A stretch of DNA of 64,000 nt from Sclerodactyla briareus (lineage: Eukaryota; Echinodermata; Holothuroidea; Dendrochirotida; Sclerodactylidae). This document shows positions 1-64,000 of the stretch, piece by piece. Location: contig JAODTK010000699.1 of the NCBI GenBank assembly GCA_026419785.1, forward strand, positions 352,001-416,000. The letters run 5' to 3'. A program made the translations under genes and the position numbers. Each line of letters starts with the position of its first letter. Positions within the stretch are counted from its first letter, which is position 1. The notes under the pieces were generated by a model. It saw only the letters and a program-made list of their open reading frames with translations. It was not told the origin of the DNA and searched no databases.

Positions 1-529
1 TGGAAAATATTATCCGAAAAAGGAATCGCCCGAGCCTTGTACTGAGAGTCGAGATTTTGGACGAATGCCTGGCAACATCGCAAGAATTTTGCCCGTTTCG
101 CGTGCGTAATCGTTTTGTTTTTGGTATCATACCCTCAATAACTTTCTGTAATTCGGGGTCTGGAATTTGTTCCCTTTCCCACCCAAGTACCCAGTACGCA
201 TATGAGGTCTGGGTTCATTATCAGTTCACGAGACGCGGGCCAATAGCGAACAAACCAAAGATAATTGATGATTTTTTTCTGCAATGTATCCAAGATTCTG
301 CGGTTAGCCGCCACCGCAGCATTATTATTGCTTTACAAGTCTTTGGATTCTCAATATATTTGGAAGAACAAAACACAATAAAATATTAGAATGTGAACAA
401 ACATGACCAAAGATTCTTAGGTACCATTGCTGCGCTCGCAAAATTTCTCTGCTTCACGCACAGTCCGTGCTGATATGAACTTGTTGACGTTCTTCAAATC
501 ATTAATAATCCATGACATCGAAACCGTGA
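1..529. other. Unassigned flank, no gene seen
   Basis: AT-rich sequence left of the first large repeat. Reading frames here are short and resemble no family I know. No splice-site pair, promoter cluster or repeat end was seen. Confidence 0.5.
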
Positions 530-1943
530 CCAATGCAACACACCCCAACATACTATGGAGCTGATTTATCACATTATGGTCATATTGGAGTAATTAAAGC
601 AGTTAACAGGAACCATTGTATGATTGTTGGACGAGAAATACAGATGACATGAGAACAGTGCGGGCATTCAGTTTCCACGTGTTTACAATATCATGGATTG
701 TTGTGGTGATAATACATTGCGATCACTCCTCCAGAGGCTTAGGAAAGGAACGAATAAGCAAATTTAGTGAGTGATGAGGTTTCATTAAGAATGCATTTTC
801 CAAAGCGGAATGAGTGATTACGAGATTAGGCGAAATAAAGATGTTGAACAGGTTTTTTGTTTTTCAAGAAAGCCGAACAGTTTGAGACCTGCATGTATCA
901 TGTTTATTGCCTTTCTTTTTTTCATTGCAATTTCGAATCAGATTTTAATGATCACGCGTAATTGGTAGTTTTATCAATGAAACACCACTTTGTGGAGCTA
1001 TAATACTTATATGCCTATCAACCGATGCAGCCTCGTAAACATTGTTCTTATTGATGCTTTGGCAATGGGGCAGGTGGGACACGACGGAAACACGCGGTCA
1101 CGATCTCTCGATAGTGGCGCAAACACACTGGGAACCATCGGCCTGTTACTAAAAAGTATGTATAACATATGCAGTAAGTATTCTGTGAAGAAAACGAAAA
1201 CTGAAAGTAATCGTGCTTCTACTCTATCATAGAAAACCTAAATGAAGCGAAGATTCCAGTTGTAATCACGCTGGTCTACATTTTGTCATGACTATGACTG
1301 TAAGGCTAACTGACCACAAATATAAAGGAATGTTAGGTAATTATGTTTGTCACCCGGGATGACTGGCGATTGTTATTGAACGTAGTCTCATTGATGATAT
1401 TTGATTTGTTCTGTCAGTTTTCCACGTATTCGGAATGGCCGAACTGAAACTGTAATAGGAGGTAAATGGGAATGTCAGTGTTACATTTTGGTTCATCAAT
1501 GAAATCACGATCACATATGAAGTCCTCTCCAGTAGAACCTTCAAGAGACAAACCTTCTATTAATCTTAATGATCGAGTAAACGTTACCCACAATCCTCCA
1601 CACGAACATCATGTTGACCACTAGGCGTGGCTGTACCATGCCTATGATTCTTCTCCTACTGTAAGAAGGAACCAGTGACGTATGTTTTCTGAGTAAAAGA
1701 AAGGTTCACCTTCTGCCATAGTCAATGTGATGCTCTGCCATAAGAGTACAGGGAAGTCAATCCTGTGCTCTAGGGCTGAAAAGATCGTGAGCGTCGCTGG
1801 CTAAAACAGAAAGATTGATTTAGTTCAGGTTGCATAAACGAAGCGATAAACACAACCAGGTAGGTATATTCAAGTAGTACTCGCACAGGTGGTCTCTGCA
1901 AATAGGTTAGAATTGCCTGGTTCGGGCATTTCATAATTGTGAC

Positions 1944-2157
1944 AAGGTCTTATTTACCCATCTGTAGTTCTCTCTACCCTAATACATATGCGAGCCCCAC
2001 GCAAAACTGAGAATAACAACGATATCCTCCCTGGTCCAGTCTACACATCTAAGGTCTTACTAACCCATCTGTAGTTGTCACTACATTATACATATGCGGG
2101 TTCCCACGCAAAACTGAGAATAACAACGATATCCTCTCTGGTCTAGACAGCCAGTCA
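1944..2157 (+). repeat. Tandem duplication, period 107 bp, private to M1-A
   Basis: The segment starting AAGGTCTTA at 1,944 recurs at 2,051 with a few substitutions. M1-B (near 31,262) and M1-C (near 41,310) have one unit only, so the duplication arose in copy A. Confidence 0.8.
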
Positions 2158-2942
2158 GGCTCATTTTTTCTAGGATGATACTCACACCAGATGCTGAAGC
2201 CCTGGTCAGTTCATGAACCATCCACTTGTGCTCCTGGCGGCTACCATGGTAGATGCCAACAGTTCCTGACAGACGTGTGCTCGAATCACGCGCCTGTAAT
2301 CAGAATACCATGGTGTGTATCATATATAGCATCTTTTATTCAACCCAATAATTGAAGTACTCTTAGGAAACATTCACGAAACAAGTGTTGTGTGCTTCAG
2401 GTGCACTCTCATTGAAATGGGGGCTATGGCCGAAATATAGATTTTTTTTCGAGCCAGAAGCTGCAGAAGATAGCAAATGCTGCACCATATTGTATATGGG
2501 ATCATTACCAATTCTAACATTCCTCAGATGTTGGGAATAAAATCTCCCCTTTGGACCCTCTCTCAGTAACTCGATCATATACTCCTCCTGAGTGCCCCCC
2601 CCCCCCCGGTTAAGTCACTTTTATCCCTCCCCAGTGTCCCATTTGGTGAGGGCTTTCATGCATACAATAATTCGCCCACACGAAACATTGCTCTTCGTTG
2701 CTCCCAACCCCCAATGCAGTACCGCCGGGTTGCTTTGAATCTCTCACGGCCACCCGTAGTGTAGTCATAAATATCGCTCAGTGTGTGTCCACTGGCGGCG
2801 GGTGTGGGCGGGAGGGGGGGGGGGGGGAGGGGGGACTCAGTACGACTCGCAACATTGTCCAGGCATTGATTGATAAAACTCAACTCTATCTAGCCTAAAA
2901 CATTTCATGGGCATGCGACCCTCAATTGTAGAGACAAGCAGT

Positions 2943-3165
2943 GTCTCGTGACACACGTTAATCGTGGTTTAATTCCCGCATTCAAGGCTACTCGAATGAG
3001 TTAGCAAAAAAAAAACAACACAAAACAGCAAACAAACAAACGTGACGGGCCTTATTGGAGTGTGTCGCCTCTTTCAATTGTTGGATTTGCGTTACATTGT
3101 CTCGGGACACACACTGTCGTGATTTAATTAACGCGTTCAACGCTACCCGAAGGAGTTAGCATGGA
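2943..3165 (+). repeat. Diverged internal direct repeat, period about 156 bp
   Basis: The segment GTCTCGxGACACAC ... TTCAAxGCTAC ... GAGTTAGC occurs at 2,943 and 3,099. M1-B shows the same pair near 31,941 and 32,084, so this duplication predates the split of copies A and B. An A-rich stretch follows each unit. Confidence 0.65.
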
Positions 3166-4380
3166 AGAACAACAAAAAACAAAAAACAAAAAAGAACATA
3201 TCAGTATCTTAATCACAGTGAGTCCAGTGTGTCCAAGTAATTATCCTCTTTTCTTTTCCTTGATATGTGTTTATATTCGTTTTGTGTTCTTATATTTCGT
3301 ATTTCGTTCAGCTAACCTAAAAGGGTTGGTTGACCTCAAAAATGGAAACACCATCATGAAATCCGAAATTTGTAATTTGTCACAGCTGCATAAATGTATG
3401 CATACAATAGCGAAATTGGTGGCTCCTACTATAGTAAAAAAAAAAAGCAATCCGTGATCGTTTACTTTGATAAAAAAGAGTTTGTCAACTCAAAGATATC
3501 CACTACACTCAATTTCGAGGTCTGCAAGCACTTCTTTCCAGGGTCTTCATTCTACACACTCACACACACTTACTGAGGCTTACACAGTACGACAACATTA
3601 ATTCACTGTGTATGCCTGAAATGTTAAACTAGTAGCAGTCTACTATAACCAGAATGGTACTGCTTGTCTGCAAACTGGTAAAAGAAAACACTCTCCCCAG
3701 AATACGAAAGGCATTAGGATATTGTTTTAGTTGTCATGTGCCGGTATATCACATATTATATTGATATGTAACGTAAAAGGAGAGAAATAGGTCTTATCCG
3801 ATGCATTACTTACCCCATTGGCCATTATCAGAGTTGAGACATAATAAACGAGGTTTCGCAGGCTGGATAGCAGAATATGAAGAAAGGAAGACATTTGTGG
3901 AGAATATAAAAACATATGGGCTCTGGCCAGAACCTGTTCGCTCCCCATTTCGTTTTGTTCTTTTTTCTTCACATGGTAAATATGACATCGATCAAGACCA
4001 TGTGTCAGGTTGAAGAATGCCCAACGAACCAGTGGTACTCTATTCTAACTGAACGACTCAAATGTCAACGTTATCATATAGGTGGAGCACTACATATTCA
4101 TGCCAAGCCAATCCAAGCTAAGCCAAGCGATCTTTCGTGAGCAGTATGGCGGCATCATAACGGCATCTTGTAGTTTGGGGCAAACCAACAGACATCGCAG
4201 TGAGAATATACTGTTCTCGAAATAACTGACATCTTGAAGACAACAACCACTAGTGTTTTTTCCGTGAATTAACTTACATAATTACTAACATAATTACCCA
4301 ATTTCATTCCGGGGTATCGATATAATATACAATAAGGTAACCAGCGGTTAGCTCCCCGATTCTTGTCCCGCCCATTTAAA

Positions 4381-5130
4381 GCTCCATTCAGCATTTGCTT
4401 CCTGCTTGAAAATGAACTTGCACGGATGCAAATTTCACCTGGATAGATCGATTCATCATGAAAAAAGAATACTATACAACCCAAATTCCGCCGCAATTCA
4501 TGCGGTTTTCGCGGAGAAAAGTCTCTGAATGTGTCAGAAATGAAATGGCCGGCCGGCCGAAATTAATTCACTTCTATCAGAAGTGCCAAGCCCCCGCGCG
4601 ACAGTCAATCAGAAACGTGATTTAGGAGGCACACCTCCATTACGCAACTTATTATCACTGAAAACTATCCTCCATTCAAAAGAGAGTAACATTGTAATCG
4701 ATATAGGGTAATGGGGTCAACAATCCTCCACAAATTATGGCCCAACATACGGAAATCCACAAGCGGTTTCTCCGATTCTCTCCACCGAGCGAAGAAGGGT
4801 TGTATTCGGTTTATCTTGCTCCGCGGTAGGATTTTTATGAGCGATCACAGATCTTCATTTTTTCTCAACATGACTCAATGATCATCGTAATTAGGGAGCA
4901 ACAAATGTTGTTTCTAATCAGGAAAATCAGCAAATGATTTACGTTCCACGCGGCTGTGAATTTTTCGTGACCTTAATCTCAAATAATCGGTCGAAAATCG
5001 CGTATTATAATTTATAAATAATGGAGAAATCAGAAATAGCAAACGAACACTCTTATCACGGAGAGTACACATATTTTTTAGGTAATGGCACCACACTACC
5101 TGCAGCATCGCGCAGCGCCATAGTTGTGCA
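4381..5130. other. Non-repeat flank upstream of a candidate promoter
   Basis: No gene is seen. A GGCCGGCCGGCCG tract lies near 4,548. From about 5,100 the sequence turns CG-rich and leads into the candidate promoter and first exon that follow. Confidence 0.4.
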
Positions 5131-5132
5131 GT

Positions 5133-5146
5133 CCAATCGGAAGTGG
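5133..5146 (+). promoter_or_regulatory. CCAAT box next to ETS-like site
   Basis: CCAAT at 5,133-5,137 is followed directly by CGGAAGTGG at 5,138-5,146, which fits the ETS core GGAAGT. The pair lies about 90 bases before the ATG at 5,232, in a CG-rich patch. CCAAT and ETS sites close to the start are common in TATA-less animal promoters. Its role here is inferred from position. Confidence 0.45.
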
Positions 5147-5231
5147 AGGCCCAAGCGAAAACAAATAGGCTGTCCCGATGGGGAAGTAGCGGAGACGAGA
5201 GCGGAGGCGAAAGTCGGACAGCCGGGGAATA

Positions 5232-5323
5232 ATGACCGAAAATCAGCTAGAAAGTTGGGACAATGTTAAGCTCGTGAATGGTCTAAAAACGGACATCGAA
5301 GTAGCGGCGCTTCTGCTGGACAG
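5232..5323 (+). CDS. Candidate first coding exon, unknown protein
   Basis: An ATG at 5,232 opens 30 codons beginning MTENQLESWDNVKLVNGLKT and ending in an acidic/hydrophobic stretch, IEVAALLLD. The exon stops two bases into a codon (AG) at a donor, GTAGGT, at 5,324. The reading is open, CG-rich compared with its surroundings, and lies about 90 bases after CCAAT and ETS-like motifs. That set of signals fits a real 5' exon. I do not recognise the protein. An overlapping frame from 5,021 also contains this DNA but lacks the promoter context and ends in a stop at 5,267. A possible next exon begins at 9,990 after a good pyrimidine-rich acceptor; phase fits and the frame stays open to a TAA near 10,059, but this link is weak. 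The exon lies in the non-duplicated island between M1-A and M2-A and converges with the minus-strand set starting at 20,597. Confidence 0.45.
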
Positions 5324-5849
5324 GTAGGTCAATACTTGTACTGTGCAGTGAGCTGCAATGTATTTGCAGCTAGGCCTAGCTACCTACTAACAGACTCACT
5401 GGGCTATTCACTTGTAGCTTGAAATGTATAATTGTAATGTAGGTGTACTAGTTGAACAAGACATTTGGAAATTAATGCTGTGTGTGATCGCCCCAAAGAA
5501 GCTTCAAAAGAGCACACTATCCACTGCGGAACCGTAAGTTCCTGCTTACTCAATACTCATATGCCTTGTGATATGCTTTCACCGAAGGTACTCCAGCTGA
5601 CTAAGGAGTAAGGAAGTCCTTAGTAGGATATGCAGAGGCTCCAGTTTGGGTGTGGAAGGACAACGGACAATTCTTGCCTACTCTTCTTCGAAGAGTGACC
5701 TGGTAAAAGAGGCAGAGATGAAAAATTTCTGCTACGGGATCGCCATTCACCGTCCCCATCCGACAGACAGGAGTGTAGCTTCAATCGTGCCGCCATTCCC
5801 ACACGAGAATGGAACGGGTGGTAGTGGGTCTGAGTTAGTGGAAAGGGAC
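5324..5849. other. Putative first intron, 5' part
   Basis: This stretch follows the donor at 5,324. No exon with both splice sites was found. From about 5,640 it may already belong to the SINE that follows. Confidence 0.35.
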
Positions 5850-5962
5850 TGAGGAGAAGGGGTTTGAAACAGGGACCTTGGGAAATTTGACGACACCGGG
5901 GTTTGAACCAGGGAGGGACCCCAGGCATTGCAGGTGGACACTCTACCAATCCTGCCACCTCA
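5850..5962 (-). repeat. tRNA-derived SINE head or tRNA pseudogene
   Basis: On the minus strand an A-box-like TGGCAGGATTGGTAGAGTG (about 5,941-5,959) is followed by CTGCAAT, an anticodon loop like tRNA-Cys (GCA), and a B-box-like GGTTCAAACCCC at 5,898-5,909. A second B-box-like GTTTCAAACCCC lies further on at 5,859-5,870. The order and spacing fit a Pol III promoter. The acceptor stem is not intact, so this is a SINE head or pseudogene and not a working tRNA gene. Confidence 0.6.
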
Positions 5963-7744
5963 CCACTCTGAGAACACTAGCTATATATAATGGAGTGATT
6001 TTGAGTCAATCACCTAACGAGTAGCAAATATTCATTTTTTTTTTTTTCTATACTGAACACCATTCGAAATACATAGAATTTGGCAGCATCGTTTATTTGG
6101 TCAAATTTTCCACATCCACCGGGGTTTGCATCGTCTCCTGTGGGATATACTAAGAATAAAATGCCTGAAGTCGGTTCCTATTTCACAGCTCAGCAACTTA
6201 AAGAATAATAGGGTTATCGCAAATCAATCACTGTGGTGAGCTGTTAGATTAGCTGTTTTGCAAAACATGAACAAAATTTGACACATGAAAATATGTCTGA
6301 TGAAATTCGTTCTTTTGGAATGTAAAGTGAAGCGGAAAAATGCAGGAGAAATATCCGTGTCGGTTATTTCGGAGCAGAGTGCGATTTGAAGACAAAAGGT
6401 TCTTGGGCAAATGTCTCAACAGTCCTGATCCAGGTTGGAATTTGCCTACAGAATGGTGGTTATAAAATTGTATATTTGCATTCTCAAGTGATTGGACAAT
6501 GTTCCACAAAATGCACTCAGTGTGATGAATATTGTTACATTTTTACATTCAATACATTGTGTGCCTGTACGCATTGCTAATAAAATTTTATCCGCACTGA
6601 TTGACTCCCGATAACGATCGACTCCCGATTACTATACTATATGCTATTCTCTAGTGAGAGATTTAAACAGGCGAGTGAGCGGGAGACGACATGTGAGCTG
6701 CACCAGCTCAATGCGGGTGACACAGACTTAGTAGGATGCACTTGTGTAGCCATACATTGCTTGTTTAGTCCAAGTGGAGAAGAGGGGTAGGAGTCAAAAT
6801 TGTTAGCCCCGCTGTTAGCTGTAGGTCCAGTCACTGTCAACCAACAGTACTACGTATACATTGAGTCGCTCGGCAGCCCAAGTCCATCAAACGTGATTGG
6901 GGACACAACTGTGCATGTTCTGGTTCAATGAACAGTTGATTAGAAAATCTCCCGCTCATTCCAAGAAACTTCCTTCCATGTGACATGTATTAAATAGGCC
7001 TATGACCTTGTAGGTGATTGAATAAAAGCTGGAGGTATCAACGATAAAAAATTTTACATTCCGGCAGAATCACATGTAATCAGGAAGCAATGGAGTGACC
7101 GGAAACCGAGTATGAGTGAAGAATTTAGAAAATCAGACAGATATCGTGGTCAGTTATGGAATTATGACATTCTTTGCTATATAATGTGACAAGTTACTGT
7201 AGCAGTATTTCAATAGAAGGGAAACAAGAGGAAAGAAGAAAAATTTAGTGGCTTATCAGAATCAGATAGTCATGTTTGGTCCTTGTGTAGTCTATGTCCA
7301 GAGTGGCCTACTTCCTGCCCGTAACAGTAGTTGCATGGTACACTCCTGATGTTATATGAATATTTGTTTTGGTAATTATCCGCAGATACTGTATGCCAAG
7401 TACCAATCGTGAATAGCACACGCAATGGCTGCTGGGCCATCTTTTTCCACACCACACTCACACCTGACTCACCTTAGTCAGCCTGGTCCATCGAAGAGGT
7501 GAGTTCTTCTCCATACATGAACAATATCAAGATTAGTCAATGAACCTACTGTAGTTGGTACAGAACAATCTGCTGTCATGCTGTCATTGGCAGATCATGT
7601 TTGGACACTCCTGGCCATACAAAATATACGAGTTCCATACTGAACTAGACATGTGTAGGCGTGTAAAACGCCCACATGTATATCACCGCTCTGGAGAAAT
7701 CCTGAGAAGTATCTTACACCCCATGATAACTGGGTAAAGAAGTC
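5963..7744. other. No gene seen; intron-like or intergenic
   Basis: AT-rich, with a short T run near 6,036. Frames are short and on both strands equally. No domain, RNA fold or repeat copy was noticed. Confidence 0.4.
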
Positions 7745-7943
7745 TAAGGTGATTGGCCGGCGCGGCAGAGGTAGGCCTGGGATAAGGTTATTCATAGTGA
7801 TCTTGCAGCGGTAGGGAGAGACCAATCTCTTGCCCAGAATAGGGTAGAGTTCGAAAGCGGGCTGCCGTCGGAGAACCTCCGTCTAACCCATGCCAGCATG
7901 GAACATTGACGTTACACTGTCTATGATTATGATGATGATAATC
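7745..7943 (+). repeat. SINE-like element with GAT-rich tail
   Basis: A GAGTTCGAAAGC B-box-like site (about 7,846) is followed by CCCATGCCAGCATGGAAC (about 7,887) and then a TGATTATGATGATGAT tail. The CCCATGCCAGCATGGAA...GACGTTA segment followed by GATGAT repeats is, from memory, like the 3' part of SINEs common in molluscs and other marine invertebrates. I could not find a clean A box, so the 5' limit is uncertain. Confidence 0.45.
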
Positions 7944-7956
7944 CACCAAGTTTCTC

Positions 7957-8163
7957 ACAAAGTTTGGAAAATTGCATAAATTTCGCAAATTTAACCTCCG
8001 AGGACCTTGAAATGACCTCTACATTTTTCGGGATCAACTATAGTCCCTACCACCAATTTTGTTCAAATCTGACAAAGTTTGGAAAATTGCATAAATTTCG
8101 CAAATTTAACCTCCGAGGACCTTGAAATGACCTCAACATTTTCCAGGATCAACTATAGTCCCT
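7957..8163 (+). repeat. Near-identical tandem pair, period 115 bp
   Basis: The unit starting ACAAAGTTTGGAAAATTGC occurs at 7,957 and 8,072 with only a few mismatches over about 95 bases. It contains the AGGTCA/TCAAGGTCA words (minus strand) common in dispersed marine invertebrate repeats. The high likeness points to a recent duplication. Confidence 0.8.
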
Positions 8164-8180
8164 ACCCACCGAGTTGGTGC

Positions 8181-9440
8181 TTATATAGCGCTTAAGGCAA
8201 TGCCTCGAAGCGCTTTACAACGAAGAAGAGAAGAAAAATCGGGAGTGAAGCATGAACAGATGAGTTTCAGCTTTCTCTTGAAAGAGCTGATACTAGGGGA
8301 GTTTCGAACATCCTCTGGAAGGGCGTTCCAGAGAGAAGTCCCCAACCAGGAGGAGAAGCACGTTAACCGTACGTTTAGTGTGAATTATGGGTTGTGAGAA
8401 CAGGTTAACTGGTGGAAAACGAAGATTGCGAACAGGAACATAAGGCCTTTTAAGATTTTGTAGATAAGCTGGTGAATCACCTTTGTGAATGTTAAACATG
8501 ACAAGCAGAACCTTGGAGGAAATTCGAGCGCCAGCTGGGAGCCAATGAAGATTGCGCAGGACTGGAGTGATATGCTGTCTGGGCTTAGTACAAGTGACAA
8601 TTCTGGCGGCTGCATTCTGAATATGCTGGAGTTAACCAAGTTCGGAAAAAGGGAGACCAGCGTCTAAAAGTCCAAACAGGATGATAAAAAAGCATTAGCT
8701 AGCTTTTCAGCGGAATCCTGGTCAAGATATTTCCGCAACTGTCCAAGTTTGTGAAAATCATACCAGCCGGATCAGCACATGTTGCGGATATGTGATTTGA
8801 GCTCAGGTGATGATCAACTGTAACTCCAAGGTTTCTTTCTTCTGGCGAATTGACAGGCCGAATAAGTGAATTCCCAACGCGCAGTGGGAAAAGTGGTTGG
8901 TACTTACGGTGTCTGGGGTGATATGCATGAACTTGGTGTGGGTCATTGGAGTCATTTATTCTAAGCTTATTTACAGCATCCCATGCATACAGCTGATACC
9001 AATTCTTCAATTCTACTGATAGCAGATGATCGATCAGATGAGTGATAGGAGAGGTACAACTGCGTATCATCAGCATAGATCTGTGTGTGGTCCACTACAA
9101 TCGCAATAATACGATGCCACATCATCCGTAAAAATTCGCGGAATTCTAACAATGTCATGGAGAAAGTGAGACTTCTAAAGGCTGATTAACTACCTGTGTT
9201 TTGTCGAGATCTTTACGAATTTTGTCTACCTCCTCAGAGAAGAATTCCGCAAATTGGTCAGCAAGGACCCTAGAACAAGGACGAGCAGGCAAACGTCTTT
9301 CAGATTTAGTGTTACAGATTGAGTCAACAGTACTGAAAAAAATGGAATCATCGCACTCTCTAAGCTGTGAAGAAAAGTAATCACACTTTGTAGATTCAAG
9401 CTCTTGATTATAAACTTATAAAGCGCTAAAGAGTTATTGT
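8181..9440 (-). pseudogene. Decayed LINE ORF2 (L2/CR1-like), internal deletion
   Basis: Read on the minus strand from 9,440. First comes the linker between endonuclease and reverse transcriptase, with LADQFAEFFSEEVDKIRKDL near 9,250-9,190. The sequence then jumps, past the lost RT fingers and palm start, to the catalytic box YADDTQLYLS near 9,080-9,050. A thumb region follows (VNKLRINDSNDPHQ near 8,970-8,930, then SPEERNLGVTVD near 8,850-8,815). The last part is the typical LINE C-terminus LWNALPEDVRNSPSISSFKR near 8,325-8,266, ending at a TAA at 8,181-8,183. Frames change several times and stops occur, so it is dead. The family is judged from the DDTQLYLS box and the WNALPEDVR tail motif, both common in L2/CR1-type elements. 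Its 3' end carries the AGCGCTATATAA sequence that recurs in short dispersed repeats elsewhere in the window. Confidence 0.85.
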
Positions 9441-11115
9441 GCTACCGCCTAAAGTTTCCGGCGGCGGCGGAGCGTGAGACGGCGGCGACAGCTACACCCA
9501 AAACCATAATATGCCAGGACACTTCCAGAGTCGCGGGGATATGATTACCTGCAATAAAGGGGGTTTGTGCAACTGCACTGATAGTGGACATTTACACAGC
9601 ATCTGCTCGAGTAACACTATTTTTGGTCGAGTGTTGATGATTAATATCTATTGGCTAACCACCGCTCTATCTTTTCCCTTTCGTTATAAATCGAATAATT
9701 TCAGGACCATACTTTATTGTATTACATTGTTGTAGCTAGCCTTCGGGCATTATACAGGACTCAGTGTTCCACTTTGGAGGTGAAGCATCTCATAATGCAC
9801 CATCTGGCCGTACTTTGCAATGATATGGTGAATAGGCCAAGTGGAGTCATGAAAGTTTGAGGATCAATTTTTCTTTCGTCCAAAAAAGTAGACCTAGTAC
9901 TCATTTACATATTGAAGTTTGAAGTCTGGGTGAATATAAATAGTTTGTCAGATGAATTGTATCATTTTCTTCCTTTGCACTTTTTGCAGACACAAAAGAA
10001 ACTTCTCCAAGGGCTTGGGTAGATATACGTGTACGCCAATGAGGGAGGACAAAACCTAAATGACTACATTCCAGAACTCAGTCTGCCAAAAATGGATGCA
10101 AGATGACTGGACTTGGCGAAGGTCTGTTGACATGCCGGAGAAGGATCTACGCAGGCTGCCCCCCAACCAGTACCAGAGTCTCCACTGTCTGAGTTGGCTG
10201 AACAGCATATGCCAAGGTTATAAGCAACTCCCCACCCAGGCGCAGATACAGGTTTTTCCAAAAGAGGGAGCTGATGTTCGTGTTGTGAATCGAATGCAGA
10301 TAGACCTGCTGCGTACACCCTTCGGCGTAGGTCGAGGGCCTGCCTTGAGCTCCTGGAAACTGTAGGATTTTAGGTGTTCTCCAGTGCAATTTGAGGCATA
10401 TTCGAGAACATTTTATCTTGATTTCGGTAGGAAGTTATCAAGGCAATTCATGTAGTTATGCGTATCATGAAACAACGTCTGGAAATTGTAACAGGTCCAG
10501 GTCGAGTCATTTCACCCTTCTGATGTAGTGCGGGCCAGAGAGGTCAAATCACGCATGTATTAGGGCAGATGCATATGAAGGTCAAGGGGTACTTCAGACA
10601 CGAGATCAATCTCCACCCCTCCCCCAAATGTGATTATCATAATGACTGGGCATGGTCCAGAGAGGAAACCAAACGAAACAACGTCAGATCGATGGTTAGA
10701 ATACTTAGCTTCAGAAAGTATGCAAACTGCAGCTGCAATACATATTGATGTCACAGCCAAACTGAAACGCCCCAGGACGCTTGAGGTTGAGGCAAACAAA
10801 GTTTATTCTCCAAACCAGTAAAACGGTTCGAACAACGAGGTTGGTTGGATGTAAAATACGTTAACATGGAATATTTATTCATTTATAACAATGCATGTGC
10901 TAATACCATTGTGTCTATTGTTTTAAATTGTTGAAGTCAATTACGCTTTGGACCGGCATGACTAGGTCACCTTCTACATCGACTGAGCTCCCCAGAGACT
11001 ATTCAGCCAATTATAAACTCACCAATCTGGGTAATCAATCAGGCCTAATCCATTGGGGACCCCCAAAACGTTAGTCAACTTTGGGAACTCATATCACATC
11101 CTTATGAAGGGATTC
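9441..11115. other. No clear gene; one acceptor-like site
   Basis: A GC-rich patch with GGCGGCGGCGG lies near 9,461-9,475. At 9,961-9,989 a pyrimidine-rich run ends in TTTTTGCAG, a strong 3' splice acceptor on the plus strand, followed by about 23 open codons to a TAA near 10,059. Frames at 10,060-10,370 are open on both strands and resemble no family I know. Confidence 0.35.
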
Positions 11116-11116
11116 T

Positions 11117-11225
11117 GAGTGGGGTGGAGTTGGAAGTGATGATGGATATAAGGGAGGGGGCCGACAGGAGGGATTTCGAGTGGGTTGCGGTTGGAAGTAA
11201 GGATGGATATAGGGGGGGGCTTTGT
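11117..11225 (+). repeat. Short tandem repeat, period 61 bp, about 1.8 units
   Basis: GAGTGGG...GGTTGGAAGT...GATGGATATA occurs at 11,117 and 11,178 with few changes. Confidence 0.7.
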
Positions 11226-11394
11226 CCCTCTTTTGCTTCCCTAGATTGCCTAAGATGCAATTTGGTGCAACATAGCACTCCTATTCACCCACTCTGTTTC
11301 CAACAGGTTCCGGTTTTTACCTGGTCATGAATAAACTTTGATGCTTCAATGATTTTTTCCTGCAGTTAGTTTCCTCCTTTGATGGGTTGGGTCC

Positions 11395-11925
11395 AAGTAT
11401 GTCAGTGTGGCTAGATTTCTATCTGAGGAACCCCTCGTTTTTAAAAGACATACAAAACATATTCGTAACATCGGGTGCATCCGAAAGTACATTACCACGG
11501 AAGCATGTAAGACGCTCATTCACTCGCTTGTAACATCCCGCCTCAATTACGGCAACGCTCTTCTGCACGGTGTGTCCGACAGTCTCATCAGCCGCCTCCA
11601 AAAAGTTCAGAATACTGCTGCACGAATGGTTTCCGGCACCAGAAGACGCGAACATATCACTCCGATGTTACAGTCGTTACATTGGCTCCCAGTAGTCCAT
11701 CCATGGAATATCTCCCACCTACTTGCAGGAACTTGTCAGCATCTACCATCCAACACGAAGCCTTTGATCTGAAACTGAATTACGCCTCACTACACCAGTC
11801 ACAAGAACGAAGACATACAGGAAAGGGTTTTAAATAAGTCATCAGCCACACTATGAAACAATCTTCCAATTACAATACGAAAACTGGACACACTCGGGCA
11901 GTTCAAGACAGCAGTCAAGGTATGA
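11395..11925 (+). pseudogene. LINE reverse transcriptase C-terminal fragment
   Basis: A plus-strand frame at 11,407-11,772 reads HTKHIRNIGCIRKYITTEAC, then LIHSLVTSRLNYGNALLHGV, then LQKVQNTAARMVSGT and ITPMLQSLHWLPV. This is the thumb and connection region typical of L2/CR1-type LINE reverse transcriptases. After a frame change the tail goes on to about 11,925 with the YxTxxxHTR...FKTAVK type end. No endonuclease or palm lies upstream, so this is a 5'-truncated, dead copy in opposite orientation to the relic at 8,181-9,440. Confidence 0.85.
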
Positions 11926-13539
11926 TTAGGTCGACCGGTTTTCACTGGACTGATTCACGGGGGGGGGGGGGGGGGAGGGGGGAGGGGGGTGGTGACACAT
12001 AAACAAGACTACGCAATTATGTTTAGTGATTCCTTGCCAAAAATCTAACTTTGGAACAAAAGAAGGCGTTCGAGATCACCTAAATGCTTGATATTTGTTC
12101 TAAGCAGGCAAGTAGGAAAAAAATAACTTACCACGCACCATGCGTCCGGATCGGATTGTGCGTTAAGAGTTCCAAGAACACGTTTCTTCCTTTACCATCA
12201 ACTACATTAATAATATATTGTGCCTATAACCCCTTCTTCCCCGAATGGTAGGTGTTTCTATTCTAATCCTCTAAGCTTGGTGTGAGCATCACAATACCCC
12301 TGTTGGATATTATATGTATTATTTGAAAAGCTTGGTTCACCCCAGGATTGAGCCTTGATTGAGCCTCGCCCCACCCCCCACAAACTTCCATCTGTCCCCC
12401 CCCCCCAAAAAAATGCAAGGTTACGTGTCAAAAAGTTCAAATATTACTGACGGATAAGACCAAATTTCCTTGCTCTGAGCCTGATAGAATGTTTGTGTCA
12501 AGTGGAAAACGTTCTCTGGTATTGTTATAGGTAGTGGATCATAGTGCAGTGGTAAACAGTGATGGGCAGTCAGCTACACTGCAAATCAAAGCAACTGAAT
12601 TAGGAAGTCGAAGGAAGGTCAATTTTTCGTGAAGACGAGGTGATCACGATTTGTGTAGTTGTTATAAACAACAGAGGTAAATGGAAGGCAGCAAAAGAAG
12701 TGGACCAAGTAGTTCACGAGTACCCAGGTGAACCTCTAGGTACCTCTAGTACCTCTAGGTGAACAACTACAGTATAGAGAAAACGTGTTGGCCTTGGCTA
12801 TTAAGAACGAGATGAGACTGGTAAAGTAAAGGAAGCATAATTACCGATATAATTTGAATATAGGACTGCAGCATTGCAATACTGATTATATCTGTAGCCT
12901 ACTAGCCTATACAACCCAACAACGAACTTACTGTAGTTAATTTGTATGAAGGCGACTGGTGTGTTCTTGTGATCTCTCAATACGAGCTTCAAAATGTTAA
13001 TATCTGTAATTTGTCAGTGTATTTTTTTCAGTCATCGACTGTCAGGTGTTATGACTGAGTATTATGTGTCCTCCGTGTTATGTACAATTAGTATGGCATT
13101 CAATTTCAGTGGTAATTATGTCCAACTAGCAATATAGAAATTTTTTTTTCCCCCCCCCCCCCCCCACGCTACTCCATGGGCAGGAATCCCAGAATATGTT
13201 GGGGCAACATATAAAGTGTGATATGATCAAAACGGTATTTGTAATGAAAAGGCACAAACATTGATCGATCAATGGGCTTTTGACGCTTTTCACCTCAGGT
13301 GTTTGGGTTTAGCTGGGACTAGTATCATTTCAAATTCAAGATTAGCTAGGGTTCAGGCTCATGAGGTCGAGGGCCTTCCATCCCCTTACGGGAAACAAAT
13401 AACATGTCACTGGTTCAAAAATATTGGCCCCTGTCCTTACCACCCTTTGAAAATCAAGCGTAATGGACAAATGTCCTCCATTCATTTGTAAATACTAATT
13501 TACTAGGTTGCACCTTGGGGATTGCGCCGGTGCCTCTGG
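11926..13539. other. No gene seen; G and C homopolymers
   Basis: Holds G tracts at about 11,959-11,989, a C tract near 12,398 and a T-then-C tract at 13,141-13,166. A pyrimidine-rich acceptor-like TTTTTTTCAG lies at about 13,022-13,031, followed by about 36 open codons, but no donor or partner supports it. Confidence 0.35.
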
Positions 13540-13596
13540 CACCCTCGATATGTGCTACCCCCCCCCTCCTAGTTTTAAATTTCTGGCTACGCCCTG
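13540..13596 (-). repeat. End of a hAT-like MITE
   Basis: On the minus strand the sequence starts CAGGGCGTAGCCAGAAATTT and runs into a G-rich tract. CAGGG(G)CGTAGCCAG followed by poly-G is the usual start of hAT-like MITEs in marine invertebrates. The other end was not found. Confidence 0.4.
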
Positions 13597-14029
13597 GAAT
13601 TGAGAACAATATGGGCAAAAGTTATGATTAGCAATGTGATAAGTGCCTAAGCGTCATTGTCGAACATGGAATTCATCGCATTACGTGTACAAGTCCGGCG
13701 AATTTGCGAATGCATTCACCTGAAAACGCAAGATTGTCACTTGACCAGCTTTTGGCTGGTTGGCAAGCGACCATAAATGCAATAGTCTCCTCTTCATAAC
13801 AATATCAAGCTGGCCCTGTATAGTTGCAGCGTGTGTACACTGAGCACGACCTTGTAACAGTCATTGTACATCAGTTCATGTGCACTTAGCTGCCAAATGT
13901 TCAGTTTCATTGCCCCTGCGAACAAAGGAGGGCGAGGCCTGCCCTGAGATTGGAATCACCGGACCTGTACACGTAATGCAGTGTTTCACTCTTTCGCACT
14001 TTTACAGAACTGAAATAATCAGGGGAGTT

Positions 14030-14425
14030 GACTTATTGGTTTGTTGCAACACGACGAGTCTGGTTACGAAGAACTGACCCAGGTCACAAGATCGTTAGAT
14101 CAAGAGGACAAAGTAAGTCACCAGATTTAGCTTCCACAGACTAACAAAATTCTCCATTAGACCAACCACCCTAATACTTTGTTGCGAATATAATAAAGAT
14201 TTTAAACTGATCAGTGTTTTAGAGGCTGTGACCATTTACAGAAGACATTGCTGGAGATAGCATTAGATAGCATTGTTCCAGTAAGTCAGTGCATTGACTT
14301 ATTTGTTTGTTGCAACAACGCCTCTGTAGTCACAAAAACATTGACCCGAAGATCACATGAGGTGACAGTAGGTCACCAGCCGTGGTTTACCTAGACGAAC
14401 TAGACTTTCCATTACAACATATCTA
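14030..14425 (+). repeat. Diverged direct repeat, period 266 bp
   Basis: GACTTATTxGTTTGTTGCAACA, then GACCxxGATCAxA...GTCACCAG and CATTA recur at 14,030 and 14,296. Spacing and order are kept but many bases differ. Confidence 0.6.
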
Positions 14426-15117
14426 TGAAATGTTCCGTTGTCAAGATATAATGGATGCCCTTTGGTGACCTCCAATGACCGTAAGCTGACACCAAAAATA
14501 ATAGGGTTCCTCCTGACCATATGTGCAACCCACATGACTTTGAGCTGGCACAAGAACAACTGGGTCCATCCTCTCCGAATGAGCAACCCATGTGCCCATT
14601 TCGAACTCCGTTAGCTATCGTGCTGACAAGGGGTGTCACACAGATACCACCCCCGCACGGACATGACTGCAGATTCTTCTACCAAGTAATAAAAAATGTA
14701 TATCTGCTGATAAAGGGGTAGAGAAAAAGCCCCCCCCCCCCCTCCCCGACCACGCCTGCCAGCATGGTCTTGATGTTCATTGACTTCTGGGACAACTTTG
14801 ACCCCTCAAGGTCAATGCCGGAGGTCATAAAGAGGGCACAATATGCCATTGTGTGGAATCGCCTTTTAGCCCCAAACGGTCATCCATCCAGCTTCTCCTG
14901 GCACTTGCTTCTACATGGAAAGATCAGTCAGGAGAGTGAGACAATATGGGGAAGGGATTCAAAATAAACTTGTAATTGAGTCCTAAACAGAATAAGTCCT
15001 ACATCAAATGTTTCTTCTCACTGCCCTAAAGCTGACAATGGCGGAGGAGGACTGGGTGTGGCAAAGACGAAGTATAGAAGTCCAGACTGACATGGAAATA
15101 TCACAATAATTATAAAG
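14426..15117. other. No gene seen; dispersed-repeat-like sequence
   Basis: Contains words like CACCAAAAATAATAGGGTTCC and TGACCCCTCAAGGTCA, as in the AGGTCA repeat family seen at 54 kb, and a C tract near 14,731. The open frame at 14,764-14,967 most likely arises from such repeat sequence. Confidence 0.35.
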
Positions 15118-15342
15118 TTATGCCTGAATGAAATCTGCTAATGTGTCAGTGCACATGATCATTCTGGCAGGTTTGGTCAAGAACAGGATTGAGAGAATCG
15201 TTTCCAAATCCCAATACTGCAATTCCTGTACCCTGCTGGAACTGCTAAAACTGCGTGTTGCAATGCATTTGTTGGTGAAGGCATGACATTTGTCATCTTT
15301 ATAGAACCTCAACCACACTTTCCAGTATCCACTGAAGGTCAT
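15118..15342 (-). CDS. Candidate exon or small ORF, unknown
   Basis: A minus-strand frame of 74 codons starts MTFSGYWKVWLRFYKDDKCH and ends CTDTLADFIQA before a stop. Composition is mixed and protein-like, with no low complexity. I recognise no family. It lies on the same strand as the exon-like blocks upstream (16.6-20.6 kb) and could be a last exon of that set. No convincing acceptor or AATAAA signal was found close by, so confidence is low. Confidence 0.22.
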   Translation of the reverse strand: MTFSGYWKVWLRFYKDDKCHAFTNKCIATRSFSSSSRVQELQYWDLETILSILFLTKPARMIMCTDTLADFIQA

Positions 15343-16600
15343 TTGGCATTAGGGACATTTTGCACTTACAGCATCTGGGCAGTGTTTGGCACCCTCCTAC
15401 TATACTGGTTCTAATGTTGTAATCAACCTTTGATGTTTTGAACGTTCACAATAATTTCCTACGTGAAACTTCCGAATGACCGATGGGCTATTGCCATTGT
15501 TGTTCAAGATTTTCTGTGGCCATTAACTGAAAAAATACTATTGACCCCCTTTCCTTGCGAATTGTACGTCTGAAAACCCCACATTTTTCTTTTCTTTTTT
15601 CTTGATTATAGTTGACAATTTGATTCTTCATGTTGCTCATGAATAATCCAACTGTTTGCTGCCACAGAAAGTAGCTGTAGAGAACATAGAGGAAGCCAAC
15701 TCACAAACTACTTAGTGCCTTGTAATGCAGCTCTCACGTTGACATTAGACTACACTGATATTGCAACATGCGCCTCCCGTCACAGTATGAGACAAAAGAG
15801 AAATTACCACTATAACAGTCAAAAACATATCTTTGTCAACTACTTGAAAGCGCAAAATACAAATGTGGATGGAATATTTGTTTACATAGTACTCACACTT
15901 CAGTTATTTATACAATAACATGGCCAAAAATAGATTTCAGTACTAATGATAAGAGATATATGCTTCGTCAGCACTCTTCTAGAATAAATCGACCTCTTAT
16001 AAAATGAAATCTCAACAGAGCAGTTATATTACTCCGACTTTTGGGGGATCATCTCTTTGGCAAGTATAGGATGAAATGTTTGTCTAAGTGAAGTGAATAG
16101 ATATGAGAATTACTAATGAATGTAAAAAGGTATATATTGAAATATGTTTGCTTTTTCGACATCGTCCATAATACATAAAGCTTGTCAGAGCAAGTTATGT
16201 TACTCCAACACTTCAATTCAGTCTGGTAATAATTTTCTGAACAAACATCTGTCCCAGTAGCACGTATAAGGCAACAAAAAAATTGCGGAAATGTTTCGAA
16301 AGTACTGACTTTTACATCTGTCACACTAGCCAAAAAAATAGATTGGAAGGGTTCAAAAGAATAATGCTTAGTATTACAGTGTTTACATTTTTCACCACTG
16401 GGGTAACTAGAGGTTTGTCATCAAGGTTGGATCTGTATGTCTGTAGTTTTCATAGAGGAAATCTTCCAACTCCCCCACTACCCATCCCGCTGCCCTCACC
16501 AATAGGTTCGTCACTGGGTATGACATAGTTCAAACAGCCTAGCTGGAACCCTGAAAGGCACCAAGCCAACCTGCTTGGCATCTGGGTCTGGGAAGTGTTC
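15343..16600. other. No gene seen
   Basis: AT-rich sequence with short frames. A C-rich stretch near 16,470-16,500 next to CACTGGGGTAAC (16,396) and a matching GTCACTGG (16,513) may be a small MITE; this is unproven. Confidence 0.35.
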
Positions 16601-16803
16601 TCAAGTACTAATGACAGCACAGCTCAGAACACCCAAGGATTCTCTTCTCCAAGCCCCCATAGTTCTACAAGACAAACTGTCTATGGGCAGCATGCCTAAG
16701 TCCACGATTGCGATCGCCTCGAGCTGCTTTGCGCCGAAGATGTCGTTCCTTATTGCCTGTGCGTTGCCAAGGACCATGGGGTTGAGGACCATTCGCTCCA
16801 TTC
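16601..16803 (-). CDS. Candidate exon with strong splice acceptor, unknown
   Basis: On the minus strand a long pyrimidine-rich run ends in CTTTCTCATTCAG at 16,804, directly before GAATGGAG. The frame MERMVLNPMVLGNAQAIRND, then FGAKQLEAIAIVDLGMLPID, stays open to a TGA at 16,601-16,603. The first part has richer GC than its flanks, as exons do. No good GT donor was found, so either it is a last exon or the true end lies earlier. The reading needs one base from the exon before it. Family not recognised. Confidence 0.35.
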
Positions 16804-17517
16804 CTGAATGAGAAAGGAATTTAAAAATGGAAATATATTGAATGTCTGTAACTGTTTTTGGTACAGACAACGTGCTACGGAGAAATGTGGATCAAACAAT
16901 AGCTTAATATTTTGGGAAGGCTTTATGGATTACTGATCTTTGCCGTCCGTACTGATCGTTGTACTCTGGATTCTGGATTGTACTGGATTCTGTTTCAAGC
17001 CATGTCTCTCAATTCCCAATGTCATCTGCTGACATCAGCGAAGGTTCTTCAATCCCCGGGGCAGATCCAGGACTTCCGATGTTTAAATTATTCCTATTCA
17101 GCTTGCACTGTCCGAGAGGGGCTCAGAAAAGGAAATTCGGTGTGAACTTTAGGAAGATTCTCAAGAGAAAGGAGGGGCTGGAGCCAGAGAGGACCTTGGA
17201 TCCATGCCAAATACCCTCCAGCTGTTCTTCCTCGAACAGCCACTCCTGAACTATGCATGCTGAGATTCCAGTTTGCAGTAAAGACATGGTGTGATGCCAT
17301 GAGGAAACCTGGCAATCCTAAATAGTCAAAGCCCTTTTTTGAAATTGAATTTCATAAAAGCCATGGCTTCTCCAACTCTCCATATGACTAGGCCGAGATC
17401 CTTTGGCGCAGTGCTTTGGAATTTGCTACGGCAATGATCAAATGACAGCACAGTTCCAGGTGCTCATTTTGGCAACAGGTACTATAATATGTATCACTAA
17501 GAACACATTTTACTTAC
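16804..17517. other. Intron-like stretch with a weak open frame
   Basis: A minus-strand frame near 17,288-17,120 reads CIVQEWLFEEEQLEGIWHG and is protein-like but has no clear splice sites. The rest shows nothing. Confidence 0.25.
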
Positions 17518-17668
17518 TGGTTGTACAGTCAAACGGACTTCAGGGGTGCCAGTGAAACAGATGTTCTCCTCAACCCACTGCATCAGCCTGCCACAGGCGC
17601 ACTACTCTGGTTGATCCCTGAGACAGCTTGGCTGGGTGTCCCATGGTAGCTCTTCCCAGATGTCAGAA
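17518..17668 (-). CDS. Candidate exon with perfect donor, unknown
   Basis: On the minus strand a frame running CACGRLMQWVEENICFTGTP then EVRLTVQP ends at 17,518 beside a perfect GTAAGT donor (17,517-17,512). Upstream the same frame reads DIWEELPWDTQPSCLRDQPE but is cut by one TAG. A second frame is open over the same DNA until a stop inside the block. Either the TAG marks a decayed or mis-assembled codon, or the exon starts after it. No family recognised. It fits between the exon-like blocks at 18,519 and 16,803 on the same strand. Confidence 0.3.
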
Positions 17669-17922
17669 AAATACCTGGTTGGCGCTTTGCAACTATAAGC
17701 AAAAGTGCCTATAGTCTCTTTCAGCATCGTGTTGATCATGTTCCAAAATGAAAAAAAACAAAACAAAGAACATAGTTTCTATAATAATAAAGCCAGATGA
17801 AGATCCATCAGTGTCCGTGAGCAGTGAAACAAGTTTCACCAACTCTTCTGGACACTTACCTCACACCTCTATTAAAATCAACTGGACCTGTACTCAGTTT
17901 TGTCATGTTTCGATGAGTTGCA

Positions 17923-18056
<134 letters not shown>

Positions 18057-18518
18057 GTGCCTCAAATTACGTCCACTTTTCTCATGACTAGAGATAGTCA
18101 TCATCCACCAAGTTCCAATGGCCAGAGCTGACATCTGGATGACCGTCGACCTGAAATTCCTGACCAAATCCAGTCACAAACACTCCATATACATCATTGG
18201 TGAATAATAATTGATACTGATAACTTCCCTGATCAAACAGTCCATTCTGTAGAAGCTACAGCTAAACTATGTAAACAATATAGTGAAGATTGACCAGTAG
18301 ATGACCTTTGACCTCAAGTTCCTGAACACCCTGTATGTACCATTGGTCAATGATAATGCTGATTAACTATCACAAGACAAATTCAATTCAATATGAACAA
18401 ATAGATAAGTAAACAGAAATATGGATGGAGATCTAGATATATGGAGTTATGGACAATGCCAATAGTTGCGGGAGGGAGCTAAAACGAATGGGGGAATAAT
18501 GAACTGAATATATCTTAC

Positions 18519-18670
18519 TCTGATGTTCTGCTGCCTCTCTTTTCTCCTTCGTTCCTGCTGCAAGAGAGTTGTCTTGGAACAGCAGCCCCCACGTCCTCAA
18601 CCTGATCTCCTGGCTCCTCCTCTGGGCCCCCTTCTGCCTGCCTTCTACTCCTTATCGCAGTTTCTCTAAC
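18519..18670 (-). CDS. Candidate internal exon, acidic/basic low-complexity protein part
   Basis: On the minus strand the acceptor run TTTCCTTTCG...CTATATAG ends at 18,671, and a GTAAGA donor lies at 18,518-18,513. The 152 bases between are GC-rich and open: VRETAIRSRRQAEGGPEEEP, then GDQVEDVGAAVPRQL, then SRNEGEKRGSRTS. A second frame is also open, so the choice rests on phase: this frame starts in phase 0, which fits the exon ends upstream. Charged and without a fold, it looks like a disordered linker. Function unknown. Confidence 0.35.
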
Positions 18671-19699
18671 CTATATAGGCAAGTTCGAAAGGAAATGCTT
18701 CCAACTATAATGCTAACTGTAAAGCCTCCTCTTGACGCATGCAGTATATTAAAACTGTCCATGCATACAGTACAGAACAACTGATGATGAATCAGTTCCC
18801 TGCATCTGCTGGACTGGGCTGCATTTCTCGAAAATGCAAAGTACTGTATAAACAATGAAGAATGAGAGGCAGAGACTCCAAACCAAAAGCGTATATACAT
18901 GCAGATCAGTGCGAAGCGCTGACAACTTTTTTGGCCTATGATAACACCCAGGATTACTAGAATTAACACTTCCAGGAAAATAGGATAATTACTAGCTACA
19001 TAGAAAATGATTAGACAAATATGCTCAAAGGGCTGCCCCCTCTTGCCTAATGCTTGTTTTTTAGTGACTCGTACTGATTGGGCCATTTTAGTCTTCTCTC
19101 TGTCCTATCTGGTATCAAATTTACTATCTTTGGAATAAGAATTTCCAGACATTTCCTGATGATCAAATAACCCCCCCCCCCCCCCCCTCCATTGCCCCAC
19201 CTTCTGACTGAGGCTGAGCAGCTGTACATGTAGCCTGCTAAAGCAGACGATATGAGTAGGCCGTTCATAAAATCACTCTCTGGTATATTGGCTACTATGG
19301 TCGGATATTACAACTATTCAGTGACGGCCTGTATGTTTAGGCAAATCTCTGAATGGTTAAAGTGTCATTCTGCACATATGAGTGAATGAGGCTGATACGA
19401 GGTCAAACGCCACAGGCCACTGTTCATGTTACACATACTCCATATTAATTTCCCAACAGTGACAGCTCAAAGATTGTCCACTAATGAAAAGCAGCAAGTT
19501 CCAAACTGATCTACTAGTAGGCCTATACATGTCATCATCTGAAATTATGCTTTGATTCTGAACTGATCTTAAATCAGAATGGTGAAATGGATCAGTGTAA
19601 ATACCATAATTTAAACAGTGAATACAATTAATATGTGAACAGAGTACATGTTTCCATTTGAAATGACACACACATGCTAGATATAGGCTACATTCATAC

Positions 19700-19871
19700 A
19701 AATAATTTGATCCTTCACCGTCTTGACGTCCTGTTTAATATAGATTTCAAGGTGAGACACTAGCAGCTGGTGCTTTTTCGTGTAATCAGCACAAAGCATG
19801 CTGCACCACTTTGTTGGTCTCTGTGTTCAAGGTCCTTCATATATTGTTCCTCCTGTAGATAGGGAATTCTC
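19700..19871 (-). pseudogene. Protein-like frames after the exon-2 stop
   Basis: Directly past the TAA at 19,872, another frame reads GPKRIPYLQEEQYMKDLEHR. Then, back in the exon-2 frame, YTKKHQLLVSHLEIYIKQDV and KTVKDQII follow up to about 19,700. Both look like true helical protein. This suggests that exon 2 once continued here and that two one-base shifts, real or from assembly, broke it. Confidence 0.3.
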
Positions 19872-19991
19872 TTAGGCCCACCCATTGCTGGCTAGTCCTC
19901 CAAGTAGTTTCAAACCTTTCATTGCAGCGGCCAAACTGCCCTGCTTTGATTGTTCCAAACTCTCCTCATGATTTTGGATTCTATCTCGAAC
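19872..19991 (-). CDS. Candidate exon 2, coiled-coil-like small protein
   Basis: On the minus strand an acceptor (CATTCGTTCATTCATAAAG) ends at 19,992. The exon then reads in phase 0: VRDRIQNHEESLEQSKQGSL, AAAMKGLKLLGGLASNGWA, and a TAA at 19,874-19,872. Joined to the phase-0 first exon at 20,547-20,597 this gives a 56-residue, charged, probably helical protein. Because frames past the stop still look protein-like, the stop may instead come from a one-base shift in the GGGTGGG run just before it. No family recognised. Confidence 0.42.
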   Translation of the reverse strand, partial: VRDRIQNHEESLEQSKQGSLAAAMKGLKLLGGLASNGWA

Positions 19992-20546
19992 CTTTATGAA
20001 TGAACGAATGATTGTCATCGATAAAAACAAACTAGACTATCGATTCTCAATTTCCTCACTTTTCCTCAATGTGATTGAATGTAAAATTATGCTTAGTACG
20101 AAAGTCATATTCAACTCAAGCTCAGAGTAGGACATATATGTCTACTTCGTTTGGGCATGATTGCATAATGTATACCCATGCGTGATTACTTGTTAAGGAT
20201 TAGGGGTGTGGTTAGGGTCGCATTTCAATTCCAGATGTAATCTCAAATCTCATTGTCACTAAACCTAACCTGACCTTCATTGACGCCAACCCCATTTCTA
20301 ATCTGATCCCTACCACTAATCTCATAAAATACATCCTACACATCGTGACATGGGAATACATTATCCAATCATACCCTGGTGTGCATTGTAGGGCTCGTCT
20401 TGTCAATCTACGACCTCACCAGTAACGATATATCAGTTCCTGGCTACAAGTATACTGACACTACTACCAGTTGACGTGCAATTTTCGTGAGGCACCGTGG
20501 AAGCAGAGGCTTTCGAATCAACGAAGAGGGTATAGTTTCCACTTAC

Positions 20547-20597
20547 CTGCCCGGCTTCTTGCTCGGCTTCCATAGTACTAGCAAGTGAACGACTCAT
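20547..20597 (-). CDS. Candidate first coding exon, minus-strand gene
   Basis: On the minus strand, ATG at 20,597-20,595 sits in ATAAAATGAGT (A at -3), and 17 codons MSRSLASTMEAEQEAGQ run to a perfect donor, CAG|GTAAGT, at 20,547/20,546. Start context, exon size and donor are those of a normal 5' exon, and the phase (0) fits the exon-like block at 19,991. The protein is unknown. The exon sits about 390 bases from the edge of repeat module M2-A, so its promoter must lie in the short stretch 20,598-20,982 or inside the repeat. Confidence 0.45.
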
Positions 20598-20982
20598 TTT
20601 ATCGCAGTGATCGTGTGTGTTTGGTTGGTCCGGTTTGCATTACGATGAATTGATGATACCTAGCTCGGGTTGTTAAAAACTCCCTTGTAGAACGCGAAAC
20701 GTTCGAATCAGTACATTTAGCACAGTTGTACACGATGTCACCCGATCATCGAAACGTTATCTGGCAACCCGATTCACATCTTGAACACGACTATTTATGA
20801 GCTCCAGGGGAACAACGAATTGGCAAAACGGTAACATATCTAAGAAAGTTTCACCACGTTCGTCGAACTGAGACCGTTCATCCCGTTTTCGAGAATATCA
20901 AAACATTACTAATTGTCAAGACATTACTATGGATGTGCTTGAAGTTGCTAAAACGTCGACGAAAAGTGGTGAACAAAGGCTG
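20598..20982 (-). other. Likely upstream region of the minus-strand gene
   Basis: On the minus strand an octamer-like ATGCAAAC lies about 40 bases before the ATG. No TATA box was seen. The stretch ends where M2-A begins. Role inferred from position. Confidence 0.3.
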
Positions 20983-22890
20983 AAAATATTCTATGAGAGA
21001 GGATTGTTGTATTGGGTTTGTGAGTGTTGATGATCACTCTGGTTGAGAGAAAGACAACAGAATTAACTTTTGCGGAATTTTGAGGTAAATTTTAAGACAC
21101 GAAATGATGGAATACATATCATAATTATCTGTGTTGATCAACTGGTATGTCATGCGCTATTGCGCATTATGGTTTTCTCTGATTTCATAACGGACCAAAT
21201 ATTGAAAGCGAACAACTTCAAATAGGTGCATCGTATCGAAGAGTCAGCAGTTGTCCTTTATTTTTGTTATCGTGTCACAGGGCTGAAGTCAAAATGGTAA
21301 AACGCAGTCGCCGAGCGCAATCTCTTGCCAGATTATCCAAACCTATGAAATTACCTTCCCAGACTACGAGTTGTGAACATTTAGCTGGGAATGTTCCAAA
21401 GAGAATAAACATGTTTAACTCATTTTTCAGAGTATGATTTCTTTGTTATGTCTAGGTAATTAGCCAGATCTAACTCCCACAAAAAAAAGTATCTTTAATC
21501 ATCAAACCCCGACACAATTTAAATTTCAAGTGTCAAGAAGCGCAATTTACCGTAGAGATTGTATGCAACGCGCCTTCAAATTGAAAGATTTCAATATGGG
21601 CAGTGACGTTGTGATTTTATGGAAAAAAGCTTACTTCGAAAAGTCTCATTGTAGAAATTGTCTTATGTCCGGGTAATTAGCCAGGGCTATCTTTCAATCG
21701 AATTCCTACTGGTCGCTGAAATGTCCAACTATGCCGGCGTTTTCATTTTTTTTTCCTCGGAGAGAGGGAGGGGGATTCGAAACTCTACTAGCGACGCTAC
21801 TTAGAACATACCTTCGAGGTTCCTTGTCTTTAGTGAGGGCGGGATTTGTTCAGGTGGTATAGACAGTGGCAGCAAACATCCCTTGGTGAACCTGGAGAAT
21901 GATATCAAGAATGGTTGCTTTTCGAATATTATGTATGTAGCAGTACTCCATTTGTTTGATTGAAATGTTATCTGCTGGCAACTATCTTTTCTCTATGTTA
22001 CTTATTACTATGTTACACTTTTTTCCATGCTGTCAGCTTCTATGAAATTCGTCAGACATTCACACATTCGAGAGACATTGCCATCTGATAGTTACAAGGT
22101 GGGGTATCGAATCAATGCAATACCGATATGGTATAACTTTGATGGGGAATTAGTACCGGTGCCGATACAACGCGAAACGATGTTGTCATGATTCCATGTG
22201 AACGGCCTCGCCCATTATTCGCTATGTGTTGAGGGATGACCATGTATCGGTATTAAGTTTTCACTGGCGATGAATATAATTTGAAGTCGTGCCCTAAAAG
22301 TCTTATTATTATTAATAATATTATCTCATTTTTATATAGCGCTTTTTCACGTCGGAGACATACTCAAAGCGCTCAAAGCGCTTTACAGATATCACCCAGG
22401 GTCATTAATGACTTGTCATACCCGTGCTATAGAGCACGCACTCCTTGTTGTTCTCTCAAAGCCCGGACATGCTGTACTGGAGCACCTATTCAGAGCAGAA
22501 GTCCGTGTAGAACTGAGTTGCTAAGCCCCGACAGCGCCCTCACTTATAGTAGTAGTATTATGTGATTTGGGCGACATGATTCGCATTCCGTCAAAAGATT
22601 AGAATATGTTCCGTTTGGCAGCCTCCTCAGATTCGAGCTTCACATTAATAAGCTCAAGTCGACTTCACGCTTAGATGGTGTTCTGCCAGACGCGATCGAT
22701 TTGTATTTCCGTATTAATTATGTTGTGTCTGTGCTTCCGTAATAGAACGTCTGACTTTCTCGCTTTTTTTTCTATAAACAGGGTAACAGTCACATGAAGA
22801 CGTTCCAAAATCTTGCACTATGATATACTATATTTACTATAAAGCAACAAAGGTATGCGTCGGGGTATTTGGTAGGAGAAATTCGCAGAT
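20983..22890 (+). repeat. Large direct repeat module M2, copy A, left part
   Basis: Matches 35,745-37,640 and parts of 53,325-56,345 in order and orientation, starting at ATTCTATGAGAGAGGATTG. The first about 1.2 kb of M2 seen in copies B and C (34,565-35,745 and 52,855-53,325) is missing here. The copy is cut at 22,890 by a LINE and goes on at 25,998. A short frame MVKRxRRAQxxARLSKPMK (21,296 on) is shared with copy B but broken in copy C. Confidence 0.85.
22325..22560 (+). repeat. Short TATATAGCGCTT-type dispersed repeat
   Basis: ATATAGCGCTTTTTCACG, CTCAAAGCGCTTTACAGATA and CATACCCGTGCTATA occur here, near 37,097, 40,442 and (poorly) 55,945, as part of M2. The AGCGCTTT and AAAGCGCT words are partly inverted. 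Similar short words end the LINE relic at 8,181. Confidence 0.6.
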
Positions 22891-22893
22891 CAG

Positions 22894-23031
22894 TTTGTGG
22901 ATGTTTCGTGTTTCTGGGGAAAGAGGGATTTTTTCGCTAAGGATGGTCTTCACCTTAATGGTGCGGGGGCTTCAGTGTTAGGCCAATTAGGCAAGTTGGT
23001 AAATGTCTGCGTGGAAGGGTTGTTAAACTAA
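22894..23031 (+). pseudogene. ORF1 C-terminus with esterase-type DGLHLN motif
   Basis: Reads FVDVSCFWGKRDFFAKDGLH, LNGAGASVLGQLGKL and on to a TAA at 23,029. The DGLHLNxxGxxVL signature matches the Asp-x-x-His block at the end of SGNH/GDSL esterase domains, which are known in ORF1 of many CR1-like elements (published as CR1 esterase domains). The rest of ORF1 was lost by 5' truncation. Frame is open over the 45 codons left. Confidence 0.7.
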
Positions 23032-23159
23032 TTTGGGGGCGAGGGTTTCTGGTGTCCGTAGGCTTACTGGCAGGGTTGTTAATAGTAAGCAGCGCAGTGG
23101 GAGGTCTGGCGAGGTCAACAGTAGCGATAGATATGTTAGCCAGCTGTCTTTTCCTGTGC

Positions 23160-25900
23160 TAATGTTCAAAGTATCAGGAACAAGTTTGATGAGTTGCAGA
23201 TTTTAGTCCAGGAACGCAAGCCTGACGTCATTGGTATTACAGAGTCGTGGTTGAACAGTGATATTTCCACAGCCAATGTTCACCTTCCTGGTTATGTTGT
23301 TTATAGGCAAGATAGGACCGATACTCCAAGTGGCATTGGTGGTGGAGTTTTGTTGTATGTGAGGGTCGACTGAATAGGTTTTGAGAGGCCGATATTGGTG
23401 AGTTTTGTCACTCTGTTTGGTGTGAAATTCCGTCTAACTCATCTGGTATTCCCAGTTCTCTAATAGTTGGCGTTGTGTACCGTTCTCCAAATAGCTCTGA
23501 AGACAACAACTCTCTTCTTTCCGACATGCTTTTCGAAGTTTCTAGGAAGAGTGCAATCATTATGGGTGATTTCAATTATCCAGATATTTCTTGGTCTGAT
23601 TGTACTAGTGGCAGTCATGGATCTGGCTTTTTCAATGTCATGCAGGATGTTTCCTTTCTCAGCATGTACATTTTCCTACCAGAAGCATAATATTTTGGAT
23701 TTAGTTTTGAGCAGTGATCCAGATTCTGTAGAATGCTTGGGTAAGCTCGGTGCAAGTGATCACGATATTTCTGCTTTCAATGTGTCTTGTTCCGTCAATA
23801 TCGCACAGAGTGTAGAGCTTGTTCCTTGTTTCGCGAAGGCCAATGTCGATGGCCTTTCTAGGTTTTTTAGCGAAATAGATTGCCTTAAATTGTTAGAAAG
23901 TACGAATGCTGTTGACTCTTGGAATGGTTTCATTGAAAAGATTAACAAGGTTATGAAAGTTTACGTTCTTGGAGGAAGCGTCGCAGTGAGAACAAGAGGC
24001 CTTCCTGGATGAATAGGGAAGTTATCCTGGCCATCAAACGTAAGCGACATTTATGGCGAGTTTATCGTGCTTCTGGGTCCGTGTCTGAGCTTGAGCATTT
24101 CAAAGTTCAGCAAAAGCTTGTCCAGCGTTTTGTTTCTGGTGCTAAACTTGATTTTGAGAGGCAGATTGCCTCTAATATCAAGGAGAATCCTCGTGCATTT
24201 TTCTCTTATGTGAGGGGGAAGCAGAAAGTCAAGGACAGCATTGGTCCTTTGATAGATTCCGACTCGGGTAGTACAATCAGCGATAGCCAGGAGATGGCTA
24301 AGGTTCTCAATAATTATTTCTCGTCTGTTTTTAACCATGAGAACTTGATAATTTTGGTGACCTAGTTGTCGGGGTTTCTCCGCATAGTATTGGTAATATG
24401 GTGTGCTCGCCTGGTTTAGTAAAGGAGAAACTGCAGGAGCTCAAAAGTGATAAAGCGCTGGTCCTCTGACGGATTTTGTCCTTTCTACTAAAATCCTTTG
24501 CCGACGAGTTGTCTGTTTCCATAGCTATTAGTGTCCAATAGGATCTGCAAAAAAAAAACGAAGTATTGTTCCGGATGATTGGAGGAGAGCAAAGTTTCTC
24601 CCATTTTCAAGAAAGGTAAGGTCTCTTCCTTGTTATTACAGGCCTTACTCGTGTTGTCTGCAAGGTAATGGAATCAATCATTCGGATCATATGGTTGATT
24701 ATTCCAATGAGCATAGTCTGATTAGGATTCTCAGCATGGGTGTAGGAAAAATCGTTCGTGTTTGACTAATCTCTTGGAATTTATGGAAGATGTTACATGT
24801 TCTGTTGACAACGGCAATGCTGTTGATATAATTTTCCTGGACTTTCAGAAAGCTTTTGACAAGGTTCCGCATGAGCGTCTCTTGCTCAAGTTGGAAAGCT
24901 TTGGCATTGAGGGGAATGTCCTTAAGTGGATTCGTGAGTGGCTTCATATAGGGAACAACGAGTTGTCATTAATGGGCAGTGGTCTTCTTGGCAAATGGTG
25001 GTTTTCCCCAGGGATCGGTTCTCGGCCGTTACTCTTTCTGGCGTATATTGACGATCTTGAAGGTTCTGTTCATTCCAGGGTTAAGAAGTTCGCAGACGAT
25101 ACCAAGTTGTATCGGGAGGTCGGTTCTAATGATGATGCTGCAATTGTTCAAAGGGATCTGGATATAATTTCCAGATGGTCTTCCGACTGGCAAATGTTTT
25201 CCAATGTCGACAAGTGCAAAGTTATGCATGTTGGTTTTCACAATCGCAACGCTTCCTTCAAGTTAAATGGCCAAAATATTCAGGAGGTGATTTCAGAAAA
25301 AGATCTTAGGTTTGTTTTGATTCTTCTTTGAAACCTTCCAAACAGTGTGCCGAAGCTGCTAGAAGAGGTAATTGGATTCTTGGCTTGATTAGACGTCCAC
25401 TTCAGTTTCCTTGATAATGATATTGTTGTCAGGCTGTTTAAGCACCTGGTGAGACTACACCTAGAATATTCTGTACAAGTGTGGAATCCCTACTTTGCAA
25501 AAGACAGGTAGGTTATTGAAAACGTTCAGCGTAGGGCAACTAGAATGATTGACTGTCTGACAAATTTATCCTACGAGGAAAGATTAAGGCGTTTCGGTCT
25601 AACTACCATGGAGCTGAGGCGAATCGGGGTGACTTGATCCAGGTTTTCAAAATTGTCCATGGACTCGATGGCCTGTCCTTCCACTACTTCTTTGAATTTT
25701 CCAATGTTACTGCAAATAGAATCCACTGTCTCAAGCTTCGTGGCAAGCGCTGCAGATTGGACATTCGTAAATATTTCTTCTCGCAGAGAGTGATCAATGC
25801 GTGGAATTGTCTTCCTGAAAATGTTGATCTCTCTGAGAGTGTGAATGCGTTCAAGAACAGTCTTGATTTATTTTTCAGGAATCACGGGCGAATTATTTAG
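23160..25900 (+). pseudogene. LINE ORF2: AP endonuclease plus reverse transcriptase
   Basis: The endonuclease shows its catalytic blocks in order: NVQSIRNKF (about 23,170), GITESWL (about 23,233), MGDFNYPDISW (23,562) and GASDHD (23,749). After a linker (WMNREVILAIKRKRHLWRVY at 24,007) comes the reverse transcriptase: IIFLDFQKAFDKVPHERL (about 24,828), a broken PQGSVLG box (about 24,991, in another frame), KKFADDTKLY with the catalytic FADD at 25,089, then thumb motifs (HLEYSVQVWNPYF near 25,460) and the tail RVINAWNCLPENVDLSESVN ending at a TAG at 25,898. At least five frame changes or stops lie between. All active-site residues except those of the broken B box can still be seen. Family: CR1-like by motif order, tail and ORF1 type. 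Confidence 0.9.
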
Positions 25901-25997
25901 TGGTTTGGTTCATTTTTCTTTCCTGGATGTTGTGGCTTCGGGGTCGTTTATGAGGATTTTGTCCTTCCTGACCCTTATTCACTAAACTAAACTAAAT

Positions 25998-28050
25998 AGA
26001 TAGAGAGTAGACAAACTGAATGTGTTTCACGATGTTGCACACGATGGGTGTAACTATTCCTAGCCTTATTATCATATTACATTATTATTATTATTATTAT
26101 AGTTATATTTACTATCCATTCTTCATGTCTTAGTAAACTTCCCATATTGTTCAACTACTTTAGTGATTTCATTCTCTATATGCTATATGCATTTTGTTTC
26201 ATACTGTTTTGTTGTTATGGTGAGGACTTCGGGTAAGATTAGTTCTGGTTAACCGAGTTTTTACCCTTTTAAACGTCGGAATAGAAAAATGGAATAACAA
26301 AAACAGGGCGCCTCCTCACTTTGAGTTTGTAGTCTCTGATGGGACTTTGAACAGGGCACACAATACGCAGTCTAATGACCTCTCCAGTTAATATAATGGC
26401 ATCATGGTTCTCTCACGACGTACTATTCCAGTTCGTCACCTCATCGTGTCCCCTTGGGGACTTCCCAATAGGGCGGCCACATACGGCGCTCGCTACTATT
26501 CACATGTCACCTCACAAGGTACTCATTTTGATACGTGAGTGAGTGGCGCGCGACATATCAGAAAACATGCCTCTTCCAACAGCACTGCGGAAAAATCCTC
26601 GGGCCTCCAATGGGCTCCGAACTCACGATCACTAGTGTTGCAGTCTGGAGCTCTACCGACTGAGCCAATCCGCCTCCCTGTCTTCGGAGGGCCTCCGAAC
26701 GTATTGCCCACACGAACTGCATTTTACTGCCCCCCCCCCCCCCATACCGTGAGTCGGCACCACTTCCCATGCTCTATTGCCCTCTTAATTGTACATTGCC
26801 TAATTAGTACATGATACTGTTGGAGATTTTTTTTGTCATCGATTCATTACAGGTCAATTATTCAAAATTGATATATGACAATGTAGCTGTCTGGATACCG
26901 GTATTTTTTGTTTAATAACTAATTCCACGGTCATTCAGAGGTCACTAACGAATTACTAAGCATTTTATGAAACACTTCATCACGCCATCCCGCTGTCAAA
27001 ATGACAAAACCTTCTTGTGTTTACTTTGTACGTACAGTCAATGACATAGGGGACAATTGAAGATCATCCCACTTCTCGACAGTACGGAACTGTTATTGTC
27101 CTAAAAAACGGCTTGAAACTCATGTGGTATAACCCACAGTGTGATTGTCCGGAACTCCTCAGTCATTTACGACTGCCCGTTACATTGTCGGCGATATTTC
27201 TACATTCCCGAATAGCGGCAGGGTATACTGGTCATTGCCAGTAGTACAGTAGTGTAAGCACGTAGCACTGAAAATGTTACCGAGGATCATCTACATTTAG
27301 AATACCTGGGGCTATTATTGTAGCTGAAAACCAAAAACCAAATTAAGAGTGAATGACAAAGTTACATTTGTTCGTATTATCAGATAGCAGAGGATTGCCG
27401 CTGGTGTATTCTAACAACTGAATCAAACCACAGGGTTATCATAACTATAAAATCGAGTCTATCAGCCCAAGTGACGCTGCGAAACATTCATGTCAAAGAG
27501 GGTACCGAATATGGACAGACTCATTTACGGTGATCAATTGATAGTATACTTCTAAATTTAAGTAACTTACGTCACTTTCTTGAGTTGTTCACACTTCTCT
27601 CGTAGACAGCAATGCGAATCACCATGCTCCTCCGATATGACTAGTCCTACCTTTCCCTTCGCAGCTGATCTCATCTCAATCTCCCTCTAATTCTATGATG
27701 TTGCACTCTCAGGTCCCGAGTCCATAATAGGTTTCCACCAGCCATAACCGACTCATCAAGAGATTGATTCAACCGAAGACAGGAAATAGGGATCTGTAGA
27801 TAAAAGAAAAGCAGATGGAATTCAAGTGACAGTAGAGCTGAGAGGCAAGGCTATGGGAGGGAATCTCGCTTCCAGTTCAGAGAGAAGAAACTGATTGAAC
27901 CATTCACGGTTGCGTTTGGTCAAGTCTGATTGACCGATTAGTAACAAATTGATGCAATTTATGACATTTTCGTAGCATTTGTTTGATTAAGATTGCTAAC
28001 AGTCAATAGGCCCTATTATTCCGACTCATTCATCCATTCATTTAGTTCTA
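25998..28050 (+). repeat. Large direct repeat module M2, copy A, right part
   Basis: Continues M2-A after the LINE. It matches 37,640-39,690 to the end, and 56,350-56,900 of copy C. Contains the tRNA-like unit at 26,612-26,672 and a C tract at about 26,731-26,744. Homology ends where an ATT microsatellite starts. Confidence 0.85.
26612..26672 (-). repeat. tRNA-like SINE head inside M2-A
   Basis: On the minus strand TGGCTCAGTCGGTAGAGC (26,667-26,650) fits a Pol III A box, ACTGCAAC an anticodon loop (GCA, Cys-like), and GTGAGTTCGGAGCCC (26,626-26,612) a weaker B box. Stems are imperfect, so it is not a working tRNA gene. The same unit lies in M2-B and M2-C. Confidence 0.65.
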
Positions 28051-28074
28051 AGTTCTATTTTTCCAGTTTTTCCA

Positions 28075-28209
28075 TTATTATTATTATTATATTATTATTA
28101 TTATTCGTATTATTATTATTATTATTTTATTATTATTATTATTATATTATTATTATTATATAGGGGTTATTATTATTATTATTATATAGGGGTTATTATT
28201 ATTATTATT
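28075..28209 (+). repeat. ATT microsatellite with TATAGGGG interruptions
   Basis: ATT repeats broken by ATATT and by the phrase TATAGGGGTTATT, seen twice. The same phrase occurs twice more at about 28,577-28,620. Confidence 0.9.
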
Positions 28210-28576
28210 TCTCGTGGGGAGGCAGGTACAATAAAATGAAGCGGATCATTTTTTCCGACCATATGACAAAGGCGGCCATAATATGTTTATTATTTCCCAC
28301 TTTGTTGAGAGTGAACTGAATTAAGGGCTTGTTTGACCCGCCGTGGTAACAGCAAGTTGGGAGACCCTGTTGACCCATTTTTATTTATATTCTATTTAAA
28401 AAACAGACATTGTCGTCCGGTATCAACTGAAGAACAAGGGGATACGTCTTTCGCATAACGATACTACGAAAACCTCAGCGCAATCCATTATCAGTACGGT
28501 ATGTCGTCACTATTCAATGCAATTATTGCGATATGCGTTGTGCGATATATATACGGTTGTGTGAAATCGAGCGTCC
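28210..28576. other. Unassigned sequence between two ATT tracts
   Basis: Not found in other M2 or M1 copies. No coding signal. It may be part of the element that carries the hammerhead motif or an insertion into an ATT tract. Confidence 0.35.
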
Positions 28577-28652
28577 ATTATAGGGGTTATTATTATTATA
28601 TAGGGGTTATTATTATTATATTATTATTATTATTATCATTATTAATAATGAA

Positions 28653-28710
28653 CTCAATCTGCAGACAGTCCTGTTTCGCTCTTTTAGAGCTCATCAGAGC
28701 AGCTCATAGT
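28653..28710 (-). ncRNA. Hammerhead ribozyme motif, type I-like, short stem III
   Basis: Minus strand, 5' to 3': CTGATGA (28,697-28,691); stem II GCTCT/AGAGC with an AAA loop (28,690-28,678); GAAA (28,677-28,674); stem III A-U, C-G, A-U, G-C closed by a 2-base GA loop (28,674-28,665); then C at 28,664, the expected cleavage site after UC. Stem I pairs CTGC (28,702-28,699) with GCAG (28,662-28,659) after one U-U mismatch, with weaker pairing beyond. Thus all conserved core bases of a hammerhead and both neighbouring stems are present in correct order. Known animal hammerheads with such short stem III occur in satellite DNAs, retrozymes and Penelope-like elements, and often need dimers to cut. 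A (TAA)n tract follows on the same strand. Activity is not shown; the stem I mismatch lowers confidence. Confidence 0.7.
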
Positions 28711-29819
28711 GTGAATCGGGAGTTTTCGAAATATCAACTAACAAACAAGCTGAAACCTGCCCAGGCCTACCTTCCACAAGGACGCAGTGTCTGTGAATTC
28801 CATAGTGAACGAGCTCGTAAGAGCGTGCGTTGCGTAATGCAAATAAAATTGCGTCTTGAAAATTGAAACAAACAAGACTCAACGCGCCTTCCCGAAGCTA
28901 GAGTGCTCAACAAACTACATTTAATTATATATACTAACATGCGATGTTCCTCTGGTTCAATTAATGGGAGGTTTGCGTCAATAATTACTTTTAAGTACTG
29001 TTTTGTGCCTGCATTTTTTACCCTCTTCCAATTGACGGCGCTCGGAACTTTGTCTATTCATTGGATTATTTGCACTACTCTATGTTTAGTAACGCTAACG
29101 GCAGGGGTATGTTCCTTTGCTCTCGATCCCTTGGTATGAAACTACCAGGAAATGTTCTCCACACCTCCATGTTGGGAGACTTTACCCCTTGATCACAGCT
29201 GCGGAGTATGAGACTCATAGAAGGCATGTGACGATAATAACAGCGCTTTAAAAAAAAATTGAGCTCTATTATTTGATTGCCTAGAGGAATTACAATCTAA
29301 GTTTTCAATATATCAGGACTGCGTAGCCTACATTCGATTCAGATAGGGTTAAGTCGTGAAGGGAAAGAACAAATTGGGTGCATGCGTGCGCAGTATGTCT
29401 ATCATGTCTTGGAACGTTGAAACAACAAATTGACTAATAAACGAATCGACCCACGAGCTGCTTCCCAGCTTAACCCATCGTGAATATTTTTCTTTCAATT
29501 TTCAGCTCAGTTTGACAAATATGTATATGACCGATTCAGGGGCTTGTAAGTGTCCGTAAACACGTGCGATATCGTCATATATTATTCACGGCTAATTGTT
29601 GCAAAATTATACACGGGCTGTGAGCTCTGGATTGCTGAATAAGCTCATAATAGGGGGGGGGGGGGGTTGCACGCGCCTGGATTCGTGTCTGAGTAGGGAA
29701 CGTAAATTACATCTGGATGTTTGAATTGCACTATATTACACGCTTGTGGTGATGTGTAGTTAGACTAATCGGCTCAGGAATGCCACGCAATTGCAAAATT
29801 AGGTATCATTTGCTCAACG
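28711..29819. other. Unassigned; 5' side of the hammerhead element
   Basis: On the minus strand 28,870-28,711 would be the leader of any hammerhead-bearing retroelement. I see no reverse transcriptase. A G tract lies at about 29,654-29,666. The rest up to M1-B shows nothing. Confidence 0.35.
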
Positions 29820-32800
29820 TGCACACCACCCAGAATATTACGCTGATTTTTTTTTTTATCACATTATGGTCATATTGGAGTTATTGTAATTAAAGCAGTT
29901 AACAGGAACCATTGTATGATTGTTGGACGAGAAGTACAGATGCCATGAAAGTGCGGCATTTAGTTTCCAGGTGTTCACAATATCACGGGATTGTTGTGGT
30001 GTGAATGCATTGAGCTATGACTCATCAGAGCTTACCGACATCACGAACTAAACGATTTAGGTTCGTTGACTGTGGTTCTAGAATGCATTTTCTTCCAGAG
30101 CGGAATGAGCGTTCGAGCATTCAGCTCCGACCAACATCTGGACTTGTAATTTTTTTTCATGAAAGCCGAACAATTCGGGACCTGTATGTATCACGTTTAT
30201 TTTTCCTTTCTTTTTTCATTGCAATCCGAATCCATATTTTAATGATCACGCGATTGGTAGCTTTGTTCAATTGGAACACCAACTTTGTGAGCCATATTAT
30301 TATATACCTATCAACTGATGCAGCCTAGTAACCATTGTTCTTATTACGCTTGGCAATGGCGCATATACCATATGCAGTATGAATTCTGTGAAGAAAACGA
30401 ATCTGAACGTATTGTGATTCTCATCTCTTATAAGCACCTAAGTAAGCAAAAGATACATTCCCAGTTGTAATCACGCTGGTCTGCATTTTGGCATGACCAT
30501 GGCTGTGAGGCTATCTGATACAAATTTAAACGACTGATAGGTAATATTTTGGCACTGACTGTCCCGGCGATGTCATTACACATGTCTCATTGTATATTTG
30601 ATTTGCTCTGTCAGTTTTCCACGTATTCGGAATGGCCGAAATGAAACTGTAATAGGGGGTGAATAGGGAGTTCCATGTAAGTTTTTTGTTAATCAATGAA
30701 AACACGAGTCACATATGCCTTCACTCCAGTAGAACCTTCACGGAAACAATCTGCCCATTAATCTTAATAATCGGGTAAACGTTACCCACAACTCTCCACA
30801 CGAACATACTTAGACACTCGTGCGTGCTGTATAAATCCGGATTTTCTCCTACAAAGAAGTAACCAGTTACATGGTTTTCTGAGTGAGACGAGGTCGTACC
30901 TCAACTGTATGCCATCTTTGATCGAACCGTACCAGTGCTTGTTGTTTATGATCCTCTATGTCATTCCATCAGGTCATGTAATGCGAACTATTTTAGGTGT
31001 CATCTTCTGCCGTAGTATGTGATGATCTGCCATAAGAGTACAGGGACGTCAATTCTATGCCCTATGGCTCAAAAGACCATACTACAACGTGTATTAGCGA
31101 TCATTATAATGAAAAATTGAATGGGGTGAGAATCTCGTGAGTTGAAAATTGGGTATGAGTTGTCTGGTCGCGGATTTTCGGTTAGGTATATTCAAGTAGT
31201 ACTTGCACAGGAGGTCTTTGCATGGGTTAGAATTGCCTGGTTCGGCATTACATAATTATGATAAGGTCTACTAACACATCTGTAGTTGTCTCTACACTAA
31301 TTCATATGCGGGTCCCCACGCAACTGAGAATAACAACGATATCCTGTCTGGTCTAGACAGCCAGTCAGCACATCTGAGGGATGATACTTACACCAGCTGC
31401 TGAAGCCCTGGTCAGTTCCTGAACCATCCACTTGTGCTCCTGTTGGTCACTCTGGTTGATGACAACCCTTTCTGGCAGACGCGCGCTAGAATCAAGTACC
31501 TGTATCAAATTACCAGGGTTGTTTCAATATAAAAGCATCTTTTGTTTCAGCCCAATTTTCCCCAGTGACCCAATTGATGATCGCTCCATGCGTACAGGTA
31601 TTTTTTGCCCACACGAAACATAGCTCTTCGTTGCTCTCAACCCCATGCAGTACTCCGGGTTGCCTTCTGACATTTCTGAATCCTTACTGCACTCGTAATG
31701 TGGTCATAAATATCGCTCAATGTATCCACTGGCATTCGGGTGTAAGCGGGAGGGGAGGGGGGGGGGGACTGACGCCGCCCGAGTTCAATATCAGTTAAGG
31801 ACTCGCAACATTGTCCAGGCGTTGATTGATGCGACCACCTATATCTAGCTTTGACATGTATAGGCTGGGGACGCTAATTTGGTAAGAATGCAGGATTTTA
31901 TTTCGTTAGATTTGAGTTACTCGTGATTTGAGTGTCTCGGGACACACTTTATCGTGATCTAATTCCCGCATTCAAGGCTACTCCGTGAGTTAGCGAAGAC
32001 AAAACAAACAACGAACAAACAAAACACGTGTCAGACCTTGTTGGATGTGTGTCATGCCTTTATTTTGTTGGATTTGCGTTGAAGTCTCTCGAGACACACA
32101 CAGTCTTGTTTGATTGGCGCGTTCAACGCACACAATGAGTCGCAAATTAAACAAGAACAAAAAAAACGAAACAAGATACGAACATATCAGCATCTTCGAC
32201 CACAGTGAGTCAGTGTGTCCAGGACCCCGAGTGATTATCCTTTTTTTTCTTGATATGTGTTAATATTCGTTTTTTTATTCTTATATTCGTATTTCGTTCA
32301 GCTAATTTGAAAAGTTGGTTGACCTCAATAATGGATCACTATAATGAAATCTGAGATTGTCATTGTCACAGCTGAATAATATGTCTTGCATACAACGGTA
32401 TTGGTGGTTCTTACTATATAAAACAAGAGCATTCCGTGATCGTATACTTGTCCAACTCATGTATCCACTACGTTTAATTTCGAAGTTTGCAAGCACCTCT
32501 TTTCAGGGCCTTCACTCCACACACACTCACCGAGGCTTACACAGTACGACAATGACGACCTGAACCCACTGTGTGCATGCCTGAATGTTATACTAGTAGC
32601 AGTTACTATAACCAGAATGTAATGCATGCCTGCAAACTGATGAAAGAAAACACTTTCCCATAATATATTCCCTACGTTCATTTCGAGGTTTGCAAGCACC
32701 ACTTTTGAGGGTCTTAACTCCGAACACACTTTCTGAGGCGTACACAGTACGACAATGACGACCTGAACCCACTGTGTGCATGCCTGAATGTTATACTAGT

Positions 32801-33990
32801 AGCAGTTACTATAACCAGAATGGTACGGCATGTCTGCAAACTGATAAAAGAAAACACTTTCCCCAGAATATGAAAGGCATTAGGATATTGTTTAGTGTCA
32901 TGTACCGTATATTAATATGTTATTGTTATGTAACGTAAAATAAGAGAATAGCTTTTATCCGATGACATTACTTACCTCCCCTGGGCCATTTTGGAGTTGA
33001 GTTTGATAAACGAGGTTTTGCAGGCTGTATAGTAAAACTATGGAGAAAGGATGAACATTGGTAATACTTCAGCGTCAGTGTTCTGAAGAATGTCAAGTCG
33101 TATTGGCTCTGGCCAGAAACCGTTTGCTCCTAAGTTTGTTTTTGTTCTTTTCCGTCACATGGTGAATATGACATCGATCGAGACAATGTGCCAGGTTGAC
33201 GAATGCACAACGAACCTGTGGTGCTCTATACTCTAGCCTTTTGACAAACTGAATGACTCAAATGTTAACGTCATCATATAGGTGGAGCCTACCTACCATG
33301 CCAAGCCCACCAAGCGATCCTTCGTGAACAATGACGGCATCATAACGCAACCACAACGGCATCTTGTAGTTTGGACAAACCAACAGACCTCGCAGTGAGA
33401 ATATACTGTTTTGGAAACAACTAACAAGACTTGAAGACGGGAATCACGTTAGTGTTTTCCTGTGAATGAACTTACATAATTACTAACATAATTACCCAAT
33501 TTCATTCCGGAGTATCGTTTATATATCAATAAATTACTGCGAGTAGCGGTCAGTTCCCTGGTACTTGTCCCGCACATTCAAATTTGTGACTAATAGACCG
33601 GTAATATTGCAACCTTATAGTGTCGTTCTGGTACTATATCTAATCATAACTGGTTCTCTTACATTCGAATTTCTACTGTAATTTCAATTTCATCTTATTC
33701 CTGGTCATTTATAGAAATACTGTTTTTTTAACATTCCACACTGCATTCCGACAAATAGGAATACGGGCAAATGGCGGTGGAGACAGTCGCGGCTTCGAAG
33801 ACTGTTCATAAGTTTGGACGAAAAAATCCGAGTCTCGGTTTGGTAAAGTTTACATCCTCACAATGTTTGCTCATGCGCTCATAGTTACGCACGGATTTGC
33901 TCAAATGTATACCTTTCTATCAATGAGAGTAGATGACGGTAGTATCATACATCAATACAGTCGGGTAAAACTGGTGAAAAGAGAGACTTG
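29820..33990 (+). repeat. Large direct repeat module M1, copy B
   Basis: Matches M1-A over most of its length and M1-C from 30,867 on. About 240 bases present in A (about 2,345-2,600) and C (about 41,605-41,900) are missing near 31,560. It shares with C a 203-bp tandem duplication and about 400 bases past the point where A fades, so B and C are closer to each other. M2-B follows after about 575 bases. Confidence 0.88.
32455..32852 (+). repeat. Tandem duplication, period 203 bp, shared with M1-C
   Basis: ACAGTACGACAATGACGACC and the bases after it occur at 32,541 and 32,744, nearly identical. M1-A has a single unit (about 3,500-3,700). M1-C has both units, the first one split by an insertion. 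Confidence 0.85.
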
Positions 33991-34564
33991 AAAATGTTCG
34001 ACTGCCATTATTGTTAGCATGCAGGATTATGGATCGCTACGCAACATAATTCATTTTGCTGTTCCCTCCACTGGGCATCCAGTTAGAGCGTCTATAACTA
34101 ATCATTAATATATCGTGGGGGTGGGGGGGGGGCAGTAGTCTCCATTCAAAACGTGCACACATAAATTGAATCACAGACCTGTTCTACTTAGTTTACTGTA
34201 ACAATTTGAAAGTACAGTGAATAACTAGGAATCTTATAGTGAACTTGTATATTGAGTTGCCAGTACTTAACGATAAATTCAACAGTAAATTACAGCGAAA
34301 ATTACAACAAAAATAGTAATAATATCTGCAATTCAATTTACTTTCAAATTTTCACTGTAAAGTTCACGAGAACTTTCTGTAGAAATTACAGTTAGGATTC
34401 ACTGAGAATCCAAAAGTAAACTTGTAACTTGAGTTGCCAGTAATTTACTGTAATAACAGTAGAAAGTACGATGAGAAGAGTGATAAAAATAAACATTTCA
34501 GTGGTTCACTGTGAATCCTACAGTTAACGGCCGACTATTATTGGAAAATGGAAGTCTCAACCGC
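33991..34564. other. Spacer between M1-B and M2-B
   Basis: From about 34,190 it is rich in TTTACTGTAA/ACAGTAAATTAC words and holds TTGAGTTGCCAGTA twice (about 34,252 and 34,430), a diverged direct repeat of about 178 bp. A G tract lies near 34,120. No gene. Confidence 0.5.
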
Positions 34565-34995
34565 TAACAAATGTCCAAATACCTGATTATTGAAACAGGT
34601 CTTTTGAATGCACGGATTTTAAGAGTCTCCTTTGCTAGTTACGAGTTACGCTTTAGCCCCCTCTCACTCAATTAGTTAGAACTTTCCTTTACTCCTCGTT
34701 TACTTCTCTCTTTATCTAGGCAATTCGGCTATCTAGTTCTACTAGTTCCTAAACATCTAATGACAAATCCATCCAGTAATTGGACTTTTCACTCGGAGGA
34801 CAACTGCGGGAGGATAGGGAGGCTCATGACAGCTGAAGGAAAATAAACGAAGGAGAAAAATGCGTCAATCCAACCCAGACGTTCATACGACTCTCCGTTA
34901 GCAGACTCAGAGGCCTCCAAAGTGTGTGCATATGTATTGCATTGTTCAAGGTTGAGAAAATATCACATCATGCTTGCACAGCCCTGCAACTAGGC

Positions 34996-35703
34996 TAGGG
35001 TATGTGGGGCAATATGAGACACCTAAGGACTTGACCACGAATAGCTCTATGGAGCATTGGTAAAATCTTCTGGCACTTATTAAGGAAATAAGGGAACACA
35101 AACTGATATAAAACATAGAAGTGACTTGACATACGGGCTTGTCCATTTTTGATATGGGGGGTAGAAGACGTTCGTCCAATGTCTCATTTTATCCCACAGC
35201 TTGGAGCAAAATGATACACAATATACACAATATATTAGGCTAAGCCTAAGCTACCCAACTGTAAGTGTAAAAACACCTGTCGCGATTGCCCCACTGTGTG
35301 CCTTTGTGTGACTTGTCGTGATTGCTGCCTAAAGTAGGAGACTACGACAAATCCGCTTAACATAGCATTTGTACTGTAGGCCCTATACTGCATACTTCCA
35401 TCCCTTGAAGCGTTCACAAAATTAATCCTTATCCCGAAATGTTTCAATTTTTAACGAACCAATATTACAAAACTTAACGTTCAGTAAGGCACTCTGGTCC
35501 AGGTTTTCATGGATTACGGACGATTTGGAAGATGATTAAACCTTATCTGATGGCGATAATCAACAGATTCGTAGCAAAGGGATGTATGAAGATATTGCGC
35601 AAGACTTATTGTTAAATATAGCTCACCAGTCGTTTTTTCTTTCACGGAATGCTAAAGTTGTCGCATTTCACCCCCGCGTCTCATATTGCCCCACATTACC
35701 CTA
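34996..35703 (+). mobile_element. 0.7-kb DNA transposon-like element with 24-25 bp TIRs
   Basis: Starts AGGGTATGTGGGGCAATATG (34,997) and ends with the inverse, CATATTGCCCCACATTACCCT (to 35,702), with one base difference over about 25 bases. Copy C of M2 lacks it: there the flanks meet at about 53,283. A TA at both edges suggests a TA target, but a few extra bases on the left keep this open. No transposase frame is present, so it is non-autonomous. Superfamily not named. Confidence 0.85.
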
Positions 35704-38256
35704 TTCTTTATGATTTATTGCATTCTACACATTATTTCAATTTGAAGAATATCCTATGAGAGAGGATTGCTGTATTGGGTTTGTAAGTGTTGATGATCAC
35801 TCTGGTTGAGAGAAAGACAACAAAATTAACTTTTGCGGAATCTCGAGTTGAATTTAGGACACGAAATGATGGAATACATCTCATAATTATCTGTGTTGAT
35901 CAACTGGTATGTCAGGTCGCTCTTACCAATTATGATTCTCTCTCCAGTTTGCGTCTTTCTCTTCATAACGGACCGAATATTGAAGGCCAACAACTTCACA
36001 TAGGTGCATCGTATCGAGGAGTCTGCAGTTGTCCTTTATTTTTGTCAGCGTGTCACATGGTAAAACGCAGGCGCCGAGCGCAATTCTCTGCCAGATTATC
36101 CAAACCTATGAAATCAACTTCCAGGACTACGAGTTGTGAAGATTTAGTTGGGAATGTTCCAAAGAGAATAACCATTTTTACTCATTTTTCAGGGTATGAT
36201 TTCTCTGTTATGTCTAGGTAATTCAGCCAAAATCTAATAAAAAAAATTATCTTAATCATCAAACCCCGACACGATCTAAATTTCAAGTGTCATGAAGCGC
36301 AATTTATCCTATAGATTTTATGCAACGCGCCTTCAATTGAATGATTTTAATATGGACAGTGCCGTTGTGATTTTTATATGGAAAAGCTATGTCTTAGTTT
36401 GAAAAGTCTCATTGTAAGAAAGTGAATTATGCCCGGGTATTGCAGAGCTACCTGTCAATAAAATTCCTACTAGTCGCTGAAATGCAACTATGCCGCGTTT
36501 TCATTTTTTCCTGGGAGAGGTGGGGAGGGGGGATTCGGAACCCTACTAGCGACGCCACTAAGAACATACCTCCGAGGTTCCTTGTCTTTAGTGAGGGCGG
36601 GATTTGTTCAGGTGGTATAGACAGTGGCAACAGACATCCCTTGGTGAACCTGGAGAATGATATCGAGAATGATATCAAGAATGGTTACGGTTGGAATGTT
36701 ATGTATGTAGCAGTAACTCCATTTGTTTGATTGAAGCGTTATCTGCTGGCAACTATCTTTCCTCTATATTAACACTTTTCTCCGTGTTGTCTGCTTCTAT
36801 TAATATCGTCAGACATTCACACGTTCGAGGGACATTGTCGTCTGATAGTAACTTGATGGGGTATCGAATCGATGCAATACCGATATAGTGAGAAACTTCA
36901 ATGGGGAATTAGTACCGGTGTCGATACAACGCGAAACGATGTTTGTCATGATTTCATGTGAACGGCCTCGCCCATTATTCGCTAGGTGTTGGAGGGGTGG
37001 ACCATGCATCGGTAATAAGTTTTCACTGGCGTTGAATATAATTTGAGGTCGTACCCTTAAAGTCTTATTAATGATAATAATAATAATATCTCGTTTTTAT
37101 ATAGCGCTTTTCACGCGAAGACATGCTCAAAGCGCGTACAGATATTACTCCTGGTCATTAATGATTTGTCATACCCGTGCTATATAGCACGCACGCCTTG
37201 CTTGTTTTCTCAAAGCCCCGGACATGCTGTGCCGGAGCTCCTATGCAGAGCAGAAGTCAGTGTGGAACTGTTTGTTATGCTCCCGACAGCGCCCTCACTT
37301 ATAGTACATATTATATGTGATCTGGGCGACATGATTCGTATTCCGTCAGAAAATTAGGATATGTTCCGTTTGGCAGCCCCCCTCATTGATTCGAGCGTCA
37401 CTCATAAAGCTCCGGTCGACTTCACGCCTTGATGGTGTTTCTGCCAGACGCGATCGATTTGTATTTCCGAATTAATTATGTTGTTTCTGTGCTTCCGTAA
37501 TAGAACGTCTGACTTTCTCGCTTTTTTTTTTAAACAGGGGAACACTCACTGAAGACGTTCCAGAATCTTGCACTATGATATACTAGATTACTATAAAGCA
37601 ACAAAGGCATGCGTCGGGGTATATGGTAGAAGAAGTTCGAAGGTTGAGAGTAAACAAAGGAATGTGTTTCACGAGTCACACAATGGGTGTAACTTTTCCT
37701 AGCCTTATTATCATATAACATTATTATTATTATTATAGTTATATTACTATCCATTCTTCATGTCTTAGTAGACTTTCCACATTGTTTAACTATTTTTAGT
37801 GATTCCATTCTCTATATGCTATATGCATTTTGTTCCATACAGTTTTGTTGTTATAGTTGGGCTCCGGGTAAGATTAACGTTCTGGCAAACCGAGTTTTTA
37901 CCCTTTTAGAACGTCTGAATAAAAAATGAAGAATAAATAACAAAATAGGGCGCCTCCTCACTTCGAGTTTGTAGTCTCTGATGGGTCTTTGAAAGGGCAC
38001 ACAATACGCAGTCTGATGACCTCTCCAGTTAATATAATGGCACCATGGTTCTCTCACAACATGCCGTACTATTCCAGTACGTCACTTCATCGTGTCCCTG
38101 GGGGACTTCCCAATAGGGCGGCCACATACGGCACTCGCTACTATTCACAAGTCACCTCACAAGGTACTCACTTTGACACGTGCGTGGGTGGCGTGGGACA
38201 TATGAGAAGACATGCCTCTTCCAACAGCACTGCGGGAAAGTCCTCGGGCCGCTAAT

Positions 38257-38316
38257 GGGCTCCGAACTCACAATCACTAGTGTTGCAGTCTGAAGCTCTA
38301 CCGACTGAGCTAATCC
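38257..38316 (-). repeat. tRNA-like SINE head inside M2-B
   Basis: Same unit as at 26,612: A-box-like AGCTCAGTCGGTAGAGC and B-box-like GTGAGTTCGGAGCCC on the minus strand. Confidence 0.6.
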
Positions 38317-39690
38317 GCCTCCCTATCTTAGGAGAGCCTCCGAACGTATCTTCACACAAACTGCATTTTACTGCCCCTCCCCCCCATACTCTGAGTCACG
38401 CACCAACTTTCAAATGTGATCGTCCTCTTGTAGATTGCCCAATTAGATGATGCTGTTGGAGAGTTTTTTTGTCATCGATTCATTATAGGTCAATTATTCA
38501 AAATTGATATATGAAAATGTAGCTGTCTGGATACCGGTATACTAACTAATTCCACAGTCGTCAGAGGTCACTAACGAATTACTAAGCATTTTATGAAACA
38601 CTTCATCACGGCATCCCGCGGTCAAAATTACAGAACATTCGTGTGTTAACTTTGTACGTACATTAATGACATAGGGGACAAAGATCATCCCACTTCTCGA
38701 CAGTACGGAACTGTTATATCCTTAAAAAAACGGTTCGAAACTCATGTGGTATAACCCACAGTGTGATTGTCCGGAATTCCCCAGTCACTTACGATTGCTC
38801 GTTACATTGTCGGTGATATTTTTACATTCCCAGATAGCGGCTGGGTATCCTGGTCATTGCCAGTAGTACAGTAGTGGAGCACGTAGCACTAAAAAAGCTA
38901 CCGAGGATCATCTACATTTAGAATACCTGGGGCTATATATTGTAGCTGAAAACCCAAAACCAAATCAATAGTAAATGACAAGTTACATTTGTGGCATTAT
39001 CGGATAGCAGAGAGATTGCCGCTGGTGTATTCTAACAACTGAATCGAACCCACATGGTTATCATCACAGTATAAAACCGAGACATGTTCTAGTCTATCGG
39101 CCCAAGAGACGCTGCGAAGCATTCATGTCCCCTTGTTTAATATTTAAAGTGGGTACGTATATGCGACAGACTCATTCAGGTGATCAATTGATAGTATACT
39201 TCCAAATTTAAGTACTAACGTCACTTTCTTGAGTTGTACCACACTGCTCTGCGTATGACAGCAATCCGATCACCATCTCCTCCGATATATCGAGGTTCTT
39301 CCCGTTGATCTCAATCTTCTTTAATGTCGATGATGGTTGCACGCTCAGTCCCGAGTCCAGTAATAGGTACCACCAGCCGGACCCAGACTACCAGAGATGA
39401 TCGAACCGAAGACAGGAAATAGGGATCTGTAGATGCAAAAAAAGCAGATGGTATTCAAGTGACAGTAGAGCTGAGAGGCAAGGGCAATGGGAGGGATTCT
39501 CGCTTCCAGTGCAGAGAGATTGAAACTGATGCCATTCAAAGTTGCGTTTGGTCAAGTCTGATTGACCGATTAGGAACAAGTTGATGCAATTCATGACATT
39601 CTCGTAGCATTTGATTAATAAAGATCGCTAACATGATTAGCAGTCAATAGGCTCTATTATTTCTACTCATTCTTCCATTCATTCATTATA

Positions 39691-40384
39691 GTTACAGCTT
39701 CCCAAACAACGTTGCATTTTGCTAACACCGCGTGAGGCAATGGTAAGATAAGACTTGAAACTTGAAAACATAATGTATCAGATTTTCGCCGTACGGTCGA
39801 TTTACCTGTTTGAGTGGACAGTATCGTCTGGTAACCGCTCATGGCTATTTTATTTTTAATACAACTATAACAAATCTCAACCCCTGTCACAACGCTTCTG
39901 TAGACTGGGTGCTGTAGTAATACCCATGAGAGATCCCGCCTCTCATATCGGACCATTATGGGAAGCGGCAGTACTTGTGATACAACGCTGAATATGTGAT
40001 ATAACAGTGATGGTTACTCGGTTACATCGATCTCGGTTAAATTGTCTCTGAAATTGTACATAGCCTGCCTCTCTGATAAGTGATCCCACCGCTGCCACCA
40101 GAATATAGGCGTGGTTCCGAGAAGGGCGCGGTCACTACTGAATCCCAATAATTACACTTTATCAAGATAACTTGTGCGTGCATGTACTGTTGACAGTGAC
40201 CCGTCGAGTGTCCGCCCCAGCCAGAGACTAGCTCTTAGCAGCACGTACACGTGTAATACTATATAATAATATATAATACACATAAGACAGGAATGCAACG
40301 TCACTACATAACAATAACAAACACGGAGTGGCACAACATACTAACAAATAATAACCTAATTACGTGGCCACTTTTTACAATAAG
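39691..40384. other. No gene seen; AATAAT microsatellite at right end
   Basis: Runs from the end of M2-B to the M2-D piece. Short frames only. A TAATAATAAT tract stands at about 40,413-40,436. Confidence 0.4.
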
Positions 40385-40835
40385 AATAAGAATAATGATG
40401 TAATATATACATACTAATAATAATAATAATAATAATATCTCGTTTTTATATAGTGTTTCTTACGTCGAAGACATGCTCGAAGGCGCTTGACAAAGTTACC
40501 TCTGATATCAGTGACCGTCACACCCGTGCTGTATAACACGCACTTCTTGCTTGTACACTCCCGACGCACAATCCCAGTACGTCACTTCATCGTGTTTCCT
40601 GGGGAACACCCCAATTGGGCTGCCACATAGGGCCCTCGCTACTCTTCACAAGTCACCTCACAAGGTACCCACTTTGACACGTGTGGGACGTAGAAAATTT
40701 CAGGAGACATGCCTTGTCCAACAGGCTGCAGCACTTTTTTCAATACGGAAAAGTCTCGGGCTTCCAATATGTTCGAACTCAAAACCACTAGTTTGCAGTC
40801 TGTGCCCACCGTCGAGGAATCGCCTCCCTGAAACA
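40385..40835 (+). repeat. Internally deleted M2 piece (copy D)
   Basis: Begins with the TTTTTATATAGTG repeat (as 22,331 and 37,097), then jumps at about 40,565 to the CAGTACGTCACTTCATCGTG part (as 38,076), and ends in a worn copy of the tRNA-like unit. M1-C begins at once after it. Confidence 0.75.
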
Positions 40836-41870
40836 GTTACATGTGTTTTCTGAGTAAGAAGAGGGCGTACCTAAAACTGTAATGCCATCTTGATCGCCCA
40901 GCGTACAAGGACTGTGTGTATGATCCTCTCTATGTGATCCCAGGTCATGTAATGCGAACTATTTTAAGGTGATCACCTCTGCAAATATTAGGTAAATGTT
41001 CTGACATAATTGAGTACAGGGAAGCCGATCCTATGCTATAGGGCTGATAAGGATCTTGAGCGCGGTAGCTAAAACAGAAAGGGGATTAGGTTCAAGTTGC
41101 AAACGGAGCGAGTAAACAAAACGATACTACAAAGCGTATGGCGTGATCATATAATGGAAATTGTATGGGATGTGAATCCCTCGTGACAGTTGAAATTGGG
41201 TTTATGAGTGTATGGTCGCGGATTCAAGGTGGGTGTCATTCAAGTAGTACTTGCACAGGTGGACTTGTATTTTATGGGTTTAGAATAGCAGGGCGATTCA
41301 TAAGTGTGATAAGGTCTTACTAAACCATCTGTAGTTTCTTCATACTAAAACATTATGCGAGTCCCCACGCAAAAAATTGAGAAAAAAAAACAACGAGTAT
41401 CCTTCGAGTCGAGAAACCAGTCTACACATCTAATGGATGATACTCACACAGTGCTGAAGCCGGAGAAGGCTCTTGGATCATCCACTTGGTGGTTTTGTTG
41501 GTTTTTCTGCTGGAGATGACAACTCCGCCTGACAGACGTGCTCTCGAAAGACCGCGACTACCTGTGCAAAGAATACCAGATGTATATCAAATATGAGCAT
41601 TCTTTATTCAACCAAATATATTGACGCCTATAGAACCATTCACGAAACAAGTGTTGTGTGCCCCAGGTGCCCTATTATTGAAATGTGGGCTATGGCCAAA
41701 TATAGAATGTGTTTTATTTGTTTGTCGAGCAAGAAGCTGCAGGAGATAACAAATGTTGCACCATATTGCATATAGGATCAGTACTTAATTCTAACATGTG
41801 CAGATGTGGAACTAACTACCTTCCCTCTGGACCCTCTATCAGTACACGATCACATAATTTCAAAGTGCCA

Positions 41871-41899
41871 CCCCCCCCCCCCCCCCCCCCCCCCCCCCC
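41871..41899 (+). repeat. Homopolymer of 29 C
   Basis: Uninterrupted C run inside M1-C. The same place in M1-A has 13 C (2,595-2,607), so the tract varies between copies. Confidence 0.95.
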
Positions 41900-42674
41900 G
41901 TGTAATCACTTCTTTCCTCCCATTGCCCCATTTAGTGAGGGCCTCATCAAACAGTGTCGGCCCACACGAAACATCGCTTTTCGTTTCTCCCAACCTCCAA
42001 TGCAGTAGTACCTCCGGGTCGCCGTTGCTGACAGGTTCTGAAGCCTTCTCATGCACTAGTAGGGTGGTCAAAAAATCCGCTCAGTGTATCCACTGGCGAC
42101 GAGTGTATGCGGCGAGGGGGAGGGGAACGGACGCCGCCCCGAGTCCAATATCAGTACACCCTGCAACATGTCCAGGAATTTGATTGATGAGACCAACTCT
42201 ATCTAGCTCAAAACATTTATAGGCATGCGACCTCAATTTGTAGAAACACAGCAGCCTTTAGCAGTTAGAGTGTTGTATTGGAGATACAGTTCGAGACCAC
42301 ACGGTAATAGTGAGTTAATTCCCGCATTCAAGGCTATCGAATGAGTTAGCAGAAGAAGAAACAAAATCAAACCCCAATTTGTGTTATTATTAGTTTTTTT
42401 CCCATTATATTCCGTATTTCGTTCAGCTACTTTGAAAGGGTAGGCTGACCTCAATGCGAGCACCATCATGAAATCTGAGATTGCCATCGTCACAGCTGCA
42501 TGATGTAATGTAGGCAAACAAACGATATCAGTGGCCTACTATAGGAAAGAATAGCGTTTTATACTTGATAAAAAAGAGGTGGGGTATCAGATATATCCAC
42601 TACGTTTAATTCCGAGGTTTGCAAGCACTCCTTTCAGGGTTTCACTCTACATAAACTTACTGAGGCTTAAACAG

Positions 42675-43013
42675 CAAGGGGGGATCTAGCCAAACACTGA
42701 AGGGGGGGGGGAGGCAGTCGATCGGGGGCGCCAGATTTTGTTTGGGCCAATTATTCTGTGACCATCTCAGCGGAGCGCCACCGTCGGTTGGCGCGGAGCG
42801 TGCCAGAAAATTTCGAAAAAATTGGGCCTCTCAGATCACCGTAAAAGGCCTTCCCATCTTCGAAAGGGCATTGGATTATCGTCTTATTTATTTATATTCA
42901 AAATACTATTATACATTACCATTATTCTATTATTTAATCATTATTATTTTTTTTGGGGGGGGGGAGGCAATCCCCCTACCCCCCCCCCCCCTTCTCCTGT
43001 AGATCCGCGCCTG
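42675..43013 (+). mobile_element. hAT-like MITE 1 inside M1-C
   Basis: Starts CAAGGGGGGATCTAG and ends with the inverse-type CTGTAGATCCGCGCCTG, with G and C tracts just inside each end. It holds the AGCGCCACCxTCGGTTGGCG core also seen at about 44,083 and 62,078. No clean 8-bp target repeat was found. Confidence 0.5.
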
Positions 43014-43405
43014 CGTCAGATTCCAAGGGAGGCCGGATGGAGTAAAAAACAAAACAATATATGTATCCCAAGGCCGGGACTAATTCGGATAAAATACACA
43101 TTCAACTATGATTAACGAATGTTGACTGTTTGCACGATCAAGTGGTTAAGTAGGCCCCCTATGAGGTGAACTGTAATTAAACCGGCCAGTGGAAGACACC
43201 AGTTAGAATGGAAACATGGCAAGTGACATATACAGGAATCGCGGTTTCTTATTGGGAATATTACCTCATAGACAAACTTATCGTAGATGCTATAACTATA
43301 ATATCAATCTAGTTAAGGCTGATCTAGCTTCTCGATCTCGATCGGCTTGTCTGCGGTATACGATACGGAAGCTATCTTAGGCATCCGTACTGACCGACAG
43401 TGTTT

Positions 43406-44297
43406 CAGGGTCGGATCTAGAATTTCGGTAAATGGGGCGCAAAATATCTTGACAAAGGAGGGGTTGCCGGGATACCTTTTGCTCTAAATCTAATCGAGCG
43501 CCACCACCAGGTTTGCGGCGGGAAAAAAAATAAAAAAAAAAGCGTACACATTGGCGTTGAAACCGGGGGGACGGGAGGGGGGACATGTCCCCACCAATAT
43601 TCGAGACTGCTCCGATTGACTTTGTGTTTTCCACACACTATTTTTTAAATGGCCATGCCCCCCTCCCCCAATATCGGAGACGAATCGGCGCCAATGGCGT
43701 ACAAGATATTTGTGGCTTCACAAACCCTGCCAATGCCGAACGGCACTTCCTCCTGGGTGTCTAAGGTACACCCAGGATGTTCTGGGAGGTTGCCTCAAGA
43801 AAATTTTGCTCTCTGGAGTCTGGACGTGGCTTAGAACCAAAAAAATTCCAACAATTTCTGTCATGCCTCTATGATCGGTATCGTAATGATGACAAGTTCA
43901 TCTACATACCATCCATACACCAGCAGCCCCAAGGTCAGCGCACCATCATTTGTCCATTCTCTCTAATAAAATTGAGTTGCAAAAGAGGTGCCTTGGGCAG
44001 TGGTATCACCAGACTTTTCATTCTGGGGGTACAAGAGGGGCACAGACATTTGACGGGGGGCACCAAATTATCATCTACGGGGAGCGCCACCATCGGTTGG
44101 CGCGGAGCGTACTAGAAAATTGGTGTTTACGAGCGCCCCAGATGGCCGGAAATGACCCTCAGGGCGTCGTTTTAGGCTGCTGCCATGTTCCAGCTTCAAA
44201 ACCAGTCTCAAGCCGCAAAAAAAAATTACAGAAAAAATACAATCTTTAAAAAATCCCTCTCTATATTTTGTAGGTGGATCCCTGGACCGCGCCTATG
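43406..44297 (+). mobile_element. hAT-like MITE 2 inside M1-C
   Basis: Starts CAGGGTCGGATCTAG and ends GGATCCCTGGACCGCGCCTATG, imperfect inverted ends of the CAGGGGCGGATC type. Inside are a GGGACATGTCCCC palindrome (about 43,580) and the AGCGCCACCATCGGTTGGCG core (about 44,083). It may be two elements nested together. Confidence 0.45.
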
Positions 44298-44704
44298 TGT
44301 GTTGTGTACATATGCGTACGATGGGCGCGGGGATTCAAATTCGACGCGCTAGTCAATGGGGGCAGGAGTCAAGGTTAGTGTGTCCCAGTAGTTTGTCATG
44401 GCATTATACCGCTGACCAGACAGTAGCTTTAGGATCATTCGGCTAAGTAAAAAAAATTTATGCGCGGGTTTCAGCAGAAATTTCATGGGGCGCTATGTAA
44501 CATGATGTGGGCCTACTACATAGGCCTAGGATATCGGGCACAGGCTTTATACAGGAATATAAATTTACAATGGAGTACATTTATGATTCCGACTCCAAAG
44601 GGGCAAGGGGCCCATTTTCCTGCATGGGTGGGCGCAAATCGACACCCAAAACGTGAAGGGGGGGGAGCCCTAGTCCCCCCACAATTTTTGTATCGACATT
44701 GTTA
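44298..44704. other. Right part of the 2.0-kb insertion in M1-C
   Basis: Not present in M1-A or M1-B. It ends in a G-rich and C-rich stretch (AAGGGGGGGGAGCCC... near 44,657) of the same MITE type. M1 resumes at about 44,705. Confidence 0.45.
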
Positions 44705-45870
44705 CGCAGTACGGACACACATGAACTCACTGTGAATGCCCTGAGTGTGTTATACTGTTAAAACAGTACGCTGACCGAATGGTACTGAATGTCTGAAAAA
44801 CTGATAGAAGAGAACCAACTTTCCCCTAATGTATTCCTACGTTCATTTTTCGGTCTTCACTACATAACCCACCACACACTTCCGAGGCTTACACAGGTAC
44901 GCAATGAGCGACCTGAACTCCACTGGTGCATGCCTGAAATTCTATACAGTAGCAGTTACTATGACCAGATTGGTACTGCATGTTTGCACACTGATAAAGA
45001 AAACACTCCAGAATATAAAGGGCATTTGGATATTGTCCAGGTAATGTACAGGTATATCCATATGTTATTGTTCATGTTACGTAACGTAAAATAGCTTTAA
45101 CGTAGAATAGCTCTAATCCGATGTCATTACTTACCTCCCATTGGCCATTATTGAGTGGAGTTATAACGGGGTGCTTGCAGGCTGGGCGGTTGTAGTAGAA
45201 CTATGAAGAAAGGAAGACATTGGTAACACTTCAGCGTCAGTGGCCAGAAAAAAACCGTTTGCCCTTTTTTATTTTTTTCTTCTTTTCCGTCAACATGGTA
45301 AATATGCCATCGACGAGACCACTGTGTCAGGTTGACGAATGCACAACGAACCTTGATTCTCTATGGCTCGAGCCATTTGACAAAGTGAATGACTCAAAAT
45401 GTTAACGTCATCATATAGGTGGATGAGACCTAAATCTTGCCAGGCCAAGTCGAGCCAAGCCAAGCGATCCTTCGTGAGAATACGCTTCATAACGGCATCA
45501 TAACGGCATCTTGTAGATTTCTGTGGATGAACTTACATAAATACCTAACATAAGTACCCGATTGATCCGGGGGGATCGATATATTATACAATAAAGTAAC
45601 TAGTAGCGGTCAGCTCCTGTGGCTTAATAGACCGGAATTCGCAACCTCATATGACCGTTCTGGTGCTGCATCTAATAAGTACCTGGCTCTCTCACATTTA
45701 AATTTCTACCGTAATTCTCAATTGCCATTCTTATTTCTTGGTCAATTGCTCATGAGCTCTATTTACGCACGGATTTTCTCAAAGGTAACCGTTCTAATCG
45801 TAGTGTAGAGTAACGGTAGTAGTAATTATACATTAACACAGGCGGTCAAAAATAGAGACTGACAACATGG

Positions 45871-47148
45871 GGTTGAAGTGTCAAAAATACAGTTATCCAA
45901 CGTATGGCTTTCTCTATTCATTTTCATTTCGAGACTCAAATCGAAACTCAAAAACGTTGCTGTAATATAGCGTTCGCAAAATGTAGGTATGTTTTGTTTT
46001 GAGAACACGTGGTCATTACGAGCTAGCCATGTTTGTTGATCTTAGGTGAAAAGAATCAATGTTAACTTGCCAACGCCTTCCGGCCTTACGCGTGCCACGT
46101 GGCAGGCGGGATCCACTCCGACCCATGCCGATTTACGCCGCGTAAGATATGTTCGAATTTGCATTAGTTTTGAAGGTAAATAGGGATTAGACCCATGAAT
46201 TTTTCGAAACTGTCGGAAGGTTGCTCGGAGTTTGGAAACTATTAAATTAGAAATTGTCATGACAAGAGTCTAGAAAGAATTTCTGCAGCATATCACTCTG
46301 TTATTTCGGAATGGCCCACATCTAGGGGCTACACAGGCGCCTTGGTCTCCGTTTGCTGATGCTTGAGAAAGACAGAGAACAGAGGCTCAGACTGAGATTG
46401 TTTTCAATACGTTACGTTATCTTGAGACTTCGTGAAATTGTGGTGAGTAGAGATCACATGGGCGGCAATCCGTATCCTCAAGTGGGTGGCATATTTTTGG
46501 AGACTATTTAAGCGAAAGCGCCACCATGGTTGGCGCGAGGGAACCCACGCTTTTTTGGATTTACAAACCCTCTAGGTGGCCGGAAAACAAAAAAAAAAAA
46601 AAACCAAAAAAAAAAAAAAAAAAAAATCGGAACAGTTGTCGTGTTTCAAGAGGGCATATACCAGGCTGTAAAAAAGAGATATCATGTCAGAAAAATCTCA
46701 TATATTCAACATTCAAAGTAGTTTTTTCTTAAGTTTTTTTTTTTTTCGGGGCATTGCGCTACCTTCGAATTTCGAGGGCTCTCTTATATATCCCAGGAGA
46801 TAACAGCCTCAGTATCTATTACAGGCCTATGCAAGTATTATGAAGTGAGGGTATTAAAGTCTTTTTGGTTCATCAATAAGCAAATGCTTTTTAATTTATT
46901 TATGCTTGCGCTTAGGGTGTTTTACAAGGTTTTACGGAACGTTCTCTCTCTTCTACAGAAGGTTGCCTCGTCATTCAGGTATCAAGCACACAGCACCTGA
47001 GCGAGGGCCACAGCGTGAACTCACCCCCGACCACCGACCCCACACCGACAATCCACAGCCACAATGTACCCATGAAATGATTCAAGGCTGTCAAGCCGGA
47101 CCCAATGCTCAGACTTAGTCCGATTGATTGTCGGGATGAACATGTCTC
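45871..47148. other. No gene; MITE fragment and A tract
   Basis: CATGGGCGGCAATCC near 46,459 and AGCGCCACCATGGTTGGCGCG near 46,515 mark a piece of the hAT-like MITE family. An A-rich tract broken by CC lies at about 46,588-46,626, and a T tract at 46,733-46,746. Confidence 0.5.
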
Positions 47149-48050
47149 TGTTAAGCCGCGTTCCATGACACGCCGGGGCGGGAGGGGCGGGCGCGCGGGG
47201 GGCGTGGGGGCGGGGTGGGCGCTCGGGCGGGCGTCTAAAATCGCTCAATCGGTATTTTCAATGGAGCCGTTTCCATGACACGGGGCGGGCGGGCGGGCGT
47301 TTCTCGAATCGGTCGTGTTGTAGCGATGTTTCGCGCCCGCGTGTCCGCGTGTTATTTCGCAATCAATCCGGGGATTTCCTGCAATCCTACCGGCTTGAAG
47401 CAGGATATGGAGAGTAGAGGGACATTTAGGTTTCGAATAATGTTCCAAACAACATTCTAACGGTTTAACACTAGGATGAGATTTTATATAGATTGTGTTT
47501 ATATTCACCGGCCAGACACTATTGAACATATATTTACATGTTTAAACTGTTTAAACTGATGATATGCCAAGTATTTGCTAATTAAATCTCCAAAAATGTC
47601 AATTGTGAAGTTTTCAATGGTGGGCCGTAATCGTTGCCATTCAGAACAATTTTTGTCAGAAAATAAACCCGGTTTGGGTTAAAAACACTAGTATGCCTCT
47701 GGTGTGTGACAACAACGACAACGACAACAACGACAACCACAACAACGACAACCCGACAAAGACAACTCCCGACAAAGACAACGCACAACAACGACACAAC
47801 GCACAACACAACAGCAACAACAACACGACGACCATGACCACACACAACCTACACTAATAACATCATATAATAACATATTAATAATAGTAGGCTACTCGTT
47901 TCTTATATAGGGCGCATTACACACTAAAGGGAGAAGAGGTTCGTGACTCGGGAACGCCCGCCCTCTGGCCCCGTGCATGGAAACGAGTCTTCCAAAACGC
48001 CCCCCGCCCGTCCGCCCGCCCGGCCGCGTGCATGTAAACGCAGCTTTAGG
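47149..48050 (+). mobile_element. GC-ended element with inverted termini
   Basis: The left end TTAAGCCGCGTTCCATGACACG (from about 47,151, then G-rich, repeated at about 47,266) matches in inverse the right end CGCGTGCATGTAAACGCAGCTTTA (to about 48,052, with C-rich text and a second GCATGGAAACGAG inside at 47,976). So each end has two inverted sub-blocks. The middle holds an ACAACG microsatellite. No transposase was seen and the target duplication is unclear. Confidence 0.5.
47709..47826 (+). repeat. ACAACG/ACAAC microsatellite
   Basis: Imperfect ACAACG, ACAACAACG and GACAAAGACAACTCCC repeats. Valine/cysteine-rich frames across it on the minus strand are repeat artefacts. Confidence 0.9.
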
Positions 48051-48785
48051 CAGGTTAGTGGATTGTTTACGAGAAGAACCCAAACACCCTTCCTCCTGCC
48101 TTCGTCCTCGCCGTCGCAATTTCTTCATGAAACTTCTGGGCATGATTCGGGGGTCAATTCCCATCAAGATTTGGGAATGTACTGAGCATACCTTCAGGTT
48201 GTTCAAGCGTGCCTGTCCATTTGAATTCCTTAACCAGGTTTTGATACGCCTGAGGGCACTGAACGACGTTCCTGAACAGGAGCTCGCCGGAGAATAGCAC
48301 GAGCCCGCAGGAGCTGCAGGGAACATCTTCTGTAACCGTACCTGGTTGGTTCGTGCAACCCAGATTTTTCCTGATGTTTTTCAACTGTATAGACGTGATT
48401 TTCCCCATTAGCCAGAAGCGACTCGAAAAACGGGAGTTCCGTTTTCAAGTCCTCCGATAACTCCGGGTATTTCTGATCACTGACTTGTCACCCTCTCCAT
48501 CACCAGCCTGGTGACGGCCCTTGTCGTACTCTCGCAGGTCCCGCCGACGTGAAGTAAGACTCCAAGTTAGAGATGGCAGCCTCTAGGACAGAGAAGACTG
48601 CCACAGTAAGAGTCTTCCCACGCTTCTGATTGGGTGGTGCCACGAATCCCGCCCCGCCCCGAGACGGGCTGGGATTTTCCTTTTGCGGGGTTGTGGGATA
48701 AAGCCTCCCCATAGCATCTAATGCTCCACCATGTCATCGGCTTCCACGAACTCTTTGAAACCGTGACTGTCGCTCATGCCCCCAG
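48051..48785 (-). pseudogene. Decayed ORF of unknown type
   Basis: Minus-strand frames chain together with shifts: MSDSHGFKEFVEADDMVEH (48,777 on), KTLTVAVFSVLEAAISNLES (about 48,624 on), RDLREYDKG and ISDQKYPELSEDLKTELPFF (about 48,490 on), ESLLANGENHVYTVEKHQEK, then FRNVVQCPQAYQNLVKEFKW (about 48,271 on). The text is protein-like, GC-richer than its surroundings, and broken by at least three shifts or stops. I do not recognise the family. It borders the GC-ended element at 48,050 and might be a lost coding part of a transposon, or an old host gene. Confidence 0.35.
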
Positions 48786-49253
48786 ACTTCTCGTTTAGCA
48801 AATGTTACGCTTTGGAGCTGCCGTCTACGTTTCGTTCCTTACCTTGAAGACTCCAATGTTAAGGCCTTCCTTCACCCCAAGGAGAGGCAGGCGGAGCATT
48901 TGAGTCCGAATAGAAAACTTTGCTCTCTCAAGTGGTGTACAGGCACTTGCTCGAGCTGCTGTGGTGGGTCCGAAAGCATCTAGCTGCGCCTAGAGAGCAC
49001 TGGGTGTGGATTTGTAGTTCTTCAAGAGCGATGTGATACAGCCTACTTCTGGTTAGCCATCGTGTCGGGCGGATGGGTTTCAAAGAGGATGGGACCTCCC
49101 GGCCTCGGGTTGATCCGAATTGATGCCGAATTTCTGATGTCTTGGCTCAAATAATGGGGGGATCATGGTTATAGCATATCCCCCTCACACTTTTGTTGGG
49201 GGGGGGGAACCATCCCCCCATCCCCCCCCACCCCGGATGCGCCGCCCTGGGAT
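48786..49253. other. No clear gene; G/C tracts at the right
   Basis: The first 300 bases may continue the decayed frame above. From 49,155 come G and C tracts typical of MITE ends in this window. Confidence 0.35.
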
Positions 49254-49955
49254 CATGGGCGTAAAAAGGTGGGGGACGGGGGACATGTCCCCCCCCCTAA
49301 TTTCAAAAGTGGGGGGATCACATCGTTGTTCCCCCCCCCCCACTCCACTTTTCCGGACCGTATAAAAATAATAGGCAACATGCCCGATTTTTGTATCACT
49401 CTAAACTTATTAAATTTTGTCAAACCAAACAATGATCGCGTTGGAAATTGTCTTAAGTCAACCCCCTAATTTCAGGTGCGGACCCCATGTGAAGATTGGG
49501 ACCCGACTAGAGCCGAAAGCGAGGATACCCATGGTTCATTACCGAGTTCTCGAATTTGTAATCGAATAGCCAGAAGTGCATAATAAGTGTTTCGCGCGCA
49601 ATGGCGTTTTTCTTCCAGGCGTTGTGTGAAAAAAAGTGAAAAAAATACCTGAATTTTTCGATAAAATGCCCGAGAACATCAACAAGAATTCGCGCGCAAC
49701 GCGCGCGCCGGTAGTTTCCGATGACTGACTTGTCAAATTCCGGTACATAATTTTCTGACTCCAACATTTGGAGTAGTCCCGTAGTATAAAAGAAAATTAA
49801 ATAAACAAATACCATGTGTGATATTACGTGAAACATCTTATTATGCACAATGACAACTTTTTTGTCTGTCTTTTACTCAAATCACACATGGAGATGGGTA
49901 CTATTGAGCCTAGCAAGTGGCCGTCCGTCGCTGAAGGGTACGAATATCTGGTATA
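49254..49955 (+). mobile_element. hAT-like MITE, plus copy, right end worn
   Basis: Starts CATGGGCGTAAAAAGGTGGG, then GGGACATGTCCCC, and follows the reverse complement of 63,007-62,130 closely: CGGACCGTATA (near 49,355), GTTTCGCGCGCAATGGCxTT (near 49,589), GCGCGCCGGTAGTTTCCG (near 49,703), ACCATGTGTGATA (near 49,811). Likeness is lost near 49,955, so the right end and target repeat cannot be seen. Confidence 0.75.
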
Positions 49956-52854
49956 GATTAGGCCTAAATTGGTACCGGTATGCCGGCGGTGGGCCTTGAT
50001 TGTATTAAGTTCAGTCCACCATCTTTAGCAGACAATACATGCATTTTCTTCTGAAAAAGGAAGCCTGCCTACCTGTACAGAACGTAGGTTCATCGGGTTC
50101 ATTTTTGTCAGGTGGTATCGAATGAAATATGACCTGCCAGGAAAATTGTCATGCATTTTAATTTTTTCCAGAAATTTTGGATTTTGCCACACTCGTTAAC
50201 AGTTATACACTCACAAGTGTAATCAAATGTGGCACCATTTTGGCTCTCTAAGCAGTATTAATCTCAAAAATCGCAGAGAGGGGGGGGGGGGAAAACCCTC
50301 CCCTTAACCCCTCCTCCAATCAGACAGCCTGCCAATCTAATCTACCCCCCCCCCCCCCCAACGTAAAACCGAGGCGCCGCCCCTTCACCCATAGGAAGTC
50401 ATATACGTTTATACTCCATACTAATTGGAGTGAAATAACTCGCCTTGATATCAATTCGTTAACTCCGAAAGTCGAAACGGCAGAAAGATCGGGCTTTTCC
50501 TCTCGTGTGAAGTCCTAATCTGGAAATGACACCCGTAGCAACACTGTGGAACCATATAAGAGGAGCCAGCTACACACAGAATTATCACTCGTTCACATCC
50601 GTAACTAGCTTCGTAGAAGAATCGAACAAGTTTTTTTTGTGGCCGCCCATAGATCGCAGTCAACAATTTGTTCGTTTACGACGTTTGTAAATGTATATGC
50701 CTCCATAGCACTCACGAGATGTGTGCGCTATAGCAGCTGGTGTGTCTTATCATATCGCTGTATGGGTTGACGTATCCAGTAACAACGGTTAGGGTTGTAG
50801 TTGTTCGATACTGAATATGAAGTATCACAAAGGATGTATTACTTACCGACTACGATCATTAACAGTGCTCGCTACAGATTTGAAGATCGGAACAAGCACC
50901 TACGTTACGGTCGTACAAGTGTTAATCCTCAACAAAACTCTGAATCGCTTGAGGAGAGCTCTGTTGTCGTATTTGCAGAGGCTGTTTCTTGTCAACATTG
51001 GTCTTTTACAACAACCCAGTCGCCTGCGTATATCTATGTGTTCTACATGTCTACCTGTCTACATTCAGAGCGAGATAACTGAAATCCTTTCGCACAATAT
51101 TGTTTGATTTTGCATTTGTATCGAGACTGTAAAACAAATCTCGACATGTGTTTGTGTAAACTAAACACATTCGGTTACCAAATTAACGGAATGGTTCCGA
51201 AAGTGACCCGGGACAACCCTAGTTGTCAGTCGCTCGTTATTCAAAGTGGGGAAGATTAACGGTACGAGAATAATAATATGACTATGGTATGAATTATTGT
51301 ACTATGAGAAGAAATATGCAAGATATTCTTCTGAACTGCGATCTTCCGGATTCTATCGTGTTCACAAGGTCTCCGAACCATGACCTCTATCTTGATGGTG
51401 GTATGAATGGGGTTTCATGGAAACCACATTCTAAGTATGAGCATCATCCATCCAGGTGGGTTCGAGTTCTCGTGTTCACTAACCAACAGTTTCATTCACA
51501 ATATTACCATTTTTCACCAATTTGACAGCGACCAAGCAACCAAAAATAGTGTCCTTATTCCACATAAAAACAACTGTATTATCAATCATTCACTCTTGCT
51601 CCGTCATTCAGAACGTATTGTGTTACAGTTTTCAATTCCTGTCCTCCTATTTGGCCTTGCATGAACTATGACTTGACCCTAAAACAGATAGAGTTCACGT
51701 ACGCACGTACTCTGTATGGGTAATAATCGACATACTAATGTAGCTCGATCCACCCCCGTTGGGGGTCGAGTAAATCGAATTTAACAACTCGGCAGTCGTC
51801 ACATGGTCGTTGGTTTGTGGTTTTGCATTAAAAATCGAAAGCTAATATCATTATACCCTTTTCATTTTAGCCTAAGTACATACTGTAAATGCTTTCACAG
51901 AGGGTACCTTCATGAGATGAAGGTATTGTTTTCAGTATTGGACTCTACGTATAATTATCAAATACAACACGTAAACCTTCATCCTTTTTCATTCATTTTA
52001 TTAGCGTCAACAGTGTATCGTCTACACAGATGAGATGAGGCGCTGGGCTGTTGTCTTTGTTTTTTGTATTGGCCGTGTGGTGTCAACCATGAAATATCAC
52101 AATCGTCGGGACCAAGTATCAGTGTGTCTACCACCACTATGGAACAATAACGTGAAACTGAGATCTTTTCACGAAATCTAACTGACTCACAGGTATAACG
52201 GACACGGTTCGGAGCTGTGACGTATCCGTATCTCTTAATCACACTACCTTATTTCGCTCCTTTCATGTGCGAACAAAAACTTGGAATGACTACCACCCAT
52301 TCCCGTCCGAATATTAGATAAACTTCAAAGGAAAGACAAAAAAACTATGGAGAATGAGATAGACATTAGCAGCGCTAGTTGTCAGTGCATATATATTTTA
52401 ATTTGAATGCCGAGACGGCCTAGTTAATATGAGCTGGGTGCGATTTGAAATTCGCTTCCATTGCCCCGTGACCGAGGTGCAGGGAACCGTCAAAAGTCCC
52501 TTGCTGGGGTCCCCAACATTTATAACGAAAAATGATCAAACTTGAAGACATCTGGTTAAGCTAGTGAAACTCTATCGTGTAATACTTCATGTCCGTTTTC
52601 GTATACTGTAAAAGAAATTCAGCCATCGCATGACGGAAACAAGACAAAACAGACAAACGGTTCGCCCTATATTTCCGTATCCGCATGACCGTCCTGGACA
52701 TGAACTTCTACCTTCAAATATGCCCCTAATACACGATGAAGCGAAGATCCCACCTGCACACAGAAATATCAGTAAGTAGTGTGATGCACCTTACAGGTAC
52801 GTATCGCATGCTAGCGCTACTCGGGAATTCCAACATCGAAAATGTTCACTATCA
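49956..52854. other. No gene seen
   Basis: AT-rich unique sequence separating M1-C from M2-C. G and C tracts at about 50,279-50,292 and 50,346-50,360 with GGCGCC text suggest one more small MITE. Frames on the plus strand at 50,801-51,664 are open in several phases and show no known motif. Confidence 0.4.
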
Positions 52855-53963
52855 TAACAAAATTCAGGCCTCGGATTAATGAACAGGTCTTTTGAATGCA
52901 CGGAATATAAGAGCCCTCTTTTTGCCAGTTACAAGTTACGGCAATTTTAGTTGACATGTCCTGTTGAAATATGAAGCCTCGTTACGTCTCCTCCTATATC
53001 TAGGTAAATCGACTACTAGTTTCCACTGGTTCTAAGCATATCCAAGACAAAGTCCATCTAGTAATTGGACTTTTCAACTCGGATGAACACTGTGGGATAA
53101 ATAGGGAGGCTCATACGACAGCCGGAAAAAATAAAACCGCTAAAGAAAATAATAATGGCGTCAGTCCACACCCGACTATTCATACGACTCTCCGGTACAG
53201 ACTCAGAGGCCTCAAGTGTTGTGCCTAGTATTGCATTGTGCAAGTTTTAGAAAAGTCACATCTGCTTGCCAGCCCCGCAACTATTCTTTGTGATTGATTG
53301 CATTCTACACATTATTTGAAATTGAAGAATATTCTATGAGAGGAGGATGCTGATTGGTGTTTGTAGTGTTGATGATCCTCTGGTTGAGAGAAAGACAACA
53401 GAATTAACTTTCGCGGAATCTCGAGTTACTTAAGACACGAAGAATGGAATACATGCATTAATTTCTTGTGTTGTTTAACTTGATGGATTCTCCCTGATTT
53501 CTCTTCATCACGGAAATATCGAAGGCTAACAACTTCCACATAGGCTATGTGCATCGTATCGAAAAGTCAGCAGTGTTGTGCCTTGTATATCTGTCAGCTT
53601 GCCACAAGGGCTGAAGTATAAGTGCTTAAAACGCCTGGCGCCCCGCGCATTTTTCTATACAGATTATCCAACCTATGATTTTAACTTATCTGGCTAACGA
53701 TTTGTGAACATTAAGTTGGAATGTCCGAGAGAATAAATATCCCTATTTTTCAGAGTATGATTTCTCTGTTATGTTTAGGTAATTTACCCAGATACTAACT
53801 TCCACAATTCACAAATTACCCAAAGTATTTTTTTAATATCAGACCCGACCAATCTAAATATCAAGGGTCAAGGAGTCGTGTCTTACTGTTGGCCGAAATG
53901 TCAACTTTGCCAACGTTTTTTTTTATTCTTCTACGAAGTCGGAGCAATCTATGCAGTCATGCC

Positions 53964-54079
53964 AGTGTGTGTGTGTGTGTGTGTGGTGGTGTGTGTGTGT
54001 GTGTGTGTGTGTGTGGTTGTGTGTGTGTGGTGTGTGTGTGTTGCGTGTGTGTGTGTGTGTGATGTATGTATGTGTGTGA
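53964..54079 (+). repeat. GT microsatellite
   Basis: GTGTGT repeats broken by GG, TT and ATG steps. Histidine- or valine-rich frames over it are artefacts. Confidence 0.95.
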
Positions 54080-55400
54080 CGCATGGCTTGTGAACACAGT
54101 ACCTCGACCACACCTTGATGGTGAAGCTCATACTTTGTATGTGTGTTCCCCATGAGATTACATAATGGTTGTCTGATCGGTTTCAAATTGGTATGTAGCT
54201 TCTTATGGGGATACCGGAACCCTATTGTTTTCCGTGTATAGGTCGGGGGTGAATTTTCAGTCAGTCAGGATAGAACATTTGGTGAAAAATCAATAAATTT
54301 GCCAATTGTTATCTTGTGAACACGATAACTTGACCCCCTGGATGGATGAAGCTCATACTTGGTAGTGTGTTCCCCATGATGAATACATTGACTCCTATTG
54401 TTTTGGTTCCATGTCAGAGGTCATCTGAGGTCACCAGAGGTCAAGTCTGAAAACCTTGTGAACACGATAAGTAGACAGAATGGTTGGTCTGGTCGGTTTG
54501 ATTGAAATTGGGTATGTAGCTTAGTATGGGGAGACAGGAACCCTATTGTTTTCGGATGTTCGGGGTGAATCAGTCAGGAATAGAAGAACATTTTGTGAAA
54601 AATAATAAATGTGGCACTTTTAGATTGTGGACACGATAATTGACCCACCTGGAGGGACTGAATGAAGCTCATACTTGGTATGTGTGTTCCCCATGATGAG
54701 TACATGCACCCTATTGTTTTGGAGTCATTGGTCAGAGGTCATCTGAGGGAGTCACCAGGGTCAAAGTCTGAAAACCTTGTGAAAAAAAAGTCCAGAATGG
54801 TTGGTCTGATCGGGTTCAAATTGGCTGTGTAGCTTTCTTATGGGGGAGAGTACAGGAACCTATCGTTTTGGTATAGGTCGGGGGTTGGAAATTTCGGTCA
54901 AAGATAGGAAATTGTGAGAAGTCAATAATTGGCCAATTTTGGTTGTGAACACGATAACTCGAGTCCACTTGGATTGGATTGGAGCTCATACCTGGTAGGT
55001 GTGTTCCCAGATGAGTAAATGAAACCTTTTGTTTTTGGGGCAGGTCAGAGGTCATCTTGAGGTCACCAGCGGGCAAATTTGAAATCCTCGTGAACACGAT
55101 GAGTCCAGAAGGGTTGGTCTGATCGGTCACATTTGGTGTGTAGCTTTCTTATGGGGAAGACAGGAACTTTATTGTTCTTGGTATAGGTCGGGGGTGAATT
55201 TTGTCAAAAGATAGGAAATTTGTGAAAAGTCAATATTTGGCCAATTTTGGTTGTGAACACATTAAACTCGAACCCACATAGAGGAATGATGAAAGCTCAT
55301 ACTTGGTATGTGTGGTCCCATGGATGAGTACATGAACCCTATTGTTTTGGGGTCAGGTCAGGGTCATCTGAAACACAGAGGTCAAGTCTGAATCCTTGAA
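54080..55400 (+). repeat. Tandem array, unit about 312 bp, about four units
   Basis: GAAGCTCATACTTxGTATGTGTGTTCCCCATG-type text recurs near 54,120, 54,349, 54,664, 54,980 and 55,290; each full unit also has GGTTGGTCTGATCGG and CCTATTGTTTTxGG. The first unit is shortened. Units differ by many bases and small gaps. Arrays of this type are common in deuterostome genomes, by recollection. It sits with the GT tract as a foreign block inside M2-C. Confidence 0.88.
54418..54443 (+). promoter_or_regulatory. Triple AGGTCA, 4-base spacing (DR4 geometry)
   Basis: AGGTCA at 54,418, 54,428 and 54,438 with TCTG and CCAG between. Two overlapping DR4 sites are the classic layout bound by thyroid hormone receptor/RXR-type and LXR/RXR-type dimers in vertebrates. 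Other units of the array keep worn versions (near 54,730, 55,037, 55,353). Binding is not shown and the motif comes with the repeat. Confidence 0.35.
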
Positions 55401-56819
55401 TTAGTGTGTAGTGAGTATCTTATCAAGAGTATTTGTCAGACCTTAGTTTTCCCACAATTTGAGCTGTACAATCTCCATTTGTCCTGAGTCTGGCTATAGG
55501 TTGTCAAAAAGATCCAGGAATACTAAGCCTTTTGGCTTTTGGTGATTCTTTCCAGGGAGGCAACTAATGAAAAACATAACTTCGAGTTCCTTGTCTTTTA
55601 GTGAGGGGGGGGGATTTGTTCAGGTGGTATAGACAGTGGCAACAGACATCTTGTTGAACCTGGAGAAATGATATTCAGAATGGTTTGCGGTGCTTAGAAT
55701 ATATGCATGTTAGCCAGTAATCCATTTGTTCGATTGAAGTGCTGTCTGCTGGAAACGATCTTTCCTCTATATTTATTACACTTTTCTCCGTGTTGTCTGC
55801 TTCTATCACATTCGTCAGACATTCACACATTCGAGAGACATGTGTTGAGGGATGACTATGCAATTGGTAATAAGTTTCACTGGCGTTAAATATAATTTGA
55901 GGTCGTACCCTGAAAATCCTAATAATAATAATAATTTCTCGTCTTTATATCCCGTTTATTGGTCGGAGACCAACTCAACAAATACGCTTTACAGATATTA
56001 CCCCTGGGTCATGTGCACTTGGACACCCGTGGATAGACACGCACTTCTTGCTTGTTCCCTCCAAGCTCCAGACTTGATGGACGACGACCCATGCAGAGCA
56101 GAAAGAGGCAGAGGGTGCACCTTGTGCGAAGCCCCGACAAGCGCCTCCTCACTCATGGTAGTGTTTAGTAAATGTGGTTTGAGCGAAATGATTCGCATTT
56201 CTTCAGAAGATTAGACTGACTTTCTCGATTTCTGAAACAGGGTAACACACCGAAGATGTTGCAGAATTGCACTATGGACATGGCTATATAAGGAAACAAA
56301 ATATGCGTCGGGGGAATGATGGTAGGAGAAATTCGCAGATAGAGTTTAAACAAACTGAATTTCCATCCTCTATATGCTATATGCATTTTGATTCATCCCG
56401 TTTTGTTGTTATAGTAAGAGCTTCGGGCAAGATTAGCGTTCTGGCTAGCCGAGTTTTTACCCTTTTAAAAACGTCTGATAGAATAAATAAAATAAAAACA
56501 CGATGGGACGCCTCCTCACTTGAGTTTGTGGTTTCTGATGGGACTTTGAACATTAACAGGGCACACAATACGCAGTCCAATGGCCTCTCCGTTAAATCTA
56601 ATGTATAATAGCTTCTGGTCTCTCCCGACCTTACTTTCAGTACGTGACTTCATCGTGTCCCCTGGGGGACTTCTCAATAAGGCGCCACTTCAGCGCTCGC
56701 TACTATTTACAAGTCACCTCACAAGGTACTCACTTTGACACGTGCGTGGGTGGCGTGGGACATATCAGAATACATGCCTCTTCCAACAGAACTGCGGAAA
56801 AGTCCTCGGGCCTCCCAAT

Positions 56820-56876
56820 GGGCTCCGAACTCACAATCACTGTTTTGCAGTTGGAGCTCTACCGACTGAGCTTATT
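56820..56876 (-). repeat. tRNA-like SINE head inside M2-C
   Basis: Same unit as at 26,612 and 38,257, with A-box-like AGCTCAGTCGGTAGAGC (minus strand) and the same weak B box. Confidence 0.6.
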
Positions 56877-56911
56877 CGCCTCCCTATCTTAGGAGGGCCC
56901 TTATCCCTTAT

Positions 56912-57290
56912 AAAAATGACTCATGTAAATCTCATGAGAATTACATGAGATCTCACGAGAATGGATGAGAAATATATGAGATCTCATGAGAATAGATGAG
57001 AACGGATTCAGGACTCGTTAGAACTACTTGAGAATTACATGAGGATACACTAGGGACATGTGAGAACTATATACACGAGTCTCTATGAGAACGACTTGAG
57101 ACTACACGAGAATCACCAAAAATATCTATGAGAAGCACTTGGCTACATGAGAACCCCACGAGTCAATATGAGTAGCACCAAAGACTACATGAGAATCATT
57201 CGAGTTCACATGAGAACTACAGGCAGTCTAGGGAGAAATGCAAGACTCGCGAGGATTACATGAGAAACAGCCAAGATAATGAGAAAATAT
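56912..57290 (+). repeat. CATGAGA minisatellite, palindrome-rich
   Basis: Degenerate units of about 15-25 bases built from CATGAGAATTACATGAGA-like words, with the palindrome ATGAGATCTCAT near 56,976. Order decays to the right. Confidence 0.75.
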
Positions 57291-58529
57291 ACAAGACTAA
57301 GTGTAGTGGCTTGACGATTACCAGGACGCAATACTGAATACATACAATGGATCAAGGAGGTGTATGAGAACACCACAAGCATGTTGACTCGTGTTTTCCA
57401 AGAATCCCTGAATTCTTTCAAGAAACCGATTCCCAAACATTTCACGCATCCTCCTGCTAGACCCACCTTAGATGGGAACCGGTGGAATCTCTCAGTAAGG
57501 GCATACCCATGTCGAGAGGATCAACAAGTGGTAGGGCTGTGCCTCAGTAGGATAACATAATTTTTATTTAGACTTTCACTGATAGAAAGAGTGCACCTCA
57601 AGACCCTACATCCCAAATTGGATTTCTATTCTAGCTATAATGCCATTATTCAAATATTGCAATATTCGTGAAGGAGCTGATGACTACACGGGAACGATGT
57701 GACGGCCTGCCCATTGACTCTACACAGTGAATGGTATCAACAAATAAATTAACGAGATTTTCTTTTATATCTTGGAGGACATGTTTGGCGTGGATCGGCT
57801 ACCTTCGCAGTTCCGCCCCCGTGACGTCACAAGAGATGTGTGCGATAGCAATGTGCCATATTTTCACACATATTCCAGCTAAACTTTGGTTTTGCAGGGT
57901 GACTGACCCTTCATGTACAACATGGAAAACGTAGTCAAAACATACATATCATATTTACACGCATGACCATTGCCCTTCAAATAAGGTCACTTAGCACAAT
58001 TTACATAAGTATATGCATGAAGTATTGTGGAAGCATATCCTCTATTAAATTGTGGGCAGTATGCATATTGAACATTATACATATTTAGTAATCGAAATAA
58101 TAGACAAAGAAGGAAGGATTTCATATGTTATCAACTATATTTTTCACGTTTTAGCGTTGCTGAAGCACATTTGAAACATTTTTCTATCGATATGGGCGAT
58201 CACAAATGTTGTCATTATGTCCAAAGGAAAAATGCAAGAATACATGTAACTAAAATATAGTGTACAATACATGGAGGGACAAACTAAGTGTATTAGCCGT
58301 GCGAACATAATGGAGGACTGGATGAGACAAGGAATTCAGATGGTCTTACTGTGAAAATGTTTCAATGTTAGCGTTCCAGTATCATATTTATTCTCTATCT
58401 CCTGTCGAAAGCTGCTGAATAACTGAGAACATTCACTGCTATTTGGAAGGACTGGCTGGTGTTCTGTATCAAAACTTATGTATTAAAGACAACTGCAGAT
58501 GGTTATGCTGAGCTGATTCAATAGCTGGA
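57291..58529. other. No gene seen
   Basis: AT-rich. No exon signals, repeats or motifs noticed. Confidence 0.4.
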
Positions 58530-58980
58530 TACAAACTGAATACGTCAGTCCAGATCGGGAGTTCATAAGACTTTCTGTTACGGAGTTATAGTCATTTGAC
58601 GTGTGTGATTTGAAGCATGGTATGCGCAAGATCGAATTGATGCCAGCATTCAATAATTGATGATGTCATAATTGCACAACCCTGCCAACATTCTTTGTTT
58701 TTTATTGAAATTCAAACAGTAATGTCACTTCGAGAAGCATTTAGCCTGGGAGCGGTGTCTGTAGTGGGTTGGTAGGTGTTGATGGTTACTTTGGTGGGAG
58801 AAGACAACAGAACTTTGCGGAATGTTGATTCTTCAACAGGGCTGAAGGGACCCAAACAAACTACATAACATAATATCCTGTGTTGTCCATGTGTGACGTC
58901 TTAGGCATAATTGCGCAATTGGAATTCTACCCAATTTCTCTGCTTAATGGATATAGATAGAGCCACCTCACACATTTCTA
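58530..58980 (+). repeat. Very diverged M2 start (copy E)
   Basis: CGTCAGTCCAGATCGGGAG...CATAAGACTTTCTGTTACGGAG parallels 53,159, and TGTTGATGGTTACTTTGGTG, AAGACAACAGAACTTTGCGG parallel 53,368-53,415 in order. Much more diverged than A-C, so it is an older copy. Confidence 0.55.
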
Positions 58981-59363
58981 CTGAATGTTAATTGATGAAG
59001 CAATTCATTGTTGGTAAATTTGACTATACTATAACCCCCTATCGTGAACATTATTCCCCCTCATCTGGGGGTTCCAATGAAGATGGTATATTACATTAGC
59101 ATAATAATTAGTTCTTCACATTTTCTGGGATAGTATATTGCTTCTGCTGGATTGTTAAGTAAGTTACGAATTTCACAATTTCACCCGGGGTGAGTTGCTT
59201 GTTTAATTATGTGCATACATAATGAGTATGTATCAACAATTTGTGCATATAATGGTTAATAGAATGAGGAGTTATAACTCACTATTGCAGGGTTACAATC
59301 CACCCTTGCAGGCAGCATTAATTTGAACATTTGTAACACACTAATGGTGGTGATACATTATGA
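58981..59363. other. No gene seen
   Basis: AT-rich stretch just past the 3' end of the transposase relic that follows on the minus strand. Confidence 0.4.
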
Positions 59364-60830
59364 CTATCCTCCAACACCCCTAGTGCCATGAAACAGGGAC
59401 TTAATCTTTCTATTATAGCCTTCACATAGAAAAGCATGATGAAGACCACAATGGACCCCAGTTGGTAAGTGTCTGCAGATGGCAGCATATAGGTGGTTGT
59501 ACGTCATATGCTGGGGGCCATACAAATTGTCAACATGGCCAACAAACTTTCTTAGCAGCAACTGCAGTTGCTAGTCCGCATCAGCAACCTCTTAAGAGCC
59601 TTAAGAGCCAAATACTCTGCACAAAGTAATGCAACATACTAGATAAGCAGTCGGAAGGATGCCACTAAGGAGGGGTAGGGAATAGAAGGTAACAAAACAA
59701 CTGTTTTTCACTTGGTGATGCTGGCAAGCGTGTAACCTCAGAGGGCGGAAAATCCCCTTAATGCGTTCATCTATCTGATCGATATACCTGCCCAGGTACC
59801 ATGCCTCCTGATTACTGGATGAATCAAACCAAAGAGATATCATCCTGTCAACCACACTTCACATGCTGCATGCATGTAGTCGACTGGAAACACATTGACT
59901 ATATCAAAATTTCGGCAGAGGAAACAGCGGTGATGGGTCTGGCTTCACGCCATTCTGCTTCTGGCCTGTCTGCCTAGCGTCGATGGCATCTTCCACAAAA
60001 CAATAGTGTTTGTAATTGGATTCTGCCAGTCCTGTCCAGCATCCGCAAGAACTCACACTCAGCGACAAAGGCTCTCATAAAAAGCAGCTGGTTTCCCATG
60101 GCCAAACCATAACCCAACAAGTAGTACATGGTTGCGCCGTGCCTTGGGTGGGAGTTTATTCAGCGTACACAAAATTGGCTATACGCTACCACTGGTGGAT
60201 TGCAATGCTTTGCTTATATTCCGTCAGAATTGAATGTTACAGAAATATCAACTGCCGCTACTGTCCGTCTATAAATGGCACCATCAGTGACATCAGTGAA
60301 ATTCTCGCCATCACCGCCCTCACCTAGCCTCAGCTGGTTGTACACCGCAGGGTCTTGTAACAAGTTCTGTATCTGGCGCTTCAAGGACAGTGTGATAAAG
60401 AAGTGATCACTTTCAATTGCTCCTGTCTTTGTTGAAGGAACCCCACAATGATCACATACCATTTCCTCGTTGCTGCCCAGATATGACCACAATTCCTGCA
60501 GTATGCATGGTAAGCAGTCCTCATCGTTCATGTCAGGCATGCAAAACTTACGGCGGAGTAATTGCTGCCAGGTACATCTGGAGAAGGTAAGTGCTCATTA
60601 TCAACTTAAGTAAGTCTTGGACAGGACCCTGAGAGATTGTGCCGGATAGCAAATGCCATGATTAGCATAGCACTCTATGTGTGTGAGGTTTGCACCCTCG
60701 TAGAGAGGTTCACCAGGATCCTTAGGCTCTCTGGAGTCATTACAGGCGTGGCGAATGTCCAGGGGTTCATCATCCACCTGTTAATTGAAAAAAAAAAAAA
60801 CATGAGAACTGCCTATACATTGCTGACTAT
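59364..60830 (-). pseudogene. Decayed EnSpm/CACTA-type transposase
   Basis: Minus strand, from about 60,780: DEPLDIRHA and EPLYEGANLT, then DLLKLIMSTYLLQ, then from 60,540 a long open part with a zinc-knuckle-like CDHCGV, LKRQIQNLLQDPAVYNQL, FTDVTDGAIYRR and DISVTFNSDGI (to 60,214). After stops come worn pieces, then LWFDSSSNQEAWYLGRYIDQ and IDERIKGIF (about 59,840-59,750), LLSGILPTAYL (about 59,665) and LYGPQHMTYN, EGYNRKIKSLFHGT (59,520-59,375). This order is that of the large transposase-like proteins of EnSpm/CACTA elements found in many invertebrates and fish (middle FNTDGV-type block, then WYLG, IDxRL, LPVL and FHGT blocks). Several shifts and stops; not active. No terminal CACTA repeats were found in the window. 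Confidence 0.82.
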
Positions 60831-61396
60831 AAAAAGTTGATATTACTGTGAGACCTTTACCCGAATGGAAAAGTCTACCATCAACCCCTATCTCGGTGCA
60901 TCTTCTCAACCTACCATTCTTTGAACATAATCTACCAACGAAGTCTTCTGCCGCATAGGACCTCAGCAATCATCAAACTGTCTTTTTATGGGTGTATGCA
61001 TCTGCCTGGATTCACGGAAAGTTGTCGAAAAAATGGATGGGTGTTCGCTGACTGCCATCAGACGGGACCAAGTTAATGCACAGGACCACGTAAATAATCA
61101 GTGTCAAAATGTATGGTCTGGGAAAGATATCTCACCATTGTGCCGACCATTGTCACACTGTATTGTCAAATTACCAGTGTGGGGTAGTGGGATTATCTGC
61201 CGCCTCAAGCTCGGACAGCCGTCTGGGCATTTTATTTAGGCGCCACATTCTTAAGTAGCTTACATGCGCGTCACGGTTTTGGGTAGCACCCAGACCTCCA
61301 GCTGGCGGCTCTGGTTATCAGCCCTCGAATGACTGGGGACAGCCCTATGTTTATAAGGGTTTCTATTCATAAGGCTTCATAAGGCCATGTTCGTGA
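60831..61396. other. Upstream of the transposase relic; no clear gene
   Basis: Minus-strand frames such as MLRSYAAEDFVGRLCSKNGR (60,969 on) could belong to the N-terminal part of the relic but show no known motif. An A run stands at 60,790-60,800. Confidence 0.35.
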
Positions 61397-61610
61397 CGTG
61401 AAAATTTTTAAAAAAGGGTCCGTTATTCATAATGACCGAAAAGGGCCAATATTCATAATAAAGAAAGGGTCCATTATTCATAACAGAGCAGAAAGGGCTG
61501 ATATTCATAATTTTAAAAAGGTCCGATATTCTGAATCAGGAAAAGGGTCCGCAATTCATAATAGCGAAAAGGACCTTTATTCATAACGCAGAAGCGGAGA
61601 ATTCGGACTT
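61397..61610 (+). repeat. Degenerate tandem repeat, about 33-37 bp units
   Basis: About six units of the form AAAGGGTCCxxTATTCATAAT followed by a variable 8-14 bases. Weaker words of the same kind (AAGGxCTTATGAAxAAxGG) go on to about 61,890. Units are too diverged and spacers too short for CRISPR. It gives a repeated peptide frame (KGSxIHN) that I read as a by-product. Confidence 0.75.
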
Positions 61611-62006
61611 TTTTCAGTTCATGGATGTCAGACTTTTTTTTCTCATATTGAATAACAGACTCTTTTCACTAATGAGTGAAGACCAGACTGTTAGTTACTA
61701 TTATGACAAGCGACGCATTGTTACTATTATCGAATATCGACCTTTCTGTTAAAGATGCAGATCGGACCTATGAATAAGTATCTTGTGGGGGGCCATTATA
61801 AATAACTGGCCTTAGGAACAAAAACCCTTCTGACCAAAAGGTCTTATGAAAAACGGACCTTATGAATACTAATCCTTATGAACAAAGGGCAGGCACCGGA
61901 GGGCTTACTTTCCCTGGCTAGAAAGGACTCAAACATCTTTACTGTGTCCACCAAATACCTGACCCATACTGTTTTTGCCTGGATTGGTCTCCTTATTCTG
62001 TTACTC
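61611..62006. other. Worn continuation of the tandem repeat, then unique text
   Basis: TTCATAA and CTTATGAA words up to about 61,890. After that about 110 bases of unassigned sequence up to the hAT-like element. Confidence 0.4.
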
Positions 62007-62014
62007 CTTCTAGG

Positions 62015-63007
62015 CAGGGGCGTCGGGCGTTTCGAAAATGGGGGGGGGAAATTGAATGCAAATTATCATCAAATCGGAGCGCCACCATCGGTTGCGCGGA
62101 GATTTTCATACCCTCCAGATCGACGGAAACGGAACTTGCCATGCTCAATAGCACCCATCGACATGTGTGATTTGAGTAAGAGACAGACAAAACAGCTGTC
62201 ATTGTGCTACTAAGATGATTTACCGAGTATCACACATGGTATTTTTTTTATTACCTTTTCTACTCTGGCTTGTTTGCGTGGGATCCAGGGTGCGCCGAAC
62301 GGTCTCTGGTGGGATCGAAGGGAAAAGCCATAGGCGTACGGGACCACTCCAATTTGGGAGCAGAAAAGTTGCCCGAATTTACAAGTCGGTCAGCGGAAAC
62401 TACCGGCGCGCGCGAAAAAAAAAATTGCATGTTTTCCGGGCATTTTTCCTGCCAAAAAATTCAGGCATTTTTTCACTTGGTTTGGTTTTCCTCTCAAATG
62501 TTCACGAATTTTTTTCGCCCCGAATTTTTCATCTCATAAAAATTGAGGGGGGGGGGGGACAGTCTGCCCCCAGGGCTTCTGACAGTAATTGAGTGAACGA
62601 AATGATTCGAAGCATATTACATCGCATATTTCGCCTTCAACGCCTGGAAGAGAAAGGCCATTGCGCGCGAAACACTGAAAAAATATGCCCTTTTGGCTTT
62701 CGATTTAAAATTCGAGAACTCGGCATGAAGCATGGGTAATTATCCTTCCACTTCGGCCCTAGTCGGGTCCTAATACTCACCTGGGGTCCGCACCGTCCGC
62801 ACCTGGAATTAGTGGACAATTTCCAACGCGAGTGTGTTTGGTTAGACAAAAATTGAATCAGTTTAGAGTGATACAAAATAGGGCATGGGCCTATTATTTT
62901 CTTATACGGTCCGTTGAAAAGTGGGGGGGGGGCAAACGAATGATATCCCCCCCACTTTTGAAAGTGGGGGACATGTCCCCCCCCCGTCCCCCACTGTGAC
63001 GCCCATG
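62015..63007 (-). mobile_element. hAT-like non-autonomous element with 8-bp target duplication
   Basis: The octamer CTTCTAGG stands at 62,007-62,014 and again at 63,008-63,015. Between them the element starts CAGGGGCGTCGG and ends in the inverse of CATGGGCGTCAC, followed inward by G/C tracts. An 8-bp duplication and CA(G/T)GGGCGTC ends are hallmarks of hAT elements. The body holds AGCGCCACCATCGGTTG (62,078) and a GGGACATGTCCCC palindrome (62,970), and matches 49,254-49,955 in inverse orientation. A 163-codon frame (62,637-63,128) crosses the end and is not a gene. No transposase. Confidence 0.85.
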
Positions 63008-63018
63008 CTTCTAGGCAA

Positions 63019-63146
63019 TTAGGAAACACACTCCTCAAAGACGGAGTCGCCATCTGCGGGATCATCACTGTAACATCCTTCACAATTGAGAATGTCAGCG
63101 ACTTCACTGCAGCTGAGTGACCGTCCAAGACATATGGTTCTCCATC
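63019..63146 (-). CDS. Candidate terminal exon, Cys/Asp-rich, unknown gene
   Basis: On the minus strand a fine acceptor (CCTTTTCTGTTTACTTCTTAG) ends at 63,147. The exon then reads WRTICLGRSLSCSEVADILN, CEGCYSDDPADGDSVFEECV, S and stops at TAA 63,021-63,019. It holds four cysteines and a run of acidic residues, which would suit a short metal-binding or acidic tail, but I recognise no family. The hAT-like element's target duplication starts four bases past the stop, so the insertion hit the 3' UTR. Earlier exons would lie above 63,150; none is clear. It might also belong to the start of the transposon gene at 59.4-60.8 kb, but its stop argues against that. Confidence 0.42.
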
Positions 63147-63150
63147 CTAA

Positions 63151-64000
63151 GAAGTAAACAGAAAAGGTCCGATTTGCCAACATTTTTGGAAAGTGATTGG
63201 GCATTCATTCACCTTAGAAAATGTACACTGATCGTGATCTCTTCAGAACCTTTAAACATATCACAGGGCAGTGCACACTGTTATAGGGCGGGAATTATAT
63301 ATATTCCAATTGCCGGTGCCTTGTTCAGGGCTCTAAACATGCTTACAGTGGTCTCAAAGCGTTTTACAGATATGTCTCAATCAGGGCCTTAGTCATGATT
63401 GAAAAAAGAAGGACTCGTCTGTATAGGAGGGGTCTCACAAACGCCAGATGGATCCACGAGTCAGTACGCGCTAAAAACAGTGTTTAGGGAATTCTAACAG
63501 TATATAAAATACCTGTAAAAAAAAACTTTTACAGCACCTACACACTGAAGATATGAAATTTAAAATTCGATAAATATCACTCCTGCATATTCCTGATTGT
63601 ACCGACATTATTCGAGCGAAAGCATTTACCTACACTCAATTTTGATTCTGACAGCTTTCTGAAGTTTCCAACTGCAATCAGTTTGATATGTTGTATTAGC
63701 ATTTTTTGGCTAATAACAATTTAGACTAACAATTGTTGCTGGGTCTGAATAAAAAACGTTCACGTTGTTATTAGTTGATTGTAGGCTACTATAAACAAAC
63801 TTATCACGCACCCTTCCTCAGTGTACATGGGGGCTCCACATCTAAGCATAAGAGTAAAATGAATTCTGATTAAGATTTATGGTGATCTACATAAGCAAAA
63901 TAAGTTACAAGGAATTTGATTGATCTTATGGAATTTAAAAGAAATTTGGCATGGTGCCCCACGTATGATCTAATAGGATTATTCTGACCGGGCGCCCCAT
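63151..64000. other. Mostly unassigned; worn AAAGCG repeat at 63,340-63,390
   Basis: CTCAAAGCGTTTTACAGATA at about 63,353 is a worn copy of the short repeat found in M2. Otherwise AT-rich, without exon signals that I can defend. Confidence 0.4.

Follow-up and report, generated by a model that had tools for sequence, protein, structure and literature searches.

The window analysed here is a 64,000-nucleotide stretch of contig JAODTK010000699.1 of the holothuroid Sclerodactyla briareus. Near its middle lies a small repeat unit, slightly shortened, that carries one hammerhead ribozyme at its 3' end and is followed by an AAT repeat. The features of the locus are as follows.

28646..28921, minus strand: retrozyme copy of ~0.9 unit, 5' end near 28921 and 3' end near 28646 (nhmmer family profile)
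28642..28714, minus strand: hammerhead ribozyme of type I, 3'-terminal in the copy (Rfam HH9 and descriptor scan)
28691..28697, minus strand: core CUGAUGA (sequence)
28678..28690, minus strand: stem II, 5 bp, with AAA loop (sequence)
28674..28677, minus strand: core GAAA (sequence)
28665..28674, minus strand: stem III, 4 bp, with GA loop (sequence)
28663..28664, minus strand: predicted cut site, between C17 (28664) and 28663 (hammerhead numbering and sequence)
28659..28702, minus strand: stem I, 4 bp, 28699-28702 with 28659-28662 (sequence)
28587..28645, no strand assigned: ATT/AAT microsatellite directly 3' of the copy, on the probable target side (tandem repeat finder, 28587-28644; typed AAT in sense)

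The initial annotation of this DNA had described the parts of a hammerhead on the minus strand in their exact order. Inspection of the sequence bears this out, with every named part present. The sequence and a descriptor scan give the CUGANGA and GAA core, A15.1-U16.1, H17 and three stems with stem I open, which is the type I arrangement. The cleavage position is one that we assume from established hammerhead numbering; with C17 at 28664, the cut is predicted between 28664 and 28663. In the window ribozyme the stem I pairing is preceded by a U.U mismatch (28698/28663).

Of the known hammerhead models, Rfam HH9 (RF02275) matches 28642-28714 on the minus strand over its whole length, with the same order of stems and a similar stem II. 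The covariance search that had been proposed as a check thus gave a match (28.3 bits, E 1.3e-4 in a 1.4-kb search), although one below the gathering score of 52. At curated thresholds no hammerhead is listed in an Rfam scan of the whole window, nor is there a match in 20 loci that include the window's own place. When an E-value threshold is used instead, 15 related loci give 11 matches, all of them HH9, the best at 34.1 bits against the curated 52. The strict hammerhead descriptor has a single match in the window, at this same place, and none in 300 simulated 64-kb windows (first-order Markov, both strands). A chance hammerhead-like motif, which the low Rfam scores throughout the family might suggest, can be rejected as practically negligible in view of the simulated windows and of a repeated family in which 26 of 59 ribozymes have intact cores. 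Energy folding alone gives the structure no support, since in minimum-free-energy folds of isolated window and consensus pieces stem II forms and the complete three-way fold is absent. The circular fold of the unit, at -93.9 kcal/mol and without a shuffle control, is not counted as evidence. We regard the hammerhead as genuine as a motif, and from its sequence self-cleavage is predicted.

The assembly searched for relatives comprises 319 Mb (319,486,128 bases in 3171 contigs). A DNA search returned at least 94 matching pieces; 40 of the 399 first-look candidates were scored, so that the counts of loci and copies are lower bounds. The pieces were grouped by hand into at least 38 loci, the window's own included, and all 38 were inspected. 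The query for this locus search contained the window copy's own 3' end. Most of the loci hold one copy or a short run, and they are spread over different contigs. In profile searches the 38 loci resolve into 39 chains with lengths from 0.42 to 14.67 units, the longest arrays being L009 (~15 units) and L010 and L011 (~5 each). Thirteen tandem units measured 292-335 bp, with a majority unit of 307 nt, and each unit of the family has a hammerhead. The window copy has one hammerhead only and lacks a second, its length being ~0.9 unit.

No coding sequence was seen in the 307-nt unit, and the reverse transcriptase and GIY-YIG endonuclease that define a Penelope-like element are not encoded by it. 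There is no LTR pair around a central region; single copies span at most one unit and are flanked by repeats of the target type. The hammerheads have type I topology, not the type III hammerheads within LTRs that characterize plant LTR retrozymes. What is found instead is the repeat pattern of metazoan non-LTR retrozymes, that is, units within ~170-400 bp, occurring singly to in tandem, each with a type I hammerhead. Such non-coding units of ~170-400 bp with type I hammerheads were described by Cervera and de la Pena 2020 (PMC7229834), in the available text of which the elements also resemble the present family in their single-to-tandem copies, low GC and lack of LTRs. To judge from its sequences, the family fits the known metazoan non-LTR retrozymes. 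The proposal of a small non-autonomous retrozyme whose ribozyme-bearing end lies in the window is upheld by the 38 or more loci, the tandem units of ~300 bp and the hammerhead in every unit.

Two side observations concern hammerheads and copies elsewhere. At L034 two chains look by eye like parts of a single copy, interrupted by an insert of ~1.2 kb (L034:1705-2871), which has inverted ends and a short duplicated target and lies inside the retrozyme copy; it may be hAT-like. The shorter of these chains extends as far as the limit of the sequence retrieved. Also, a hammerhead-like sequence on the minus strand of a viral contig (L046:8600-8665, IMGVR_UViG_3300005614_000010) shares the 25-nt core and stem II of the family in an unrelated context, and is perhaps convergent.

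How well has the ribozyme been preserved in these copies? Ribozymes that span the region number 59, and 26 keep all 12 core positions scored, so the expectation that other genomic copies would keep the core bases held; 17 miss one position, 10 two, 4 three and 2 five. The core shows no excess conservation (identity 0.878, against 0.885 in the rest of the unit), and when sets of 12 columns are drawn at random from outside the core, 68% equal or exceed it in conservation. In an alignment of 23 ribozymes picked by hand from the 59, standard pairs fill 89.1% of pair cells. No compensatory change occurs at any pair among these 23, and pairing is no better than with shuffled partners. With a core as variable as the unit and no compensatory change, the copies look like neutrally decaying products. 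The case for the ribozyme is one of a match to a known ribozyme, an intact majority sequence and a repeated family.

The first pair of stem I is A-U in 20 of the 23 aligned relatives, and the U.U of the window copy is, on this comparison, decay; next to the cut site, it probably impairs the window ribozyme. Across the family, stem I continues past an internal loop into an outer helix, which is paired in 86.8% of cells in the 23 ribozymes. This makes it like the canonical type I hammerhead and not the minimal one. The initial annotation had named retrozymes and Penelope-like elements as bearers of such hammerheads, and here the retrozyme part stands and the minimal Penelope type does not.

The ends of the copies carry the main finding. 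Of the 37 loci that can be evaluated, 34 end by eye at GATTGAGT or immediately beyond it, which places their 3' end ~10-20 nt past the cut (degenerate in L017, L020, L021 and L039). The 3' end lies elsewhere in L019, L030 and L033, and L034 is not evaluable. L019 runs into sequence resembling a LINE reverse transcriptase, again by eye. In the interior of arrays the sequence passes on into the next unit at the fixed 3' site. When the window copy is counted together with L020 as a single insertion, and L013 with L014 as a second, probable one, the count becomes 32 of 35. To allow for a query that included the 3' end of the window copy, chains spanning 1.3 units or more were taken separately, as in these the body of the query matches wherever the 3' end falls. 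The fixed 3' end is found in 12 of 14 such chains, or 11 of 13 with L013 and L014 merged, with binomial probabilities of 1.5e-14 and 2.7e-13 for a 15-nt target on 307 positions, where both the target width and the 1.3-unit limit were chosen after the data had been seen.

The 5' ends, on the other hand, vary between unit positions 2 and 231. A cluster of them lies at unit positions 33-49, near the 3' start, in 9 of 38 (L013, L014, L019, L025, L030, L031, L032, L040 and L042; binomial 1.8e-4), or 8 of 37 (8e-4) with L013 and L014 merged, an interval that was picked after seeing the data. It is as if copying often halts after one full turn, which we mention as a lead only.

The sequence beyond these ends is also regular. 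Flanks were typed as AAT, ATT or AT over 100 nt on each side, in the sense orientation. Of the 39 chains, 22 could be typed on each side, and in all 22 the two flanks agree in type and orientation (AAT 10, ATT 7, AT 5), an agreement reached by none of 20,000 shuffles. With L014 removed 21 of 21 agree, again with 0 of 20,000 shuffles. Typing rests on short runs in L010, L022, L023, L036 and L044. Neither flank was typed in 6 chains, only the 5' flank in 5 and only the 3' flank in 6, the window copy among them. In background windows away from the elements, 42 of 1529 were repeat-positive. Since the two sides agree, the repeat was probably in place before insertion.

Simple-repeat tails are made by some LINEs, and the repeat beyond the 3' end had originally been read as a (TAA)n tail of the element. 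The repeat is indeed there, and a tail made by slippage of the reverse transcriptase would suit the six chains typed on the 3' flank only, one of which is the window copy. However, the repeats are of three types, and the 5' flank has the same type and orientation in every chain typed on two sides, which makes target DNA the better reading. A slippage tail is disfavoured by these flanks, and we think it scarcely probable.

Target-primed reverse transcription is recognized by 3' ends that are fixed, 5' ends that vary and target repeat to either side of the copy, and the occurrence of all three together points to that process here. Copies whose synthesis starts beyond the cut and proceeds through the ribozyme also argue for a template that was continuous across the cut site. 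A cleaved linear monomer is excluded, for such an RNA begins at the cut and a start at this site would yield only 10-20 nt. The template should thus be a circle or an uncut multimer, and the DNA by itself fits either. We propose that tandem transcripts would cleave themselves at the hammerhead and that ligation of the monomers would yield circles. Priming at an AT-rich repeat that has been opened, a reverse transcriptase may then start ~10-20 nt past the cut site, go back through the ribozyme and continue round the template, making anything from part of one turn to many. Copying would end at variable points and so leave variable 5' ends. Our main reading, to which we give a probability of about 0.7, is that the window contains a non-LTR retrozyme of the metazoan type, in an old and slightly shortened copy which arose by copying primed at an AT repeat, with a Penelope-like element as the likeliest helper.

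Could the family instead be a hammerhead satellite that multiplies chiefly as DNA, through unequal exchange, and whose scattered fragments were carried about with AT microsatellites when these recombined or slipped? Long arrays do exist (L009, L010 and L011), and one insertion has been copied by segmental duplication, giving the window copy and L020. Most loci, however, are single or short, lie on different contigs and have the same 3' end with different 5' ends, as is expected of reverse transcription and not of exchange. Spread by exchange is accordingly improbable.

The choice of helper is less clear-cut, and the neighbourhood of the window copy bears on it. The family profile matches 28646-28697 and 28699-28921, and a second profile 28648-28916. 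L020, 43 kb off on the same contig, aligns to 27212-30203 at 74% and has the same 5' junction; the retrozyme insertion must then predate the duplication. Modules of the window are repeated within it, 20981-28042 resembling 35743-39683, and 29855-30500 resembling 565-1295. As a separate observation, these diverged duplications have 73-85% identity, form the sets 20981-28042/35743-39683/53323-56899 and 565-1295/29855-30500, and extend beyond the window to L020. A tandem array with a 313-bp unit (3.9 copies) occupies 54164-55392.

It had been stated that no reverse transcriptase lies near the hammerhead. This was wrong, as a broken LINE at 22889-26002 contains an RVT_1 fragment (24726-25328, E 2.8e-18) 3.3 kb from it. 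The LINE, which lies in the module 20981-28042, is missing from the paralogous module, which has an empty site at 37642-37646, and is thus a separate insertion. For this reason, and because it has no AAT-repeat end, it is disfavoured as the source of the retrozyme. A PDB search with the reverse transcriptase fragment gave no match, and a tRNA search found none.

A LINE might still have mobilized the same retrozyme in place of a Penelope-like element, the AT repeats then reflecting a LINE endonuclease or existing breaks. LINE sequence is present in the window, and similarity or reading by eye places more of it near L016, L029, L044 and L019. Nematostella hammerhead repeats have been described with LINE-like target duplications of 15 bp (PMC4918200). 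These duplications allow for another helper or rule and speak against a single rule for all animals. Against a LINE in the present family, nothing links the 3' end of the window LINE to the unit, this LINE lacks the repeat end noted above, and target duplications are unreadable inside microsatellites. We consider mobilization by a LINE rather unlikely.

The Penelope-like helper remains our best guess by analogy with Poseidon of Anolis. In this Penelope-like element copying starts inside the RNA, ~85-92 nt past the cut, while its protein cleaves ATT within AT-rich DNA and takes mostly unprocessed RNA as substrate in vitro (PMC11167929). It is this internal start past a hammerhead, together with the ATT cut in AT-rich DNA, that favours such a helper. 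The use of unprocessed RNA as the dominant substrate in vitro makes an uncut multimer a serious alternative to the circle. As described there, Poseidon and the present family have in common tandem copies, a hammerhead, an internal start past the cut and an AT-rich target with ATT. Poseidon differs in encoding a reverse transcriptase and a GIY-YIG endonuclease, in its minimal hammerhead and in its start at 85-92 nt instead of 10-20 (PMC11167929). The fuller proposition, that Penelope-like machinery opens AT microsatellites and copies circular RNA from a near-fixed point past the cut for less than one to many turns, is offered tentatively, at somewhat below even odds.

Other hammerhead retroelements are more distant. 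Plant LTR retrozymes, in the account available (PMC4918200), are likewise non-autonomous hammerhead retroelements with a proposed circular RNA, but they have type III hammerheads in LTRs, a primer-binding site, a polypurine tract and 4-bp target duplications. The fixed 3' end past the cut and the microsatellite target, here known from DNA alone, set the family apart from the metazoan retrozymes as they are portrayed in the accessible portion of PMC7229834. A literature search of titles and the beginnings of abstracts found no description of microsatellite targeting by animal retrozymes. The new part, as far as the sequences go, seems to be the insertion rule, a fixed 3' junction combined with an AT-repeat target.

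According to the available part of a 2020 review (PMC7761336), animal retrozyme repeats have no conserved motif from which an autonomous retrotransposon could be deduced. The insertion rule bears on how they re-enter DNA and on which helper they borrow. Insertion at AT microsatellites with a fixed 3' junction can be checked for in other genomes and rebuilt in vitro, and the end that most relatives have in common, with the AT-rich sites that many of them occupy, hints at how such elements spread. The genomic DNA argues for a template continuous across the cut site, whether circular or uncut. If it was circular, the junctions would tie the abundant circular RNAs of animals directly to genome change. 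If, further, Penelope-like machinery did copy such circles, genomic junctions would be a record of target-primed reverse transcription of circular RNA and would name the missing helper.
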